IMG/VR virus record: IMGVR_UViG_3300037833_000028
Location: 1 to 45,485 of that record
Reading direction: 5' to 3' (one strand)
DNA length: 45,485 nucleotides
Origin: a virus
Positions 1 through 45,485 of the stretch are shown piece after piece. Each line of letters begins with the position of its first letter. Within the stretch, counting starts at the first letter, position 1. Made by a program: the position numbers and the translations under genes. The notes beneath the pieces were generated by a model that was not told where the DNA came from, searched no databases, and saw only the letters and a program-made list of their open reading frames with translations.

Positions 1-1203
1 TTAAGCGACATTTTCCAGTAAATTAACAATTGATTGCTTACGGGTTTCAGAGATGTGAACGTAGGTATCAGCAGTGACTCTGATCGAAGAATGACCGAGC
101 AGCTCTGACACGTCCTTGAGCGTCGCGCCGTTTTCGAGAAGATGCGTGGCAAAGGCATGGCGCAGATCGTAAACGCGAATCGAAGAGGGAAGCCCGGATT
201 GTTTTAATAATTCCTTGAACTGGCGATTGATATTAGTATTCTGCCTGGGCGTTCCGTGACGCGCCGGAAAGACGAGCTCGTGATCGTTCCATTTCGCGCC
301 GATTTTCATCCGGAATTCAAGCTGCTCGCGCCGGTGAGTTTTTAATATTTCAATTAATGTGCCGACGAGCGGCTGCGTTCTTTTCGATTTGCCGGTTTTC
401 GGTTCCGCGTAAATCCAGTTCTTTTTCCCGCCGGGCATCTCTACAGAAACGCGCTCGACTTTCAAAAAACCTTCACTTAAATCCAGATCCGACCAGCGCA
501 GCGCCAGATATTCTTCCGGTCGCATTCCCGTGTAATAAGCCGTCGCCCAGAGCGCGAGCTCCGAAGCCGAGCGGCATTTCGAGAACAATAGATCGCGTTC
601 AGCCGGAGTAAGAACTCTTCGTTTGACCGACCCGCTGCGCTTCGGAGCGGCGACCGGCTGCATCGGATTGATGTTGAGCCATTCCATCTCGACGGCATAA
701 GCGAAAGCCGGACTTAAAACCGTGTGGACTTTATGAACGACCGCCGGCGTCAGGCGAGTTTCGCCGCGCTTTAATTTCGGCTCGCCTTTATCGAGATAAC
801 CGAGCGTGTATTCGCCGAGACGAAGATCGTCGTAAAAGCAGCGAACGTGAGCGGCGCGGATTTCCGAGATCAATTTATTGCCGATGTTTGGCTTGATGTA
901 GCGGCGAAAAATATCCTGGTAATTTTTGAGCGTTCTTTCAGAAACATTAATGCGGGCGCGTCTGGTCAAATAATCATTGACGAGAACGGAGACGGTTTTG
1001 GCGCGTTCGGGGACGAGCTCGAATTCCTTTAATTTGGCGAGCAGCTTTGCCAGGTAAGTTTCAGCTTCCTGCCGAGTCCCGTCGAATGTTTCGTTAAAAG
1101 ATTTGCGATTGATTCCCGTGCCGTGCTGAATTTTCAGGCGATAGCGGTTCGGCGCGAGCTGCTCGATTTGTCCGGTTCTTTTTCTTCCCACAGTGCGCAT
1201 CAT
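1..1203 (-). CDS. int: Tyrosine recombinase (phage integrase)
   Basis: Site-specific recombinase that would integrate and excise the phage genome. Residues, counted from an ATG at 1212, fit the family: Arg231 in TGMRPEE, Lys272/275 in the beta-hairpin, Tyr348-x-x-Arg351 in YDLRH (the usual first His is Tyr), His374 in LLGHSS and the nucleophile Tyr384 in TADTYVH. An N-terminal arm-binding region (about 1-65) and a SAM-like core-binding domain (about 70-180) precede the catalytic domain. I prefer the ATG at 1203. It overlaps the upstream gene's TGA as ATGA and has GGAGGA 8 bases ahead, whereas the ATG at 1212 sits directly against that ribosome-binding site. It would be co-translated with the upstream HTH gene. 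The stop codon is at bases 1-3, so the gene is complete. Confidence 0.95.
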   Translation of the reverse strand: MMRTVGRKRTGQIEQLAPNRYRLKIQHGTGINRKSFNETFDGTRQEAETYLAKLLAKLKEFELVPERAKTVSVLVNDYLTRRARINVSERTLKNYQDIFRRYIKPNIGNKLISEIRAAHVRCFYDDLRLGEYTLGYLDKGEPKLKRGETRLTPAVVHKVHTVLSPAFAYAVEMEWLNINPMQPVAAPKRSGSVKRRVLTPAERDLLFSKCRSASELALWATAYYTGMRPEEYLALRWSDLDLSEGFLKVERVSVEMPGGKKNWIYAEPKTGKSKRTQPLVGTLIEILKTHRREQLEFRMKIGAKWNDHELVFPARHGTPRQNTNINRQFKELLKQSGLPSSIRVYDLRHAFATHLLENGATLKDVSELLGHSSIRVTADTYVHISETRKQSIVNLLENVA

Positions 1204-1592
1204 TTTACGCATCCTCCGGCTATTTCGGCAAGTTTTTTCGTCGATTTATGAGAAAGCTCAAAAACATTCTGAGTAACCTGCGTCGCGTCGCCGCTCGATT
1301 TATCGCTCTTTTTAGCGCAGATTTCGCAAGGGAATATCTTGCCGCTCATCGTCCATTCCATTAGCCGGATTCGAGCGAAACGCAGCTCTCTCCCCGCGTG
1401 GGCGTGCGGCATTCCGTCTTCAGCCATTCTTCCTAGAACTTCCTTCGAGACGCGGAAGACTGCCGCCACTTCCGCTGTCGTAGCAATCTCCGGCAAATCC
1501 CTGAACGGTTCGAGCGGCTTTAAGAGTTCGGTGACGACGGCGCGCGCTTCGATGCGAATTTCCTCTTTTAATATTTCGGCAAAGTTTGACAT
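1200..1592 (-). CDS. Excisionase-like helix-turn-helix protein
   Basis: 130 residues. Residues about 37-85 fit the MerR/excisionase winged-helix pattern (TTAEVAAVFRVSKEVLGRM, then a GRELRFARIRLMEW wing). A CEIC pair follows, and the rest of the C-terminus looks disordered. It overlaps the integrase start by 4 bases, so the two are almost certainly translated together. This position, just upstream of int, is typical of a recombination directionality factor or a small regulator. The HTH assignment is from sequence; the excisionase role is inferred from position. No strong ribosome-binding site precedes the ATG. Confidence 0.7.
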   Translation of the reverse strand: MSNFAEILKEEIRIEARAVVTELLKPLEPFRDLPEIATTAEVAAVFRVSKEVLGRMAEDGMPHAHAGRELRFARIRLMEWTMSGKIFPCEICAKKSDKSSGDATQVTQNVFELSHKSTKKLAEIAGGCVK

Positions 1593-1616
1593 AAAATAAC
1601 CCGCTATTCGTTTTTA

Positions 1617-1648
1617 ATTTAAAATCAAAAAACCGCCCGAAAAGGCGG
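1617..1648 (-). terminator. Minus-strand intrinsic terminator upstream of the xis/int pair
   Basis: CCGCC (1633-1637) pairs with GGCGG (1644-1648). Read on the minus strand the stem is followed by a T-rich tract (1617-1632). It would stop leftward transcription from the cargo/immunity region before it reaches the excisionase-integrase pair, keeping int under separate control. A second hairpin (1662-1668 with 1676-1682, 7 bp) lies next to it and overlaps the start of the 31-bp repeat. Confidence 0.5.
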
Positions 1649-1678
1649 CATATACACGAATAGCCGTCTTTTTCGGAC

Positions 1679-1709
1679 GGCTTGAACGGTTATTTGAATT
1701 CGTAGCAGA
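1679..1709. repeat. 31-bp direct repeat, copy 1
   Basis: A perfect 31-base match, in the same orientation, to 9073-9103. Both copies start GGCTTGAACGG and end CGTAGCAGA. This copy lies between the excisionase-like gene and the cargo region, and its left end forms part of a 7-bp hairpin (1662-1682). The two copies bracket the whole cargo plus immunity block (about 7.4 kb). It may be a recombination site, an Int/Xis binding site or a duplicated control sequence; the sequence does not decide. Confidence 0.8.
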
Positions 1710-1754
1710 TTGTTTATATCAGCGGCGGCGGCGGCATGTCAAGTAAAATTTCGT

Positions 1755-1779
1755 AAGGTTTATTTGACGGTTATTTGAA
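1755..1779. repeat. Short direct repeats resembling integrase arm sites
   Basis: GGTTTATTTGAC (about 1758-1768) and ACGGTTATTTGAA (1767-1779) lie in tandem. The second matches 13 bases inside the 31-bp repeat at 1679-1709. Repeated short words at fixed spacing upstream of xis/int are what arm-type Int or Xis binding sites look like. The repeats are seen; the role is inferred. Confidence 0.35.
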
Positions 1780-1846
1780 ACCCGTAATAAATCCATCCCA
1801 TAATTAAATTAACGGGCTTGAGTTTGCGAAGACTTTCTCCCGCTAT

Positions 1847-1996
1847 GCCGGCAATAGGGCGCGGAATTCGAGCCTCTGCGTTTTATTGCCGGCGCTTAAT
1901 TATGACGGGGGAGCAGGTAACGCAAGAACACTGGCTTCAAGTCGCCCATCTCCCCCGCTCTTTCCCGTGCCGACAAAGGACAAATGCAACGGGAAA
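1847..1996. ncRNA. Candidate structured RNA: three consecutive hairpins
   Basis: The non-coding stretch 1593-2006 contains three perfect inverted repeats in a row: 1847-1856 with 1884-1893 (10 bp, GCCGGCAATA), 1906-1913 with 1950-1957 (8 bp, CGGGGGAG), and 1961-1968 with 1989-1996 (8 bp, TTTCCCGT). I found no convincing gene here. The strand is unknown because perfect stems form on either. It could be an RNA gene, a leader, or a set of protein-binding palindromes. Confidence 0.35.
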
Positions 1997-2006
1997 ACTG
2001 TTTATT

Positions 2007-2216
2007 CTAAATACCATTAATAATTTCAAGAGCAATTCGGCGGGCGGCATGAGTCATAGTTGAAACCGAATGTTTGCTCGCTCCATAAACTACGTCATCG
2101 GCTCTGCTGCGGACACTCTTCACACGAACAGTTTGTCTTAACGCTCCTTTGCCCGTTACCTCGCGTTCGCATTCGTAAGTTTCTCCGTCTTTTTCAATGG
2201 TGAATTTATAAATCAT
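2007..2216 (-). CDS. Small hypothetical protein
   Basis: 69 residues with no family recognised. The N-terminal half (MIYKFTIEKDGETYECEREV) looks like a beta-hairpin. The C-terminal half is basic, then helical. AAGGA lies shortly before the ATG. It is the last of the leftward small genes before the non-coding hairpin region. Its function cannot be inferred; small genes at this position in temperate phages are often lysogeny accessories. Confidence 0.5.
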   Translation of the reverse strand: MIYKFTIEKDGETYECEREVTGKGALRQTVRVKSVRSRADDVVYGASKHSVSTMTHAARRIALEIINGI

Positions 2217-2269
2217 TCTTCCTTTTTCTAGTCATAATCGCGATTATGAAAATACACAAAATGACGGAT

Positions 2270-2488
2270 TCAGCCGCCGAATGTTTGACCGGATTTAGCC
2301 AGTGCCGAATACCTTTCCCAAAGCTTTTGCGCGTCATCGCCGCCTTCCTCAGCGGGATGGATCACTATTTTTTCAGAACCGCGCAGACGAATGACGAATT
2401 GATTTAACCTGCCGCCGTCGCCTTCCTGCGAAATGGCGATGATGTCCGGTTCGTTGATTATGTAGTTTCCTATTTTTATAAATGCCAT
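2270..2488 (-). CDS. Small hypothetical protein
   Basis: 72 residues, family not recognised. A beta-rich start (MAFIKIGNYIINEPDIIAIS) is followed by a short helical C-terminus (DAQKLWERYSALAK). This resembles small one-domain proteins that begin with a ligand- or partner-binding strand pair, but no named domain can be assigned. There is no clear ribosome-binding site before the ATG. The neighbours on both sides are also leftward and small. Confidence 0.5.
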   Translation of the reverse strand: MAFIKIGNYIINEPDIIAISQEGDGGRLNQFVIRLRGSEKIVIHPAEEGGDDAQKLWERYSALAKSGQTFGG

Positions 2489-2502
2489 AAGATTTAAGTT
2501 AT

Positions 2503-2625
2503 TTATTCCTCTTCCCCAAAAATCTCGCCTAATTCCTGATAATCCTCGTCATCCTCAATCGGTCGCTTGAACTCGCCGAAAAGGTAATCGAGTAACTTGA
2601 TTTATTCGGTGTTTTCGTTTCCCAT
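2503..2625 (-). pseudogene. Small frame interrupted by an in-frame TAA
   Basis: On the minus strand an ATG at 2625 opens MGNENTE, then TAA (2602-2604). The same frame continues as IKLLDYLFGEFKRPIEDD and on through an acidic tail to a stop at 2503. The continuation reads like the acidic C-terminus of a real small protein and has no start codon of its own. Either a nonsense mutation broke a 40-codon gene or this is chance. The region is otherwise empty. Confidence 0.25.
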
Positions 2626-2634
2626 AACCGATTA

Positions 2635-2805
2635 TTAAGACTTATCTTTACTTTGTCTTGATAGGATCATGCTTATAAAAATACATAAGATTGCAATGAC
2701 GACGCCGGTGTAATTTATTTTCCCGCTCGTTGTATAGTTGTAGAAAATCATACCGAGCAAGGCGATTGAAGCGACCACTAAAACGATACTGAGTGCTTTG
2801 TTCAT
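2635..2805 (-). CDS. Small two-helix membrane protein
   Basis: 56 residues from the ATG at 2805. Two hydrophobic segments (about 3-22 and 33-48) are joined by a short polar loop, and the C-terminus is charged (SRQSKDKS), so it is an inner-membrane protein of unknown role. The frame opens further upstream at 2862, but that extension lies inside a repeat that encodes a protein-tail remnant in another frame. AAAAGGA just before the ATG at 2805 also favours the shorter form. Confidence 0.55.
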   Translation of the reverse strand: MNKALSIVLVVASIALLGMIFYNYTTSGKINYTGVVIAILCIFISMILSRQSKDKS

Positions 2806-2873
2806 AAATCCTTTTCCCAATCCAAAAATCTCAATCTCGGTGATGCCAAAGCGCTCGAACAATCCCGCTCATT
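2802..2873 (-). repeat. Remnant of a CSLREA-protein C-terminus, copy A
   Basis: Read on the minus strand, this stretch encodes NERDCSSAL...RLRFLDWEKDL and a stop. It matches, with no gaps, the last 23 codons of the exported protein at 3510-4910 (NERDCLSAL...RLRFLGWEKGL); about 17 residues are identical. It has no gene body in front of it and lies between small unrelated genes, so it looks like a left-over 3' end from duplication or replacement. Confidence 0.6.
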
Positions 2874-3123
2874 GTTTTGGTTTTCTGTTCGAGCCGCGCG
2901 GAATATTCTCGTCTTCAATCGCGGCGATGGCTTTCTTCAAAAAATTCAGCGAAAACGATAATCGAACCGACACTTCGCCCGGTTTACGCAACTTCAAACT
3001 GACTATCTGATCGAAATAGCCGTCGCTCGCGCTGTATCTGTCCAACTCGCAGCTTTCTATAATTTTATTGTTGCCGTCCGCGCTTTCGGCATCGACGGTA
3101 ATATCGTTTTCATTAAGCAGCAT
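2869..3123 (-). CDS. Hypothetical protein
   Basis: 84 residues, family unknown. The body alternates short strands (IVSLKLRKPGEVSVRLSFSL) with a helix (NFLKKAIAAIEDE) and ends in a basic tail. No signal peptide or membrane segment is seen. AGGTAAG precedes the ATG by about 11 bases. The last codons run into the protein-tail remnant at 2802-2873 in a different frame. Confidence 0.5.
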   Translation of the reverse strand: MLLNENDITVDAESADGNNKIIESCELDRYSASDGYFDQIVSLKLRKPGEVSVRLSFSLNFLKKAIAAIEDENIPRGSNRKPKQ

Positions 3124-3143
3124 TATTTACTTACCTGGGTGTT

Positions 3144-3167
3144 TTATAAACCCTTCTCCCACCCCAA
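3144..3167 (-). repeat. Remnant of a CSLREA-protein C-terminus, copy B
   Basis: The minus strand reads LGWEKGL and a stop, identical to the final seven codons of the protein at 3510-4910. Similarity fades immediately upstream, where an in-frame TAG appears. It is the third copy of the same gene end in about 0.8 kb, each lying just ahead (in transcription) of a small gene. Confidence 0.5.
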
Positions 3168-3237
3168 AATCTAGTCCGCATACAAACTACGTTGAACCAC
3201 CAAGTTGAGCGAGCAATGCGAGCAAGACCTCGACAAA

Positions 3238-3492
3238 TTAAAGCCAGCCGTGTTCTTCGAGCATTGATCGGCGATGATGTTCAGGCGAAGCCGCGTGACA
3301 TTTAACTAAAGTTGTTAAGCGGCTGTCTCGCAGAATGTGATGAACGTCGTGCACAAGCAACGTGGTTATGCCCTGAAGACCGCTTATTCCAACCGCAAGA
3401 TCAATCACTTCGCCAACACGCGGAGCAATGGTTGTCTCGATCTCTCTTGTTTCAACCAAAGCGTTATTTTTGGTGTAAATTTCAAGAATCAT
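3238..3492 (-). CDS. Hypothetical protein
   Basis: 84 residues. Beta-rich pattern with a His-rich segment (LLVHDVHHILRD and later HAASPEHHRRS). The opening strands (MILEIYTKNNALVETREIE, then VGEVIDLAVG) recall small phage or cargo proteins with a single beta-barrel, but no family is recognised. The start is preceded at 13 bases by AAGGA. It lies 17 bases after the end of the CSLREA gene, on the same strand, so it is probably co-transcribed. Confidence 0.5.
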   Translation of the reverse strand: MILEIYTKNNALVETREIETTIAPRVGEVIDLAVGISGLQGITTLLVHDVHHILRDSRLTTLVKCHAASPEHHRRSMLEEHGWL

Positions 3493-3509
3493 AATTTAAT
3501 CAACGTCCT

Positions 3510-4910
3510 TTATAAACCCTTCTCCCAACCCAAAAATCTCAATCTCACCGGCGTCAAAGCGCTCAAACAATCACGTTCATTCTTAAACGGACGCGGAAAG
3601 TTGAACCTACGATAACCACCGCTCAGACACTGCTCACGAAGCGTCGCGGGTCCCGTCTGCATATCACACGCGTCGCCGATGGTGTCACGGTCAAAATCCA
3701 ATTGATCTGTATTGCTCAGGAACTGGCAGTTGTCGCCCGTATCCTGAACCGTGTCATTGTCGTCGTCAGGGTCGCAGACATCGCCGAGGAAATCGCCGTC
3801 TGTGTCACGTTGGTCTGGATTTGAAACTGTCTGGCAGTTGTCGGAGACGTTCGGAATGCCGTCATTATCCAAGTCGGGATTAGAAACGAGTATTTGCAGC
3901 TCGTAAGCACCGATGTCGACAGTGCCGCCGCTTATACGTTCGAATCCTCCTCCACGTTGGTCGTAAGGTTCTGTTACCAATGAATTCAATCCGTTGTTGA
4001 TCGCCGGACTTCCTTCCAAAAGCGCGTGAGTTGGTGTTTGTCCGCCATTGTTTTGGAGCGCGCCGAGCATTGGATCAACGTCTCTAATGTCGGACGGCTG
4101 GAAAATTAAATTGACCGACGATGGAAACGATGCAATGCCGAACAAATTGCCGCCCGATGAAATCATTGCGTTTCCGCCGGTGCCATTGAAATTCACATTA
4201 TTGCCGCCCAGAATGGTATTACCGAAATCCACTTTTCCGCCGCCGTTACCAATTGCTAATCCGTTATTAGCGATGGTCGCATTGCGAATAATCATCACGC
4301 CTTCAAAGTAATTGGTAATTGCTTCAGCGTTACGGTGATCGGAAATAGTCGTGTTTACAATGGTCAAAGTAGCACGATTGCCGATAGCGCCACCAAACGC
4401 AGTCGAAACATTGTTTGAAATCGTTGAGTTATAAATAAAATGATTACCTGTGTTGTAGAAAATACCGCCGCCGCTTGCGCCTGCATTTCGAGCGGCAATG
4501 TTGCCGGTGACGACGACGCCGTTTAATGTCAGCGAGCCGTTAAACGCAAAAATGCCGCCGCCTAGACCGCGTTCAGCGCTGCCTTCGGCATGACCGCCGG
4601 TAATCGTCACGCCGGAAATATTGACCGTGCCGCTCGCGATAAAAACTCGATTCACGCCCGCCCCGCCGTCAATGGTGAGCAGGTTAGCACCCGGTCCGAT
4701 GATTGTATCTTCAAACAATGAGATCTCGTTGGTTAATGTGATTTTCGATAGTCCGTGCGCAAACGTCACATCTCCGCCCGCCTGCACTGCTTCGCGCAAA
4801 CTGCAATCATTCGGCAGACAGGTATAGTTTCGGTCGTCACTTCTGGTAACGACCGCCGCATTAATTGAGACGGTGAAAAGTAGTAGGAATAATGAGAGTA
4901 GGTATTTCAT
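3510..4910 (-). CDS. Exported CSLREA beta-helix protein with type-3 thrombospondin repeats
   Basis: 466 residues with a clear signal peptide (MKYLLSLFLLLFTVSINAA). Residues about 31-41 contain CLPNDCSLREAV, the CSLREA motif. The middle (about 50-310) is a right-handed parallel beta-helix rich in short turns (GGGIF, ISNN, ITNYFEG). Around 295-335 is the SPAINNG...DQRG...DIGAYE pattern of choice-of-anchor-type proteins. Residues 345-415 hold DxDxDG calcium-binding thrombospondin type-3 repeats (DLDNDGIPNVSDNC, DTDGDFLGDVCD). The C-terminus has the FKNERDCLSAL motif. Such proteins are surface or secreted. In a phage immunity region it is most likely lysogenic cargo; no enzymatic role is implied. 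Confidence 0.75.
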   Translation of the reverse strand: MKYLLSLFLLLFTVSINAAVVTRSDDRNYTCLPNDCSLREAVQAGGDVTFAHGLSKITLTNEISLFEDTIIGPGANLLTIDGGAGVNRVFIASGTVNISGVTITGGHAEGSAERGLGGGIFAFNGSLTLNGVVVTGNIAARNAGASGGGIFYNTGNHFIYNSTISNNVSTAFGGAIGNRATLTIVNTTISDHRNAEAITNYFEGVMIIRNATIANNGLAIGNGGGKVDFGNTILGGNNVNFNGTGGNAMISSGGNLFGIASFPSSVNLIFQPSDIRDVDPMLGALQNNGGQTPTHALLEGSPAINNGLNSLVTEPYDQRGGGFERISGGTVDIGAYELQILVSNPDLDNDGIPNVSDNCQTVSNPDQRDTDGDFLGDVCDPDDDNDTVQDTGDNCQFLSNTDQLDFDRDTIGDACDMQTGPATLREQCLSGGYRRFNFPRPFKNERDCLSALTPVRLRFLGWEKGL

Positions 4911-4915
4911 AAGGT

Positions 4916-5359
4916 TTAATTACAAAGACTTCTATCAACGTAAGTTTTATTGCCGTTCGAATTGACGTAGTAACATCCACCGCGCTTGCCGCGAATATAC
5001 GAACGAGACGGCGAAGATGGTTGAGACTTCAAACGGATGTTGTTCGAATTAGTCCTTAGTCGTGGCGCAGGTAATGAGTCTTCAACAGTGCTACCAACTG
5101 ATTCAATCGTTTGCTGATCGTTTATTTTGATCGCGCTAATGTGAATCCAGCCGACATATTCAGTAGATTGAACTAAAGCCCAGTCTCCGAGTTCCCGATA
5201 AATTGGAAGTACAGTGTTTTGGGAAACGGTATCAATTATTTTCCCGGTAGAAGATGCTGTTCCACGCATCTGAGCAGTTTTGGCAGTAACGGTTGCAGTT
5301 TGGCTATAGGCAGAAAAGGCAAAGATTAAAATAAGCAGCAGTGGCAGTAGTTTTTTCAT
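4916..5359 (-). CDS. Exported SH3b-domain protein with GGCYYVN tail
   Basis: 147 residues from the ATG at 5359, which starts a good signal peptide (MKKLLPLLLILIFAFSAYSQ). An upstream ATG at 5383 would add eight polar residues and spoil it. Residues about 23-80 fit a bacterial SH3 domain (TAKTAQMRGTASSTGKII...GDWALVQS...GWIHISAI). The C-terminus carries RGKRGGCYYVNSNG and ends YVDRSLCN, a small domain found on many exported bacterial proteins. SH3b domains bind cell wall or protein partners in the envelope. Two neighbours in the same operon also have signal peptides, suggesting joint envelope action. Function is inferred only from domains. Confidence 0.7.
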   Translation of the reverse strand: MKKLLPLLLILIFAFSAYSQTATVTAKTAQMRGTASSTGKIIDTVSQNTVLPIYRELGDWALVQSTEYVGWIHISAIKINDQQTIESVGSTVEDSLPAPRLRTNSNNIRLKSQPSSPSRSYIRGKRGGCYYVNSNGNKTYVDRSLCN

Positions 5360-5385
5360 AAGGTTAAATCCGTAGTAATTCAAAA

Positions 5386-6219
5386 TTATTTAGCACTCAA
5401 CTTGGTATAAATCTCGCCTGTTAATCCATTAAAAAACCAAATTTCGCGTACATCGCTAATTAAAACTACACTCGTAAAATCAAGGTCGCTCGGCTTATCA
5501 ATAGTCGGTTTAATTTTATAGCTATCAATTGTGTAAAAAGGTTTCACCAATTTTGCGATGTAAAGAACAGACAAATTTTCTTTTGCTTCCTTTGCCTTGG
5601 GGAGCGGTAAATACAGGCGGACTTTGAATTCAGATGAATAAGTAGATGCTTTGAAATTTGAAAATTGATTGATGTTGTTAATCGCTAACTTAAAACGTCG
5701 AAAACTCGACTTTTCTACTTTTCTGGTAGCACCAAAAGCGTTAGAAGCTACATACTCGCCTTCGTCTTTATAAGAACCTGATTTAGCGATAAAGCTTTCA
5801 AAATCTAATTGCTTGGCGCCTACAGCCTTGTTGCCAGGCTTTGATTCGTAAGCCGCTACTTTTGTGGGTTTAAGTGAAATTGTGAGTGTTTCTTCGTCCG
5901 CATCGTAACTGCTGCTTAAATCGTCATTGAGAATAGACAAGTCTTTTTCCGGGCGAAAAACAAACACCAATTCATCCGAAGCTGTTTCTTTAGAACTGAA
6001 AACAATTTTAGATAAGTCGCTTATTCTTTGGTTGTATTGATCGGTTGTTTCAAATTCGCCTTTATCTTTGATAACCGGCGTTCTCAGCAACGTTGAATAA
6101 ATGTTTTGAAAATCGCTGCCGGTAAATGTAGCCGGAACTTTTTGCCAGCCTTTTGAAAATGTTTGCCCGAATGTCGAAAAGGCAAAAATTACAATAAAAA
6201 TGGGAATGAGTTTTTTCAT
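5386..6219 (-). CDS. Exported protein of unknown function
   Basis: 277 residues beginning with a signal peptide (MKKLIPIFIVIFAFSTFGQ). The mature part alternates strands and helices with many Lys, Ser and Phe residues; no catalytic motif or named domain is recognised. It lies 26 bases upstream (in transcription) of the SH3b gene and 11 bases after the LysM gene, so all three look like one operon. No ribosome-binding site is visible. The cluster is probably prophage cargo that acts in the envelope. Confidence 0.65.
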   Translation of the reverse strand: MKKLIPIFIVIFAFSTFGQTFSKGWQKVPATFTGSDFQNIYSTLLRTPVIKDKGEFETTDQYNQRISDLSKIVFSSKETASDELVFVFRPEKDLSILNDDLSSSYDADEETLTISLKPTKVAAYESKPGNKAVGAKQLDFESFIAKSGSYKDEGEYVASNAFGATRKVEKSSFRRFKLAINNINQFSNFKASTYSSEFKVRLYLPLPKAKEAKENLSVLYIAKLVKPFYTIDSYKIKPTIDKPSDLDFTSVVLISDVREIWFFNGLTGEIYTKLSAK

Positions 6220-6230
6220 TAGTTTTTCGA

Positions 6231-7409
6231 TTAATTATTTGGAATTTTTATTTCCCGTCCAGCCGGTAAAACCGAATTCGGCAGTAAGCCGTTGAACTTT
6301 GCGACTTCCGTTGCGTTTGCTCCGACACGTTGAGCAACTTTAGCAACAGTGTCGCCAGCCATAGCTTTGACAACTCGAATGTTGTTGGGAGGTGTAATTC
6401 TTGAACGGGAATTTAAGACTGGCTTTGTTGTTGCGGTATTATTTGCCTGCATTGAACGTTTTTCTTGCTCAATAAAACCTTTCGTTGTATTAAAAACCTT
6501 TCCTTTTCTAATGAAATAAGTTTCTTCAGCTAAAATATATGCGCCGAAAGCATTCTTAGCGCGAAATTTAACTGAAACCTGCCAGCAAGGCGTAAACCTC
6601 GATATAGAGCATTTTGTAACGGGTGACCACCGAACAAATCTCATTGAATAAGGATCATTAAAATGCTCGTTAAAGTAATCCATCACTGGGCGCACGGTTC
6701 CATCTTTTAATTGAACAGGTTTATTGCCCGCCGTCTCTTTATAAGCGATATATTCTTCCTGCGTTAATTCGAGTTTGGACAATTCGTCAAGCGGCGAAAT
6801 TTCAAATTTCTGTTCATTGAAACCAGTATTTTGTTTTGAGTTTGACGTTGATACTCTGCCGATCGCCGCAGCTATCAGCGAAGAATCATTTGCCGGTTTA
6901 TTTGACGACGGTCGAACGAGTTTAGCAATGTCGTCGGCTAATTGATTGTCGACACTCCAACCGCACGTTGCTGAAAGACTGCGGATTTGCGGCAATTGCG
7001 CGTCCGAGGGAAATTCGATGCGGTAAATAGTTTCGATTAATTGGTTGTAGCAATCGCGAGCTTTGGTGTAAATCTTAGCAGTTAAGTTGATTTCAGACAT
7101 TAAAAAGACTTCAACGGATTTGTTAAAATCATCGCCAGCTTGCACGCGGCGATTGTCCTTTAAATAATGAAGCCCTTGCTTGAAAGCAATTCCAGCATCA
7201 CCGATTACTTTATTACTGCGTGCCTCTGCTTTAGCTATTTCTTCCAGTGTCAGTTCTTTTTCAGGTACAGGAGTAGCGATTGGAAGCGGTTGCGGCAGAG
7301 ATGCTTCTGCTTTCTGTTTTGGGAATGGCGTAGTTTGCGGCGTCGGCTTTGCTTGCCCAAAAGCAAAGCCTGTGATTATTAAAATGAAAAGTGGGATTAA
7401 ATTTTTCAT
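6231..7409 (-). CDS. Exported LysM-domain protein
   Basis: 392 residues: signal peptide (MKNLIPLFILIITGFAFGQ), a Pro/Thr-rich linker, a helical region (about 60-165), an unrecognised middle domain with two Cys-containing strands (TKCSISRFTPCWQVSVKFRAKN), and a C-terminal LysM repeat (about 346-391: AGDTVAKVAQRVGANATEVAKFNG...REIKIP). LysM binds peptidoglycan or chitin-like glycans, so the protein is probably anchored at the cell wall. It is first in a three-gene exported operon, directly after the ImmA-like gene with a 3-base gap. GGAG lies 8 bases before the ATG. Confidence 0.7.
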   Translation of the reverse strand: MKNLIPLFILIITGFAFGQAKPTPQTTPFPKQKAEASLPQPLPIATPVPEKELTLEEIAKAEARSNKVIGDAGIAFKQGLHYLKDNRRVQAGDDFNKSVEVFLMSEINLTAKIYTKARDCYNQLIETIYRIEFPSDAQLPQIRSLSATCGWSVDNQLADDIAKLVRPSSNKPANDSSLIAAAIGRVSTSNSKQNTGFNEQKFEISPLDELSKLELTQEEYIAYKETAGNKPVQLKDGTVRPVMDYFNEHFNDPYSMRFVRWSPVTKCSISRFTPCWQVSVKFRAKNAFGAYILAEETYFIRKGKVFNTTKGFIEQEKRSMQANNTATTKPVLNSRSRITPPNNIRVVKAMAGDTVAKVAQRVGANATEVAKFNGLLPNSVLPAGREIKIPNN

Positions 7410-7412
7410 TAG

Positions 7413-7847
7413 TTAAACTCCATACAAAAACTCTAATTTCTGCCGATTCTTAAAAAGTTTCCGCGCATACCGGTTCGGATGCTCTTCAAGAAAATCATAC
7501 GAGTTGAGCGCGAATCGAGGCACAAGAGCGATTGTCGCCAGAGCGTCAGCTTCAAACTCGGCTTTTGATTGAAGCATCCCGAAATAAAAAGCATTCGTTC
7601 CACGATTCGCGCCGTGCAGAAAATAATGAGCGAGTTCGTGAAACATCGTAAAGACGCGCGGCAATCCTTTTAATCTGCTCTTGAGAACAATGAAGGATTT
7701 GCCCTCTACGGTCATAAAAAATGAAGTCGAAACGTCTATTTCGAGAACTGTGATATTTTCTTTTTCGCAAATATCGTAAAAATCTTTTTCAGTTAAAAAC
7801 TTTCGATTAAAACCGCAATCGGAAAGCTTATTTAGTGAGAATTTCAT
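7413..7847 (-). CDS. ImmA/IrrE-family metallopeptidase
   Basis: 144 residues with the zinc protease motif His70-Glu71-x-x-His74 (FHELAHYFLHG) and a downstream acidic ligand, Glu99 in KAEFEADALA, the usual ImmA/IrrE arrangement. In mobile elements such peptidases cleave the XRE repressor to induce excision. The repressor (8219-8614) is two genes upstream in the same leftward operon and lacks a self-cleaving domain, which fits. There is no clear ribosome-binding site at the ATG. The substrate is inferred from context. Confidence 0.85.
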   Translation of the reverse strand: MKFSLNKLSDCGFNRKFLTEKDFYDICEKENITVLEIDVSTSFFMTVEGKSFIVLKSRLKGLPRVFTMFHELAHYFLHGANRGTNAFYFGMLQSKAEFEADALATIALVPRFALNSYDFLEEHPNRYARKLFKNRQKLEFLYGV

Positions 7848-7954
7848 AACTCTGGTGGGAGAGTTACGAACTGGTTTTTAATCTAAATTTCGTTCACTTT
7901 AATGGTAAATTCAGCCTATAGAAGAGAATCGTATTTCAAAACAACTCGCTGAAA

Positions 7955-8215
7955 TTACTCCAAAGATTCGGCGTCAAGAACGTCGTCAAGCGTTGGTTTC
8001 TCGCCTGCACCGACTGAAGCCGGGAGCGGCGGTAGTCCGTTCTCTTCGCGCATCTGATCTTCGTAAAAAACCTTATACCAATTCAAATGATCCTGATATT
8101 TAACGGTAAGTTCCGTATGCGTATCGTGTTCAAGGCTAACGCGCTGGAAATCGAGCAGCGTGTTAAGCATCGCTTTGATTTGCGCGAGTTCGGCAATCAA
8201 TAATTCCGCATCCAT
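7955..8215 (-). CDS. Hypothetical protein in the immunity operon
   Basis: 86 residues. Residues 1-45 form a likely amphipathic helix or coiled coil (LIAELAQIKAMLNTLLDFQRVSL). The rest is acidic and polar, with a Pro-rich stretch (GLPPLPASVG). No family is recognised. It starts 3 bases after the repressor stop and precedes the ImmA-like gene, so it is co-transcribed with both. It may connect the two, for example as an adaptor or anti-repressor, but that is only positional inference. Confidence 0.55.
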   Translation of the reverse strand: MDAELLIAELAQIKAMLNTLLDFQRVSLEHDTHTELTVKYQDHLNWYKVFYEDQMREENGLPPLPASVGAGEKPTLDDVLDAESLE

Positions 8216-8218
8216 AAC

Positions 8219-8614
8219 TTACTCACCTTTATCTTCATGGCGTTCCGCCATAACGCCGCGAGCAATCAGACGAGCAGCGTCTAAAATTTCCTGCTGTTGC
8301 TTTTTAGTTAGTTTATTGCCGTCCTGAAAAACAATCTGCACTTTATCTAGAATGTCGTGTGAATCGGCAGCTTCGTTTTGCGGCTCAATTCCCGCTAACA
8401 GCGTGAGAGCTTCGTTTTCGTCAGCTTCTAGAACTTTTGCAATGCGAAGTATGGTTTCTTGCTTTGTGCCGCTTATCCCGTTTTCAATCCTATAAATCTG
8501 TTGGCGTTCCATATCAACCTTTCCCGCCAATCCGTCTTGTGAAAGTTTTTTAGCTTCGCGGTGTTTACGAACCCAATCGCCGAGTAATCGCCGAAGCCTT
8601 TTTGTTTCAGACAT
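8219..8614 (-). CDS. XRE-family phage repressor (CI-like)
   Basis: 131 residues from the ATG at 8614. Residues about 10-70 form a helix-turn-helix (RKHREAKKLSQDGLAGKVDMERQQIYRIENG). The C-terminal half is helical and lacks an S24/LexA peptidase. The frame stays open upstream to 8689, but that part covers the operator palindrome, so the shorter start is preferred. It is divergent from a Cro-like gene across a 116-base control region. A minus-strand -10-like TATAAG sits at 8639-8644 without a good -35. It most likely maintains lysogeny by binding the sites at 8645-8671 and 8976-9025, with the ImmA-like protease as inactivator. Confidence 0.85.
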   Translation of the reverse strand: MSETKRLRRLLGDWVRKHREAKKLSQDGLAGKVDMERQQIYRIENGISGTKQETILRIAKVLEADENEALTLLAGIEPQNEAADSHDILDKVQIVFQDGNKLTKKQQQEILDAARLIARGVMAERHEDKGE

Positions 8615-8644
8615 ATAATTCACATTCAAGTCGGATGTCTTATA

Positions 8645-8671
8645 TGTAACATTTCGTGTAGCGACATTACA
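8645..8671. promoter_or_regulatory. Operator between repressor and Cro-like genes
   Basis: An imperfect palindrome, TGTAA...TTACA over 27 bases. Its left part, TGTAACATTTCGTGTAG (8645-8661), recurs with one change at 9009-9025. The neighbouring word GCGACATT (8661-8668) also recurs at 8987-8994. Shared words at both promoters are what binding sites for one repressor/Cro pair look like. Binding itself is inferred. Confidence 0.6.
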
Positions 8672-8695
8672 ATAAACTTCTTGTGACATAATATG

Positions 8696-8724
8696 TTGAC
8701 ATTCTCCGTTTTTGTCTGTATTTT
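8696..8724 (+). promoter_or_regulatory. Sigma-70-like promoter for the Cro-like gene (leaderless)
   Basis: TTGACA (8696-8701) and TATTTT (8719-8724) are separated by 17 bases. The expected start point, about 7 bases after the -10, falls on or next to the ATG at 8731, so the transcript should have almost no leader. No ribosome-binding site exists before that ATG, which agrees. Confidence 0.6.
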
Positions 8725-8730
8725 TTCTAT

Positions 8731-8958
8731 ATGGACGCTAAACATTACAACCCCAAAATCCTTGTAAAAGCCCGCGAAGAGAAGCAAAAAACACAACAGA
8801 ACATCGCAGATTTGCTGAAAGTGGATAGACAAACAATTTATCGTGTTGAAGCCGGAATTACTGCCTCTTATGATATTTTGGCAGCGATTTGCGCGGTCTA
8901 TGAGCTACCTTTGACTGAAGTTATTTATCCGTTCCCGAATGTGGCTATCGCCGCCTAA
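8731..8958 (+). CDS. Cro-like XRE regulator
   Basis: 75 residues, nearly all one helix-turn-helix domain (ILVKAREEKQKTQQNIADLLKVDRQTIYRVEAG, then a recognition-helix cap). It is transcribed away from the larger repressor, the classic cI/cro layout. The predicted promoter places the transcript start at the ATG, so it is probably translated from a leaderless mRNA. A second promoter-operator set follows the gene at 8976-9028. It would compete with the repressor for shared operators and favour lytic growth. The HTH fold is evident; the Cro role is inferred. Confidence 0.8.
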   Translation: MDAKHYNPKILVKAREEKQKTQQNIADLLKVDRQTIYRVEAGITASYDILAAICAVYELPLTEVIYPFPNVAIAA

Positions 8959-8975
8959 AAAACTGTTTTTAAGAA

Positions 8976-9028
8976 ATGTTACAATTGCGACATTTTATGT
9001 TGACAATATGTAACATTACGTGTAGACT
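8976..9028 (+). promoter_or_regulatory. Second early promoter with overlapping operators
   Basis: TTGACA (9000-9005) and TAGACT (9023-9028) are 17 bases apart. The operator word TGTAACATTACGTGTAG (9009-9025) covers the spacer and part of the -10. An inverted half-site, ATGTTACA (8976-8983), lies upstream. Repressor bound here would directly block the polymerase. It most likely drives the early genes from 9135 onward, with a leader of about 100 bases that contains the second 31-bp repeat. Confidence 0.6.
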
Positions 9029-9072
9029 GTTTCTAGATTAAGAAATTAATCATTCTTGAAAACTAAGGAGAA

Positions 9073-9103
9073 GGCTTGAACGGTTATTTGAATTCGTAGC
9101 AGA
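9073..9103. repeat. 31-bp direct repeat, copy 2
   Basis: Perfect match in the same orientation to 1679-1709. Here it lies in the predicted leader of the early transcript. Its first nine bases (GGCTTGAAC, 9073-9081) are also inverted at 9115-9123 (GTTCAAGCC), so the leader can fold a hairpin enclosing the repeat. The flanks of the two copies differ, so the identity ends sharply. Confidence 0.8.
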
Positions 9104-9134
9104 AACCGATAGCGGTTCAAGCCAAACAAATCAG

Positions 9135-9794
9135 ATGTCATACACGCAAACCCAAATCAACGGATTCAAAGTTTCAACCATCACCGGCTACGACGGAACG
9201 CAGCTTTTCATAACCGATTCGGACGGCATTCAGATTTACGCTCATCGGGTGTCAGGCGATCCGATAGCCAGAGCGAAAGAAGTCATCAGCGAGATAACCG
9301 GAGAAACATTCGAGCAAACGACGATGAAAAAAGCTCAACAGCAAGCCACCGCCGCCGCCGTAATGATGAGTGCTGACGACAAAACCGGCGCGAAACGTTG
9401 GAACGCGATTGAAAAAGCCATCAAGGAAATCGCCGCCAACAAAACGATTCAGTTTGACGGCAAAGTTTTGACATTCGTTTCGAGTCGTTCAGGTAAACGC
9501 AGATTTGTTACCGAACACGGTTGTTCCGAGCTTTGCGACTGCAAAGGCGGCATTTCTTATCACCGCGCGTTGTTCGACATCTTTAGCCGGTATTTCGAGC
9601 TGCAAAAGGAAAGTAATGTCATCGCGTTTCCGGCGCGCAAAGACACTGGCGGCATTGTGACAGAGGCTTGCGGATGCGTTTTCAACTGGAACGACAGGTT
9701 TTACGAAAGCACTTGTTTGAAACACAGCGAACTCGAACGTCAGCGCGAATGGGCGATGGAAGAGGAATGGGACGCGTATTTCGAGGCGGCTTAA
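9135..9794 (+). CDS. First early protein, possible SWIM-like zinc motif
   Basis: 219 residues of unknown family. Residues about 130-150 read GCSELCDCKGGISYHRALFDIF, a Cys-x-Cys followed by Tyr-His. This recalls SWIM zinc fingers (CxC...CxH), although the exact spacing is not matched. Another Cys-x-Cys (EACGCVF) occurs near 178, with Cys193 and His195 after it. The N-terminal 60 residues are beta-rich. It is the first gene after the early promoter, where phages often place takeover or anti-host proteins. No ribosome-binding site is visible. Confidence 0.65.
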   Translation: MSYTQTQINGFKVSTITGYDGTQLFITDSDGIQIYAHRVSGDPIARAKEVISEITGETFEQTTMKKAQQQATAAAVMMSADDKTGAKRWNAIEKAIKEIAANKTIQFDGKVLTFVSSRSGKRRFVTEHGCSELCDCKGGISYHRALFDIFSRYFELQKESNVIAFPARKDTGGIVTEACGCVFNWNDRFYESTCLKHSELERQREWAMEEEWDAYFEAA

Positions 9795-9802
9795 CAATCT
9801 TT

Positions 9803-9873
9803 GACCGCTGAATGGGAACGGCGGTCAGAGCGCGAAAGGCGGTTTGCTTCGAGATTACTCCACCGCCTTTCGC
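9803..9873. ncRNA. Two tandem hairpins after the first early gene
   Basis: GACCGC (9803-9808) pairs with GCGGTC (about 9820-9825). A perfect 12-bp stem, GCGAAAGGCGGT (9832-9843) with its complement (9862-9873), encloses an 18-base loop. No T tract follows on the plus strand, so this does not look like a simple terminator. It could be part of a structured RNA with the next element, or a processing or stability signal. Confidence 0.45.
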
Positions 9874-9876
9874 TTC

Positions 9877-10016
9877 AAAATCTTTGAAATCGTTATTCGG
9901 TGAGCCGCAGTTCAGTCAGCGAGTAAAGCGCGGCGACCCTACGAAATTGTTGAGATTTCCTCGTGGTGTGCAACGACCGCGACCTTTAGTAGCCGAATAA
10001 CGATTTGAGAGATTTT
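9877..10016. ncRNA. Long inverted repeat with nested stems (candidate structured RNA or MITE)
   Basis: Arms 9877-9900 and 9993-10016 match over 21 of 24 positions. The inner 14 (AAATCGTTATTCGG) are perfect. Inside, TAAAGCGCGG (9924-9933) pairs with 9977-9988 except for a two-base bulge, and ACGAAAT (9941-9947) can pair with 9955-9963. No supported gene overlaps it. The nested order of stems looks more like a folded RNA of about 140 bases than random palindromes. A small inverted-repeat element is the alternative; no clear target duplication was seen. Confidence 0.45.
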
Positions 10017-10033
10017 TACAACCGGAGAAATCA

Positions 10034-10165
10034 ATGAAAGACGAAACACAAATGAAAATCCGTTCAGCCGTCTACGCGCTTTTAACCGTTTCAGCGAGCT
10101 TCGCGCTGGGTTATTGGTATGCGTCAGCTGAAATTGCACACAAAGTTTTAACGGGGTTGAGGTAA
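10034..10165 (+). CDS. Small single-helix membrane protein
   Basis: 43 residues. GGAGA precedes the ATG by a normal distance. A hydrophobic segment (about 13-29, VYALLTVSASFALGYWY) follows a charged N-terminus, and the C-terminus is a short amphipathic helix. It is four bases upstream of a second small membrane gene with the same opening (MKD), suggesting a pair. Function unknown. Confidence 0.6.
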   Translation: MKDETQMKIRSAVYALLTVSASFALGYWYASAEIAHKVLTGLR

Positions 10166-10169
10166 ATCA

Positions 10170-10331
10170 ATGAAAGACAACCGATATTTCACTATCAAAG
10201 ACTGCGACTGCCGGAGCTGCCGGCTCGACCGTGCGGCTGAAGCGCACGATCACGCGCGGGATTTAGTCGTGTTTATGTTCATTGTCGTTCTGGGCGGCGC
10301 GGTCTGGGCATTTACTTATTTTCAGCTTTAA
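10170..10331 (+). CDS. Small membrane protein with Cys-rich N-terminus
   Basis: 53 residues. The N-terminus holds Cys12, Cys14 and Cys17 (DCDCRSC) with a nearby His pair (His26, His28), a possible metal site. A single transmembrane helix (about 32-50, LVVFMFIVVLGGAVWAFTY) ends the protein. It starts four bases after the preceding small membrane gene, so the two are probably coupled. No family is recognised. Confidence 0.6.
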   Translation: MKDNRYFTIKDCDCRSCRLDRAAEAHDHARDLVVFMFIVVLGGAVWAFTYFQL

Positions 10332-10340
10332 GAGGCTGCT

Positions 10341-10541
10341 ATGGCAAAACACTGGTGCGAACAATGCGGGAGACACGCCTTGTTTTTCCGGCGAATTACG
10401 GGACGCGGGAAGCGGCACGGTCAAATAAAGGTCAGCGCCGATTTGCGCCACACGCTCTGCAAACGATGTAACGACAGTCTTTTTCAGTCGGAAAAACAGA
10501 AAGAGAAATTCAGTTTTCAAACAGCAAATCGCATTCAGTAA
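10341..10541 (+). CDS. Small zinc-ribbon protein
   Basis: 66 residues with two Cys pairs, CEQC (6-9) and CKRC (40-43), at a spacing that suits a one-zinc ribbon. The surrounding residues are strongly basic (RRITGRGKRHGQIK), so nucleic acid binding is plausible. AAGAGG lies 5 bases before the ATG. Phage early regions often hold such small zinc proteins; no specific role can be given. Confidence 0.65.
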   Translation: MAKHWCEQCGRHALFFRRITGRGKRHGQIKVSADLRHTLCKRCNDSLFQSEKQKEKFSFQTANRIQ

Positions 10542-10555
10542 CGATTGAAAATTGG

Positions 10556-10642
10556 AAGCCGCTTTCGTTTTGCCATCAGTTGAAGCGGCTTTCCAAAACA
10601 GAATGATTCGGGCGCGTGGACACCGAAGCTCCGAATCATTCT
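10556..10642. ncRNA. Pair of perfect hairpins in the gap before 10750
   Basis: AAGCCGCTT (10556-10564) pairs with 10583-10591 (9 bp, 18-base loop). AGAATGATTCGG (10600-10611) pairs with 10631-10642 (12 bp, 19-base loop). The frame of the next gene happens to be open across this stretch, but the two perfect stems and the odd composition suggest non-coding. Stem and loop sizes resemble those at 9832-9873. Confidence 0.4.
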
Positions 10643-10749
10643 TATCAGTGGCTCGCCGTGGCAATCGGCAGCCATTACGTAATGAAGCAGAGATTAACAA
10701 ACGGGCGGCGGCGGCTTCCACTTATTTTTTAGCCGCTTTCATAAGTGAA

Positions 10750-11226
10750 ATGCAGAAAGGACACGAAATAGTCAAAAAGGTTCTCGATAAGTTTCCGGCA
10801 CTGTCGGAAGAGCTTCATCGCCTTTTTAAGAAATCCGCCGTTTGGTATCGCTCGCACGGCTACCCGCTGCGCAAAGACGATCCGCTTCAAAACGGCAATT
10901 TGTCGGCAGTCGATCATCTTTTGCGAATGGCTGACGAATACGAAGCGGCGATGCCCGGAGCCGGTCAGGAACTCGGCGAACAGCTAGCCGCCGAATTTAA
11001 GGCGCGTTACAGATGCCGCAACCAGCCGTGCGACGACAGAGCGATCAGGCTCAATTTAACGACCGAGTTTTATCAGGCGATGCGCGAAATAGATAAAGCG
11101 GATTTATCCGAGCAGTCGGAACTGCAACTCGCCCGAACCGACAAAGAATTGTCGGAAATAGAAAAAGCGATTGGAGATGCCCGCGCCCACGTTCGGGCGG
11201 AATGGCGCGCGAAACAGGCAAGTTAA
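10750..11226 (+). CDS. Hypothetical early protein, helical
   Basis: 158 residues from the ATG at 10750 (MQKGHEIVKKVLDKFPALSEEL). The frame is open back to a TTG at 10552, but that part crosses the hairpin pair and looks non-coding. The protein is mostly helical, with Cys in YRCRNQPCDD (about 103-111) and a charged C-terminal coiled-coil-like stretch (LARTDKELSEIEKAIGDARAHVRAEW). No family is recognised. It ends 5 bases before the next gene's start, so they are co-transcribed. Confidence 0.6.
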   Translation: MQKGHEIVKKVLDKFPALSEELHRLFKKSAVWYRSHGYPLRKDDPLQNGNLSAVDHLLRMADEYEAAMPGAGQELGEQLAAEFKARYRCRNQPCDDRAIRLNLTTEFYQAMREIDKADLSEQSELQLARTDKELSEIEKAIGDARAHVRAEWRAKQAS

Positions 11227-11231
11227 TTTCA

Positions 11232-11555
11232 ATGACGGCGACGGAACTTTCATTGCAGGAACAAATCAACGAGCTTAAACGGCTGATAGTTGAAACGCGC
11301 CTGCCGGATGAGGCGATAGTCGATGCGAATTACGTCGCGCAGCTCTTCGGCATCACGCCCGAAGCCGTTATCAGAAAGCGTTTCGGGACTGACAAAATCC
11401 GCCGCGTCCGCGAAAAGCCCGTCGGTTTCCGCAAAGGCGACGTGCACAAAGTTTTGAAGGATTTGACCAGACCGGCGGCGGAAGTGGCGGCGGAAGCGAT
11501 AGCGAAAGCCAAACCGAGAAAACGCTCGATTATTACGAAACAGGTGAAACGATGA
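11232..11555 (+). CDS. Putative DNA-binding protein (winged helix-like)
   Basis: 107 residues from the ATG at 11232; an in-frame ATG at 11202 would overlap the previous gene. After a short helix, residues about 26-70 (DEAIVDANYVAQLFGITPEAVIRKRFG...VREKPVGFRKGDVHKVL) match the helix-turn-helix plus wing layout of excisionase/MerR-like phage proteins. The C-terminus is very basic (KAKPRKRSIITKQVKR). It could be a second regulator or a replication accessory. The stop overlaps the next start as ATGA. Confidence 0.6.
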   Translation: MTATELSLQEQINELKRLIVETRLPDEAIVDANYVAQLFGITPEAVIRKRFGTDKIRRVREKPVGFRKGDVHKVLKDLTRPAAEVAAEAIAKAKPRKRSIITKQVKR

Positions 11556-11830
11556 TTTATAAATTTTCCGAAGTCGAGCGATTAATGAAAGCCGCCGATT
11601 TCAGACACGACGAGATCGGCATTGACCGCAGGATGATCGAGAGCTATTCGTGCCGCAGATGCCGCGCGTATCTCGAATATAAGGCTTATTCAAACGCTTA
11701 CGACACGCTGGAATTTGGCGTTTGTCGGCAGTGCAACACGGCGCGACATTTCTTTACGAATTCGCAGTTACTCGCGGAGCTGAAACAACGATTTTCGAGA
11801 AGGGAAATGGTAGCCGAGACAGGCAAATAA
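11552..11830 (+). CDS. Zinc-ribbon protein
   Basis: 92 residues. CRRC (34-37) and CRQC (58-61) form a likely zinc ribbon, with CRAYLEYKAYSNAY between them. The C-terminal helix carries charged residues (LAELKQRFSRREM). It starts by a 4-base overlap (ATGA) with the upstream DNA-binding gene, so translation is coupled. Role unknown; possibly nucleic acid or protein binding. Confidence 0.65.
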   Translation: MIYKFSEVERLMKAADFRHDEIGIDRRMIESYSCRRCRAYLEYKAYSNAYDTLEFGVCRQCNTARHFFTNSQLLAELKQRFSRREMVAETGK

Positions 11831-11833
11831 AGA

Positions 11834-11862
11834 CAAAAAAAGAGGCTGGGAGCGCCAGCCTC
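11834..11862 (-). terminator. A-tract hairpin after the zinc-ribbon gene
   Basis: GAGGCTGG (11842-11849) pairs with CCAGCCTC (11855-11862). A run of A precedes the stem on the plus strand. On the minus strand this is a textbook intrinsic terminator; on the plus strand no T tract follows. It is one of five similar hairpins placed just after stop codons in the early region. Confidence 0.5.
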
Positions 11863-11945
11863 AAAAGAGGATTTGTTACTTCGCAAATATCTATACGGAG
11901 TTTATTAAGCGGAGTTCCAGGTATTTAAAGAAAACAGGAGTTTTT

Positions 11946-12899
11946 ATGAAAAGCGAATTCGATCCGACGCCGGAAGAGCGCGCCGAAGAAAACAGAATCA
12001 AACAAAACCGCGAAACGATTATTAAAAGTCTCACGGAAAATAAATATCAGTCATCGCGTCACCTGTGCATCAACACCGGTCTTTCGGTCGATGACGTTCT
12101 TATTCATGTCGAAACCGACGATCAAATCAGATATAAGCAGGTCGGCGAAATAACGGTTTATTTTCTCAAGGATAACGAGCCGACAGGCAGACTTTTCAAC
12201 ACCGGCAATAATTCGTTTGAAGTCAAAGCGGAAGAGGCAAAGCCGGAAGAGCCTCGAAAAGGCGGACGGCAGAGCAAACATAACTGGACGCCGGAGCTGC
12301 TCGAAACGCTCGCCGCCGAAAATTATTCATACAGCAAAGCCGCGAAAAGTCTTGATTGTGACGTAACTTCGATTCGGTATCAGGTTCTTAAAAACAAAGA
12401 AAACACCGACGCCTGGGAACGCGGTCAAAAACGTTTTCAAAAACCAACCATAGAAAAAGCCGCCGCTGCCGAAACTGTTAAAGAATCGCCGAAACCGGAA
12501 ATCATTGCCGCCGTTCAAGTCGATCCGCGATTTGCACACACGCTCGAGCACGTCACCTCAAACGGACACAGCCGCGAATCAATCGAGAAGGTGAAAACCA
12601 GTATCGCCAGACGCGCATATACTTCGCAAGACATCGCACCGTTTGAACCTCATCTTGACCAGCCCGTCATAGACATTACAAGCGAAGTAAATCACCCAAA
12701 ACATTACAACACTCATCCGTCGGGAATTGAATGCATTGATGTCGTCGAACACATGAATTTCAATCTCGGCAACGCGGTCAAATACATCTGGCGAGCCGAC
12801 GAAAAAGGCAACGCGATTCAGGATTTGGAAAAAGCCAAGTGGTATGTCGAAAGGGAAATTAAAAGAAGGAGTGAGAGAGAAAATCATGCCCGAAAATGA
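11946..12899 (+). CDS. DUF3310-domain protein with an internal HTH
   Basis: 317 residues. The C-terminus (about 240-310) contains VNHPKHYNTHPSGIECIDVV, then GNAVKYIWRADEKG and DLEKAKWYVEREI. This is the DUF3310 pattern, common in phages and of uncertain function. Residues about 95-130 (KHNWTPELLETLAAENYSYSKAAKSLDCDVTSIRY) look like a homeodomain-type helix-turn-helix. The N-terminal 75 residues suggest another winged-helix unit. AGGAG precedes the ATG by about 6 bases. The 14-base overlap with the next gene indicates coupling. Most family members are short, so the long N-terminal extension is unusual. Confidence 0.75.
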   Translation: MKSEFDPTPEERAEENRIKQNRETIIKSLTENKYQSSRHLCINTGLSVDDVLIHVETDDQIRYKQVGEITVYFLKDNEPTGRLFNTGNNSFEVKAEEAKPEEPRKGGRQSKHNWTPELLETLAAENYSYSKAAKSLDCDVTSIRYQVLKNKENTDAWERGQKRFQKPTIEKAAAAETVKESPKPEIIAAVQVDPRFAHTLEHVTSNGHSRESIEKVKTSIARRAYTSQDIAPFEPHLDQPVIDITSEVNHPKHYNTHPSGIECIDVVEHMNFNLGNAVKYIWRADEKGNAIQDLEKAKWYVEREIKRRSERENHARK

Positions 12900-13098
12900 A
12901 AACCAACCACCGCAAATTTATTACCAATACTGGCAGGGAACCCGGAGCGGCAAATGGTTCTGGCACGCTCGCGGAATGAATCACGAGGTTATATGTCAGG
13001 GCGAGACGAACGGTTATCACAACAAAGCCGACTGTCTGAAAGCAATTGAATTGCTCAAAAACGGAGCGGCGGCTGAAGTGAAGGAGCGCGGGAAGTAA
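12886..13098 (+). CDS. DUF1508 (YegP-like) protein
   Basis: 70 residues from the ATG at 12886. The main part (GKWFWHARGMNHEVICQGE, then NKADCLKAIELLK) matches DUF1508, a small beta-beta-alpha unit found singly or in tandem in bacteria and phages, with no settled function. An earlier in-frame start at 12844 would overlap the upstream DUF3310 gene by 56 bases; the later one overlaps by 14. It ends at the second A-tract hairpin. Confidence 0.75.
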   Translation: MPENENQPPQIYYQYWQGTRSGKWFWHARGMNHEVICQGETNGYHNKADCLKAIELLKNGAAAEVKERGK

Positions 13099-13100
13099 AT

Positions 13101-13133
13101 AAAAAAGGTCGCCCGCATCTTCGCTCGGCGACC
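13101..13133 (-). terminator. A-tract hairpin after the DUF1508 gene
   Basis: GGTCGCC (13107-13113) pairs with GGCGACC (13127-13133), with AAAAAA just before the stem. It is in the proper orientation to end minus-strand transcription only. About 60 bases of A-rich, gene-free DNA follow before the next ribosome-binding site. Confidence 0.45.
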
Positions 13134-13201
13134 AAAACCAATTCAATTTATAGAGAATTCAAAAATAAGCCGAAAAAGCGAAAAAGTCAAAAAGGAGACA
13201 T

Positions 13202-13594
13202 ATGGAAAAAACTACTGTTCTATCGAAAGAAAAATCCTTTCCGGTTGCGGTCAAGATGCCGCTGACCGACAAGGAATTGCTTGCTTATACGGACGAGTTG
13301 ACCGAATGCGATTCGCTTGCCGACAAATTAAAGCGCGAAATGAAAGCCGCGACCGACGATTACAAAAGCAAGATCGGCGAAGTCACTGCGCGTTCGTCTG
13401 TTTTGATGAATCTGCTCAAAACCAAAGAAGAATATAAGGACATTGACTGCGTTGAAGATTTCAACTGGTTTGACGGCATCGTCGAGATCAAACGGCTCGA
13501 CACCAGCGAAACCGTCAAAACGCGCAAGATCACGACCGAAGAATATCAGCAAAATCTACCGCTCGATAAAGACGACGAAGGCGAACGGATTTGA
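13202..13594 (+). CDS. Hypothetical early protein with coiled coil
   Basis: 130 residues. Residues about 22-72 are a long charged helix (LTDKELLAYTDELTECDSLADKLKREMKAATDDYKSKIGE), likely a coiled coil. The C-terminal 50 residues are beta-rich (FNWFDGIVEIKRLDTSETVKTRKITTEEYQ). Small phage proteins of this shape are common in early regions; the family is not recognised with certainty. AAGGAG stands 6 bases before the ATG. Confidence 0.65.
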   Translation: MEKTTVLSKEKSFPVAVKMPLTDKELLAYTDELTECDSLADKLKREMKAATDDYKSKIGEVTARSSVLMNLLKTKEEYKDIDCVEDFNWFDGIVEIKRLDTSETVKTRKITTEEYQQNLPLDKDDEGERI

Positions 13595-13600
13595 ACAAAT

Positions 13601-13632
13601 AAAAAGGGCATCACCCTGGGGAGAGTAACGCC
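13601..13632 (-). terminator. Imperfect A-tract hairpin
   Basis: GGCATCACCCT (13607-13617) pairs with 13622-13632 at 8 of 11 positions; the three mismatches are all C opposite A. A run of A precedes it and another follows. It lies between the coiled-coil gene and a 38-residue gene. Weak as a terminator, but same placement as its four relatives. Confidence 0.3.
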
Positions 13633-13646
13633 AAAAAGAGGAGGCT

Positions 13647-13763
13647 ATGAAAATGAACCTCAAATATCCGATGGCTCATTTTGAAATCGGGATGCCAACA
13701 TTTTACAAATCGGAAATGCCTTTCCGGTCGAGACAGCAAAAGAATTTTGCAAAGCAGTTTTAG
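13647..13763 (+). CDS. Small hypothetical protein
   Basis: 38 residues (opening MKMNLKYPMAHFEIGMPTFY), ending in a basic, glutamine-rich tail. It is very short, but GAGGAGG lies 3-9 bases before the ATG, the strongest ribosome-binding site in the early region, so I consider it real. No family can be assigned. The next gene starts 8 bases after its stop. Confidence 0.5.
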   Translation: MKMNLKYPMAHFEIGMPTFYKSEMPFRSRQQKNFAKQF

Positions 13764-13771
13764 AGAATTAA

Positions 13772-14032
13772 ATGCGCGAAAACTCCAAATATCGCTCGCT
13801 GGCAAAACTCGCACTGCCTTCCGGTTACGCAGTTCTGGCAACGGGCGAAAAGTTCAAGCCGACGGATATTGTCTGGAGCTGGTGTTCAAACGAATGGCTG
13901 CGCGCTGACAGCGAGCTTTGGAAGTTTCCGCCGCTTGAGTTTGGTGAAGACATCATTTGCGCGGCAAGGAAGCCCGAGATGTCGGAATTCGAGCGGAGCG
14001 TTCCGCAGCAGAGAAGTTACGCGTTGAGATAA
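13772..14032 (+). CDS. Small hypothetical protein
   Basis: 86 residues. The segment LASGYAVLATGEKF-like (about 14-28) is followed by DIVWSWCSNEWLRADSELWKF, a Trp-rich stretch. The C-terminus is charged. No domain is recognised. It has no ribosome-binding site of its own and begins just after the preceding 38-residue gene, so it is probably translated by coupling. It ends at another A-tract hairpin. Confidence 0.55.
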   Translation: MRENSKYRSLAKLALPSGYAVLATGEKFKPTDIVWSWCSNEWLRADSELWKFPPLEFGEDIICAARKPEMSEFERSVPQQRSYALR

Positions 14033-14061
14033 AAAAAGAAGAGGCGGGAACTCACCTCTTC
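14031..14061 (-). terminator. A-tract hairpin at the end of the first early block
   Basis: GAAGAGG (14038-14044) pairs with CCTCTTC (14055-14061), preceded by seven A. Its minus-strand reading is a standard intrinsic terminator. It begins within the stop codon of the upstream gene. Confidence 0.45.
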
Positions 14062-14369
14062 AAAATAGGATTGAAATCATCGAAAAATCAAAATTTATCA
14101 ACGACACCTATATTCGACAGTTTTCGATATTCGGTTTCAACAAAATCAGAATGTTTGTTTCGGTAGTTTGAAAGTGCGGATGACGAATAGATACAAAACA
14201 TGAAATATAAAAGCCCGGCTAGTAATTGACGTTACTATCCAGGCTTCGGGTTCAATCTTTTAAGAACGGAATGTTCCATAAAGATGCGACCGTACGAATA
14301 CGCATTTTAAAACAGGCAGTGGCAAAAAATCAATAACTAAATTGATGAGAGTTTAAGAATTAAAATTTT
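14062..14369. other. A/T-rich gap upstream of the replication genes; possible origin
   Basis: About 300 bases with no supported gene. It contains a strong imperfect hairpin (14211-14246: AAGCC and GG and TAGTAA pair with the right arm, two mismatches), two copies of ATATTCG (14110-14116 and 14127-14133), and several A/T-rich blocks. Its position just before a replisome organiser and DnaB would suit a replication origin or a promoter region. No origin-binding iterons could be proved. Confidence 0.3.
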
Positions 14370-15281
14370 GTGAAAAAACTTCCCGCAATTCAATTTTACA
14401 CCGGCGACTGGCTCAAAGACCCGCGCCTTTCGATGTGTTCGGCGATGACACGCGGAATCTGGATAGATTTCCTCTGTGCCATGCACGAACTCGACCGTGT
14501 GGGAGAACTGCGCGGCACGCCCGATCAACTTGCGCGTGTTGCCCGTTGCTCACCCGTCGAGATTGTCCAGGCATTAGACGAATTATCCGCTTCAGCGGCA
14601 GCCGAAGTTTTGCAGCGAAACGGGGTTTATACGGTCACGAATCGCCGGATGCGACGCGAATATTTGGAACGCAAAGCAAGTAACGAACGCGTTGCAAATT
14701 TTCGCAAAAACAAAAATGTAACGAATGGTAACGAAAATGTAATTGACGGTGAAAGAGTTGAATCTGTTGACGTTAGAGGGCAATTAACAAACGGTAACGG
14801 AAATGTAACGTCCTATTCTTCATCTTCATCTTCAAATGTATTACATAGCGGTAGTAGTAACTCTTCGCGCGCGAACGGCTCGAGCGGAAAGCCGCCGCCG
14901 GCTGCCGCCGTAATTAATTCTCCGAAAAACGGGCAGTGGCTTGAACTCGATGCAGCCGAAAAGCTGATGTCGAAAAAAGAATTCGTCGAGCATCTGCAAA
15001 CGCTTCATCCGACGAAAAACGTCCGCGCCATCGGCAAAAAGCTCAAGGAATTCTGCGAGCGGCACGGCAAAGCTTTCGCTCTCGAAAGGCTCAAAGGGTG
15101 GACGGTCGGCGAAGCGGAAACTTTTACCGATGACGAGTTTTTAGCGGCTTTTGGCGATGCGGAAACCAACGTTCCGGCGTGGCAAAAGGCGGTTAACGAC
15201 TGCCGATTGTGCGACGAAAAAGGATTAGTCAGGAGGAACGGCAGACTGACGCCGTGCGAACACAAACAGGTGAAAAGATGA
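14370..15281 (+). CDS. Replisome organiser, DUF1376-like
   Basis: 303 residues from a GTG start. Residues 1-105 (KLPAIQFYTGDWLKDPRL, TRGIWIDFLCAMHE, and a winged-helix-like continuation) fit the DUF1376/YdaU-type phage replication protein. A Ser/Asn-rich low-complexity linker (about 120-175) leads to a C-terminal helical part. Near the end is CRLCDEKGLVRRNGRLTPCEH, a probable zinc knuckle. The stop overlaps the DnaB start (ATGA), which strongly supports a role as origin-binding helicase loader for that helicase. The loader role is inferred from position. Confidence 0.75.
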   Translation: MKKLPAIQFYTGDWLKDPRLSMCSAMTRGIWIDFLCAMHELDRVGELRGTPDQLARVARCSPVEIVQALDELSASAAAEVLQRNGVYTVTNRRMRREYLERKASNERVANFRKNKNVTNGNENVIDGERVESVDVRGQLTNGNGNVTSYSSSSSSNVLHSGSSNSSRANGSSGKPPPAAAVINSPKNGQWLELDAAEKLMSKKEFVEHLQTLHPTKNVRAIGKKLKEFCERHGKAFALERLKGWTVGEAETFTDDEFLAAFGDAETNVPAWQKAVNDCRLCDEKGLVRRNGRLTPCEHKQVKR

Positions 15282-16618
15282 GCAATTACCAGACGTTACT
15301 CGAAAAACCACTGCCATCGTCGGAATCGGCGGAACGAACGATACTAGGCGCGATTCTGGTTTCGACCGAACTAATTTCGCAGGCAGCTGCACGTCTCAAA
15401 CCGCCGGACTTTTACTCGCCGTTCCATCGCAAAATTTACGGCGCGATGCTTTCGCTGTTTGCCGCAGGTCGGACGATCGACCCGATTATGATCGGCGAAG
15501 AATTGAAACGCAGCGGCGAAATTGTTGAAAGCTTCGGCGGTATTTCCACGATCTCCAATTTGAATTACGGCATTCCGCGGTTTCACGACATCTCGGAGTG
15601 GGTTGAGATCGTCGCCGGAGCCGCAAAGGTTCGCAATCTGATCAACGCCTGCAATGAAACGGTTTCTCAGGCTCTCGACGAAACGCAATTGCCGGAAACG
15701 GTTCTCAGTTCCGCTCAATCCCGTATCAACGAAGTTTGCAGCGAATCTCAAACGCGCGGATTCTCGTCGGTCGGCAATCTCGCAGTCGCCTCGATTCATG
15801 AAAAGCTCGCTCTGCGCGAAAAGGGAGTTAAATTCACCGGCTTGCAGACGGGATTTGATGTCATCGACGAATCCACCGGCGGACTGCAAAAACAGGAATT
15901 GATCGTTTTGGGCGCGCGTCCCGGAATGGGCAAAAGCGCTCTGATGTGCAATCTTGCCGAAAACGTCTGCCGTTTGAATGAAAATGCGGTGGTGGCAGTC
16001 TTCTCACTGGAGATGAGCGAAAAGATTTTGACCGACAGGATGCTTTGCTCGAGCGCTCAAGTCAGCGCGAATCGGTATAAACGCGGATTGATCACCTTTG
16101 AGGAAGCTGAACGGCTGGCGCGGGTCGCGTCGGACTTCGGCGATTACCGCATTGAAATTGACGACGAGCCGGGACTCAATCCTTCGCAGATTCGCGCCAA
16201 ATCAATGATGCTCAAAGCTCGGCATAAACGCCTCGATTTCATCATCGTCGATTTTCTCCAAAAAATGACGCCGTCGCGCCGCGCCGAATCCAACCGGCTC
16301 GAAATCGGCTCGATTGCCCGCGAGCTCAAAGATATGGCGAAAGTCTTAGACGTGCCGGTGCTGGCTATTTCATCGCTGAATCGAGAGTGCGAAGCGCGCA
16401 ATCCGCCCAAACCGAAGATGTCGGATCTGTCGGACTCGAACATTATCGAATCCGAAGCCGACATCGTTGTCTTTCTTTACCGCGAGCATTATTACCGACC
16501 GGAAGCGAATCCTTACAGCGCGGAATTATTGTTCGAGAAAAACAGAAACGGCGAAACAGGCGAGAAATATTTGAAATGGACGGGCGAATTTACTTCGTTC
16601 GAGAATTATTACGGGTAA
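15278..16618 (+). CDS. dnaB: DnaB-like replicative helicase
   Basis: 446 residues from the ATG at 15278, which overlaps the upstream stop by 4 bases. Residues 10-110 form the DnaB N-terminal helical domain (SAERTILGAILVS). The RecA-like domain holds Walker A, GARPGMGKS (212-220), and Walker B, FIIVDFLQK (321-329). SSLNRECEAR and the later EADIVVFLYRE fit helicase motifs H3/H4. It unwinds DNA ahead of the host polymerase during phage replication. The length is normal for the family. An A-tract hairpin follows directly after the stop codon. Confidence 0.95.
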   Translation: MSNYQTLLEKPLPSSESAERTILGAILVSTELISQAAARLKPPDFYSPFHRKIYGAMLSLFAAGRTIDPIMIGEELKRSGEIVESFGGISTISNLNYGIPRFHDISEWVEIVAGAAKVRNLINACNETVSQALDETQLPETVLSSAQSRINEVCSESQTRGFSSVGNLAVASIHEKLALREKGVKFTGLQTGFDVIDESTGGLQKQELIVLGARPGMGKSALMCNLAENVCRLNENAVVAVFSLEMSEKILTDRMLCSSAQVSANRYKRGLITFEEAERLARVASDFGDYRIEIDDEPGLNPSQIRAKSMMLKARHKRLDFIIVDFLQKMTPSRRAESNRLEIGSIARELKDMAKVLDVPVLAISSLNRECEARNPPKPKMSDLSDSNIIESEADIVVFLYREHYYRPEANPYSAELLFEKNRNGETGEKYLKWTGEFTSFENYYG

Positions 16619-16643
16619 AAAAAGAGGCTGAACGCTCAGCCTC
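16617..16643 (-). terminator. A-tract hairpin after dnaB
   Basis: GAGGCTGA (16624-16631) pairs with TCAGCCTC (16636-16643) around a 4-base loop. Seven A connect the stop codon to the stem. It is nearly the same sequence as the hairpin at 11842-11862, showing that the element itself is repeated. Confidence 0.5.
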
Positions 16644-16711
16644 GAAAAACATTGAAAAAGTATTAGTAAAAGTAAGACGGCAGGCTGAAAAGTTTTTGCG
16701 GAAAAAAAATT

Positions 16712-17482
16712 ATGGCTCAAAAATCAGAAATTCAATGGACGAATGCAACGTGGAATCCGTGGCATGGATGCCACAAAGTTTCAGACGGCTGCAAGTTCTG
16801 TTATATGTTCCGCGATAAGGAACGATACGGACAGGAACCGAACGTCGTTCTGCGCTCAAAATCAACTTTTAACGACCCGCTCAAATGGAAAGAACCGAAA
16901 CTCGTTTTCACTTGCTCGTGGTCGGATTGGTTTATCGAAGAAGCAGACGAGTGGCGCGATGAAGCGTGGCACATTATCAAAAGCACGCCGCATTTAACTT
17001 ATCAGATTCTTACCAAACGACCAGAAAACATTAAAGACCGTCTGCCTGCCGATTGGGGTAAAGGTTATCCGAATGTTTGGATGGGCGTCAGCATCGAGAA
17101 CGAGAGAAATAAAAATCGGCTTTTGACTCTTCACGAAAACAAACCATCGGATGCGGTTTTTAAAACTTTCGTATCGTATGAGCCTGCGCTTGAACACGTT
17201 GAATTTCACAACGACGGTTTAATGCTGTCATACGAATTCGAGGGGCTTGATTGGTTAATTGTCGGCGGCGAAAGCGGCAATGAGAACGGTAAATATAAAT
17301 ATCGTCCGTGCGAGCTGAATTGGATTCGTTCAATCGTCGGTCAATGCAAAGACGCGAAAGTTCCTGTATTCGTCAAGCAGATGGGAACGTATCTCGCCAA
17401 AGAAATGAAACTCAAAGATTCGCACGGCGGCGACATTTCCGAATTTCCCGAAGATTTGCAGATTCGAGAATTCCCAAAATGA
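16712..17482 (+). CDS. Phage Gp37/Gp68 family protein (DUF5131, radical-SAM-like)
   Basis: 256 residues. WNPWHGCHKVSDGCKFCYMF places Cys20, Cys27 and Cys30 as a Cys-x6-Cys-x2-Cys set, the probable 4Fe-4S/SAM site of this family. Further family marks are LTKRPENIKDRLP, NVWMGVSIEN, and WLIVGGESG followed by FVKQMG. The family is widespread in phages and its reaction is not settled; it has been compared with spore-photoproduct-lyase-like radical SAM enzymes. It sits between helicase and RusA, suggesting DNA metabolism or modification. The stop overlaps rusA as ATGA. Confidence 0.85.
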   Translation: MAQKSEIQWTNATWNPWHGCHKVSDGCKFCYMFRDKERYGQEPNVVLRSKSTFNDPLKWKEPKLVFTCSWSDWFIEEADEWRDEAWHIIKSTPHLTYQILTKRPENIKDRLPADWGKGYPNVWMGVSIENERNKNRLLTLHENKPSDAVFKTFVSYEPALEHVEFHNDGLMLSYEFEGLDWLIVGGESGNENGKYKYRPCELNWIRSIVGQCKDAKVPVFVKQMGTYLAKEMKLKDSHGGDISEFPEDLQIREFPK

Positions 17483-17829
17483 AAATAACACTTCCATATC
17501 CGCCAACGACGAACAATCTTTATTTTACACGCAACGGTAAACGGTTTTTGTCGAATGAGGGACGCGATTATAAAGCTAACGTTCTGGCAATTTGTTTCGC
17601 CGAGAGAGTTAAGCCTTTGTCCGGTGAGCTGGTTTTGACCGCCAACGTTTACCGCCCGCGCAAAACAGGTGATCTGGATAACTGCCTGAAAATTATTCAG
17701 GATTCGCTAAAAGGCAGCTGCTTTGAAGATGACAGGCAAATCGTCGAGATTCACGCTTTTAGGTTTGACGACAAAGAAAAGCCGCGCGTTGAAGTTTTAA
17801 TCGAAAAGGTTTTGAAAATAACCGGATGA
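17479..17829 (+). CDS. rusA: RusA-family Holliday junction resolvase
   Basis: 116 residues from the ATG at 17479 (ATGA overlap with the previous gene). The start MKITLPYPPTTNNLYF is characteristic. Acidic residues Asp65 and Asp67 in GDLDNCLK, Asp75 and Asp84/85 in EDDRQI fit the metal-binding catalytic set of RusA. It resolves branched DNA made during phage recombination and replication, before packaging. The length is typical. The frame is open upstream but that part overlaps the radical-SAM-like gene and is not homologous. Confidence 0.9.
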   Translation: MKITLPYPPTTNNLYFTRNGKRFLSNEGRDYKANVLAICFAERVKPLSGELVLTANVYRPRKTGDLDNCLKIIQDSLKGSCFEDDRQIVEIHAFRFDDKEKPRVEVLIEKVLKITG

Positions 17830-18023
17830 CGCCATCGCTTTTCAAAATCGCGCCCGACCGAGAAGTGATTCGAGCAGTCGAAAACAAGATGCTCCGTAAA
17901 GAGCGCGGCGAATCAGGCAAAAGATTGTTGACCGAAGAGGAATGTTTAATTTATGCAGACGAACTCGAAAGGCGCGGTCATCTCAAAGGCGCGGAATTTT
18001 TCCGAGATAAAACGAAAACTTAA
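17826..18023 (+). CDS. Small hypothetical protein
   Basis: 65 residues, charged and helical, with LTEEECLIYADELERRGHLKGAEFFR forming two probable helices. It overlaps rusA's stop by 4 bases (ATGA), so it belongs to the replication/recombination operon. No metal site or named domain is seen. Confidence 0.6.
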   Translation: MTPSLFKIAPDREVIRAVENKMLRKERGESGKRLLTEEECLIYADELERRGHLKGAEFFRDKTKT

Positions 18024-18034
18024 CTTCCCGTGGA

Positions 18035-18259
18035 ATGGCTGAAAAAAAGGTGATGAAATGTAAACACACGCTTTCCGGCACGAATATCAAGTGCAATACG
18101 GAACTGTGCGAAACCGACGGAGTTTCCGTTTTCGTTCCGACGGGAAACGGCGGCGAGCTTGAAATTACTCCGACCAGAGGCGGCGACGCGAAACTGATTT
18201 GCCCGAACCCGAAATGCAAAGGGAGAACAGTCTGGTATCGAGCGCGAAACAGATTTTGA
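18035..18259 (+). CDS. Zinc-ribbon protein
   Basis: 74 residues. Cys9, Cys20 and Cys25 in the N-terminal half, then CPNPKC (residues 57-62), followed by GRTVWYRARNRF. The cysteines suggest a two-knuckle zinc ribbon. An internal ATG at 18053 is possible, but its upstream GG is too close. It is the last gene of the early plus-strand run and its stop lies at the left end of the reverse-strand SnoaL cassette. Confidence 0.6.
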   Translation: MAEKKVMKCKHTLSGTNIKCNTELCETDGVSVFVPTGNGGELEITPTRGGDAKLICPNPKCKGRTVWYRARNRF

Positions 18260-18769
18260 GTAGTGGGTCAGCTTGAAATAAATTAAAATCAGATATTGAG
18301 ATAGTATCTGATTGCCAGTAGCTAGAACATTGTATTATCGTTTTCCGATTCGTCAGGAATAAATTGCAAAACGTCCCAATGCTCAACAATCTTTCCGTTT
18401 TCATCCAGTCTAAAAATGTCGATGGCAGCCCAGTCGCCTGACGTTTGCCATTCCTGAAAGCAATGGAGAACGACGAAGTTTCCTTCGGCAATCGCACGTT
18501 TGAAATGAACACGCTTGTCCGGATATTCGCTTGCCTTTTGTTCAAAATACTCGATAAAGCCTTCCTTACCGTCAGGAACCAGCGGATTATGCTGAATATA
18601 AACATCGCCGACATATTTTGCGATGGCATCGCGTGGCTTGGATTGGTTAAACATCAAATCGTAAAATGCAATAACAGTTTCTTTGTTTCGCTCTAATTGT
18701 TCCATTTTAATCAACTCTCCTAACTATTATTATGGTTTTGTTGGATTAAAATTCAAATTGACCCACTAC
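18260..18769. mobile_element. Inverted-repeat-bounded cargo cassette
   Basis: GTAGTGGGTCA (18260-18270) is repeated as its exact complement at 18759-18769, and similarity continues inward imperfectly (TTGAA and TTAAAAT-like words). The 510-bp unit holds only the reverse-strand SnoaL-like gene with its own promoter. A direct word, GCTTGAAATAA, occurs at 18271-18281 and just outside the right end at 18778-18788. No transposase is present. It could be a non-autonomous insertion or a gene with palindromic control sites. Confidence 0.4.
18322..18705 (-). CDS. SnoaL-like (NTF2-fold) cargo protein
   Basis: 127 residues from the ATG at 18705, which has GGAGAG about 10 bases ahead. The pattern [44 protein letters not shown], then [15 protein letters not shown] and [22 protein letters not shown], matches the SnoaL-like/nuclear transport factor 2 superfamily, typical of a one-domain cyclase-like or binding protein. 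A minus-strand promoter is visible: TTGAAT at 18751-18756 and CATAAT at 18729-18734. It is the only reverse gene in this region, so it is probably lysogenic cargo expressed from its own promoter. The substrate is unknown. Confidence 0.8.
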
Positions 18770-18779
18770 CAAATTTTGC

Positions 18780-18808
18780 TTGAAATAATCGGATAAATAG
18801 CTTAAAGT
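18780..18808 (+). promoter_or_regulatory. Candidate promoter for the first late block
   Basis: TTGAAA (18780-18785) and TAAAGT (18803-18808) with a 17-base spacer. The predicted start point (about 18815) lies directly ahead of the conserved leader at 18819-18907. A similar promoter-leader order exists at 30602-30757. The -10 matches the consensus at 4 of 6. Confidence 0.4.
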
Positions 18809-18818
18809 TTGAACTGAA

Positions 18819-18907
18819 AATTTTGTTGGGCGCTTCTCGCCCGAAACCGAGAGTTAAACGCCTCGAAGCTAAGGATAAAAACCTGTGCTTCGAGGCGTTT
18901 TCGTTTT
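18819..18907 (+). promoter_or_regulatory. Conserved structured leader with terminator, copy 1
   Basis: AATTTTG.TGGGCGC..TTCTCGCCCGAA is shared with 30665-30757. A 5-bp hairpin (18828-18832 with 18838-18842) comes first, then a linker ending GAGTT. A perfect 14-bp stem follows (18856-18869 with 18887-18900, 17-base loop), then a T tract (18898-18907). The stem sequence differs wholly from copy 2 while its length is the same. TCTCG (18835-18839) could alternatively pair with CGAGA (18848-18852), which would open the first hairpin. The gene starts 26 bases later. The layout suggests an attenuator or antitermination leader. Confidence 0.6.
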
Positions 18908-18932
18908 TACCCTGAAAAATTTGTGAAATAAA

Positions 18933-20288
18933 ATGACGTGGCGAATCGCAAAATCATTACTCAAACTTCGTGAGCAAATTAATACTGCGTTTCCTGACCG
19001 CCTGCGAATCAGCGACGGCGGTATCGGCGATGCAGCTCACGCTTCAAGAAATTCAGATCATAATCCATGGGTCCGCGACTCGAAAGGTCAGCCGATTGTC
19101 ACAGCCATCGATATTACGCACGATCCGGATTTTAACGGGATTGATTGCCACCGTCTTGCCGAAGCTCTCAGTAAATCTGCCGACCCGCGCATTAAATATC
19201 TGATTTGGGACCGGAAAATCACAACCAGAATGAGCGGCGGCGGCTTCGGCTGGAAAAAATACAACGGTTCGAATCCGCACACGCAACATCTGCATATTTC
19301 CGTTATCGACAGAGAGTTTTTATTCGATTCAGACAAATCGTGGAATATAGGGTCCGCTTTGACGCCGAATTCGGCTAAGCCCGCCGCTCCGAAAGTGCGC
19401 GATTTGAAATCAGGCGACCAGGGCGCAGACGTTCAAAGTTTGCAGCGGCGGCTGGCATCTCTCGGTTACTTGCAGCCGAATGATGCAGACGGTTTCTTCG
19501 GGACGAAAACGCGCAGTGCCGTGATGTTTTTCCAAAAGGAAGCCGGACTTCGCGCTGACGGCATCGTCGGCAATAACACGCGCCGCGCATTGATGCTTGA
19601 TGTCAAAGACGAAGAAATAAAGCTCGAGATTCCAACAGTTTCGGCGGCTTCTCCTACAAGCACAGGCAATCTGGCTATTAACCCAACAGTCGATCCTGCT
19701 AATTCATCTGCTACTCAGCCGCCGAATCCGCCTGTCGAGATGGATGAGGGAGAGCGACCGGCAAATTATAAGGAAATTCAATACGCCAATGCGCAGCCGG
19801 AACTCGTCACACCAGTCATTCAGGCTAAAGCCGAAGAGACCAAACCGGATGAAGGCATTGCGGCAAAAGCGGCGACGGCTTATGACTGGGTGAGCGGCAG
19901 AATTTTAGCTCTTCCGCCGGCAATCGGAGCCGCGATTTTAGGTTTCTGGAACTGGATGAAAAGCGCCGACGCGACTTTGACCATCGCGTTCTTTTCAGCG
20001 TCGGGCATTATCGGCATTACTTATTTGATTCTGTATATGCACAGAAAAAATAAGAAGCTGATGAACGAACACGAATTGGCGAAAGAGCAGGAAATCACGA
20101 AACGGCAGCGCGAGCAGCAAGCGCACGAAATTACGAAAATCCAAATGGAATCGGCGATGCGGCGCGACTTGAACACAGTCGCCGTCGTGCCGAAACCGCT
20201 TGAAAATTCGGATTCGCCTGATACTGAAAATTTAGGTGTTCCGGCACAGCAGTTTCGGCAAATGAGATTTTTGGGCGAATACAAATGA
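18933..20288 (+). CDS. Endolysin: M15-like peptidase, PG-binding domain and C-terminal membrane segments
   Basis: 451 residues. Residues 1-135 resemble a VanY/M15-type peptidase, with His43 (SDHNP), Asp60 (TAIDITHD) and His119/121 (QHLHISV) as likely zinc ligands. Residues about 153-222 are a peptidoglycan-binding domain (DLKSGDQGADVQSLQRRL, FGTKTRSAVMFFQ). A disordered Pro/Ser linker follows. Two hydrophobic segments (about 325-342 and 348-369) come next, then a long charged coiled-coil-like tail. It would cut the cell wall during lysis. The membrane part is unusual for a lysin and may anchor it or act as a holin. It is the first gene after the conserved leader. Confidence 0.8.
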   Translation: MTWRIAKSLLKLREQINTAFPDRLRISDGGIGDAAHASRNSDHNPWVRDSKGQPIVTAIDITHDPDFNGIDCHRLAEALSKSADPRIKYLIWDRKITTRMSGGGFGWKKYNGSNPHTQHLHISVIDREFLFDSDKSWNIGSALTPNSAKPAAPKVRDLKSGDQGADVQSLQRRLASLGYLQPNDADGFFGTKTRSAVMFFQKEAGLRADGIVGNNTRRALMLDVKDEEIKLEIPTVSAASPTSTGNLAINPTVDPANSSATQPPNPPVEMDEGERPANYKEIQYANAQPELVTPVIQAKAEETKPDEGIAAKAATAYDWVSGRILALPPAIGAAILGFWNWMKSADATLTIAFFSASGIIGITYLILYMHRKNKKLMNEHELAKEQEITKRQREQQAHEITKIQMESAMRRDLNTVAVVPKPLENSDSPDTENLGVPAQQFRQMRFLGEYK

Positions 20289-20327
20289 AAAAGATCGCCT
20301 GCTATCACCCAGACGACCTTTTCGTAT
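20289..20327 (+). terminator. Terminator-like hairpin after the endolysin
   Basis: AAAAGATCGCCTG (20289-20301) pairs with 20310-20322, with two mismatches; TTTTCG follows. It is close to the stop codon of the endolysin and would reduce transcription into the next gene. Confidence 0.45.
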
Positions 20328-20362
20328 TTAACCCAAACTACTCACCCAATGGAGATGAATGA

Positions 20363-20425
20363 ATGCAGACAATTTACAACCAGTTGATTGAAAAGTCAAC
20401 AAAAATTTTATGGAGAAAAAAATGA
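20363..20425 (+). CDS. Possible leader peptide
   Basis: 20 residues (MQTIYNQLIEKSTKILWRKK). GGAGATGAATGA lies just upstream and the stop overlaps the ATG of the next gene (ATGA), so translation could couple the two. It is too short for any family assignment and could be chance. Confidence 0.3.
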   Translation: MQTIYNQLIEKSTKILWRKK

Positions 20426-20739
20426 GAAAAATATTGACCCTGTTCGCCGCATTAGCGGTGGCGTTCGTCTTTGCATTTTCGAGTTCGGCAAGTCCGCCGA
20501 CATTCGCAGCTGAGCAGCCGAAATTTGAAAAATCTTCCGCCGGGAAAATCACATTGCCGTTACATAACCAAACTGTCGGAATAAAGCTGTTTGCGGTTGC
20601 TGAACCGAGCGGCTCGTTTTTGATGACACATAAAATGCGTGAAATCAAAACGCGGTTTGGCTGGAGGCAATTGGATTACCAGTCACCGATCTTTGAGATT
20701 TTTACCGGTTTCGACAATCCGGCGCGCGGCAAAATCTAG
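20422..20739 (+). CDS. Exported protein of unknown function
   Basis: 105 residues from the ATG at 20422, with GGAG 6-9 bases ahead. A signal peptide (MRKILTLFAALAVAFVFAFSSSASPPTFA) is followed by about 75 residues with no recognised domain (KITLPLHNQTVGIKLFAVAEPSGSF). No lipobox Cys is present, so secretion to periplasm or outside is expected. It lies beside the endolysin and membrane proteins, so a role in lysis or the envelope is possible but unproved. Confidence 0.6.
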   Translation: MRKILTLFAALAVAFVFAFSSSASPPTFAAEQPKFEKSSAGKITLPLHNQTVGIKLFAVAEPSGSFLMTHKMREIKTRFGWRQLDYQSPIFEIFTGFDNPARGKI

Positions 20740-20778
20740 CCGCTGATTTTCAACGATCGAGATTTATTTTCAAAGAGA

Positions 20779-20817
20779 AAAAGCGGCGGCGGCAGTTGTT
20801 GGCTTATCGCCGCTTTT
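20779..20817 (+). terminator. Intrinsic terminator
   Basis: AAAAGCGGCG (20779-20788) pairs perfectly with 20808-20817, which ends TTTT. Gene 20828 starts 10 bases later, so it would also act as an attenuator between the exported protein and the tail-fibre operon. It could terminate in both directions, because A precedes and T follows. Confidence 0.55.
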
Positions 20818-20827
20818 ACCAAAAACT

Positions 20828-21205
20828 ATGAACGAAAAAGCATTTTTAATTTACGGCATAATCGGCATCATCCTTTTCTGCGTCGGCGCGGTTTTAGATT
20901 CGCTTTCGAGCCGCAATTTTTCGAGCTATAACAACAATATGCGCGAGCGAAATCCGCTTTTCCGGCTGCCGAACGGCGACTGCAACGTGAAGAAAAAGCT
21001 TGTTTATTCTGCAATTATCGCGCTCGCCCTTCTCGTGACGCTGTTTATTTTTCCAGAAGTTCTTGGTCTCGCGTGGCTGTTCGCCGGTGTGATTTTCGGC
21101 GGCTTGCAGAGCATGTTCGCCTTCAATAATTGGAGCGCGAAAAAACGGGTCGGCAAAAAACCGGTCATCGCCGACAGTGACGCCGCCTTTCAGATACGGA
21201 AATAA
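20828..21205 (+). CDS. Membrane protein, three predicted helices
   Basis: 125 residues. Hydrophobic segments at about 5-23 (FLIYGIIGIILFCVGAVL), 59-77 (SAIIALALLVTLFIFPEV) and 79-95 (LAWLFAGVIFGGLQSMF). The loop NPLFRLPNGDCNVKKK lies between the first and second. The C-terminus is polar. No named family. It precedes the tail-fibre genes, 3 bases before the next start, and may be a holin candidate or superinfection factor; the sequence does not decide. Confidence 0.6.
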   Translation: MNEKAFLIYGIIGIILFCVGAVLDSLSSRNFSSYNNNMRERNPLFRLPNGDCNVKKKLVYSAIIALALLVTLFIFPEVLGLAWLFAGVIFGGLQSMFAFNNWSAKKRVGKKPVIADSDAAFQIRK

Positions 21206-21208
21206 TAT

Positions 21209-21610
21209 ATGCCGCCCCAAACGCGAAAAGTAATTATTAAAACATCCGCTCCGAATTTGCCGCTGGAATTTGAGCCTGAATTTACTGCCGGTAATGACTG
21301 GGTCATCCCGTCACAGGTAATTTCTGTGACAACCAATGCTCAAGGTTTGGCGGCGGTGGATCTTTGGGTGATTACGGGTCGCGCCGTCCGGTGGAAAGTC
21401 CGCACCGCCATTGGTTACGGCTTTGCAGTGCCTGAAAGGAAGTTCGATTTAGTTCTCGGCGACGAAATTGAATTAGCCGATTTAGTTCAGGCGGGAACGG
21501 GCAATTATCCGCAGCCGGTTTATGCCTATATTGATGACCGATTAGACGAACTCGACCTCGATGCTTTCGACGCAAATTTAGTCTTAATTTACGAAATAAC
21601 AAAGTTATAG
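21209..21610 (+). CDS. Hypothetical virion-region protein
   Basis: 133 residues, mostly beta. It opens RKVIIKTSAPNLPLEFEPEF and continues with strands such as AAVDLWVITGRAVRWKVRTAIG. No hydrophobic helix or signal peptide. Placement just ahead of the tail-fibre pair suggests a baseplate or fibre accessory, but no domain is recognised. Confidence 0.6.
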   Translation: MPPQTRKVIIKTSAPNLPLEFEPEFTAGNDWVIPSQVISVTTNAQGLAAVDLWVITGRAVRWKVRTAIGYGFAVPERKFDLVLGDEIELADLVQAGTGNYPQPVYAYIDDRLDELDLDAFDANLVLIYEITKL

Positions 21611-21619
21611 GAGAAGAAC

Positions 21620-22048
21620 ATGTCACTCGAATCGAGAATTACAGCCGTCGTTCAGGCAATTGCCACTGATATCAAATCCCTGCTCAGCAAACAGGGTGAT
21701 TTAACGACACTTTCGACTACGGCGAAAGGAAATCTAGTCAGCGCCATCAATGAATTGAGTACGGCAATCGCTTCGGGCAGCTCGATTAATGATGCCGCGG
21801 CTTCAAATTCCACTAACAGCGCTTATTCCGCCAATAAAATCACAACGCTGCTGAATACTTTAAAGGGTGAGATTCTTGGCGGAGCTTCAGCCAGTTACGA
21901 CACATTGATCGAGATTCAAACTCTTCTGCAGGGGGATGCCACTGCAATATCCGGATTGCTGGCAGCCGTCAACGCGCGCGCATTATCAAGCGATATCGGC
22001 GACACGGATCACAATTTCGTCACGGATTACACGGCAGCGAAGGTTTAA
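21620..22048 (+). CDS. Tail-fibre-like protein (short)
   Basis: 142 residues with a strong GGAG ahead. The opening (MSLESRITAVVQAIATDIKSLL) shares its pattern with the next fibre gene (MTLEQRIIALAQAIGLDVKKAL), so it is likely a docking module. LSTTAKGNLVSAINEL (about 31-46) and the DAAASNSTNSAYSANKI stretch are common in fibre-associated phage proteins. The C-terminus has DTDHNFVTDYTAAKV, also seen in phage fibres. It would be trimeric and virion-bound. Confidence 0.7.
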   Translation: MSLESRITAVVQAIATDIKSLLSKQGDLTTLSTTAKGNLVSAINELSTAIASGSSINDAAASNSTNSAYSANKITTLLNTLKGEILGGASASYDTLIEIQTLLQGDATAISGLLAAVNARALSSDIGDTDHNFVTDYTAAKV

Positions 22049-22052
22049 TTAA

Positions 22053-23429
22053 ATGACTTTAGAACAGCGAATCATAGCATTAGCCCAGGCAATCGGATTG
22101 GACGTTAAAAAAGCTCTTCCGATTCCTGTTGCTACGTACGAAGATATTCCGGCAGACGCTCCGCTTCACCAGGAATATTTCGTGTTGACGGGCACGCAAG
22201 CGGGGAAAACATTTCGCTGTTTCGATGCTTCCGTTTCACCGTCTTTGGTGGGCGAAATTTATATTGCCGGAAAATCCGTCATCGGTTTATCGAGTTTAGC
22301 GCAAGAAGTTTTAGATGCCATCGCAGCAGGCGGCGGCAGTAATTCCGCGCCGACAGCTTTGGGCGTAGCGATTACCGGAACGGCAACGGTCGGGCAGACT
22401 TTAACCGGTTCGTTTACTTATGCCGATCCCGACAGCGATCCGGCGGGAACTCATACTTACAAATGGTATCGAGCTGATGATAATTCAGGAACGAACGAAG
22501 CGGCGATTTCCGGAGCGACGACGACGACTTACGTTTTAGTCGCAGCCGATGCTGGAAAATTCATCCGGTTTTCAGTCATACCGAAAGCGACGACCGGCAC
22601 ATTGACCGGCGCGGAAACATTCAGCGCGAGAACGGCAGCGGTTGCTAATTACACGCCCGCAGCGCCAACTAACGCAACTGTCAACGACACGACGAACATG
22701 TTCGGCTGGACTAACACGTCCGGCATTACTTCGCCGTCAGACTACGAATATTCAACAAACAGCGGCTCGACTTGGACGACGGCGACGAGCAATCCGCAGG
22801 ACGTCGGAAACATCGCCATCGCTTCAGGCGCGGCGCAAGTGAGAGTCAAAGCGGCAACGGGCAGAAATGCGTCGGCGGCTTTGGTTTCAGGCGCGGCGTT
22901 CACGGTTTCCGCAGGCGGTGCGGTTGACGTGACGTACAACAACACGCTTAATTTCGCTGTTTCCGGCGGCAACGATGTCCGACGCAGCGGCAGCGTCGGA
23001 CGTGCCAGTTCCGACCAAAGCATTACCGCCGATTCAACAGAGAAGTTTACGTTCTACCCAAACCCGGACGGCGCAGAAACGGGATTAATAGACGTTTACG
23101 CGCATTTAGTTCCGCTGTCCGGAGCGCCTTATACAACGACTGACGCAAGTGCTTTTATGCAGGCAGGTGTTCCTCTTAGGATTCACGGCTACGTCGGCGG
23201 CGCGCAGGTTAAACGCGACGCCAATGTTTACGGCACGGACGCAAGTGCGATTGTTCCGGCTAATAAATTGAGCTTCGGTTTTACGGGAACGCGAAAACCG
23301 ACATTGTTTGTCAATGATGTGGCGTTTTACGTTTCGCCGACGACAGCCGCGGCGGGCGAATACATACTTTTCTTAATTTTGAATAACGGCGTGACATCAG
23401 TTGGATTAAATAACGTGGTGGTGGAATAA
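22053..23429 (+). CDS. Tail fibre with Ig-like domains
   Basis: 458 residues. N-terminal docking motif (1-22) as in the upstream gene. A cadherin/Ig-like domain (about 105-195: ATVGQTLTGSFTYADPDSDPAGTHTYKWYRADD) comes next. Residues about 200-290 hold a repeat unit (YEYSTNSGSTW, QVRVKAATGRNASAAL) also found twice in the distal tail protein at 42690. The remainder is beta-rich with a Gly-containing end. It is probably a receptor-binding or decorating fibre. The stop overlaps the next ATG by one base. Confidence 0.75.
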   Translation: MTLEQRIIALAQAIGLDVKKALPIPVATYEDIPADAPLHQEYFVLTGTQAGKTFRCFDASVSPSLVGEIYIAGKSVIGLSSLAQEVLDAIAAGGGSNSAPTALGVAITGTATVGQTLTGSFTYADPDSDPAGTHTYKWYRADDNSGTNEAAISGATTTTYVLVAADAGKFIRFSVIPKATTGTLTGAETFSARTAAVANYTPAAPTNATVNDTTNMFGWTNTSGITSPSDYEYSTNSGSTWTTATSNPQDVGNIAIASGAAQVRVKAATGRNASAALVSGAAFTVSAGGAVDVTYNNTLNFAVSGGNDVRRSGSVGRASSDQSITADSTEKFTFYPNPDGAETGLIDVYAHLVPLSGAPYTTTDASAFMQAGVPLRIHGYVGGAQVKRDANVYGTDASAIVPANKLSFGFTGTRKPTLFVNDVAFYVSPTTAAAGEYILFLILNNGVTSVGLNNVVVE

Positions 23430-25489
23430 TGCCGGTTTTAGGAACTCCAATAGCGAAGTTTACAGATATACACGGGGCAAATACCACCGGATACACGGCG
23501 TTTGAAAAGCAGCCGGTTTTATTCTTTGGCAATTACTCGGAGAACGTTTCGCGTTTTCGTCTTGATTACGGTGACGGAATCGTTAACGAAGAATGTCTGC
23601 GTCACGCTCACCAATATCTGAATGCCGGTGTTTACGTCGCAACCTTGACCGTTTGGAACGATTTGAACGAATCGCACTCGGTTTCAGTCGGCATTGTCGC
23701 TTCCGGCATCACTAATCGCGCCGCTGAATATGTTACCTCGATGGCGCAGATTCAGACGATCATCAACACGTATTCGGCAAATCCGTCGGGACTTCCGCCG
23801 CATATTAAAATCGCGTCCGGTTCAACGCTGCTCGGTAATTTAACTTTGCCTTTGAGAACGTGGAACGGTTTTATTTTAATCGAGTCGGACGGAGATTTCT
23901 TCGATATTTACGAGCGAATCCAGCCGGGCGACGCCAGACTGGTGAAAATGATCGCCAACGCGAACACGACCCCGGTGATCGACGGCAATCTGCAAAATCG
24001 GGGCGGTTTTTATTTTCGCGGCATCGAGTTCGGCGCAAATCGCGCGCAGCCGTGCCTGGTCGATCTGTCTCAAACTTTCAACAATCACGCTGCCATCGGG
24101 CGCAATTATATATTTCAGCACTGCGCTTCCAACACGGGCGCGGCTTATAGGATTCAGCGCGCCATCTACAACGGCGCGGAAGACACTACTTTCATCGGCT
24201 GCACTTTCAAAGGCGTTATTTCGGCAAGCGGCGATTGTCAGGCAATTTGCTGGATTACCGGAAACGGCAGATCGAGCGTTTTCAACTGCGATTTAAGAGC
24301 AACTTCTGAAAATATTATGACCGGCGGCGATTCGTCGTATATGCGAACGCAGACAACAATTACTGCTACGTCAACTACAACACAGCTTAAAGTTGGCTCT
24401 GTCGCGAACGCTTTTATCGGCAATGTCGTCGCCGTTCACCACGCAGTTGATGCCAATTATACGCGCGGAATGGTCTGGACAAACATTAAAGCTATTGACG
24501 TTGCTACCAATACGTTGACGGTTGATGCAATTCCATTTGTTCCGGATCTGACAACCAAAGTAAATTTCGGCACTTGCCCGTCCGACATCGAATTTCGCTA
24601 CTGCATTTTCCCGAAAGATGTGGCTTGGAAAGGTGTTTATGGTGTCAAGAACAACTTTGAAATTAAACACGGCGACCGCATCATTGCTAAAAAATGTATT
24701 TTCCGAACGATGTGGCGGTCTGAACAATGGACAGGACTAAACGTGAAATCAACACCGCAGCACGCTTGGGGCGCTGGCGTTGAATACACCTGTTGCCGAA
24801 ACATTCATTTCGTTGATAGTCGGCTTGATGATATGCACACCGATTTAGGAACGATGTATGCCGTTACATTGGCTTACGACGGTTACGGAAATCTCGGAGC
24901 GTCAAATCCGCATATTTCAATGCCGACTGAAAATATTGTCTTTACGAATTTCCTTGTTGAAGGCGCGACATATTCCTTTATTATGACCGGCTCGAATAAA
25001 GTGAAGTTCAATAAGGTGACTGCAGTTAAAAGTTTGTATTTCGGTCTGTATTTTGAGGGACCGTGTCTTGATATGGAAATCAAAGATTCTATTGTCGAAC
25101 ACGGTTTGATCAGTCCGACCGGTTACGGGAACAACGTCGTCAACGTCGAAGGCGGCGGATCGACCACAACAAATAAATTCGCCTACATCACCAATCGCAG
25201 CAGCGAGTCGAGTTATCCGAATACGGCTAATTCGATGAAGCTCGGAGACGTGGCTGCGGCTGGCTTTACTAATTACGCCGCTGGCAATTACCAGCTTTCA
25301 GAATCTTCGCCGCTTGCCGCTTATGCGACGGACGGCGGCGCGGTTGGAGTGGATTGGTCAAAAATGGTCAGCGAAACGGTTGCTACCGGAACAATTGCAG
25401 CGCCAAACGAAGGTGGCAGTGGCGGCGGTATTCCGGCAACCTGCGCGACAATTTTCACGTGGGAAAACCATCAGATAACAAACTTATGA
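23429..25489 (+). CDS. Tailspike with PKD-like and beta-helix domains
   Basis: 686 residues. Residues about 30-95 fit a PKD-like fold (FRLDYGDGIVNEE, then HQYLNAGVYVATLTVWND). From about 100 to 640 is a right-handed parallel beta-helix, as in pectate-lyase-like phage tailspikes (FYFRGIEFGANRAQPC, NIVFTNFLVEG, NKVKFNKVTAVKS). The C-terminus is Gly-rich, then ICATIF-like strands. It is likely to bind or degrade host polysaccharide. No catalytic residues can be assigned. The ATG overlaps the fibre stop (TAATG) and the stop overlaps the next gene (ATGA). Confidence 0.8.
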   Translation: MPVLGTPIAKFTDIHGANTTGYTAFEKQPVLFFGNYSENVSRFRLDYGDGIVNEECLRHAHQYLNAGVYVATLTVWNDLNESHSVSVGIVASGITNRAAEYVTSMAQIQTIINTYSANPSGLPPHIKIASGSTLLGNLTLPLRTWNGFILIESDGDFFDIYERIQPGDARLVKMIANANTTPVIDGNLQNRGGFYFRGIEFGANRAQPCLVDLSQTFNNHAAIGRNYIFQHCASNTGAAYRIQRAIYNGAEDTTFIGCTFKGVISASGDCQAICWITGNGRSSVFNCDLRATSENIMTGGDSSYMRTQTTITATSTTTQLKVGSVANAFIGNVVAVHHAVDANYTRGMVWTNIKAIDVATNTLTVDAIPFVPDLTTKVNFGTCPSDIEFRYCIFPKDVAWKGVYGVKNNFEIKHGDRIIAKKCIFRTMWRSEQWTGLNVKSTPQHAWGAGVEYTCCRNIHFVDSRLDDMHTDLGTMYAVTLAYDGYGNLGASNPHISMPTENIVFTNFLVEGATYSFIMTGSNKVKFNKVTAVKSLYFGLYFEGPCLDMEIKDSIVEHGLISPTGYGNNVVNVEGGGSTTTNKFAYITNRSSESSYPNTANSMKLGDVAAAGFTNYAAGNYQLSESSPLAAYATDGGAVGVDWSKMVSETVATGTIAAPNEGGSGGGIPATCATIFTWENHQITNL

Positions 25490-25890
25490 ACTTTACAAAA
25501 GCAGGAATTGCCAGTCTGATAATCACCGTTTTCTCGAATCCGGCGACGTGGATTCTGCTCGCAGTCATAGGCGTCGTGATAATTCTTTCCGGCGTCATCG
25601 GTTCGTGCAATGTCGCTAATTGGAACAAAAAAGCGACCAGCGCTAACAACAATATTCAAAACTCCGCCGTCAATGCCGCAGTGAGCGAAGCGACGGCGAA
25701 CGCGACCGAAAAGCAGGTCAATAAATTGGAGAATATCGCAAATGCTAAAGAAACTAATGCCAATAACGCTGCGGCTAATTTTAACGCTATTTCTAACCGC
25801 AGTGCCGGTTATTACTCAAACAACGCAAGCGACGCCCGCGCCAACTTCTGCCGGGAATATCCTGGCGATCCCTTGTGCGGAAATCGCTGA
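25486..25890 (+). CDS. Membrane protein with helical periplasmic tail (spanin-like partner)
   Basis: 134 residues from the ATG at 25486 (ATGA overlap with the tailspike). One hydrophobic helix (about 19-40: PATWILLAVIGVVIILSGVIGSC) is followed by an Asn/Ala-rich helical region (about 45-110) and CREYPGDPLCGNR at the end. The 3' third contains the start of another gene in a different frame. Such a layout (single N-terminal helix, coiled coil, nested partner) recalls two-component spanins such as Rz/Rz1. The comparison rests on architecture alone. Confidence 0.65.
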   Translation: MNFTKAGIASLIITVFSNPATWILLAVIGVVIILSGVIGSCNVANWNKKATSANNNIQNSAVNAAVSEATANATEKQVNKLENIANAKETNANNAAANFNAISNRSAGYYSNNASDARANFCREYPGDPLCGNR

Positions 25891-26155
25891 CGCGAAAGAA
25901 CGAAGTAGCTGTGAATTATCCTTGATGCTCAACAAAACGCTTGCCGACAAAATCGCTGCTGTCGCGCTCGCGGAAAGCCGTCTCGAAGCATTGAACGCGC
26001 AAAAAGAGCTGACGGCAGAGCAGCGGCAGCTGGCGGCGGATTTGAGAAAGGTCATTGCCGACAACAAAGAGCAAATCGGATTCTACAAAGATTTGGTCGA
26101 GCTTTTATATAAACGACCGCCGAAGAAATGTTTTATTTCGATATTTAATTGTTGA
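25742..26155 (+). CDS. Exported coiled-coil protein nested in the upstream gene
   Basis: 137 residues. It begins inside the previous gene in another frame (149-base overlap), with GGAG about 10 bases before the ATG. A hydrophobic N-terminus (MLKKLMPITLRLILTLFLTAVPVI) acts as signal or anchor. ILAIPC (about 41-46) resembles a lipobox only weakly. Residues about 70-125 form a long charged coiled coil (LAESRLEALNAQKELTAEQRQLAADLRKVI). The C-terminus ends in a Cys pair (KKCFISIFNC). It is probably the partner of the upstream membrane protein, acting in lysis. Inferred. Confidence 0.65.
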   Translation: MLKKLMPITLRLILTLFLTAVPVITQTTQATPAPTSAGNILAIPCAEIADAKERSSCELSLMLNKTLADKIAAVALAESRLEALNAQKELTAEQRQLAADLRKVIADNKEQIGFYKDLVELLYKRPPKKCFISIFNC

Positions 26156-26183
26156 TAATGCCGAGCCTTCTTAAGTTTTACCT

Positions 26184-26426
26184 ATGTTTCGTAAAAACGA
26201 CTTTCTACATACTTTGCTCAGAACCGATCGCCACATCATAGAAGTTCAGAACGCTTCCTTAATGATTGTCGTCGGCGCAGTGTTTCTTCTCGAACACGGT
26301 AATTTATACAATCGTTTTCCCGACACCTATGAGTTTATGGAATGGCTGCCCGCCTGGGTTTGGGGAACGGTGTTTTTAATCGCCGGTTTCGTTCACCTCG
26401 TTGCCCTGCGTCTCGGTCATCGCTAG
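26184..26426 (+). CDS. Membrane protein, N-terminal half (ends at in-frame TAG)
   Basis: 80 residues up to a TAG at 26424-26426. Two hydrophobic helices (about 25-37 and 58-76) with WLPAWVWGTVFLIAGFVHLVALRLGHR at the end. The same frame stays open for 59 more codons beyond the TAG and continues as membrane protein, up to a TAA that overlaps the following gene. TAG is used as a normal stop elsewhere in this genome (for example 13763, 21610, 27213, 39004), so wholesale recoding is unlikely. Either a truncation mutation or leaky readthrough. Function unknown. Confidence 0.65.
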   Translation: MFRKNDFLHTLLRTDRHIIEVQNASLMIVVGAVFLLEHGNLYNRFPDTYEFMEWLPAWVWGTVFLIAGFVHLVALRLGHR

Positions 26427-26606
26427 GTTCGCAAACATATTTTACTGATTAAAAGCGGCTTGTGGATGTATCTGTCCGTTTGCGTTTTCAACGGCGATAT
26501 TTATTCAATCGGCGGGTATTTCTATTTCGTTTTTTCGCTGATTGCCGCCCGGTCTTTTTTTCAGGTTCAAATATACAGCGACGATCTATCGTTAACCAAT
26601 GCTTAA
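26427..26606 (+). other. In-frame continuation of the membrane protein beyond TAG
   Basis: Reading on from the TAG gives VRKHILLIKSGLWMYLSV and then two further hydrophobic stretches (SIGGYFYFVFSLIAARSFFQV), ending TNA and TAA at 26604-26606. This TAA lies 5 bases after the start of the next gene (26599), the kind of overlap seen at most gene joints here. The codon composition matches a genuine membrane protein. The full frame (140 codons counting the TAG) would have four helices. Confidence 0.55.
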
Positions 26607-27213
26607 TGAAATCTTCCACTTATTTAGCTGGCTCAAAACTCTGGCAATCGCGGGCGTTTCCTCGTTTGCCGGTTGGTATGCCGGAACGGTCGTTGCTTTG
26701 CAGACACCGACGCCTGTTCCGAAAACGCACTTCTGGGAAGAGCCGGCAGTAACAGCCGGAATCGTCGCAGGATTGTTCGTCCTCATCAGCAAGCTGATTG
26801 ATCGCTACTGGCTTAAAGGCGACAAAAAAGGCGAGCGCGAGGAAAAGTTCTTTGAGAATTTCCAAAAGCTGACGCAAGCCGAACGCGAAGCGGTTTTAAG
26901 CCGGATGGACGCTTTGCAGGAAGATACGGCGAGTTTTTTCCGCGAGCAGCTGCGCTTCAAGGATGAGCAGATGGATCTGAAGCACAGGGAAATCGAGACG
27001 ATGAAGCAGGCGGAAAACAGTTTGCGAATCAGAACGCACGTTTTCAACGATTACATTAATTCGGTTCATCTACATTTGAGAATTTGCTACGGGCTAATGC
27101 GGAAAAAGGAAATCGAAGTGCCGTCGTTTCGCCTGAAATATCACGACGATTTAATGATGGAAACGATGAAGCAAATTGATGCTGAAAAGAAGCGAGATGG
27201 AGAGATGCATTAG
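26599..27213 (+). CDS. Membrane-anchored coiled-coil protein
   Basis: 204 residues. Two hydrophobic segments near the N-terminus (about 11-34 and 48-66: AVTAGIVAGLFVLISKLI), then a very charged helical region (70-145) with RFKDEQMDLKHREIETMKQAENSL. The C-terminal 55 residues are helical (HVFNDYINSVHLHLRICYGLM). It overlaps the continuation of the previous gene by 8 bases, and its own stop (TAG) is followed directly by the next ATG. The role is unknown. Confidence 0.6.
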   Translation: MLNEIFHLFSWLKTLAIAGVSSFAGWYAGTVVALQTPTPVPKTHFWEEPAVTAGIVAGLFVLISKLIDRYWLKGDKKGEREEKFFENFQKLTQAEREAVLSRMDALQEDTASFFREQLRFKDEQMDLKHREIETMKQAENSLRIRTHVFNDYINSVHLHLRICYGLMRKKEIEVPSFRLKYHDDLMMETMKQIDAEKKRDGEMH

Positions 27214-27399
27214 ATGAGCGAAACAATCCAAATCCCAGAAGCGGCGGCGGCTGAAGCTCCGGCAGCATTGACCGATGAAGAAACCTTAAACGCGACAGTG
27301 ATTTGTTTCCGGCTCGGCAAGCACGTTGATTACGGGATCGGCAATTTAATTCGCTGCGCACGATGCGGGAAGATAATTTATCGAGGGGAAAATAAATAG
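27214..27399 (+). CDS. Small protein with single CxxC
   Basis: 61 residues. An Ala/Glu-rich disordered N-terminus (ETIQIPEAAAAEAPAAL) precedes CARCGKIIYRG at the end (Cys48 and Cys51), half of a zinc ribbon. Cys31 lies further upstream. It starts directly after a TAG stop. It is the last gene before the iteron repeats; its final codons lie within the first repeat. Confidence 0.55.
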   Translation: MSETIQIPEAAAAEAPAALTDEETLNATVICFRLGKHVDYGIGNLIRCARCGKIIYRGENK

Positions 27400-27462
27400 G
27401 TAGTTTTGACTCCTACAAGTATGTAGTTTTGATTTCCCTAAATAGGTAGTTTTGACTCTGAA
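27394..27462. repeat. Three 23-bp iterons upstream of the terminase genes
   Basis: Three units begin at 27394, 27417 and 27440, exactly 23 bases apart. The shared core is AxxTAxGTAGTTTTGAxT; units 1 and 3 are the same over 19 bases (AAATAGGTAGTTTTGACTC) and unit 2 has five changes. Two helical turns is a spacing suited to repeated protein binding on one DNA face. The position just ahead of the small terminase gene suggests a packaging (pac/cos) recognition site or an operator. Confidence 0.7.
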
Positions 27463-27467
27463 ATAAT

Positions 27468-27572
27468 ATGAGCGAATTGGAATTTTATTTAATAATTGGA
27501 GCGATTTTTTGCGTGATATACGGCTTTGGTCTGTGGGATGAACGAAGACAAAATCGGCAACGAATAAAATAA
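27468..27572 (+). CDS. Very small membrane protein
   Basis: 34 residues (MSELEFYLIIGAIFCVIYGFG, then a basic tail). One transmembrane helix is predicted (about 6-22). Its TAA overlaps the ATG of the small terminase gene by one base (TAATG), which supports real translation. No clear ribosome-binding site. Function unknown. Confidence 0.45.
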   Translation: MSELEFYLIIGAIFCVIYGFGLWDERRQNRQRIK

Positions 27573-27985
27573 TGCCAAACAGGACAAAAAAGACACCTGA
27601 AAAATACGAGAAGTTTCTCGCCTCTTTGCGAAAGACCGGCGGGAACATCGCCCGTGCCGCTCGCGCTGAAAAGATTGACCGAAGCACGGCATATCGTTGG
27701 CGAGAAGAAGATAAAGACTTTGCCGCTAGGTGGGACGAAGCCATTCAGGACGGTCTCGATGATTTAGAAGAAGAAGCGCGGCGCAGGGCTTACAAAGGAC
27801 TGCGGCAGGCGATTTATTATAAAGGCGCGGTCGTCGGCTATGAATACGAATATTCCGATACGTTGATGATATTTCTGCTCAAAGGCGGAAGACCTGAAAA
27901 ATATAAAGAGCGTCACGAAGTTAATTTAAATGTTGGCGAACTTACAGACGAAGAATTATCCAGAATCGCTAATTCTAAAGGCTAA
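27572..27985 (+). CDS. terS: Small terminase subunit
   Basis: 137 residues. An N-terminal helix-turn-helix (about 14-50: EKFLASLRKTGGNIARAARAEKIDRSTAYRWREED) is typical of terminase small subunits. A helical oligomerisation part (DGLDDLEEEARRRAYKG) and FLLKGGRPEKYKERHEV follow, the latter a common feature in these proteins. It would bind the packaging site (candidate: the iterons at 27394-27462) and activate the large subunit. It overlaps the next gene by 56 bases. Confidence 0.8.
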   Translation: MPNRTKKTPEKYEKFLASLRKTGGNIARAARAEKIDRSTAYRWREEDKDFAARWDEAIQDGLDDLEEEARRRAYKGLRQAIYYKGAVVGYEYEYSDTLMIFLLKGGRPEKYKERHEVNLNVGELTDEELSRIANSKG

Positions 27986-29531
27986 AGCCGAACTGGAACT
28001 CAGGCGGCGGCGGCGTGAACGCGACAAAGCTCTCGAAGAAAAACGGGTGATTTGGCGTGACAGACCCGACCTGTATGCAAAAGATCGGCTCAACCTCGAT
28101 TTGACCGGCGCGCAGATTCAAATTCTTTATTCGATTCTTAATAATCGCCGCACTGCCGTTAAAGCGCATCATTCTTTAGGCAAAACATTCATCGCGGCAG
28201 TGGCTTTGCTCTGGTGGATCGACTGCTGGCAGTCTCACATCGGTTACATCACCGCGCCGACATGGGGACAGGCACTAGGTTTGACGTTCAAACAGGCAAA
28301 GCGTCTGGCGATGATCAATAAGTTGGATTTCGAGATTCTCGATTCCGGGTTGATCCGCGACCGTGACCGATTCAAACAAACCGAAAGATTTATCAAAGCG
28401 CTCAACGCCGCTAACGGCGAAGGATTCCAGGGCGAACACACCGCGCCGATTTTAATCATTGTCGAAGAGGCTGTCGGCGTTCCGAATTATATTTTCGACG
28501 CGATGGAAGGATTGATGACCGACCCGCGCTGCCGCTGGTGCCTGGTCTTCAACCCGACCGACGAGGCGACTAAAGCCGGCGAGCTGTGCGAAGCGCCGAA
28601 CGTCGTGACCTTTTCGTTTTCCGCGCTCGATCACCCGAATATCACAGCCGAATTAAACTGCGAGCCTGTGCCGTTTGCGGGCGCGGTCAGTCTTCAGTGG
28701 CTCTACGAGCAGATCGACGTCGAATGCGAAGAGGTTGATACGGAAACGGCGAACTGTTTCGAGTTTTACGCGCTCGAAGAAATCAAAAAAGCTCTGGACG
28801 GAGTTCCGGTGTCCGAATCGAGCCGCAAATGTTTCTACAAACCTACAGCATTCTTTCAGGGCAGAGTTTTAGGCGAGTTTCCAACCGAGGCGAGCAATAA
28901 AGTCATACCGAGCGGCTGGCTTAATGATTTGCCGCGCATTAAAGAATTGGAGTATCACGCGATCGAAATCGGCTGCGACGTTGCCCGTTTCGGCGATGAC
29001 AGAACGACTATCGCCGCCAGGCAGGGAAGCGTTCTGCTCTCGCTCAAAGAATGCCGCAAATTCGATTCGTTCGCCATTGTCCAGGCTATTCAGGAAACGC
29101 TCGCTGAAATCGGCGGCGGATATAACACGCCGATCAAATTGGACGTGACCGGCGGACTAGGAACCGGTCCGTATGACATTTTAATCAGCGAAGGTTATGA
29201 CGCGGTTGCCGTCAATTCGTCAGAGAAAGCATTTAACGAAGAGCAGTATCCGAATCGCCGCTCTGAATTATGGTTCGATCTGCAGGACAGAGTGCGGGAA
29301 AAACGTTTTGATATTTCCCGAATCCCGCAGGAGCAGCGGCGGCGGCTCATTAAGGAACTTTCAACGCCGATGTATCTCATTCGTAAAGGACGCAAAACCG
29401 TCGAAGATAAATCGGAAATCAAAAAACGTCTCGGCTATTCGCCGGATTTGGCTGATGCTGTGAATTTAGCCTTCTCGGTTGATACGGCTTACGCAGGAAG
29501 TTACGAAACCGGCGTTCCGTATGCGAGTTAA
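27930..29531 (+). CDS. terL: Large terminase subunit (DNA packaging ATPase/nuclease)
   Basis: 533 residues. Walker A variant KAHHSLGKT (78-86) and Walker B ILIIVEEA (164-171) mark the ATPase. The RNase H-like nuclease has Asp340 in GCDVARFGDDRT, Asp395 in LDVTGGLG, and an Asp in YSPDLADAVNLAF near the end. It cuts concatemers and pumps DNA through the portal at 30766. It starts inside terS, typical of coupled expression. The first 35 residues are basic and possibly disordered. Confidence 0.92.
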   Translation: MLANLQTKNYPESLILKAKAELELRRRRRERDKALEEKRVIWRDRPDLYAKDRLNLDLTGAQIQILYSILNNRRTAVKAHHSLGKTFIAAVALLWWIDCWQSHIGYITAPTWGQALGLTFKQAKRLAMINKLDFEILDSGLIRDRDRFKQTERFIKALNAANGEGFQGEHTAPILIIVEEAVGVPNYIFDAMEGLMTDPRCRWCLVFNPTDEATKAGELCEAPNVVTFSFSALDHPNITAELNCEPVPFAGAVSLQWLYEQIDVECEEVDTETANCFEFYALEEIKKALDGVPVSESSRKCFYKPTAFFQGRVLGEFPTEASNKVIPSGWLNDLPRIKELEYHAIEIGCDVARFGDDRTTIAARQGSVLLSLKECRKFDSFAIVQAIQETLAEIGGGYNTPIKLDVTGGLGTGPYDILISEGYDAVAVNSSEKAFNEEQYPNRRSELWFDLQDRVREKRFDISRIPQEQRRRLIKELSTPMYLIRKGRKTVEDKSEIKKRLGYSPDLADAVNLAFSVDTAYAGSYETGVPYAS

Positions 29532-29545
29532 TTTGGAGTGTAATT

Positions 29546-29794
29546 ATGATTTCAGCTGAACAGATTAATTTATTAACGCCGATTCTCGCCGCACAAGGGT
29601 TCAGGTGGGAAAATTCCTACGCTACAAAAGCGATATTCACGAACGGCAGACATCCGGAAATCTACTGGCTGACGATTTATCTGCAAACTGAAAAGCCGGT
29701 TGCCGAAGTGCGGCGAGATGATGAATTGTGCCGCACAATCGAGGCGGAAGATTATGGTGACTTTGAAGGGAAAATAAAAGCGGGCGTGATTTGA
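29546..29794 (+). CDS. Small hypothetical protein after terL
   Basis: 82 residues, a compact alpha/beta chain (SAEQINLLTPILAAQGFRWENSYATKAIFTNGRHPEIYWLTIYLQ). No named domain. GGAG lies 7-10 bases before the ATG. It is the last gene of the terminase block and is followed by two hairpins, one of which starts within its stop codon (29792-29799 with 29805-29812). Confidence 0.6.
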   Translation: MISAEQINLLTPILAAQGFRWENSYATKAIFTNGRHPEIYWLTIYLQTEKPVAEVRRDDELCRTIEAEDYGDFEGKIKAGVI

Positions 29795-29822
29795 GATTTG
29801 ATAAAAATCTCAATAAAAATTA

Positions 29823-29858
29823 AAAAGGCTGAGAATAAATTTCAAATCTCAGCCTTTT
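29823..29858. terminator. Bidirectional terminator between convergent genes
   Basis: AAAAGGCTGAGA (29823-29834) pairs perfectly with 29847-29858. A precedes it and T follows, so it can stop transcription from both sides. It lies between the plus-strand gene ending at 29794 and the minus-strand cargo gene ending at 29861. Confidence 0.8.
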
Positions 29859-29860
29859 AG

Positions 29861-30481
29861 TTATTTTAAGTCGGACTGCCAAACAGAACCGTCATCGTAT
29901 TGAACACTTTTGATATTTATTTGCTCAATATACGATTCTGATGAATCCTTACCTGCATTTTTTGCGTTGACTACGCGAACGGGAGGAGCCGGAAACTTTG
30001 CTGTTAACTTTTCAGTTTCATCTTTTTTAAGACGTGTTTTGCTCGTAAATGTGTGTTTTCCTACCTCTTGTTTTGAAGTTGGGTCAAGGAATATGTACTC
30101 CCATGCGATAATTCTAATCGTCTTTGATCCAGTGTTACGAACTTTTATTTGATAATTATAAACTCTTGAAATTTCCGTAGTAATGGTTGTCGGATTTGTT
30201 TCTACAGTATTTTTCGCAGTCGTTGGCAGCGGTTCTTCCGGTAAGCCTCGTTGTTTTCTAATCACGTTATCTTGAATAGTCTGTTTTCGATCTTTCATTA
30301 GCTGATTGGTTTCGTTGTTTGGCTGAAATGGGTCTGTGTCAAGCATACCGCCGGAAGAACTGGTTGAGTCGTGATTCCATTTTTTCTCTAATACTTGAAC
30401 AGGAGACGAAGCGGATAAAGTCTGAGCCGAAGTTTGTGTCAGCAGCAGAGCCAAAAACATTAGTAGAAATACATATTTCAT
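29861..30481 (-). CDS. Exported cargo protein, unknown function
   Basis: 207 residues from the ATG at 30481, with AAAGAGG about 8 bases ahead. The longer frame to 30607 lacks this. Signal peptide MKYVFLLMFLALLLTQTSAQ. The mature C-terminal half (YNYQIKVRNTGSKTIRIIAWEYIFLDPTSKQEVGKHTF...VRVVNAKNAGKD...VQYDDGSVWQS) is a beta-sandwich-like pattern that I associate with exported proteins of Acidobacteriota. It faces the opposite way to the surrounding virion genes, as expected of lysogenic cargo. Confidence 0.7.
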   Translation of the reverse strand: MKYVFLLMFLALLLTQTSAQTLSASSPVQVLEKKWNHDSTSSSGGMLDTDPFQPNNETNQLMKDRKQTIQDNVIRKQRGLPEEPLPTTAKNTVETNPTTITTEISRVYNYQIKVRNTGSKTIRIIAWEYIFLDPTSKQEVGKHTFTSKTRLKKDETEKLTAKFPAPPVRVVNAKNAGKDSSESYIEQINIKSVQYDDGSVWQSDLK

Positions 30482-30601
30482 AGTTAAACCTCTTTTTTGA
30501 TTTTCACTATCCAGCATGAAGGAAATCTTATACCTGTTTAAGTAATTGGGCAAGATTTTTTGAATTTTATCATCAAATTTAGTTGCATACGCAAAATCTT
30601 G

Positions 30602-30630
30602 TTGCATTTAAGCAGATAATCGTTTACATT
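30602..30630 (+). promoter_or_regulatory. Candidate promoter for the head/tail block
   Basis: TTGCAT (30602-30607) and TACATT (30625-30630), 17-base spacer. The start point would fall near 30637, about 28 bases before the conserved leader. No gene occupies 30482-30765, which otherwise holds this promoter and the leader. Confidence 0.4.
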
Positions 30631-30664
30631 TTCAATAGAAATCAGCACGTTGTCTGATTTCACT

Positions 30665-30757
30665 AATTTTGCTGGGCGCATTCTCGCCCGAACCTATCGA
30701 GTTAAGCGCGGTAGAGATTCACAAACAAGTGTTTCTCTACCGCGCTTTTTATTTTTC
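30665..30757 (+). promoter_or_regulatory. Conserved structured leader with terminator, copy 2
   Basis: The 5' part repeats copy 1 (AATTTTGCTGGGCGC, then TTCTCGCCCGAA). First hairpin: 30674-30678 with 30685-30689. Main stem: 30704-30717 with 30734-30747, 14 perfect pairs and a 16-base loop, then T-rich DNA to 30756. The stem has no sequence similarity to copy 1. CTCG (30683-30686) can pair with CGAG (30698-30701) as in copy 1. The portal gene starts 9 bases later. Confidence 0.6.
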
Positions 30758-30765
30758 TACGTTAA

Positions 30766-32133
30766 ATGCTGCAAACCGCGACCGCGCCAAAAGAATTAAC
30801 CGATACCGAGCTGCAAAACGAATATGTCAGCGGCGGCGGAGGTTACGCGTCTATCACGCTCTCGCTCGAATCGGTTGACCGGCTGCGAAACAATCTGACG
30901 GCTCAAACCAGAGCGGCGATGCGCTATGACTCGGAAGTCGAATCATCGGTCGAATTTCTGCTCGATGCCGTGTTCGCCGACGGAATTGCGCCAGTGCCGG
31001 TTATTACCGACGATGAAGACGAAGAATTCGCGCTCTCGAAAGAAATCGCTGATTTTGTGGCGAAAGCGACCGGCGGCGACACTCCGCGCACGCTGGCTTC
31101 AGTGGTTCGCGAAGTTGCTCGTGATGCTTTTTATTCCGGCGTGAAGACAGGCGAGATTGTTTTGAAAGTCGCCGATAATGGCAATTTAATTTTAGACCGC
31201 GTTAATCCTAAACCTAATTCATCCGTGTCGTTCGTCTGCGACCGCTTCAATAATGTTCTCGGTTTGACAAGCTGGAACCGCAATTACTCGATCACCGAAA
31301 TTGTCGCAAAACAGGACGAAATTATTCCGCGCGAAAAGTTTCTTATTATTCAGTTCGAACTAGAAGACAATCACCCGGGCGGCGTGTCGAAAATCCGCGC
31401 CGCTTACGATGATTGGTGCGATAAAAAGCTGACCCGCGATCAATACAAGGAATGGCGGCGGACTTCTGCAATTCCGAAGAAAGTCGGCATTACCCATCAA
31501 GGCGCAACGGAGCGAAAAGTTTTCGGAGCTGACGGGAAACCTAAAATGAACGGCAGCATTCCCGAAACAGTTTCGCCGCAAAAGGATATGCTCACCGCGC
31601 TCGAAGGATTCGCTAACAATTCGAGCGTAGCAGTTCCGCATTCCGCCGATGTTAAACAGCTCGAAGTGCAGGGAACCGGCGAACAGTTCGTCAAAGCTCT
31701 AAAATACAACAATTCAGGTATTCGCAAAGCCATTCTTGGAGATTCCGTTTCGACCGGCGAAGACGATAAAGGTGTCAAAGCGGCAAAAGAGGTCTCGATG
31801 GATGTCGTCAATTTGCGCATCAAGTTCACTAAAAACACCATTGCCGATGCAGTCCGGCGCGACGTTTACCGGCTTTTAACAGTCGTCAATTTCGGAGCGG
31901 ATAAAGTCCATTTGACGCCGCGCTGCTCGCTCGGAGACACCGAACGCCGAGACTGGGAAGCAACGCTGAATGCGCTCTCGACAGCCGGATGGGAAATGAC
32001 CGACGAACAAATGCGCGAAGGCGACGTGATCGCCGGATTCACGCCGCGCGATAAGAATTGGAAGCGCGAACCGGAACCAAAGCCGCAGCCGCCGATTGAA
32101 GATGCGGTTGCGGGCGCGGGAGAAGAGGAATAA
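30766..32133 (+). CDS. Portal protein
   Basis: 455 residues. The pattern LTAQTRAAMRYDSEVESSVEFLLDAVFADG, VRDAFYSGVKTGEIVLK, RVNPKPNSSVSFVCDRF and the later EDNHPGGVSKIRAAYDDW is that of phage portal proteins of the DUF935/SPP1-like kind. The dodecameric portal is the DNA gate of the head. The C-terminus is Glu/Pro-rich. The ATG has no ribosome-binding site and lies 9 bases after the T tract of the leader. The next gene starts directly after the stop. Confidence 0.85.
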   Translation: MLQTATAPKELTDTELQNEYVSGGGGYASITLSLESVDRLRNNLTAQTRAAMRYDSEVESSVEFLLDAVFADGIAPVPVITDDEDEEFALSKEIADFVAKATGGDTPRTLASVVREVARDAFYSGVKTGEIVLKVADNGNLILDRVNPKPNSSVSFVCDRFNNVLGLTSWNRNYSITEIVAKQDEIIPREKFLIIQFELEDNHPGGVSKIRAAYDDWCDKKLTRDQYKEWRRTSAIPKKVGITHQGATERKVFGADGKPKMNGSIPETVSPQKDMLTALEGFANNSSVAVPHSADVKQLEVQGTGEQFVKALKYNNSGIRKAILGDSVSTGEDDKGVKAAKEVSMDVVNLRIKFTKNTIADAVRRDVYRLLTVVNFGADKVHLTPRCSLGDTERRDWEATLNALSTAGWEMTDEQMREGDVIAGFTPRDKNWKREPEPKPQPPIEDAVAGAGEEE

Positions 32134-33627
32134 ATGAAGCGAGTAATTTCATATATCGAAAGCGCAATGTGGGCTTGCCGCGCTCAGGAATTTGACGCCT
32201 TATGCCGCGTAGCATACCGCGAATCCGATAATCTCGACGCTATTTTAGAAGCGGCGGAATTTGATACTGAAGGCAATTCTCTCAAATTCGACGCGATGCT
32301 GGCGAAAAAAGGCGAGCGGCTGAACGGAACCCGTTACGTTGAAATGCGCGAAAACGGAGTTGCCGTCATTGATGTCAATGGAGTCATCGCCAAACGGATG
32401 AGCTATTTTGCGGAAGTCTGCCGCGGCGGAACTTCTACCGAAACTTTGCTCAATGATTTTCAAGCGTCTCTCGACAGTCCGAATGTCAGTTCAATCATTT
32501 TTCACATCGATTCACCGGGCGGCGAAGCGTTCGGCATTAATGAGCTGGCTCAGGCGATTTTCGACGCGAGAGGAAAGAAACCTATCAAGGCTTACGTTTC
32601 CGGTCTCGGATGCTCCGGCGCTTACTGGATTGCTTCAGCCTGCGACGAAATCATCTGCGACAAATCAGCGTTCTTAGGCTCGATCGGCGTCGTTACATCT
32701 TGGACTGACGACAGCGGTTTTTACAAATCGATGGGCATTCGCCGCGAAGTCATCACTTCGACGAACGCGCCGTTCAAACGCTTGAATCTCGACATTGACG
32801 AGCACCGCGCGGAGCTGATGCGCGAGCTTGATTCTTTGGAGTCCGTGTTTCACAAAGCCGTCGCTCGCAACCGCAAAGTTTCGATCGAGCAAGTCAAACA
32901 GGACTTCAACCAAGGCGGAGTATTGAGCGGACTTGATGCCGTCAAAGCGAAGATGGCTGACCGCACGGGAAGTCTCGAAGATGTTGTTAAAAAACTTTCC
33001 AGAAATGGTAAATCAAATGCGTCATTCGGCGCGGAAAAAACAGGAGATATAAAAATGAGTACTTTAGCAGAAAAAGTAAAAGCGTTTTTCGCGTCCGAAG
33101 AAATTAAGCCTTTGCTTGAAGAGGACAAAGATTACGCGATTATTGCCGGCGACAAATCGCCGAATGTTTCGTCGGAAACGCAAAAACTTCAAACGGAAAA
33201 AGCTCAAGCCGAACAAAAAGCGGCGGCGGCGGAAAAAAAGCTGGCTGATTTCAAAGCCGAACAACAGCAGCATCGTCAGGCGCAAATCAAAACTGACGCT
33301 GAAAATTTCGTCGCGTCGGAAATCAAAGCCGGACGCTTGATTCCGGCTGAAAAGGAAATGTTTCAGTCGCTTTATCTTCAGGCGGCAGCGGACGATCAGG
33401 CTTCACCGCTCGCGGAAGGCTCGCGTCTCGACAATCTGAAGGCGATTCAGGAAAACCGCAAGCCGAACGGTTTAACAAGCGAACTACTCGACCCAAAAAC
33501 CGGCTTGAAAAATGTATCGGCGGACGATGATCCGGTGTCGAAACTGGAACAGAGCGGACACGATCAGGCTTTAGCTTACGTCGGCGCCGTGACGCCGAAC
33601 AACCCGAACTTAAAAGCCGTCAAATAA
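32134..33627 (+). CDS. S49-family head protease fused to scaffold
   Basis: 497 residues. The peptidase part (about 60-285) has IDSPGGEAFGINELA and the nucleophile Ser161 in GLGCSGAYW, with Lys215 (NAPFKR) as likely general base, about 54 residues later, as in SppA/SohB relatives. The C-terminal part (about 308-497) is a coiled-coil scaffold (QTEKAQAEQKAAAAEKKLADFKAEQQQ). It processes the head shell during assembly. A strong internal start at 33055 would make the scaffold alone, as in lambda C/Nu3. The Cys before the nucleophile is a little unusual. Confidence 0.88.
   Translation: MKRVISYIESAMWACRAQEFDALCRVAYRESDNLDAILEAAEFDTEGNSLKFDAMLAKKGERLNGTRYVEMRENGVAVIDVNGVIAKRMSYFAEVCRGGTSTETLLNDFQASLDSPNVSSIIFHIDSPGGEAFGINELAQAIFDARGKKPIKAYVSGLGCSGAYWIASACDEIICDKSAFLGSIGVVTSWTDDSGFYKSMGIRREVITSTNAPFKRLNLDIDEHRAELMRELDSLESVFHKAVARNRKVSIEQVKQDFNQGGVLSGLDAVKAKMADRTGSLEDVVKKLSRNGKSNASFGAEKTGDIKMSTLAEKVKAFFASEEIKPLLEEDKDYAIIAGDKSPNVSSETQKLQTEKAQAEQKAAAAEKKLADFKAEQQQHRQAQIKTDAENFVASEIKAGRLIPAEKEMFQSLYLQAAADDQASPLAEGSRLDNLKAIQENRKPNGLTSELLDPKTGLKNVSADDDPVSKLEQSGHDQALAYVGAVTPNNPNLKAVK
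33055..33627 (+). CDS. Head scaffold protein (internal start in the protease gene)
   Basis: 190 residues in the same frame as the protease. AGGAG (33042-33046) lies 8 bases before the ATG at 33055, as good as any start in the head operon. The chain is a charged coiled coil followed by a C-terminal region with SKLEQSGHDQALAYVG. Internal scaffold starts are established for lambda-like S49 head proteases. Here it is inferred from the signal and the domain limit. Confidence 0.6.
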   Translation: MSTLAEKVKAFFASEEIKPLLEEDKDYAIIAGDKSPNVSSETQKLQTEKAQAEQKAAAAEKKLADFKAEQQQHRQAQIKTDAENFVASEIKAGRLIPAEKEMFQSLYLQAAADDQASPLAEGSRLDNLKAIQENRKPNGLTSELLDPKTGLKNVSADDDPVSKLEQSGHDQALAYVGAVTPNNPNLKAVK

Positions 33628-33667
33628 CTGTGACGGTTAGCTGATAAAAAAAGGAGAAAGGAATTTT

Positions 33668-34156
33668 ATGTCTACTTACGGAAGACAGGTGCTAACCAAA
33701 ACAGGGCGCGACGTGATGGTGTTAGCCGATTTACAGGACGCGCAGTTTAAGGTCGGCGGCATCACGCGCGATTGGTCAACTTATACGGCGGCTCCGGCTC
33801 CGGCAACGCTGACCGATCAGACGCCGATTAAAACCGGCGAAAAATATTCGCGCTTCGGTCAAATCGAGTGCGAGATCACGGCGACCGGGAAATACGGACC
33901 GTATGACCCGGCGGCTTCAGACGGACGGCAGAATCTCGTCCGCGGCAAATGTTTTATCAACAATCGCACGATGAAGGAAAACGGTCACATCGCAGAATTG
34001 CAGTCGGGACCGGCAACCGATCATTCGCAGGTGTTCGACGGCGGAACGGTTTGGAAAGCCCGCGTTTTAATCAGCGGCGGCGCAGCCAGTCTCGCAGCCG
34101 GTCCGACCCTCGCGGCATTCGAAGCGGCGTTTCCGCGCATCGCTTACGCGCAGTAA
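33668..34156 (+). CDS. Head decoration protein
   Basis: 162 residues, beta-rich, with TPIKTGEKYSRFGQIECEITATGKYGPYD and GKCFINNRTMKENGHIAELQSG. Its place between protease and capsid, its size, and a very strong AAAGGAGAAAGGA before the ATG suit a lambda gpD-type decoration protein, made in large amounts. No signal peptide. The family is inferred mostly from order. Confidence 0.65.
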   Translation: MSTYGRQVLTKTGRDVMVLADLQDAQFKVGGITRDWSTYTAAPAPATLTDQTPIKTGEKYSRFGQIECEITATGKYGPYDPAASDGRQNLVRGKCFINNRTMKENGHIAELQSGPATDHSQVFDGGTVWKARVLISGGAASLAAGPTLAAFEAAFPRIAYAQ

Positions 34157-34197
34157 CAACACGGGGCTTGATTTTATAAAGGAGAACTAAAAACAAA

Positions 34198-35349
34198 ATG
34201 GATCCAAGAGAATTATTAAGCGCAGTGCGTGTTACCAAACTGATGCGTTCGCTGCAGGACTTACGCGGAATTCCCGGTAAGTTAGTCAATCTTCGACGCA
34301 CGCCGGTCATCCCGGCTGCCGAAAGTGAAATTATGGCGCAGTTTCAGGGTCAAATCCTGATCGCTGACTTAATCGCCGACGGTCAGCGCGCGGGCGTTTA
34401 TTCCGCCGGAAAAATGGCGCTGATCGGAAACAAAGTGCCGAACCTTAAAATCGGCGCCGCGCTTAATCAGGATCAGCTTAATCAGTTGATGACCGCGATT
34501 GCAGGAGTCGAGGTGGCTGATAATCTTTTCCCGACGACCGAAAGTCGCATCGTTGACAATCTGCGGATGGGCGTCTCCTACCGGATGGAAGCATTAATCG
34601 TCGCCGCCAAAATCGGCGATTATTCGTATGACCGTCTCGGCATCAAGCTCGAAGGCGTTAATTTCGGAATGCCGGCGGATTTGAAGATCACCATTGCTGA
34701 CGAATGGACGGATTCGGCGAACGCCAAGCCTGTTTCCGACATTATGCTCGCGAAACGCATCGGTTCGGTTAAATACGGCATCGTTTACGACCGCATCGTG
34801 ATGACGCTTTCGGCGTTCAACGCGATGATCGCGACGACCGAGTTTCAAAATAAATCGCGCACGTATCTCGCGCCGAACGTTTCGTTCACCAATCTGAACG
34901 GCGCCGACACGGAATTTCAGCGCAATCTGGCGACGAACGTTCTCGGCGTCCGCGAGATTGAGATCAATGACGCGCGATTCTGGCAGGAAGGCTTGAACGG
35001 TTCGCTCTCCAGCGCGCCGTTTGTGCCGAACAACAAAGTGATTCTCGAATCTTCGCAAAATGATAATGATGCGTCGGCGCTCGATTTCGCCAACGGCGTC
35101 GTCACCGAAGCGCTCATTTCCAATATGCCGGGATCGAAGATTCGTGGGCAGTTGCCTTTGAACGCACGAGGTCCGGTCGGCTATCAAACCGCTGAAGACA
35201 ATCCGCCGTCCGCCACATACTGGGGCGTCGGTCGCGGCTTCCCGCGTCGCCATTTGCGCCAACTGACGGCTTGCTTAACGGTAGCGCCGGATTCGGGCAC
35301 GGGTTCGATCGAAGAAACGATTGATTTCGCGGAAATTCCGTTCAGCTAA
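34198..35349 (+). CDS. Major capsid protein (E-type)
   Basis: 383 residues. The N-terminal part (ELLSAVRVTKLMRSLQDLRGIPGKLVNLRRTPVIPAAESEIMAQFQG) is long and helical. The central region includes LPFTTESRIVDNLRMG-like and GIVYDRIVMTLSAFNAMIATTEF patterns, as in HK97-fold capsid proteins of the lambda-E group. It follows protease, scaffold and decoration genes in the standard order. A hairpin after the stop may limit downstream transcription, so capsid is made in excess. Confidence 0.85.
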   Translation: MDPRELLSAVRVTKLMRSLQDLRGIPGKLVNLRRTPVIPAAESEIMAQFQGQILIADLIADGQRAGVYSAGKMALIGNKVPNLKIGAALNQDQLNQLMTAIAGVEVADNLFPTTESRIVDNLRMGVSYRMEALIVAAKIGDYSYDRLGIKLEGVNFGMPADLKITIADEWTDSANAKPVSDIMLAKRIGSVKYGIVYDRIVMTLSAFNAMIATTEFQNKSRTYLAPNVSFTNLNGADTEFQRNLATNVLGVREIEINDARFWQEGLNGSLSSAPFVPNNKVILESSQNDNDASALDFANGVVTEALISNMPGSKIRGQLPLNARGPVGYQTAEDNPPSATYWGVGRGFPRRHLRQLTACLTVAPDSGTGSIEETIDFAEIPFS

Positions 35350-35365
35350 AACGGCGTGAGTCATG

Positions 35366-35410
35366 AGCAGCGGGAAATTTAACAGCTTCCCGCTGCTTTC
35401 CGTTCAATTT
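35366..35410 (+). terminator. Attenuator-like hairpin after the capsid gene
   Basis: AGCAGCGGGAA (35366-35376) pairs perfectly with 35387-35397 (11 bp). A T-rich stretch starts about 8 bases later. It likely reduces transcription between the abundant capsid and the minor head genes. Confidence 0.55.
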
Positions 35411-35431
35411 TATTTCAGGGAGAAAAAAACA

Positions 35432-35806
35432 ATGGCTTTGACATTAAAACAAATGAGAGAGCGCATCGAAGCGGGAAATTCCGTGCTTTTTCAAGGGCGA
35501 ATTATCACGGACGTCGATAAATTGCCGACCGCCGCGCAGCTGGCGAAAACCGATGAAGAAAAGACCGCCGCCGCCGATGATCTGAAAGCGCAGATGCAGA
35601 AAATGCAGCAGCAGCTCGACGCTCTCGAAACGGCGAATACAAGTGAATCGGGAACCGGTGATTCCGACGACACGCTCGAAGATCTGATGAAGCACACTCG
35701 CGCTCAACTGGTTGAAAAAGCCGGAGAAGTTGGCGTGGAAGTCGGCGAATCGGACACGAAAGCCGAAATTTCGCAGAAAATTCTGGACGCGAACAAAGCT
35801 GAATAA
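35432..35806 (+). CDS. Head-associated protein with C-terminal HeH/SAP-like motif
   Basis: 124 residues from the ATG at 35432, with GGGAG about 9 bases ahead. MALTLKQMRERIEAGNSVLFQGRIITDVDKLPTAAQLA is a compact opening. A charged coiled coil (KAQMQKMQQQLDALE) and a helix-extension-helix motif (RAQLVEKAGEVGVEVGESDTKAEISQKIL) follow. Small proteins of this sort sit on heads or connectors. One-base overlap with the next gene (TAATG). Confidence 0.6.
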   Translation: MALTLKQMRERIEAGNSVLFQGRIITDVDKLPTAAQLAKTDEEKTAAADDLKAQMQKMQQQLDALETANTSESGTGDSDDTLEDLMKHTRAQLVEKAGEVGVEVGESDTKAEISQKILDANKAE

Positions 35807-36255
35807 TGCCGCAAATATCTACCGCCGTTTTCAAAGCTGTTTTTACGGCAACCAGCCGCGCAAACGATACCGAGGTTGCTTGGGGTTTGCGCGGCGGTCT
35901 GAAAAAACTGCGCAAGTTAGTCGGCGCGGCGGCGGTAGCTGATTATCTTACGGACATTCCAACGGATACGGAACGCGCCGACGATTTAGAAATGGCACAC
36001 GCACATCTCGCTTATGGTGTTTTGGCGAAACGAGCTGGTTCACGTCTTCGTGAAGGCGGCATTGTCATCAGCGAAACGCATAGTGAAGAAGGCACCAAGG
36101 AAACCTATATGACGCCGGAGCAGGTGAAGGTTTTCGTCGCCGAGCTTGAAGCAGAGGCGATGGAATATCTTGAGCCGTATTTAATCGCCGAAACGCACGA
36201 ATCCGTCGGCGGCGTGGAATTTAGCCATCCGGTCATCGGATGCGGTCAATGTTAA
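35806..36255 (+). CDS. Head-tail connector-like protein
   Basis: 149 residues, mostly helical, with AHAHLAYGVLAKRAGSRLREGG and VFVAELEAEAMEYLEPYLI. No named domain is recognised. The position, following the capsid and preceding tail completion genes, matches head-tail adaptors. A short C-terminal CGQC ends the chain. Coupled to the previous gene by TAATG. Confidence 0.55.
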   Translation: MPQISTAVFKAVFTATSRANDTEVAWGLRGGLKKLRKLVGAAAVADYLTDIPTDTERADDLEMAHAHLAYGVLAKRAGSRLREGGIVISETHSEEGTKETYMTPEQVKVFVAELEAEAMEYLEPYLIAETHESVGGVEFSHPVIGCGQC

Positions 36256-36265
36256 AGGAAAAACT

Positions 36266-36538
36266 ATGAGAATCAGAGATATTGCAAGACAAACGGTATT
36301 TATCACCGAAGACCCGACGATCATCCGCAAAGCCACGCTCGGCGATAAGTATGAAATCGTCTCCGAAGAAACGGCGATCGAGACTCGGCGCAAATCGCTC
36401 GAAAAGCTGAAAAAGGATGCAGTGATCGCTGAAGCCGTTCGTCTCGGCGTCGCCAACGATTCGTTCATCAATAAAGCTGAATTTATCGATGCGATCTTAG
36501 AAGCTGAAGCGGCGGTAACGACGACCGATGCAGCATAA
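36266..36538 (+). CDS. Small connector-region protein with HeH/SAP-like motif
   Basis: 90 residues. The C-terminal part (KKDAVIAEAVRLGVANDSFINKAEFIDAILEAEA) again resembles a helix-extension-helix fold, as in the protein at 35432. AAAGG lies ahead of the ATG. It overlaps the next gene by 11 bases. A structural role at the head-tail joint is likely from position only. Confidence 0.55.
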   Translation: MRIRDIARQTVFITEDPTIIRKATLGDKYEIVSEETAIETRRKSLEKLKKDAVIAEAVRLGVANDSFINKAEFIDAILEAEAAVTTTDAA

Positions 36539-37094
36539 AGGTTTAACAATTCAGGGAGTCGCGGCGGCGGTCGCGGCATTGATCACAGCGGCGAACGTCG
36601 GCGACGCGAACCTCGAAGTTTTCCCGCGCTGGACGAAAGAGTTGATACGCAACGACGAAACGCAGAACGCCGCGCGCGACGAGAAAAGCTTCAGTCTCAA
36701 TCGCTGGTATGTTCTGCCGTTCAATCGTTCGCTGACGAGGCAGACAGACCGCCGCAACTGCGAGCCGCCGGTTTCAGCAGAGCGAAAGAATACAGCGATT
36801 TTAGTTGTTCGCTTCCTTTACAGCTACCGGAAGTCAAAGGCGGAAGCGGCTGAGCCTGATACGCCGGAACAGCCGGACGCGGACGGCAAATATTCCGATG
36901 ATTATTTCTGGGAGCGGTTCGAGCGCACGGCTGATTATCTGTCGCTTCATCCGTTTCTCGACGCCAACCGTTCGGCGTATCACACGGAACTGCAGCTCGA
37001 TAAAACGGACCTTGTATATTTCCGGCGCGAATTGTGCCACGAGGCGACGGCTCGTTTGAGCTTAGAATACGCGGATTTTGTTAAAGAAACTTAA
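36528..37094 (+). CDS. Tail completion / terminator-like protein
   Basis: 188 residues. AAAVAALITAANVGDANLEVFPRWTKELI and later LQLDKTDLVYFRRELCHEATARLSLEYADF suggest a mixed alpha/beta fold. Position just before the tail tube gene fits a tail terminator or completion protein. No named family recognised. It overlaps the previous gene by 11 bases. Confidence 0.55.
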   Translation: MQHKGLTIQGVAAAVAALITAANVGDANLEVFPRWTKELIRNDETQNAARDEKSFSLNRWYVLPFNRSLTRQTDRRNCEPPVSAERKNTAILVVRFLYSYRKSKAEAAEPDTPEQPDADGKYSDDYFWERFERTADYLSLHPFLDANRSAYHTELQLDKTDLVYFRRELCHEATARLSLEYADFVKET

Positions 37095-37117
37095 ATTTTT
37101 ACGGGAGAAATATTTTT

Positions 37118-37930
37118 ATGTCAACAAAAAGATTAATTCGCGGTTCCGGCTGCGTTTACACGTCGCTTTTAGGTCCAGGCGGACAGCCGCTCGGTTACGA
37201 AGACGCCGGGGAAACTCCGAGCTTCGAGATCGGACTTGAAGCGGAATTTCTAGAAAGCCGCAACACCTGTCTGGTCGGCTCGCCGATTGACATCAGGGAG
37301 ATGCTGACGACAACTGCAACGGTCAGTATGGACACGAAAAGTTTCAAAAAGGAAACTCTCGCCCGAGCCATGTACGGCAATGCGGCACTTATTACCACTT
37401 CGGAGCTGACCGATCTGGAATGGCTGCCGCCGAACGGCACCGCATTTGAAGTCGGAAAAACTTATCGCCTGCCGAATCGCTTCGTGAACGTCGGCGATCT
37501 GGTCATTAAAGACAATGCCGCCACTCCCGCCGTTATCAACGCGTCGAAATACACGCTCGATAAAGTTTACGGTCTGATCAAATTCAACGACGTCGCCGGT
37601 CAAACGATGACGATGCTCCGTTTATCCGGCGACGTTAATCAGGCTGATGCAAACACGAACCAGATCGAGATCGTTTCGTTCGCCAACGCCGCGCCGAAGC
37701 CTTTTGCTCTGATGCTCAAAGGAGATTTCCTGCTCGAAGGCGTCGTTTACAAAGGAACGGTCGAGCTTTACAAAGTGCAGATCGAACCGGCTGGCTCAAT
37801 CCCGTGGAAAACCCAGGACGATTTCGCCACCATGTCACTTTCGGGAAGATGTCTCGCCAACGACGCGATGCCGGCGGACGCGGTTTTCGGCAACGTCGGA
37901 CATCATTTGTGGATTGGTGAAATCGCTTAA
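37118..37930 (+). CDS. Major tail tube protein
   Basis: 270 residues. Strong GGGAG before the ATG. Beta-rich with STKRLIRGSGCVYTSLLGPGG, GNAALITTSELTDLEWLP, YTLDKVYGLIKF and the C-terminal QDDFATMSLSGRCLAND, a layout known from siphovirus tail tube proteins. It directly precedes neck and chaperone genes. It polymerises around the tape measure. Assigned from order and fold-like pattern rather than a sure signature. Confidence 0.75.
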   Translation: MSTKRLIRGSGCVYTSLLGPGGQPLGYEDAGETPSFEIGLEAEFLESRNTCLVGSPIDIREMLTTTATVSMDTKSFKKETLARAMYGNAALITTSELTDLEWLPPNGTAFEVGKTYRLPNRFVNVGDLVIKDNAATPAVINASKYTLDKVYGLIKFNDVAGQTMTMLRLSGDVNQADANTNQIEIVSFANAAPKPFALMLKGDFLLEGVVYKGTVELYKVQIEPAGSIPWKTQDDFATMSLSGRCLANDAMPADAVFGNVGHHLWIGEIA

Positions 37931-37935
37931 AACCA

Positions 37936-38301
37936 ATGCTGAAATGGAACAATCCGCGCGCGTTTATCAAGAGTCAGAGCGAAATTATCGTCTCTGACAT
38001 CGCGCGCGAGATTGATTCACAGGTTCGCGTCGAGATGAGTCTGCCGAAACGGGGACGCAAATCCAAACGCAAGCGGGGAACTCATATCGCATCGGCAGTC
38101 GGCGAAGCTCCGGCGATTGATTCAGGGCATTACGTTCGCAACATCGGCATTTATCCGAAAACTAAATCGCTCGTGAAATATATAGGCGTGAAAAATACTC
38201 CGTATACAGGCGCGCTCGAAGACCCGCAGGTGATGAACAGACCCGTTTGGATAGTCGTCGCCCGCCGCGTTATCGGCAAATACCAGGGAAAAGGAAAATG
38301 A
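37936..38301 (+). CDS. Neck/tail completion protein, gp10-like
   Basis: 121 residues, very basic in the middle (PKRGRKSKRKRGTHIA). VSDIAREIDSQVRVEMSLP and GHYVRNIGIYPKTKSLVKYIGVKNTPYTGALE resemble HK97 gp10-type proteins that join head and tail. The stop overlaps the next ATG (ATGA), so it is coupled with the tail chaperone. Confidence 0.6.
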   Translation: MLKWNNPRAFIKSQSEIIVSDIAREIDSQVRVEMSLPKRGRKSKRKRGTHIASAVGEAPAIDSGHYVRNIGIYPKTKSLVKYIGVKNTPYTGALEDPQVMNRPVWIVVARRVIGKYQGKGK

Positions 38302-38807
38302 TCAAATTAAACCAGTTATCGCACCGCAATTTAGAAACCAAAGTCCAGTTCGACATCGAGCAGGAAGACGGTACCTTCAAAAAGGAAGATTTCCGCATCG
38401 TCACGCGCGATATGCCGCAGGCAGAATTCGAGAGACTTCTCGATGATGTGAAAATTGAAACCGATGCCGATTTTGCTCCATACAACAAGCGAAGAAATGC
38501 TTACGAAAAAGCTAAAGCCGCATATGAAGCAAAAAAGCAAAAGTTCGACGAAGAAAACGATCCCGAGTCAAACGAGCAGCGAGAATTTACAGAACTGCCG
38601 CCGCCGCCTTTTACTGAAGTTCCGCCTGCGAGCGAGCAACATCGCTTTCACTCGCGCATCGTTGTAAAACTTCCCGATTTGATTGATGACGACGGATCAA
38701 CGCCCGAGCCGACAGTTTCAACATTCGAACGGTTAGGTCAAAACGCCAATCTCGTTATCAACAGAGCTATTTGGCAGCGGCGGACGGAGATTGACCCAAA
38801 AAAGTAA
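38298..38807 (+). CDS. Tail assembly chaperone, short form (G-like)
   Basis: 169 residues from the ATG at 38298. Acidic and helical (FERLLDDVKIETDADFAPYNKRRNAYEKAKAAYEAKKQKF). A Pro-rich stretch and TFERLGQNANLVINRAIWQRR close it. A slippery heptamer lies at its last codons before TAA (38805-38807). Such a gene before the tape measure is the conserved place of lambda G/GT-type chaperones, which hold the tape measure in solution during tail assembly. Confidence 0.75.
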   Translation: MIKLNQLSHRNLETKVQFDIEQEDGTFKKEDFRIVTRDMPQAEFERLLDDVKIETDADFAPYNKRRNAYEKAKAAYEAKKQKFDEENDPESNEQREFTELPPPPFTEVPPASEQHRFHSRIVVKLPDLIDDDGSTPEPTVSTFERLGQNANLVINRAIWQRRTEIDPKK

Positions 38808-39004
38808 CTCAGCTGGGTCATTGGATGGCAGGCAAAACTGACGATGCCGGTATCGAAGAGCCTCACATTCTAATGATTGCCGATGATTACAAAATGCCGG
38901 AATCCGAAGTCAGAGTCAGATTTTCCGACAGCGAAATAGCCCGCATTATGACGCTCTGGCGAGCGCGGAACGTCCGCGACGAAATATTGTATCCGAAAAA
39001 ATAG
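38298..39004 (+). CDS. Tail assembly chaperone, frameshifted long form (GT-like)
   Basis: A -1 shift at A-AAA-AAG (38798-38804) bypasses the TAA and reads on as VTQLGHWMAGKTDDAGIEEP, continuing to LWRARNVRDEILYPKK and TAG at 39002-39004. The downstream frame has no start of its own, no stop for 65 codons and protein-like composition. Programmed frameshifting in this gene is one of the best-conserved features of siphovirus tails. The extension ends 13 bases before the tape measure. Confidence 0.8.
38798..38804 (+). promoter_or_regulatory. Programmed -1 ribosomal frameshift site
   Basis: The zero frame reads CCA AAA AAG TAA, which gives the canonical heptamer A-AAA-AAG directly before the stop. 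A CAGCTG-containing potential stem follows, but no strong pseudoknot was identified. The small product should dominate, with a minor long form, as in lambda. Confidence 0.8.
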
Positions 39005-39017
39005 GGAGTTTTGAGTA

Positions 39018-42000
39018 ATGGCAATCGGTTTTGAAGCATTTGATCTGAGCGGCAAAGTCAGCATCGAGATCGGTGACTCGGATCAAGCTCTGATTGTCAT
39101 TCGTCGCAGTGCTCAATCTGCAAATTCTCAATTAGAAAAGCTCGAAAAACAGGCAGTTGCCACCGCCGCCGCTTTCCGGCAGTTAAATAATTTACAGGGT
39201 CGTAAGGTGAACGCCAGTTTGCAGCCAAGCCCATCTCCCCGCACACCGTCACGCGCTCCGACCGGAGAAGATACGGCGATGCGTCGCGCTCAGGCTGATA
39301 TTGCTCGAATGCAATCACAGCGCTTTAAGTGGGAAAGCGACTATACCAACCACGTTAATCGCCAAACCGATCAGCAATATCGAGCGCGCGTAAATTCTTA
39401 CCAAAAAGGATTGCGTGAATTTCAGCGAACACTCGATCAGCAGAAGCGAATCGAAGCGACATCCGGCGCAACTCCAAACACCGGAAACGCCAATATTTTA
39501 GCGAGTCTCGGCATTATCGGGGCTAATCCTTACATTTTAGCGACAACAGCGGCGGTCGGCGGTTTGACGGTCGGAATCAATCAGGCGTCCCAAGCAATGC
39601 AGCGCGCGTCGTCTTTCGACAGTGCCCGGCGTGGTCTTTCGCTTTACTACGATTCAGCCGATGCTCTCAGTGATAAACTGCGTGAACTTGAACAGGTTGC
39701 GAAAGATACCCAGGGGTTAAAGTTTCTTGAAGCTGTTCAAGCCCAGAGAAATCTGGAAGCCGCAAAAATTGAAGCCGGAGACGCAACGAAAACGATTAAG
39801 GAATTTGCCAATGCGATGGCGACGGTCGGCGGAACAGACTTTCAAGGCGTTTTAACCGCGCTCACACAAATAGCGAGTAAATCTCAGATTTCAGCCGAAG
39901 AAATTAACCAGCTCGCTGAAAGAATGCCGCAAATCCGTTCGGCGATGCAGTCGGTTTACGGCACTTCGGACACAGAAGTTTTGCAAAAACGCGGCATTGA
40001 TCCAAAAGATTTCATCAACGACATCACCAAAGCTCTCGAACAAATGCCGCGCGCCCAGAAATCGGCGGCTGGCGGCTGGGAAAACTTCACCGACGCCGTT
40101 GATAAAGCGTATACCAAAGTCGGCGAACCGGCGCTGCCGACAGCGACCAGAATCTTAGACCGTTTCACCAATATAATCGAAAACAACGGGGACACGTTCA
40201 CATCTTGGGGAGAAAAACTCGACAGATCATTGAAAGTGGTCGAAGACCTCACCTACGCGGTTGATTATTTGAGCCAAACTTCGCTTGCGCGCCTTGTTAC
40301 TTACCTCGATGACGCGGCTTATTACACGAGTTTTCCGACGCTGCTTTATGAAGCGTTCAAACCGTTAATTACGAGTATCAGCGATTACGAAAAAGCACAG
40401 CAAAAAGCGAACGAGACAACCGCAAAAGGGGGCGCGACGGCGCAAAAAGCGGCGGCGGACTCGGCGGCAGCTGGCAAGCAAATTGCGAAAACGACAAAGG
40501 AAACTTACACCGAACGCATTACCGCTCTTGATAAATTCTACAAAGATCAATTAATCAAAGCCGATGCCGGTTTGCGCCAAACCAAAGCGGCGGAACTCTC
40601 CTACCAGCAAAACCTGCTCGCCATCGAAAAAGATAATTATAATCGCCGTTTGGATGCACTTGCTGATTTTTACAAGGAAAAATTAAAACGGGCGAAAACC
40701 GGAGCCGAGCAAGAATCGATTTTGAGTCAGGCAAGAGTTGAAGTCGGAAAAGGTAAAGTTGATTTTTCGCAGGCGCAGGCTGAAATAAAAAAAGGTATCG
40801 AGCAGCTAAAAGCCGATATTCAGCAGCAGCTTCGCGGCGATTTGGGCGAAGGTTTGCAGATTGCGCTTGATAAATCGTCGTCTGGTCTTGAAACCACGCT
40901 CGGAGATTTATCGGAAAGATTTGAGCGCGGCGCTATTAGCGCAAGCGATTATTGGAATGAAGCGCGAAAGTCCTTAAATGATTATGCCGGAAAATTGCGC
41001 GAAATTCGTCAGGAACAATTAAAGCTGACATTGCAGAACCCGGCTTTAACACCCGAACAGCGCAAAAATGAAGTTGACCGCGCCGGACAGCAATACTTAG
41101 AAGCCGACCGGCAAATAGTCGAAAAAGGCAAAGGTATTTTTCAATTGCTTAAAGATTTTCAAGCGACGAGCGACCGAACCAAAGTAACAATGTTTGACGG
41201 ATTGCAGTCAAACATTGACGAAGCGACCGCTTCGCTGCTGAGGTTTTACAAGTTATTCAAAGAAAATCCTAATTTGGTTGATGACCCGACAAATTCGATC
41301 AGCACCAAATACGCCGCTTTTGCGAAAAACGTCAAAACAACTTACGCCGAGTTTTTTAAAGATGCCGCATCTTTTGAAGAAGGCTTTTTGCTTTTTCAGC
41401 AATCTTCTGCCGAAAAAGCGTTTCAAACACAAATAGATTATCTCAAAAAGGAATTACCTTATTACAGCGATAACGCGAAAAAACAAGCGGAAATCCAGAA
41501 TGAAATAACCGCGCTTGAAAGCCAGCAGTTAACACTTCGTGCGAAAAATGAAGAAGAATATCTAAAATTCAAAGCCGATAATCTCGAAAAGGCGGCGGAA
41601 AAATCCAGACGGGCGTTTGAAACTCTCGACAGTAAAATCGCCGATTTGGGCGGAACTTTTACGTCGCTTGATGGCAGAATCTTCGGCGCGAAAACCGAGC
41701 TTCAGGGACTTAACGAATATTTCGCCAATCCCGATAATCTCACCGCGATCGAGAATTACGCTAAAGCTCTCGGATACACCGGCGAACAGCTTAAATCCAT
41801 CATTCGCCAATTACAGGAAGGCAAAGCGCAGCAGGGAAATACCCGTCCGCGAGTTGTCGGCGCGCAGCCTCAGCCCGAATTTGGAGATACGGTCAGAGCC
41901 GGACTCAAAGATGAATTCGATCTTGGCAACATCGGCAGAGCGACCGCCGGAGCGCAGACCGAAATGGAAGCGAGAGCGGCAGCGACAAAAGAGGTTTACA

Positions 42001-42689
42001 ACGATTTAGGTAATAGCGTTGTCGGCGTATTCGGCTCGATGGCTGGCGCGGCACAGTCCACTCTCGAAGCTTTTATTCTTACGGGCGAAGGCGGCGCTGA
42101 CGCTTTCAAACAACTTGCCGCACAAACCATTGCTGCCATCGCCGTTCAATCCGGTGTCAAAGCAATTTTTGAGACAGCCGAAGGTTTTGCCGCCGCCGCC
42201 AGATATGATTTTGTTTCTTCGGCAGCTCACTTCGCCGCAGCCAAAGTTTACGGCGCGGTCGCTCTCGGTGCAGGCGCTGTCGGTATCGGCATCGGTTTGG
42301 CAGGCGGACTCAGCGGCGGAAAGAAAGACAAAAATTCAGCATCAGCCGGTTCAAGCGGCAGCGGCGGCAGTTCAAACGAGCGCCCGGATTATTACACCGT
42401 TCAGAATCCGCCGCCGCAGGAAAAATCTACTCCGCGTTATCATGCGGATCCGACGACGCTGAAATTATTGGAAAGAATCGAAGCCCTAAGTGCGTTACCG
42501 GCAGAAATCAACGGCTTGCGCGAAAGCGTCTCGAATTTTGATAGCAAAATCGGCTCGATGAAAGAAGGCGAAGTCTTAACAAGAGGAATTAAACAAAAGC
42601 GCGGTTTGCTTTCCGACACGGTGATGCAGGAATTAAAAGGCGACGGATCGAAAACAACACAATTCGGCAAGGCTTTACGGCAAAGTTAA
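39018..42689 (+). CDS. Tape measure protein
   Basis: 1223 residues, the longest gene. Long helical and coiled-coil stretches with two hydrophobic regions (about 150-186: ILASLGIIGANPYILATTAAVGG; about 1070-1105: YGAVALGAGAVGIGIGLAGGLSGG). A typical tape-measure segment is QRASSFDSARRGLSLYYDSADALSDKL, then EEINQLAERMPQI. GGGAG lies about 9 bases before the ATG. It sets tail length; at the usual 1.5 angstrom per residue the tail would be about 180 nm. It follows the frameshifted chaperone, as expected. Confidence 0.9.
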   Translation: MAIGFEAFDLSGKVSIEIGDSDQALIVIRRSAQSANSQLEKLEKQAVATAAAFRQLNNLQGRKVNASLQPSPSPRTPSRAPTGEDTAMRRAQADIARMQSQRFKWESDYTNHVNRQTDQQYRARVNSYQKGLREFQRTLDQQKRIEATSGATPNTGNANILASLGIIGANPYILATTAAVGGLTVGINQASQAMQRASSFDSARRGLSLYYDSADALSDKLRELEQVAKDTQGLKFLEAVQAQRNLEAAKIEAGDATKTIKEFANAMATVGGTDFQGVLTALTQIASKSQISAEEINQLAERMPQIRSAMQSVYGTSDTEVLQKRGIDPKDFINDITKALEQMPRAQKSAAGGWENFTDAVDKAYTKVGEPALPTATRILDRFTNIIENNGDTFTSWGEKLDRSLKVVEDLTYAVDYLSQTSLARLVTYLDDAAYYTSFPTLLYEAFKPLITSISDYEKAQQKANETTAKGGATAQKAAADSAAAGKQIAKTTKETYTERITALDKFYKDQLIKADAGLRQTKAAELSYQQNLLAIEKDNYNRRLDALADFYKEKLKRAKTGAEQESILSQARVEVGKGKVDFSQAQAEIKKGIEQLKADIQQQLRGDLGEGLQIALDKSSSGLETTLGDLSERFERGAISASDYWNEARKSLNDYAGKLREIRQEQLKLTLQNPALTPEQRKNEVDRAGQQYLEADRQIVEKGKGIFQLLKDFQATSDRTKVTMFDGLQSNIDEATASLLRFYKLFKENPNLVDDPTNSISTKYAAFAKNVKTTYAEFFKDAASFEEGFLLFQQSSAEKAFQTQIDYLKKELPYYSDNAKKQAEIQNEITALESQQLTLRAKNEEEYLKFKADNLEKAAEKSRRAFETLDSKIADLGGTFTSLDGRIFGAKTELQGLNEYFANPDNLTAIENYAKALGYTGEQLKSIIRQLQEGKAQQGNTRPRVVGAQPQPEFGDTVRAGLKDEFDLGNIGRATAGAQTEMEARAAATKEVYNDLGNSVVGVFGSMAGAAQSTLEAFILTGEGGADAFKQLAAQTIAAIAVQSGVKAIFETAEGFAAAARYDFVSSAAHFAAAKVYGAVALGAGAVGIGIGLAGGLSGGKKDKNSASAGSSGSGGSSNERPDYYTVQNPPPQEKSTPRYHADPTTLKLLERIEALSALPAEINGLRESVSNFDSKIGSMKEGEVLTRGIKQKRGLLSDTVMQELKGDGSKTTQFGKALRQS

Positions 42690-44036
42690 ATGGCATTTGA
42701 AGAGCTGAAAATCTGCAAACTTCTCAATCTGACCGCGCTTGATTGGAGCGCGCCTCTTTTGTCGGCAAATTTCGGCGACGGTTACGGCGCGGGCGTGTTG
42801 TCAGGCAGTGCCGCCGGACTTCATAAATGGAGTTTGTCGAGCGAGCTGATACCGGATTGGGAACGGCATTCGATTGATTACGTTCTGAATGACGAGCCAA
42901 ACACCGATACGAGATTCGAGTATCTGTTCTCGTTTATCAAACGTCATATTTCCCTTGGCAATCGCCCGTTCAGAATCAAAGACCCTAGAAGCGGAAAGTT
43001 TTATCTGGCTTCGTTCCAGGTCTCTGACGGCGCGAATTTCAGCTTTGAAGTTCTCGCCTACAAATTCTTTCGCGGCGGGATTGTTCTCAATCAGCGCAGA
43101 GCGAGAAACGTTCTGTTTAACGCCGACGGATCATTGTTTGCCGCGCCGGATAATTTCAGAGTCTCGCCGCTTTCTTCGACATCTGTGTTTTTTGAATGGG
43201 ACGAAGCAATTAACGACAATCAAGCCGGATACGATCTGTGGTTCGACGGCGGCATTTACCAGCTCGGAAATGTTACCGAATACCCGTTCGGCAGTTTGGT
43301 GACAGGCTCGACGCACACGGCGAAGATTCGCTCCCGAAACACCGATTCGCCGACGCCGAAGGTTTCGGATTGGTCGGACGCGATTACTTTCGTCGTTCGG
43401 GATGTCGGCGGCACTACGCCGGTCATCATTACGCCTCCGCCTCCGACTTCTGGCGTTGTTGACGATGCCGCCAACACGTTCGGCTTCGTTTTGGCAGCCG
43501 GTTACACGCTCGCCGATCACGAATATTCGGTCAACTCCGGCAGCTCGTGGTCTCAAGTGACCGTCAATCCTATCGTCGTCGGCAATGTTAATTACCCAGT
43601 CGGACAGGTCAGAGTCAGAGTCAAAGCGGCGACCGGCAGAAACGCGAGCGCGCAGCTCTCGAATACGTCTGCTTTCACCGTCGCTGGAAATGCCACGCCC
43701 GCCGCGCCGACGGTTATTTCCGACGATACGGCGGACACGATTTCAGCAACTCCCGGCAGCGGATTGCCGATGAGCGAGATGCTATTTTCAACCAACAGCG
43801 GAACCTTTGTTCCGTATGACGGTTCGGTGATAGAAGTCGGCAATTTCAATCGTTCGCCTGGTTTTTACAAATTCAAAACTAAGGCGGCGACGGGCAGAAA
43901 CGAATCGCCTGTCGCTTTAAGTCCGGCGTTTACTTCGACCGTGCCGACGACGGAAACCACTTATTTTCTGCGCAGCGAAAGCGGCAAAATTTTAATCAAC
44001 GAAGAGACCGGAAAAGCTCTCGTTACGAAATATTAA
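42690..44036 (+). CDS. Distal tail protein with Fn3 and repeated beta-domains
   Basis: 448 residues. Residues 1-145 (ALDWSAPLLSANFGDGYGAG, then NRPFRIKDPRSGKFYLASFQV) resemble minor tail proteins that follow the tape measure. Residues about 150-238 are an Fn3-like domain (PDNFRVSPLSSTSVFFEWDEA). Two related beta-units follow (about 247-335 and 340-425), each with KAATGRN near its end, also found once in the fibre at 22053. A short tail (SGKILINEETGKALVTKY) ends it. Probably a baseplate hub decorated with adhesin-like domains. Confidence 0.7.
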   Translation: MAFEELKICKLLNLTALDWSAPLLSANFGDGYGAGVLSGSAAGLHKWSLSSELIPDWERHSIDYVLNDEPNTDTRFEYLFSFIKRHISLGNRPFRIKDPRSGKFYLASFQVSDGANFSFEVLAYKFFRGGIVLNQRRARNVLFNADGSLFAAPDNFRVSPLSSTSVFFEWDEAINDNQAGYDLWFDGGIYQLGNVTEYPFGSLVTGSTHTAKIRSRNTDSPTPKVSDWSDAITFVVRDVGGTTPVIITPPPPTSGVVDDAANTFGFVLAAGYTLADHEYSVNSGSSWSQVTVNPIVVGNVNYPVGQVRVRVKAATGRNASAQLSNTSAFTVAGNATPAAPTVISDDTADTISATPGSGLPMSEMLFSTNSGTFVPYDGSVIEVGNFNRSPGFYKFKTKAATGRNESPVALSPAFTSTVPTTETTYFLRSESGKILINEETGKALVTKY

Positions 44037-44051
44037 TAAAGAGGATTTATT

Positions 44052-45485
44052 ATGACAGCACCAAACATCACAGGCTTTCCTATCGAAACGGAATATTTTC
44101 AGGCGGCGCGCGTCAAAGATAACCGTGTCGGCGATTTAATTACGTCGTTCGACGATATTCCTGATTTAAAAGAAAAAGTCGGAACAAATGAAACGAAAAT
44201 TCACGTCCCGGCTGAATACTCGCTTGCCGGATTAGGCGAAGTTGTCATTCCCGATAATATTAAATTTCATTTTTCGCCCGATCCTGCGGCTAAGTTCAAT
44301 TTGACCGGGAACACGGTGCTTAAATTTGAAGGCGATCCTTTTCTCGATCCGCTCGACAGAAATCCGCGCATCAAAGGCGCGACCGTCACGGGCAGGGACT
44401 CAAAAGGAAACGGCGGCACGGGCAATATCCGGTTTACGACCGATAAGTTTCCGAAAGAAATCGCGTCATCCATTATCGAAAGCGACGATATTTCACATCA
44501 ACTCGTTTGTCTCGACAGGGCGTTCGGCGAAACCGAAACCGTCAAGATTATCGGGCGGTCGAACGCTATCCGGTCGCGCGTCTGCTTCAGCAAAAAACGA
44601 ATTGTCGAAATGGAGAGAAAAGGCAATTTCCCGAATGAATGGCACGGTAATGCACCATTTATTCTCGATTCCGATTCTGAGTTCGACGGAGGATGGGCTG
44701 ATTTGCACGAATGTGCAACAGCGGGTGATGCGGCACACGACCCGTTTACTGTGATGATCGGCGTTCAATCTTGGCTGCGCACTTCCGGCGGGCAATACAT
44801 TTACCAAGAACGCGACGTAAAAATTCGTAACGTCCGAGTTGTAGGAAACGACAATCAGGGTAATTATCTTCAGGCGAAATATAACGGCACGTCCGCCGCA
44901 ATTAATATCGGCAACAGCTTGCGGACGGTTGTTGACGGCGTTGATATTGATTTCGTTCACGGTTATTTCATTCAAGTCGGCTTAGACGGAAACGCAACGC
45001 TTGATTATCACTGTGAAGATGCGGTGATAAAAAACTTTCGCGTCGCGGGCGGAATGGCGCAAATGGTTGCTATCGGCAGCGCGAGAAATTTTGAAATCCG
45101 CGACGGCGATTTTGTCGAGTGCGTTCCGTATTATCCTTCAAATGCGGGAATTTTCGACATTGAAGCGAACGCATTGAGCAGCATCGTGAAAGATTTCAGA
45201 ATTAGAAATCTGAAAATCTTCGTCGCCGTTCCGGGTCAAAGAAATTCCCGAACGGGAAATCCGCATCCAGAGCAAAGCGACGACGGCGGCAATACTCGGA
45301 CTTTTCAAGGCTTTCATTTGAAGGGCGCGGACGCGGCAGTTTGTGAAGGCGTTTCTTTACAGGATTCGGAAGTTCACGGCGGCGGAATATGCGACTTCGG
45401 TATTTACGCGACCGAACTTAGAAACTCGTATATCGAAAGGAATAAAGTTTACGATTGCCGCGCCGCTTATTCGTATTTGCGACAA
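44052..45485 (+). CDS. Tailspike-like beta-helix protein (cut by the window end)
   Basis: An ATG at 44052 opens a frame that runs without a stop for 478 codons to the last base. The first 45 residues are a short head-like part (GFPIETEYFQAARVKDNRVGDLI). From about 50 onward are repeated short strands and turns (VIPDNIKFHFSPDPAAKFNLTG, VDGVDIDFVHGYFIQVGLDG, NFEIRDGDFVECVP), as in right-handed beta-helix tailspikes. It is probably a second receptor-binding or depolymerase protein. The C-terminus and any catalytic residues lie outside the window. Confidence 0.7.
   Translation, partial: MTAPNITGFPIETEYFQAARVKDNRVGDLITSFDDIPDLKEKVGTNETKIHVPAEYSLAGLGEVVIPDNIKFHFSPDPAAKFNLTGNTVLKFEGDPFLDPLDRNPRIKGATVTGRDSKGNGGTGNIRFTTDKFPKEIASSIIESDDISHQLVCLDRAFGETETVKIIGRSNAIRSRVCFSKKRIVEMERKGNFPNEWHGNAPFILDSDSEFDGGWADLHECATAGDAAHDPFTVMIGVQSWLRTSGGQYIYQERDVKIRNVRVVGNDNQGNYLQAKYNGTSAAINIGNSLRTVVDGVDIDFVHGYFIQVGLDGNATLDYHCEDAVIKNFRVAGGMAQMVAIGSARNFEIRDGDFVECVPYYPSNAGIFDIEANALSSIVKDFRIRNLKIFVAVPGQRNSRTGNPHPEQSDDGGNTRTFQGFHLKGADAAVCEGVSLQDSEVHGGGICDFGIYATELRNSYIERNKVYDCRAAYSYLRQ

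Follow-up and report, generated by a model that had tools for sequence, protein, structure and literature searches.

Leader RNAs with a covarying alternative hairpin precede late operons in five related phages

What is a hairpin of terminator type doing inside the leader of a late phage operon, just ahead of the first gene? The question is raised by two leaders in the window, by which we mean the whole 45,485-nt stretch of viral DNA analysed here (IMG/VR record IMGVR_UViG_3300037833_000028). A sequence-only reading had described an attenuator-like RNA in two copies, and inspection of the sequence located both of them, at 18819-18907 (leader 1) and 30665-30757 (leader 2). Both copies carry the word AATTTTG-T/C-TGGGCGC-(A)-TTCTCGCCCGAA without a mismatch, and in either form it has no other match in the 45 kb at up to 3 mismatches, with shuffles giving 0.02-0.07 matches. 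Folding z-scores of the two leaders are -5.9 and -7.0, and none of 200 shuffles was equally stable. The RNA had not been recognized as a named family, and we indeed found no match above the gathering threshold among 4227 Rfam families. The features of the two leaders and of the genes that they precede are as follows.

18780..18808, + strand: promoter of leader 1, TTGAAA, 17-bp spacer, TAAAGT; the -10 ends 18 nt before HP1
18826..18844, + strand: hairpin HP1 of leader 1, stem (T)TGGGCG/CGCCCG(A), loop CUUCU
18848..18865, + strand: alternative hairpin AT of leader 1, CGAG-AGTTAAACGC-CTCG, overlapping the terminator 5' arm
18856..18900, + strand: terminator 1, perfect 14 bp, loop 17; GC core about -27 kcal/mol; d-score +8.7
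18898..18907, + strand: T tract of terminator 1, TTTTCGTTTT
18933..20288, + strand: first gene of late block 1, endolysin-like, with a peptidoglycan-binding domain
30602..30630, + strand: promoter of leader 2, TTGCAT, 17-bp spacer, TACATT; the -10 ends 42 nt before HP1
30638..30661, + strand: extra 5' hairpin of leader 2, GAAATCAG...CTGATTTC, absent from leader 1
30673..30690, + strand: HP1 of leader 2, stem TGGGCG/CGCCCG, loop CAUUCU
30694..30714, + strand: AT of leader 2, CTATCG-AGTTAAGCG-CGGTAG
30704..30747, + strand: terminator 2, perfect 14 bp, loop 16, then TTTATTTTT; d-score +43
30766..32133, + strand: first gene of late block 2, portal protein (Mu-type), PF06074, E 1.9e-27

The leader observation is confirmed as real and as belonging to a family: the same leader occurs in five related phages, with nine copies in total. 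Besides the window, with its two copies W1 (leader 1) and W2 (leader 2), these are G1 (IMGVR_UViG_3300049432_000168, a fragment whose portal is 76% identical; two copies), G2 (a prophage on the Pyrinomonadaceae MAG contig JAJQRF010000007.1, the only one of the five tied to this family; two copies), G3 (IMGVR_UViG_3300001798_000017; two copies) and G4 (IMGVR_UViG_3300049847_000717, a 26-kb fragment; one copy). The relatives were reached via the portal and head-protease genes, G3 and G4 via the protease gene and not via the RNA. Where we speak of the first six copies, we mean those known before the three of G3 and G4 turned up. Each copy has one promoter, HP1, a linker, and a terminator hairpin with its U tract, followed by a gene, and the first gene of the late block begins 10-33 nt past the terminator in all nine copies. 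The recurrence of this anatomy in five phages supports the earlier description of an attenuator-like leader ahead of late operons. That description had placed the RNA before the first late block, which is true of leader 1 and is too narrow for the family, since every phage other than G4 has two copies and the constant downstream neighbor is the portal gene, found directly after one leader in 5/5 phages. Downstream of the second copy is an endolysin-like gene in three phages (window, G2 and G3) and, in G1, an 807-aa gene that is probably the tape measure. This second G1 leader (L023 9203-9159, minus strand) lies downstream of a run of ORFs with no counterpart in the window, as if it restarted late transcription after an inserted gene cassette.

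Exactly one TTGnnn-17-TAnnnT site was found in the 110 nt upstream of the leader in 9/9 copies, compared with about 4-12% of trials with shuffled sequence; in two copies, G3b and G4b, the TTGnnn half is a perfect TTGACA. Between the end of the -10 and HP1 lie 16-21 nt in seven copies and 42 or 73 nt in the other two, so HP1 is not fixed relative to the promoter. At the other end of the leader, the perfect 14-bp hairpins reported for the window were confirmed at 18856-18900 and 30704-30747, and in copy 1 the ATG at 18933 follows 26 bases after the end of the T tract. All nine copies have the marks of an intrinsic terminator, that is, GC-rich stems of 12-15 bp and a T tract. In six copies the terminator d-scores range from -13.6 to +43; because both G1 terminators score negative (-5.8, -13.6), termination in G1 may be partial. 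The two window stems had been said to share their length and none of their sequence; the length is indeed the same, but the base AA-CGC is common to both and the upper part alone differs.

These differences between copies preserve pairing. MAFFT misaligned HP1, so we used a structure-guided, N-padded, hand-made alignment of the first six copies (A6), in which 95% of the HP1 and terminator cells are paired and 12 of the 21 pairs changed on both sides; these counts lean towards structure by construction of the alignment, and slid controls drop to 38-51% paired. Covariation of HP1 and terminator together is 0.606 in the first six copies, against 0.189 +/- 0.045 when shuffled and 0.08-0.181 when slid. 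Selection on structure, suspected from the two window copies, is thereby supported, the search for homologs having yielded seven further copies with compensatory changes.

HP1 pairs as drawn in all nine copies despite sequence that differs between phages, and the terminator stems likewise pair throughout the nine. Within a phage it is the same or nearly so, and between phages it is unrelated (stem/loop by phage: GGGCG/CUUCU; GUUCUG/CUUUUU; GCCC/UAAAAUCU; GAUGCCG/CCGAGU). In the window the stem is identical between the copies and the loop differs by one base, in G2 there is one compensatory pair with an identical loop, in G1 a single wobble change, and in G3 the stem is again identical. The loops are CUUCU, CAUUCU, CUUUUU, UUUUUU, UAAAAUCU, CCGAGU and CGGAGU, with one of 16 nt in G4. 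Recent duplication would not by itself account for the identity of HP1, as the upper terminator stems differ between the copies of both the window and G2. A pseudoknot between the HP1 loop and the linker could be drawn in 6/6 copies tested but at shuffle p of 0.05-0.47, and was dropped.

This pattern, shared within and different between phages, is better explained by an RNA-binding factor particular to each phage than by a metabolite. Ligand sensing had been one of the functions suggested from the window, with HP1 then serving as the aptamer and AT and terminator as the expression platform of a riboswitch. The order of aptamer, antiterminator and terminator would be typical, and the short words GYTG and TTAAnCGC are conserved in most copies. 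However, an HP1 whose stem and loop are wholly different from phage to phage does not suit an aptamer, Rfam holds no match, and phage structural genes would be an odd regulon for a metabolite; we consider a riboswitch very improbable. Even less probable is that HP1 is an inverted-repeat DNA operator for a repressor at the late promoters, with the terminator unrelated to it. The phage does encode HTH regulators, and in seven copies HP1 is an inverted repeat just downstream of the promoter, but in two it is shifted to 42-73 nt from the -10, the spacing of its arms differs between the two copies of the window (5 and 6 nt), and most copies contain G-U pairs, which break DNA symmetry and keep an RNA stem. 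An operator would also leave AT unexplained.

The main new result is this conserved alternative hairpin, AT. The sequence-only reading had proposed that HP1 is opened by CTCG/CGAG pairing, a pairing that is not kept in the relatives; the partner of CGAG is instead the CTCG in the 5' arm of the terminator. In 9/9 copies the linker pairs over 4-6 bp with the upper part of that arm, so AT and the terminator are mutually exclusive. AT was found by folding each leader without the terminator 3' arm, and it formed in 6/6 copies then known, with the strands CGAG/CTCG, CTATCG/CGGTAG, GCAAG/CTTGC, GCAAG/CTTGT, ACACG/CGTGT and TCGAG/CTCGA. The later three gave ACAAG/CTTGT and GCAAG/CTTGT in G3 and AGGCGA/TCGCTT in G4. 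Between W1 and W2 the AT strands and the terminator arm have both been altered and pairing is retained. Across the first six copies the pairing holds in 29/30 cells, and three of the five pairs have compensatory changes; a fourth variable pair is broken only in W1. The joint test on these six copies gave p of about 5e-6 with same-register linker shuffles and 1e-4 with column shuffles; the register was picked after the folds were seen and only the joint same-register test is strong, significance per copy being modest when any register is allowed (p 0.01-0.36). AT is a plain stem with a loop of 6-11 nt, and within this loop lies the base of the terminator 5' arm, the stretch of the arm that is conserved in all phages but G4. 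The terminator reaches about -23 to -30 kcal/mol and AT only -1.7 to -5.4, so that AT must be stabilized if it is to form in place of the far stronger hairpin.

We read the leader as a new form of attenuator control, and from the sequences we infer termination as its default, readthrough via AT, and the identity of the acting factor. A host-type sigma70 promoter would start each late block and give a leader RNA of roughly 90-120 nt, which by default would stop at the intrinsic terminator. Alternatively, the linker would pair with the terminator 5' arm to form the small antiterminator hairpin AT. A phage-encoded factor, made late in the early phase, probably recognizes HP1 and the adjoining AT; once it is bound, the terminator could not form and RNA polymerase would enter both late blocks together. 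For this model as a whole (default terminator, readthrough mediated by AT, phage-encoded factor on HP1 and AT) we estimate a probability of roughly two in three.

A hairpin between a gene and its promoter might also have no regulatory role. It could insulate the late genes from transcription that arrives from upstream or protect the 5' end, the U-rich stretch helping ribosomes to bind without a Shine-Dalgarno sequence. Such a sequence is missing at 19 of the 30 gene starts checked, both leader genes included, and minus-strand genes lie just upstream of both window leaders, as would suit an insulator. However, with the predicted promoter upstream of the hairpin and the gene only 10-33 nt downstream, an insulator would shut off the very promoter that serves the late block; in G2 and G3 the leader of the portal gene comes straight after the terminase gene; and the covariation of AT and the shared HP1 would be left unexplained. 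We therefore think a purely non-regulatory hairpin improbable.

A stronger rival is processive antitermination, in which HP1 and AT as a put-like tandem, or a boxB-like HP1, would load a factor or directly modify RNA polymerase so that this and later terminators are ignored, the overlap of AT with the terminator being incidental. The presence of two copies in a phage, each close to the 5' end of a different transcript, a phage-specific hairpin, two stem-loops as in put, and the 16-21 nt between -10 and HP1 in seven copies (42/73 nt in two) would all suit such a device, as would a candidate factor gene located where that of lambda Q would be. Against it, in 9/9 copies AT overlaps the terminator arm, with which it covaries, and a processive device needs neither. 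Further, no boxA of the rRNA type was recognized by eye in the leaders, and no blastn match was found among 50,697 phage records. We regard processive action as unlikely, though less so than the other alternatives.

The known systems help to place the leader between these readings. Lambda Q works without an RNA hairpin, by way of a DNA site at the promoter. The layout at lambda pR' is similar, with a late promoter, a short leader terminator and the regulator gene (here a candidate) directly upstream, but in our leaders RNA helices covary and the promoter distance varies. Among the window proteins scanned, which are part of the ORFs, none matched a Q family in Pfam or PHROG, and Q families are very diverse. 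For an N/nut-type boxA as in lambda, the leaders were compared with the host-family rRNA boxA GATCTTTGAAAAC by eye only, and no conserved match was seen. HK022 put consists of two RNAs of ~70 nt, each with two stem-loops; one RNA lies close to the promoter and the other further along (PMC9378689). Two copies per phage and tandem stem-loops at the transcript 5' end are shared with put, which also overcomes terminators; but put sits on early operons and acts processively, without a dedicated protein, at distant terminators, whereas here the 3' strand of the second hairpin is common with a terminator a few nt away. The leaders had no blastn match at E 1 in the 50,697 phage records, a collection that may or may not include HK022.

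Closer to the proposed mechanism are the ANTAR-responsive leaders (nasF, amiE and eut, with NasR, AmiR and EutV), which have hairpins P1 and P2 with P2 overlapping the terminator 5' arm (PMC3369936, PMC8934654). The likeness lies in the tandem hairpins, of which the first is independent and the second overlaps and excludes the terminator, and in the several leaders per genome that answer to one factor (PMC3369936, PMC8934654). However, ANTAR hairpins have hexaloops with A1 and G4, and ours have loops of 5-16 nt without this signature; our HP1 stems are phage-specific, and late phage genes take the place of catabolic genes. The ANTAR domain (PF03861) is absent from the window, G1, G3 and G4 records, three of which are fragments, and from the G2 genome. 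Given the absence of A1/G4 hexaloops and of an ANTAR domain, the leader would work like an ANTAR leader and is not a member of that class. With BglG/LicT it shares an RNA-binding protein, putative here, that stabilizes an antiterminator overlapping the terminator. The RAT stem of that system has two asymmetric internal loops (PMC3369936), in contrast to the plain 4-6 bp stem and 6-11 nt loop of AT and its separate HP1, and no CAT domain was found among the window proteins scanned against Pfam (part of the ORFs).

More relevant to the proposed trans-acting factor, a small cysteine-rich protein is encoded upstream of leader 1:

18035..18259, + strand: candidate factor, a zinc-ribbon-like protein of 74 aa rich in cysteine; its gene closes the plus-strand early block

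A gene for a small cysteine-rich protein is located just before leader a in the window, in G2 (g2 38473-38736) and in G3 (g3 11151-11354), where the leader starts about 25 nt past the gene. The proteins of the window and G2 share 46% identity (E 2e-13); the G3 protein is weakly related (E 0.001), with CK-x8/9-KC and a second C-x2/4-C in common. The protein had no match in Pfam, PHROGs or NCBIfam, nor, apart from G2, in viral contigs, phages and 162 genomes of the class, and it was not found in the fragment G1. Its predicted structure has a pLDDT of 44, too poor for a structure search. Gene position makes the 74-aa protein the leading candidate for the factor; two other conserved early genes of the window (10341-10541 and 11552-11830) would come next in line. 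Tentatively, small cysteine-rich antiterminators of a family not yet described might operate a P1/antiterminator/terminator late switch, their RNA specificity co-evolving with HP1, a proposal that we hold to be possible but short of probable. If true, each phage would have a private key to its late operons. N, Q and put, the systems compared, rely on processive modification of RNA polymerase, and a late switch that stabilizes a hairpin against one terminator would solve the same problem differently, in phages of a little-studied group of bacteria. The comparison also points to a small protein as a testable candidate factor, and orthogonal RNA-protein pairs might be drawn from the private HP1 sequences. 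Between the early block and leader 1 the window also has a SnoaL-like gene (18322-18714, minus strand) that looks like an inserted accessory gene.

We also searched more widely for the leader and its neighbors. In 118 Pyrinomonadaceae genomes the RNA model recovered only the G2 copies and chromosomal terminator-like hairpins at 31-36 bits, and the best other matches in genomes of the host family include hairpins immediately downstream of genes. The covariance model is rough, in that any good terminator of this kind scores 20-36 bits; the G3 leaders score 25-26 bits, below a reverse-strand G1 terminator at 28.7 bits, so that G3 is included for its position before the portal and endolysin genes, its repetition, promoter and AT, and not for its score. 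A pattern search of viral contigs returned only G1 and four unrelated-looking matches, a portal profile run on 396 genomes of the G2 phylum only G2, and a protein search of phages only a distant Gordonia phage portal. A leader peptide was considered and rejected: leader 2 and the corresponding leader of G1 are spanned by a long open frame, but in G2 the frames are only two or three codons long.

Finally, the window has several other features of note. A hairpin terminator usable on both strands (29823-29858) lies at the end of late block 1 and is faced by a minus-strand gene without an assigned function (29861-30607), just before leader 2. A 12-bp hairpin with a poor T tract (35365-35398) directly follows the gene at 34198-35349, where the next ORF begins, and is possibly an mRNA end or processing site. 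A 34-nt direct repeat, 97% identical between its copies, occurs 7.4 kb apart at 1676-1709 and 9070-9103, close to the integrase and to the point where the plus-strand early block begins. Two copies of the 20-nt repeat TAAATAGGTAGTTTTGACTC share one intergenic stretch (27393-27412 and 27439-27458), with a variant at 38998-39017 directly before the tape-measure ATG and a related copy in phage G3 (G515).
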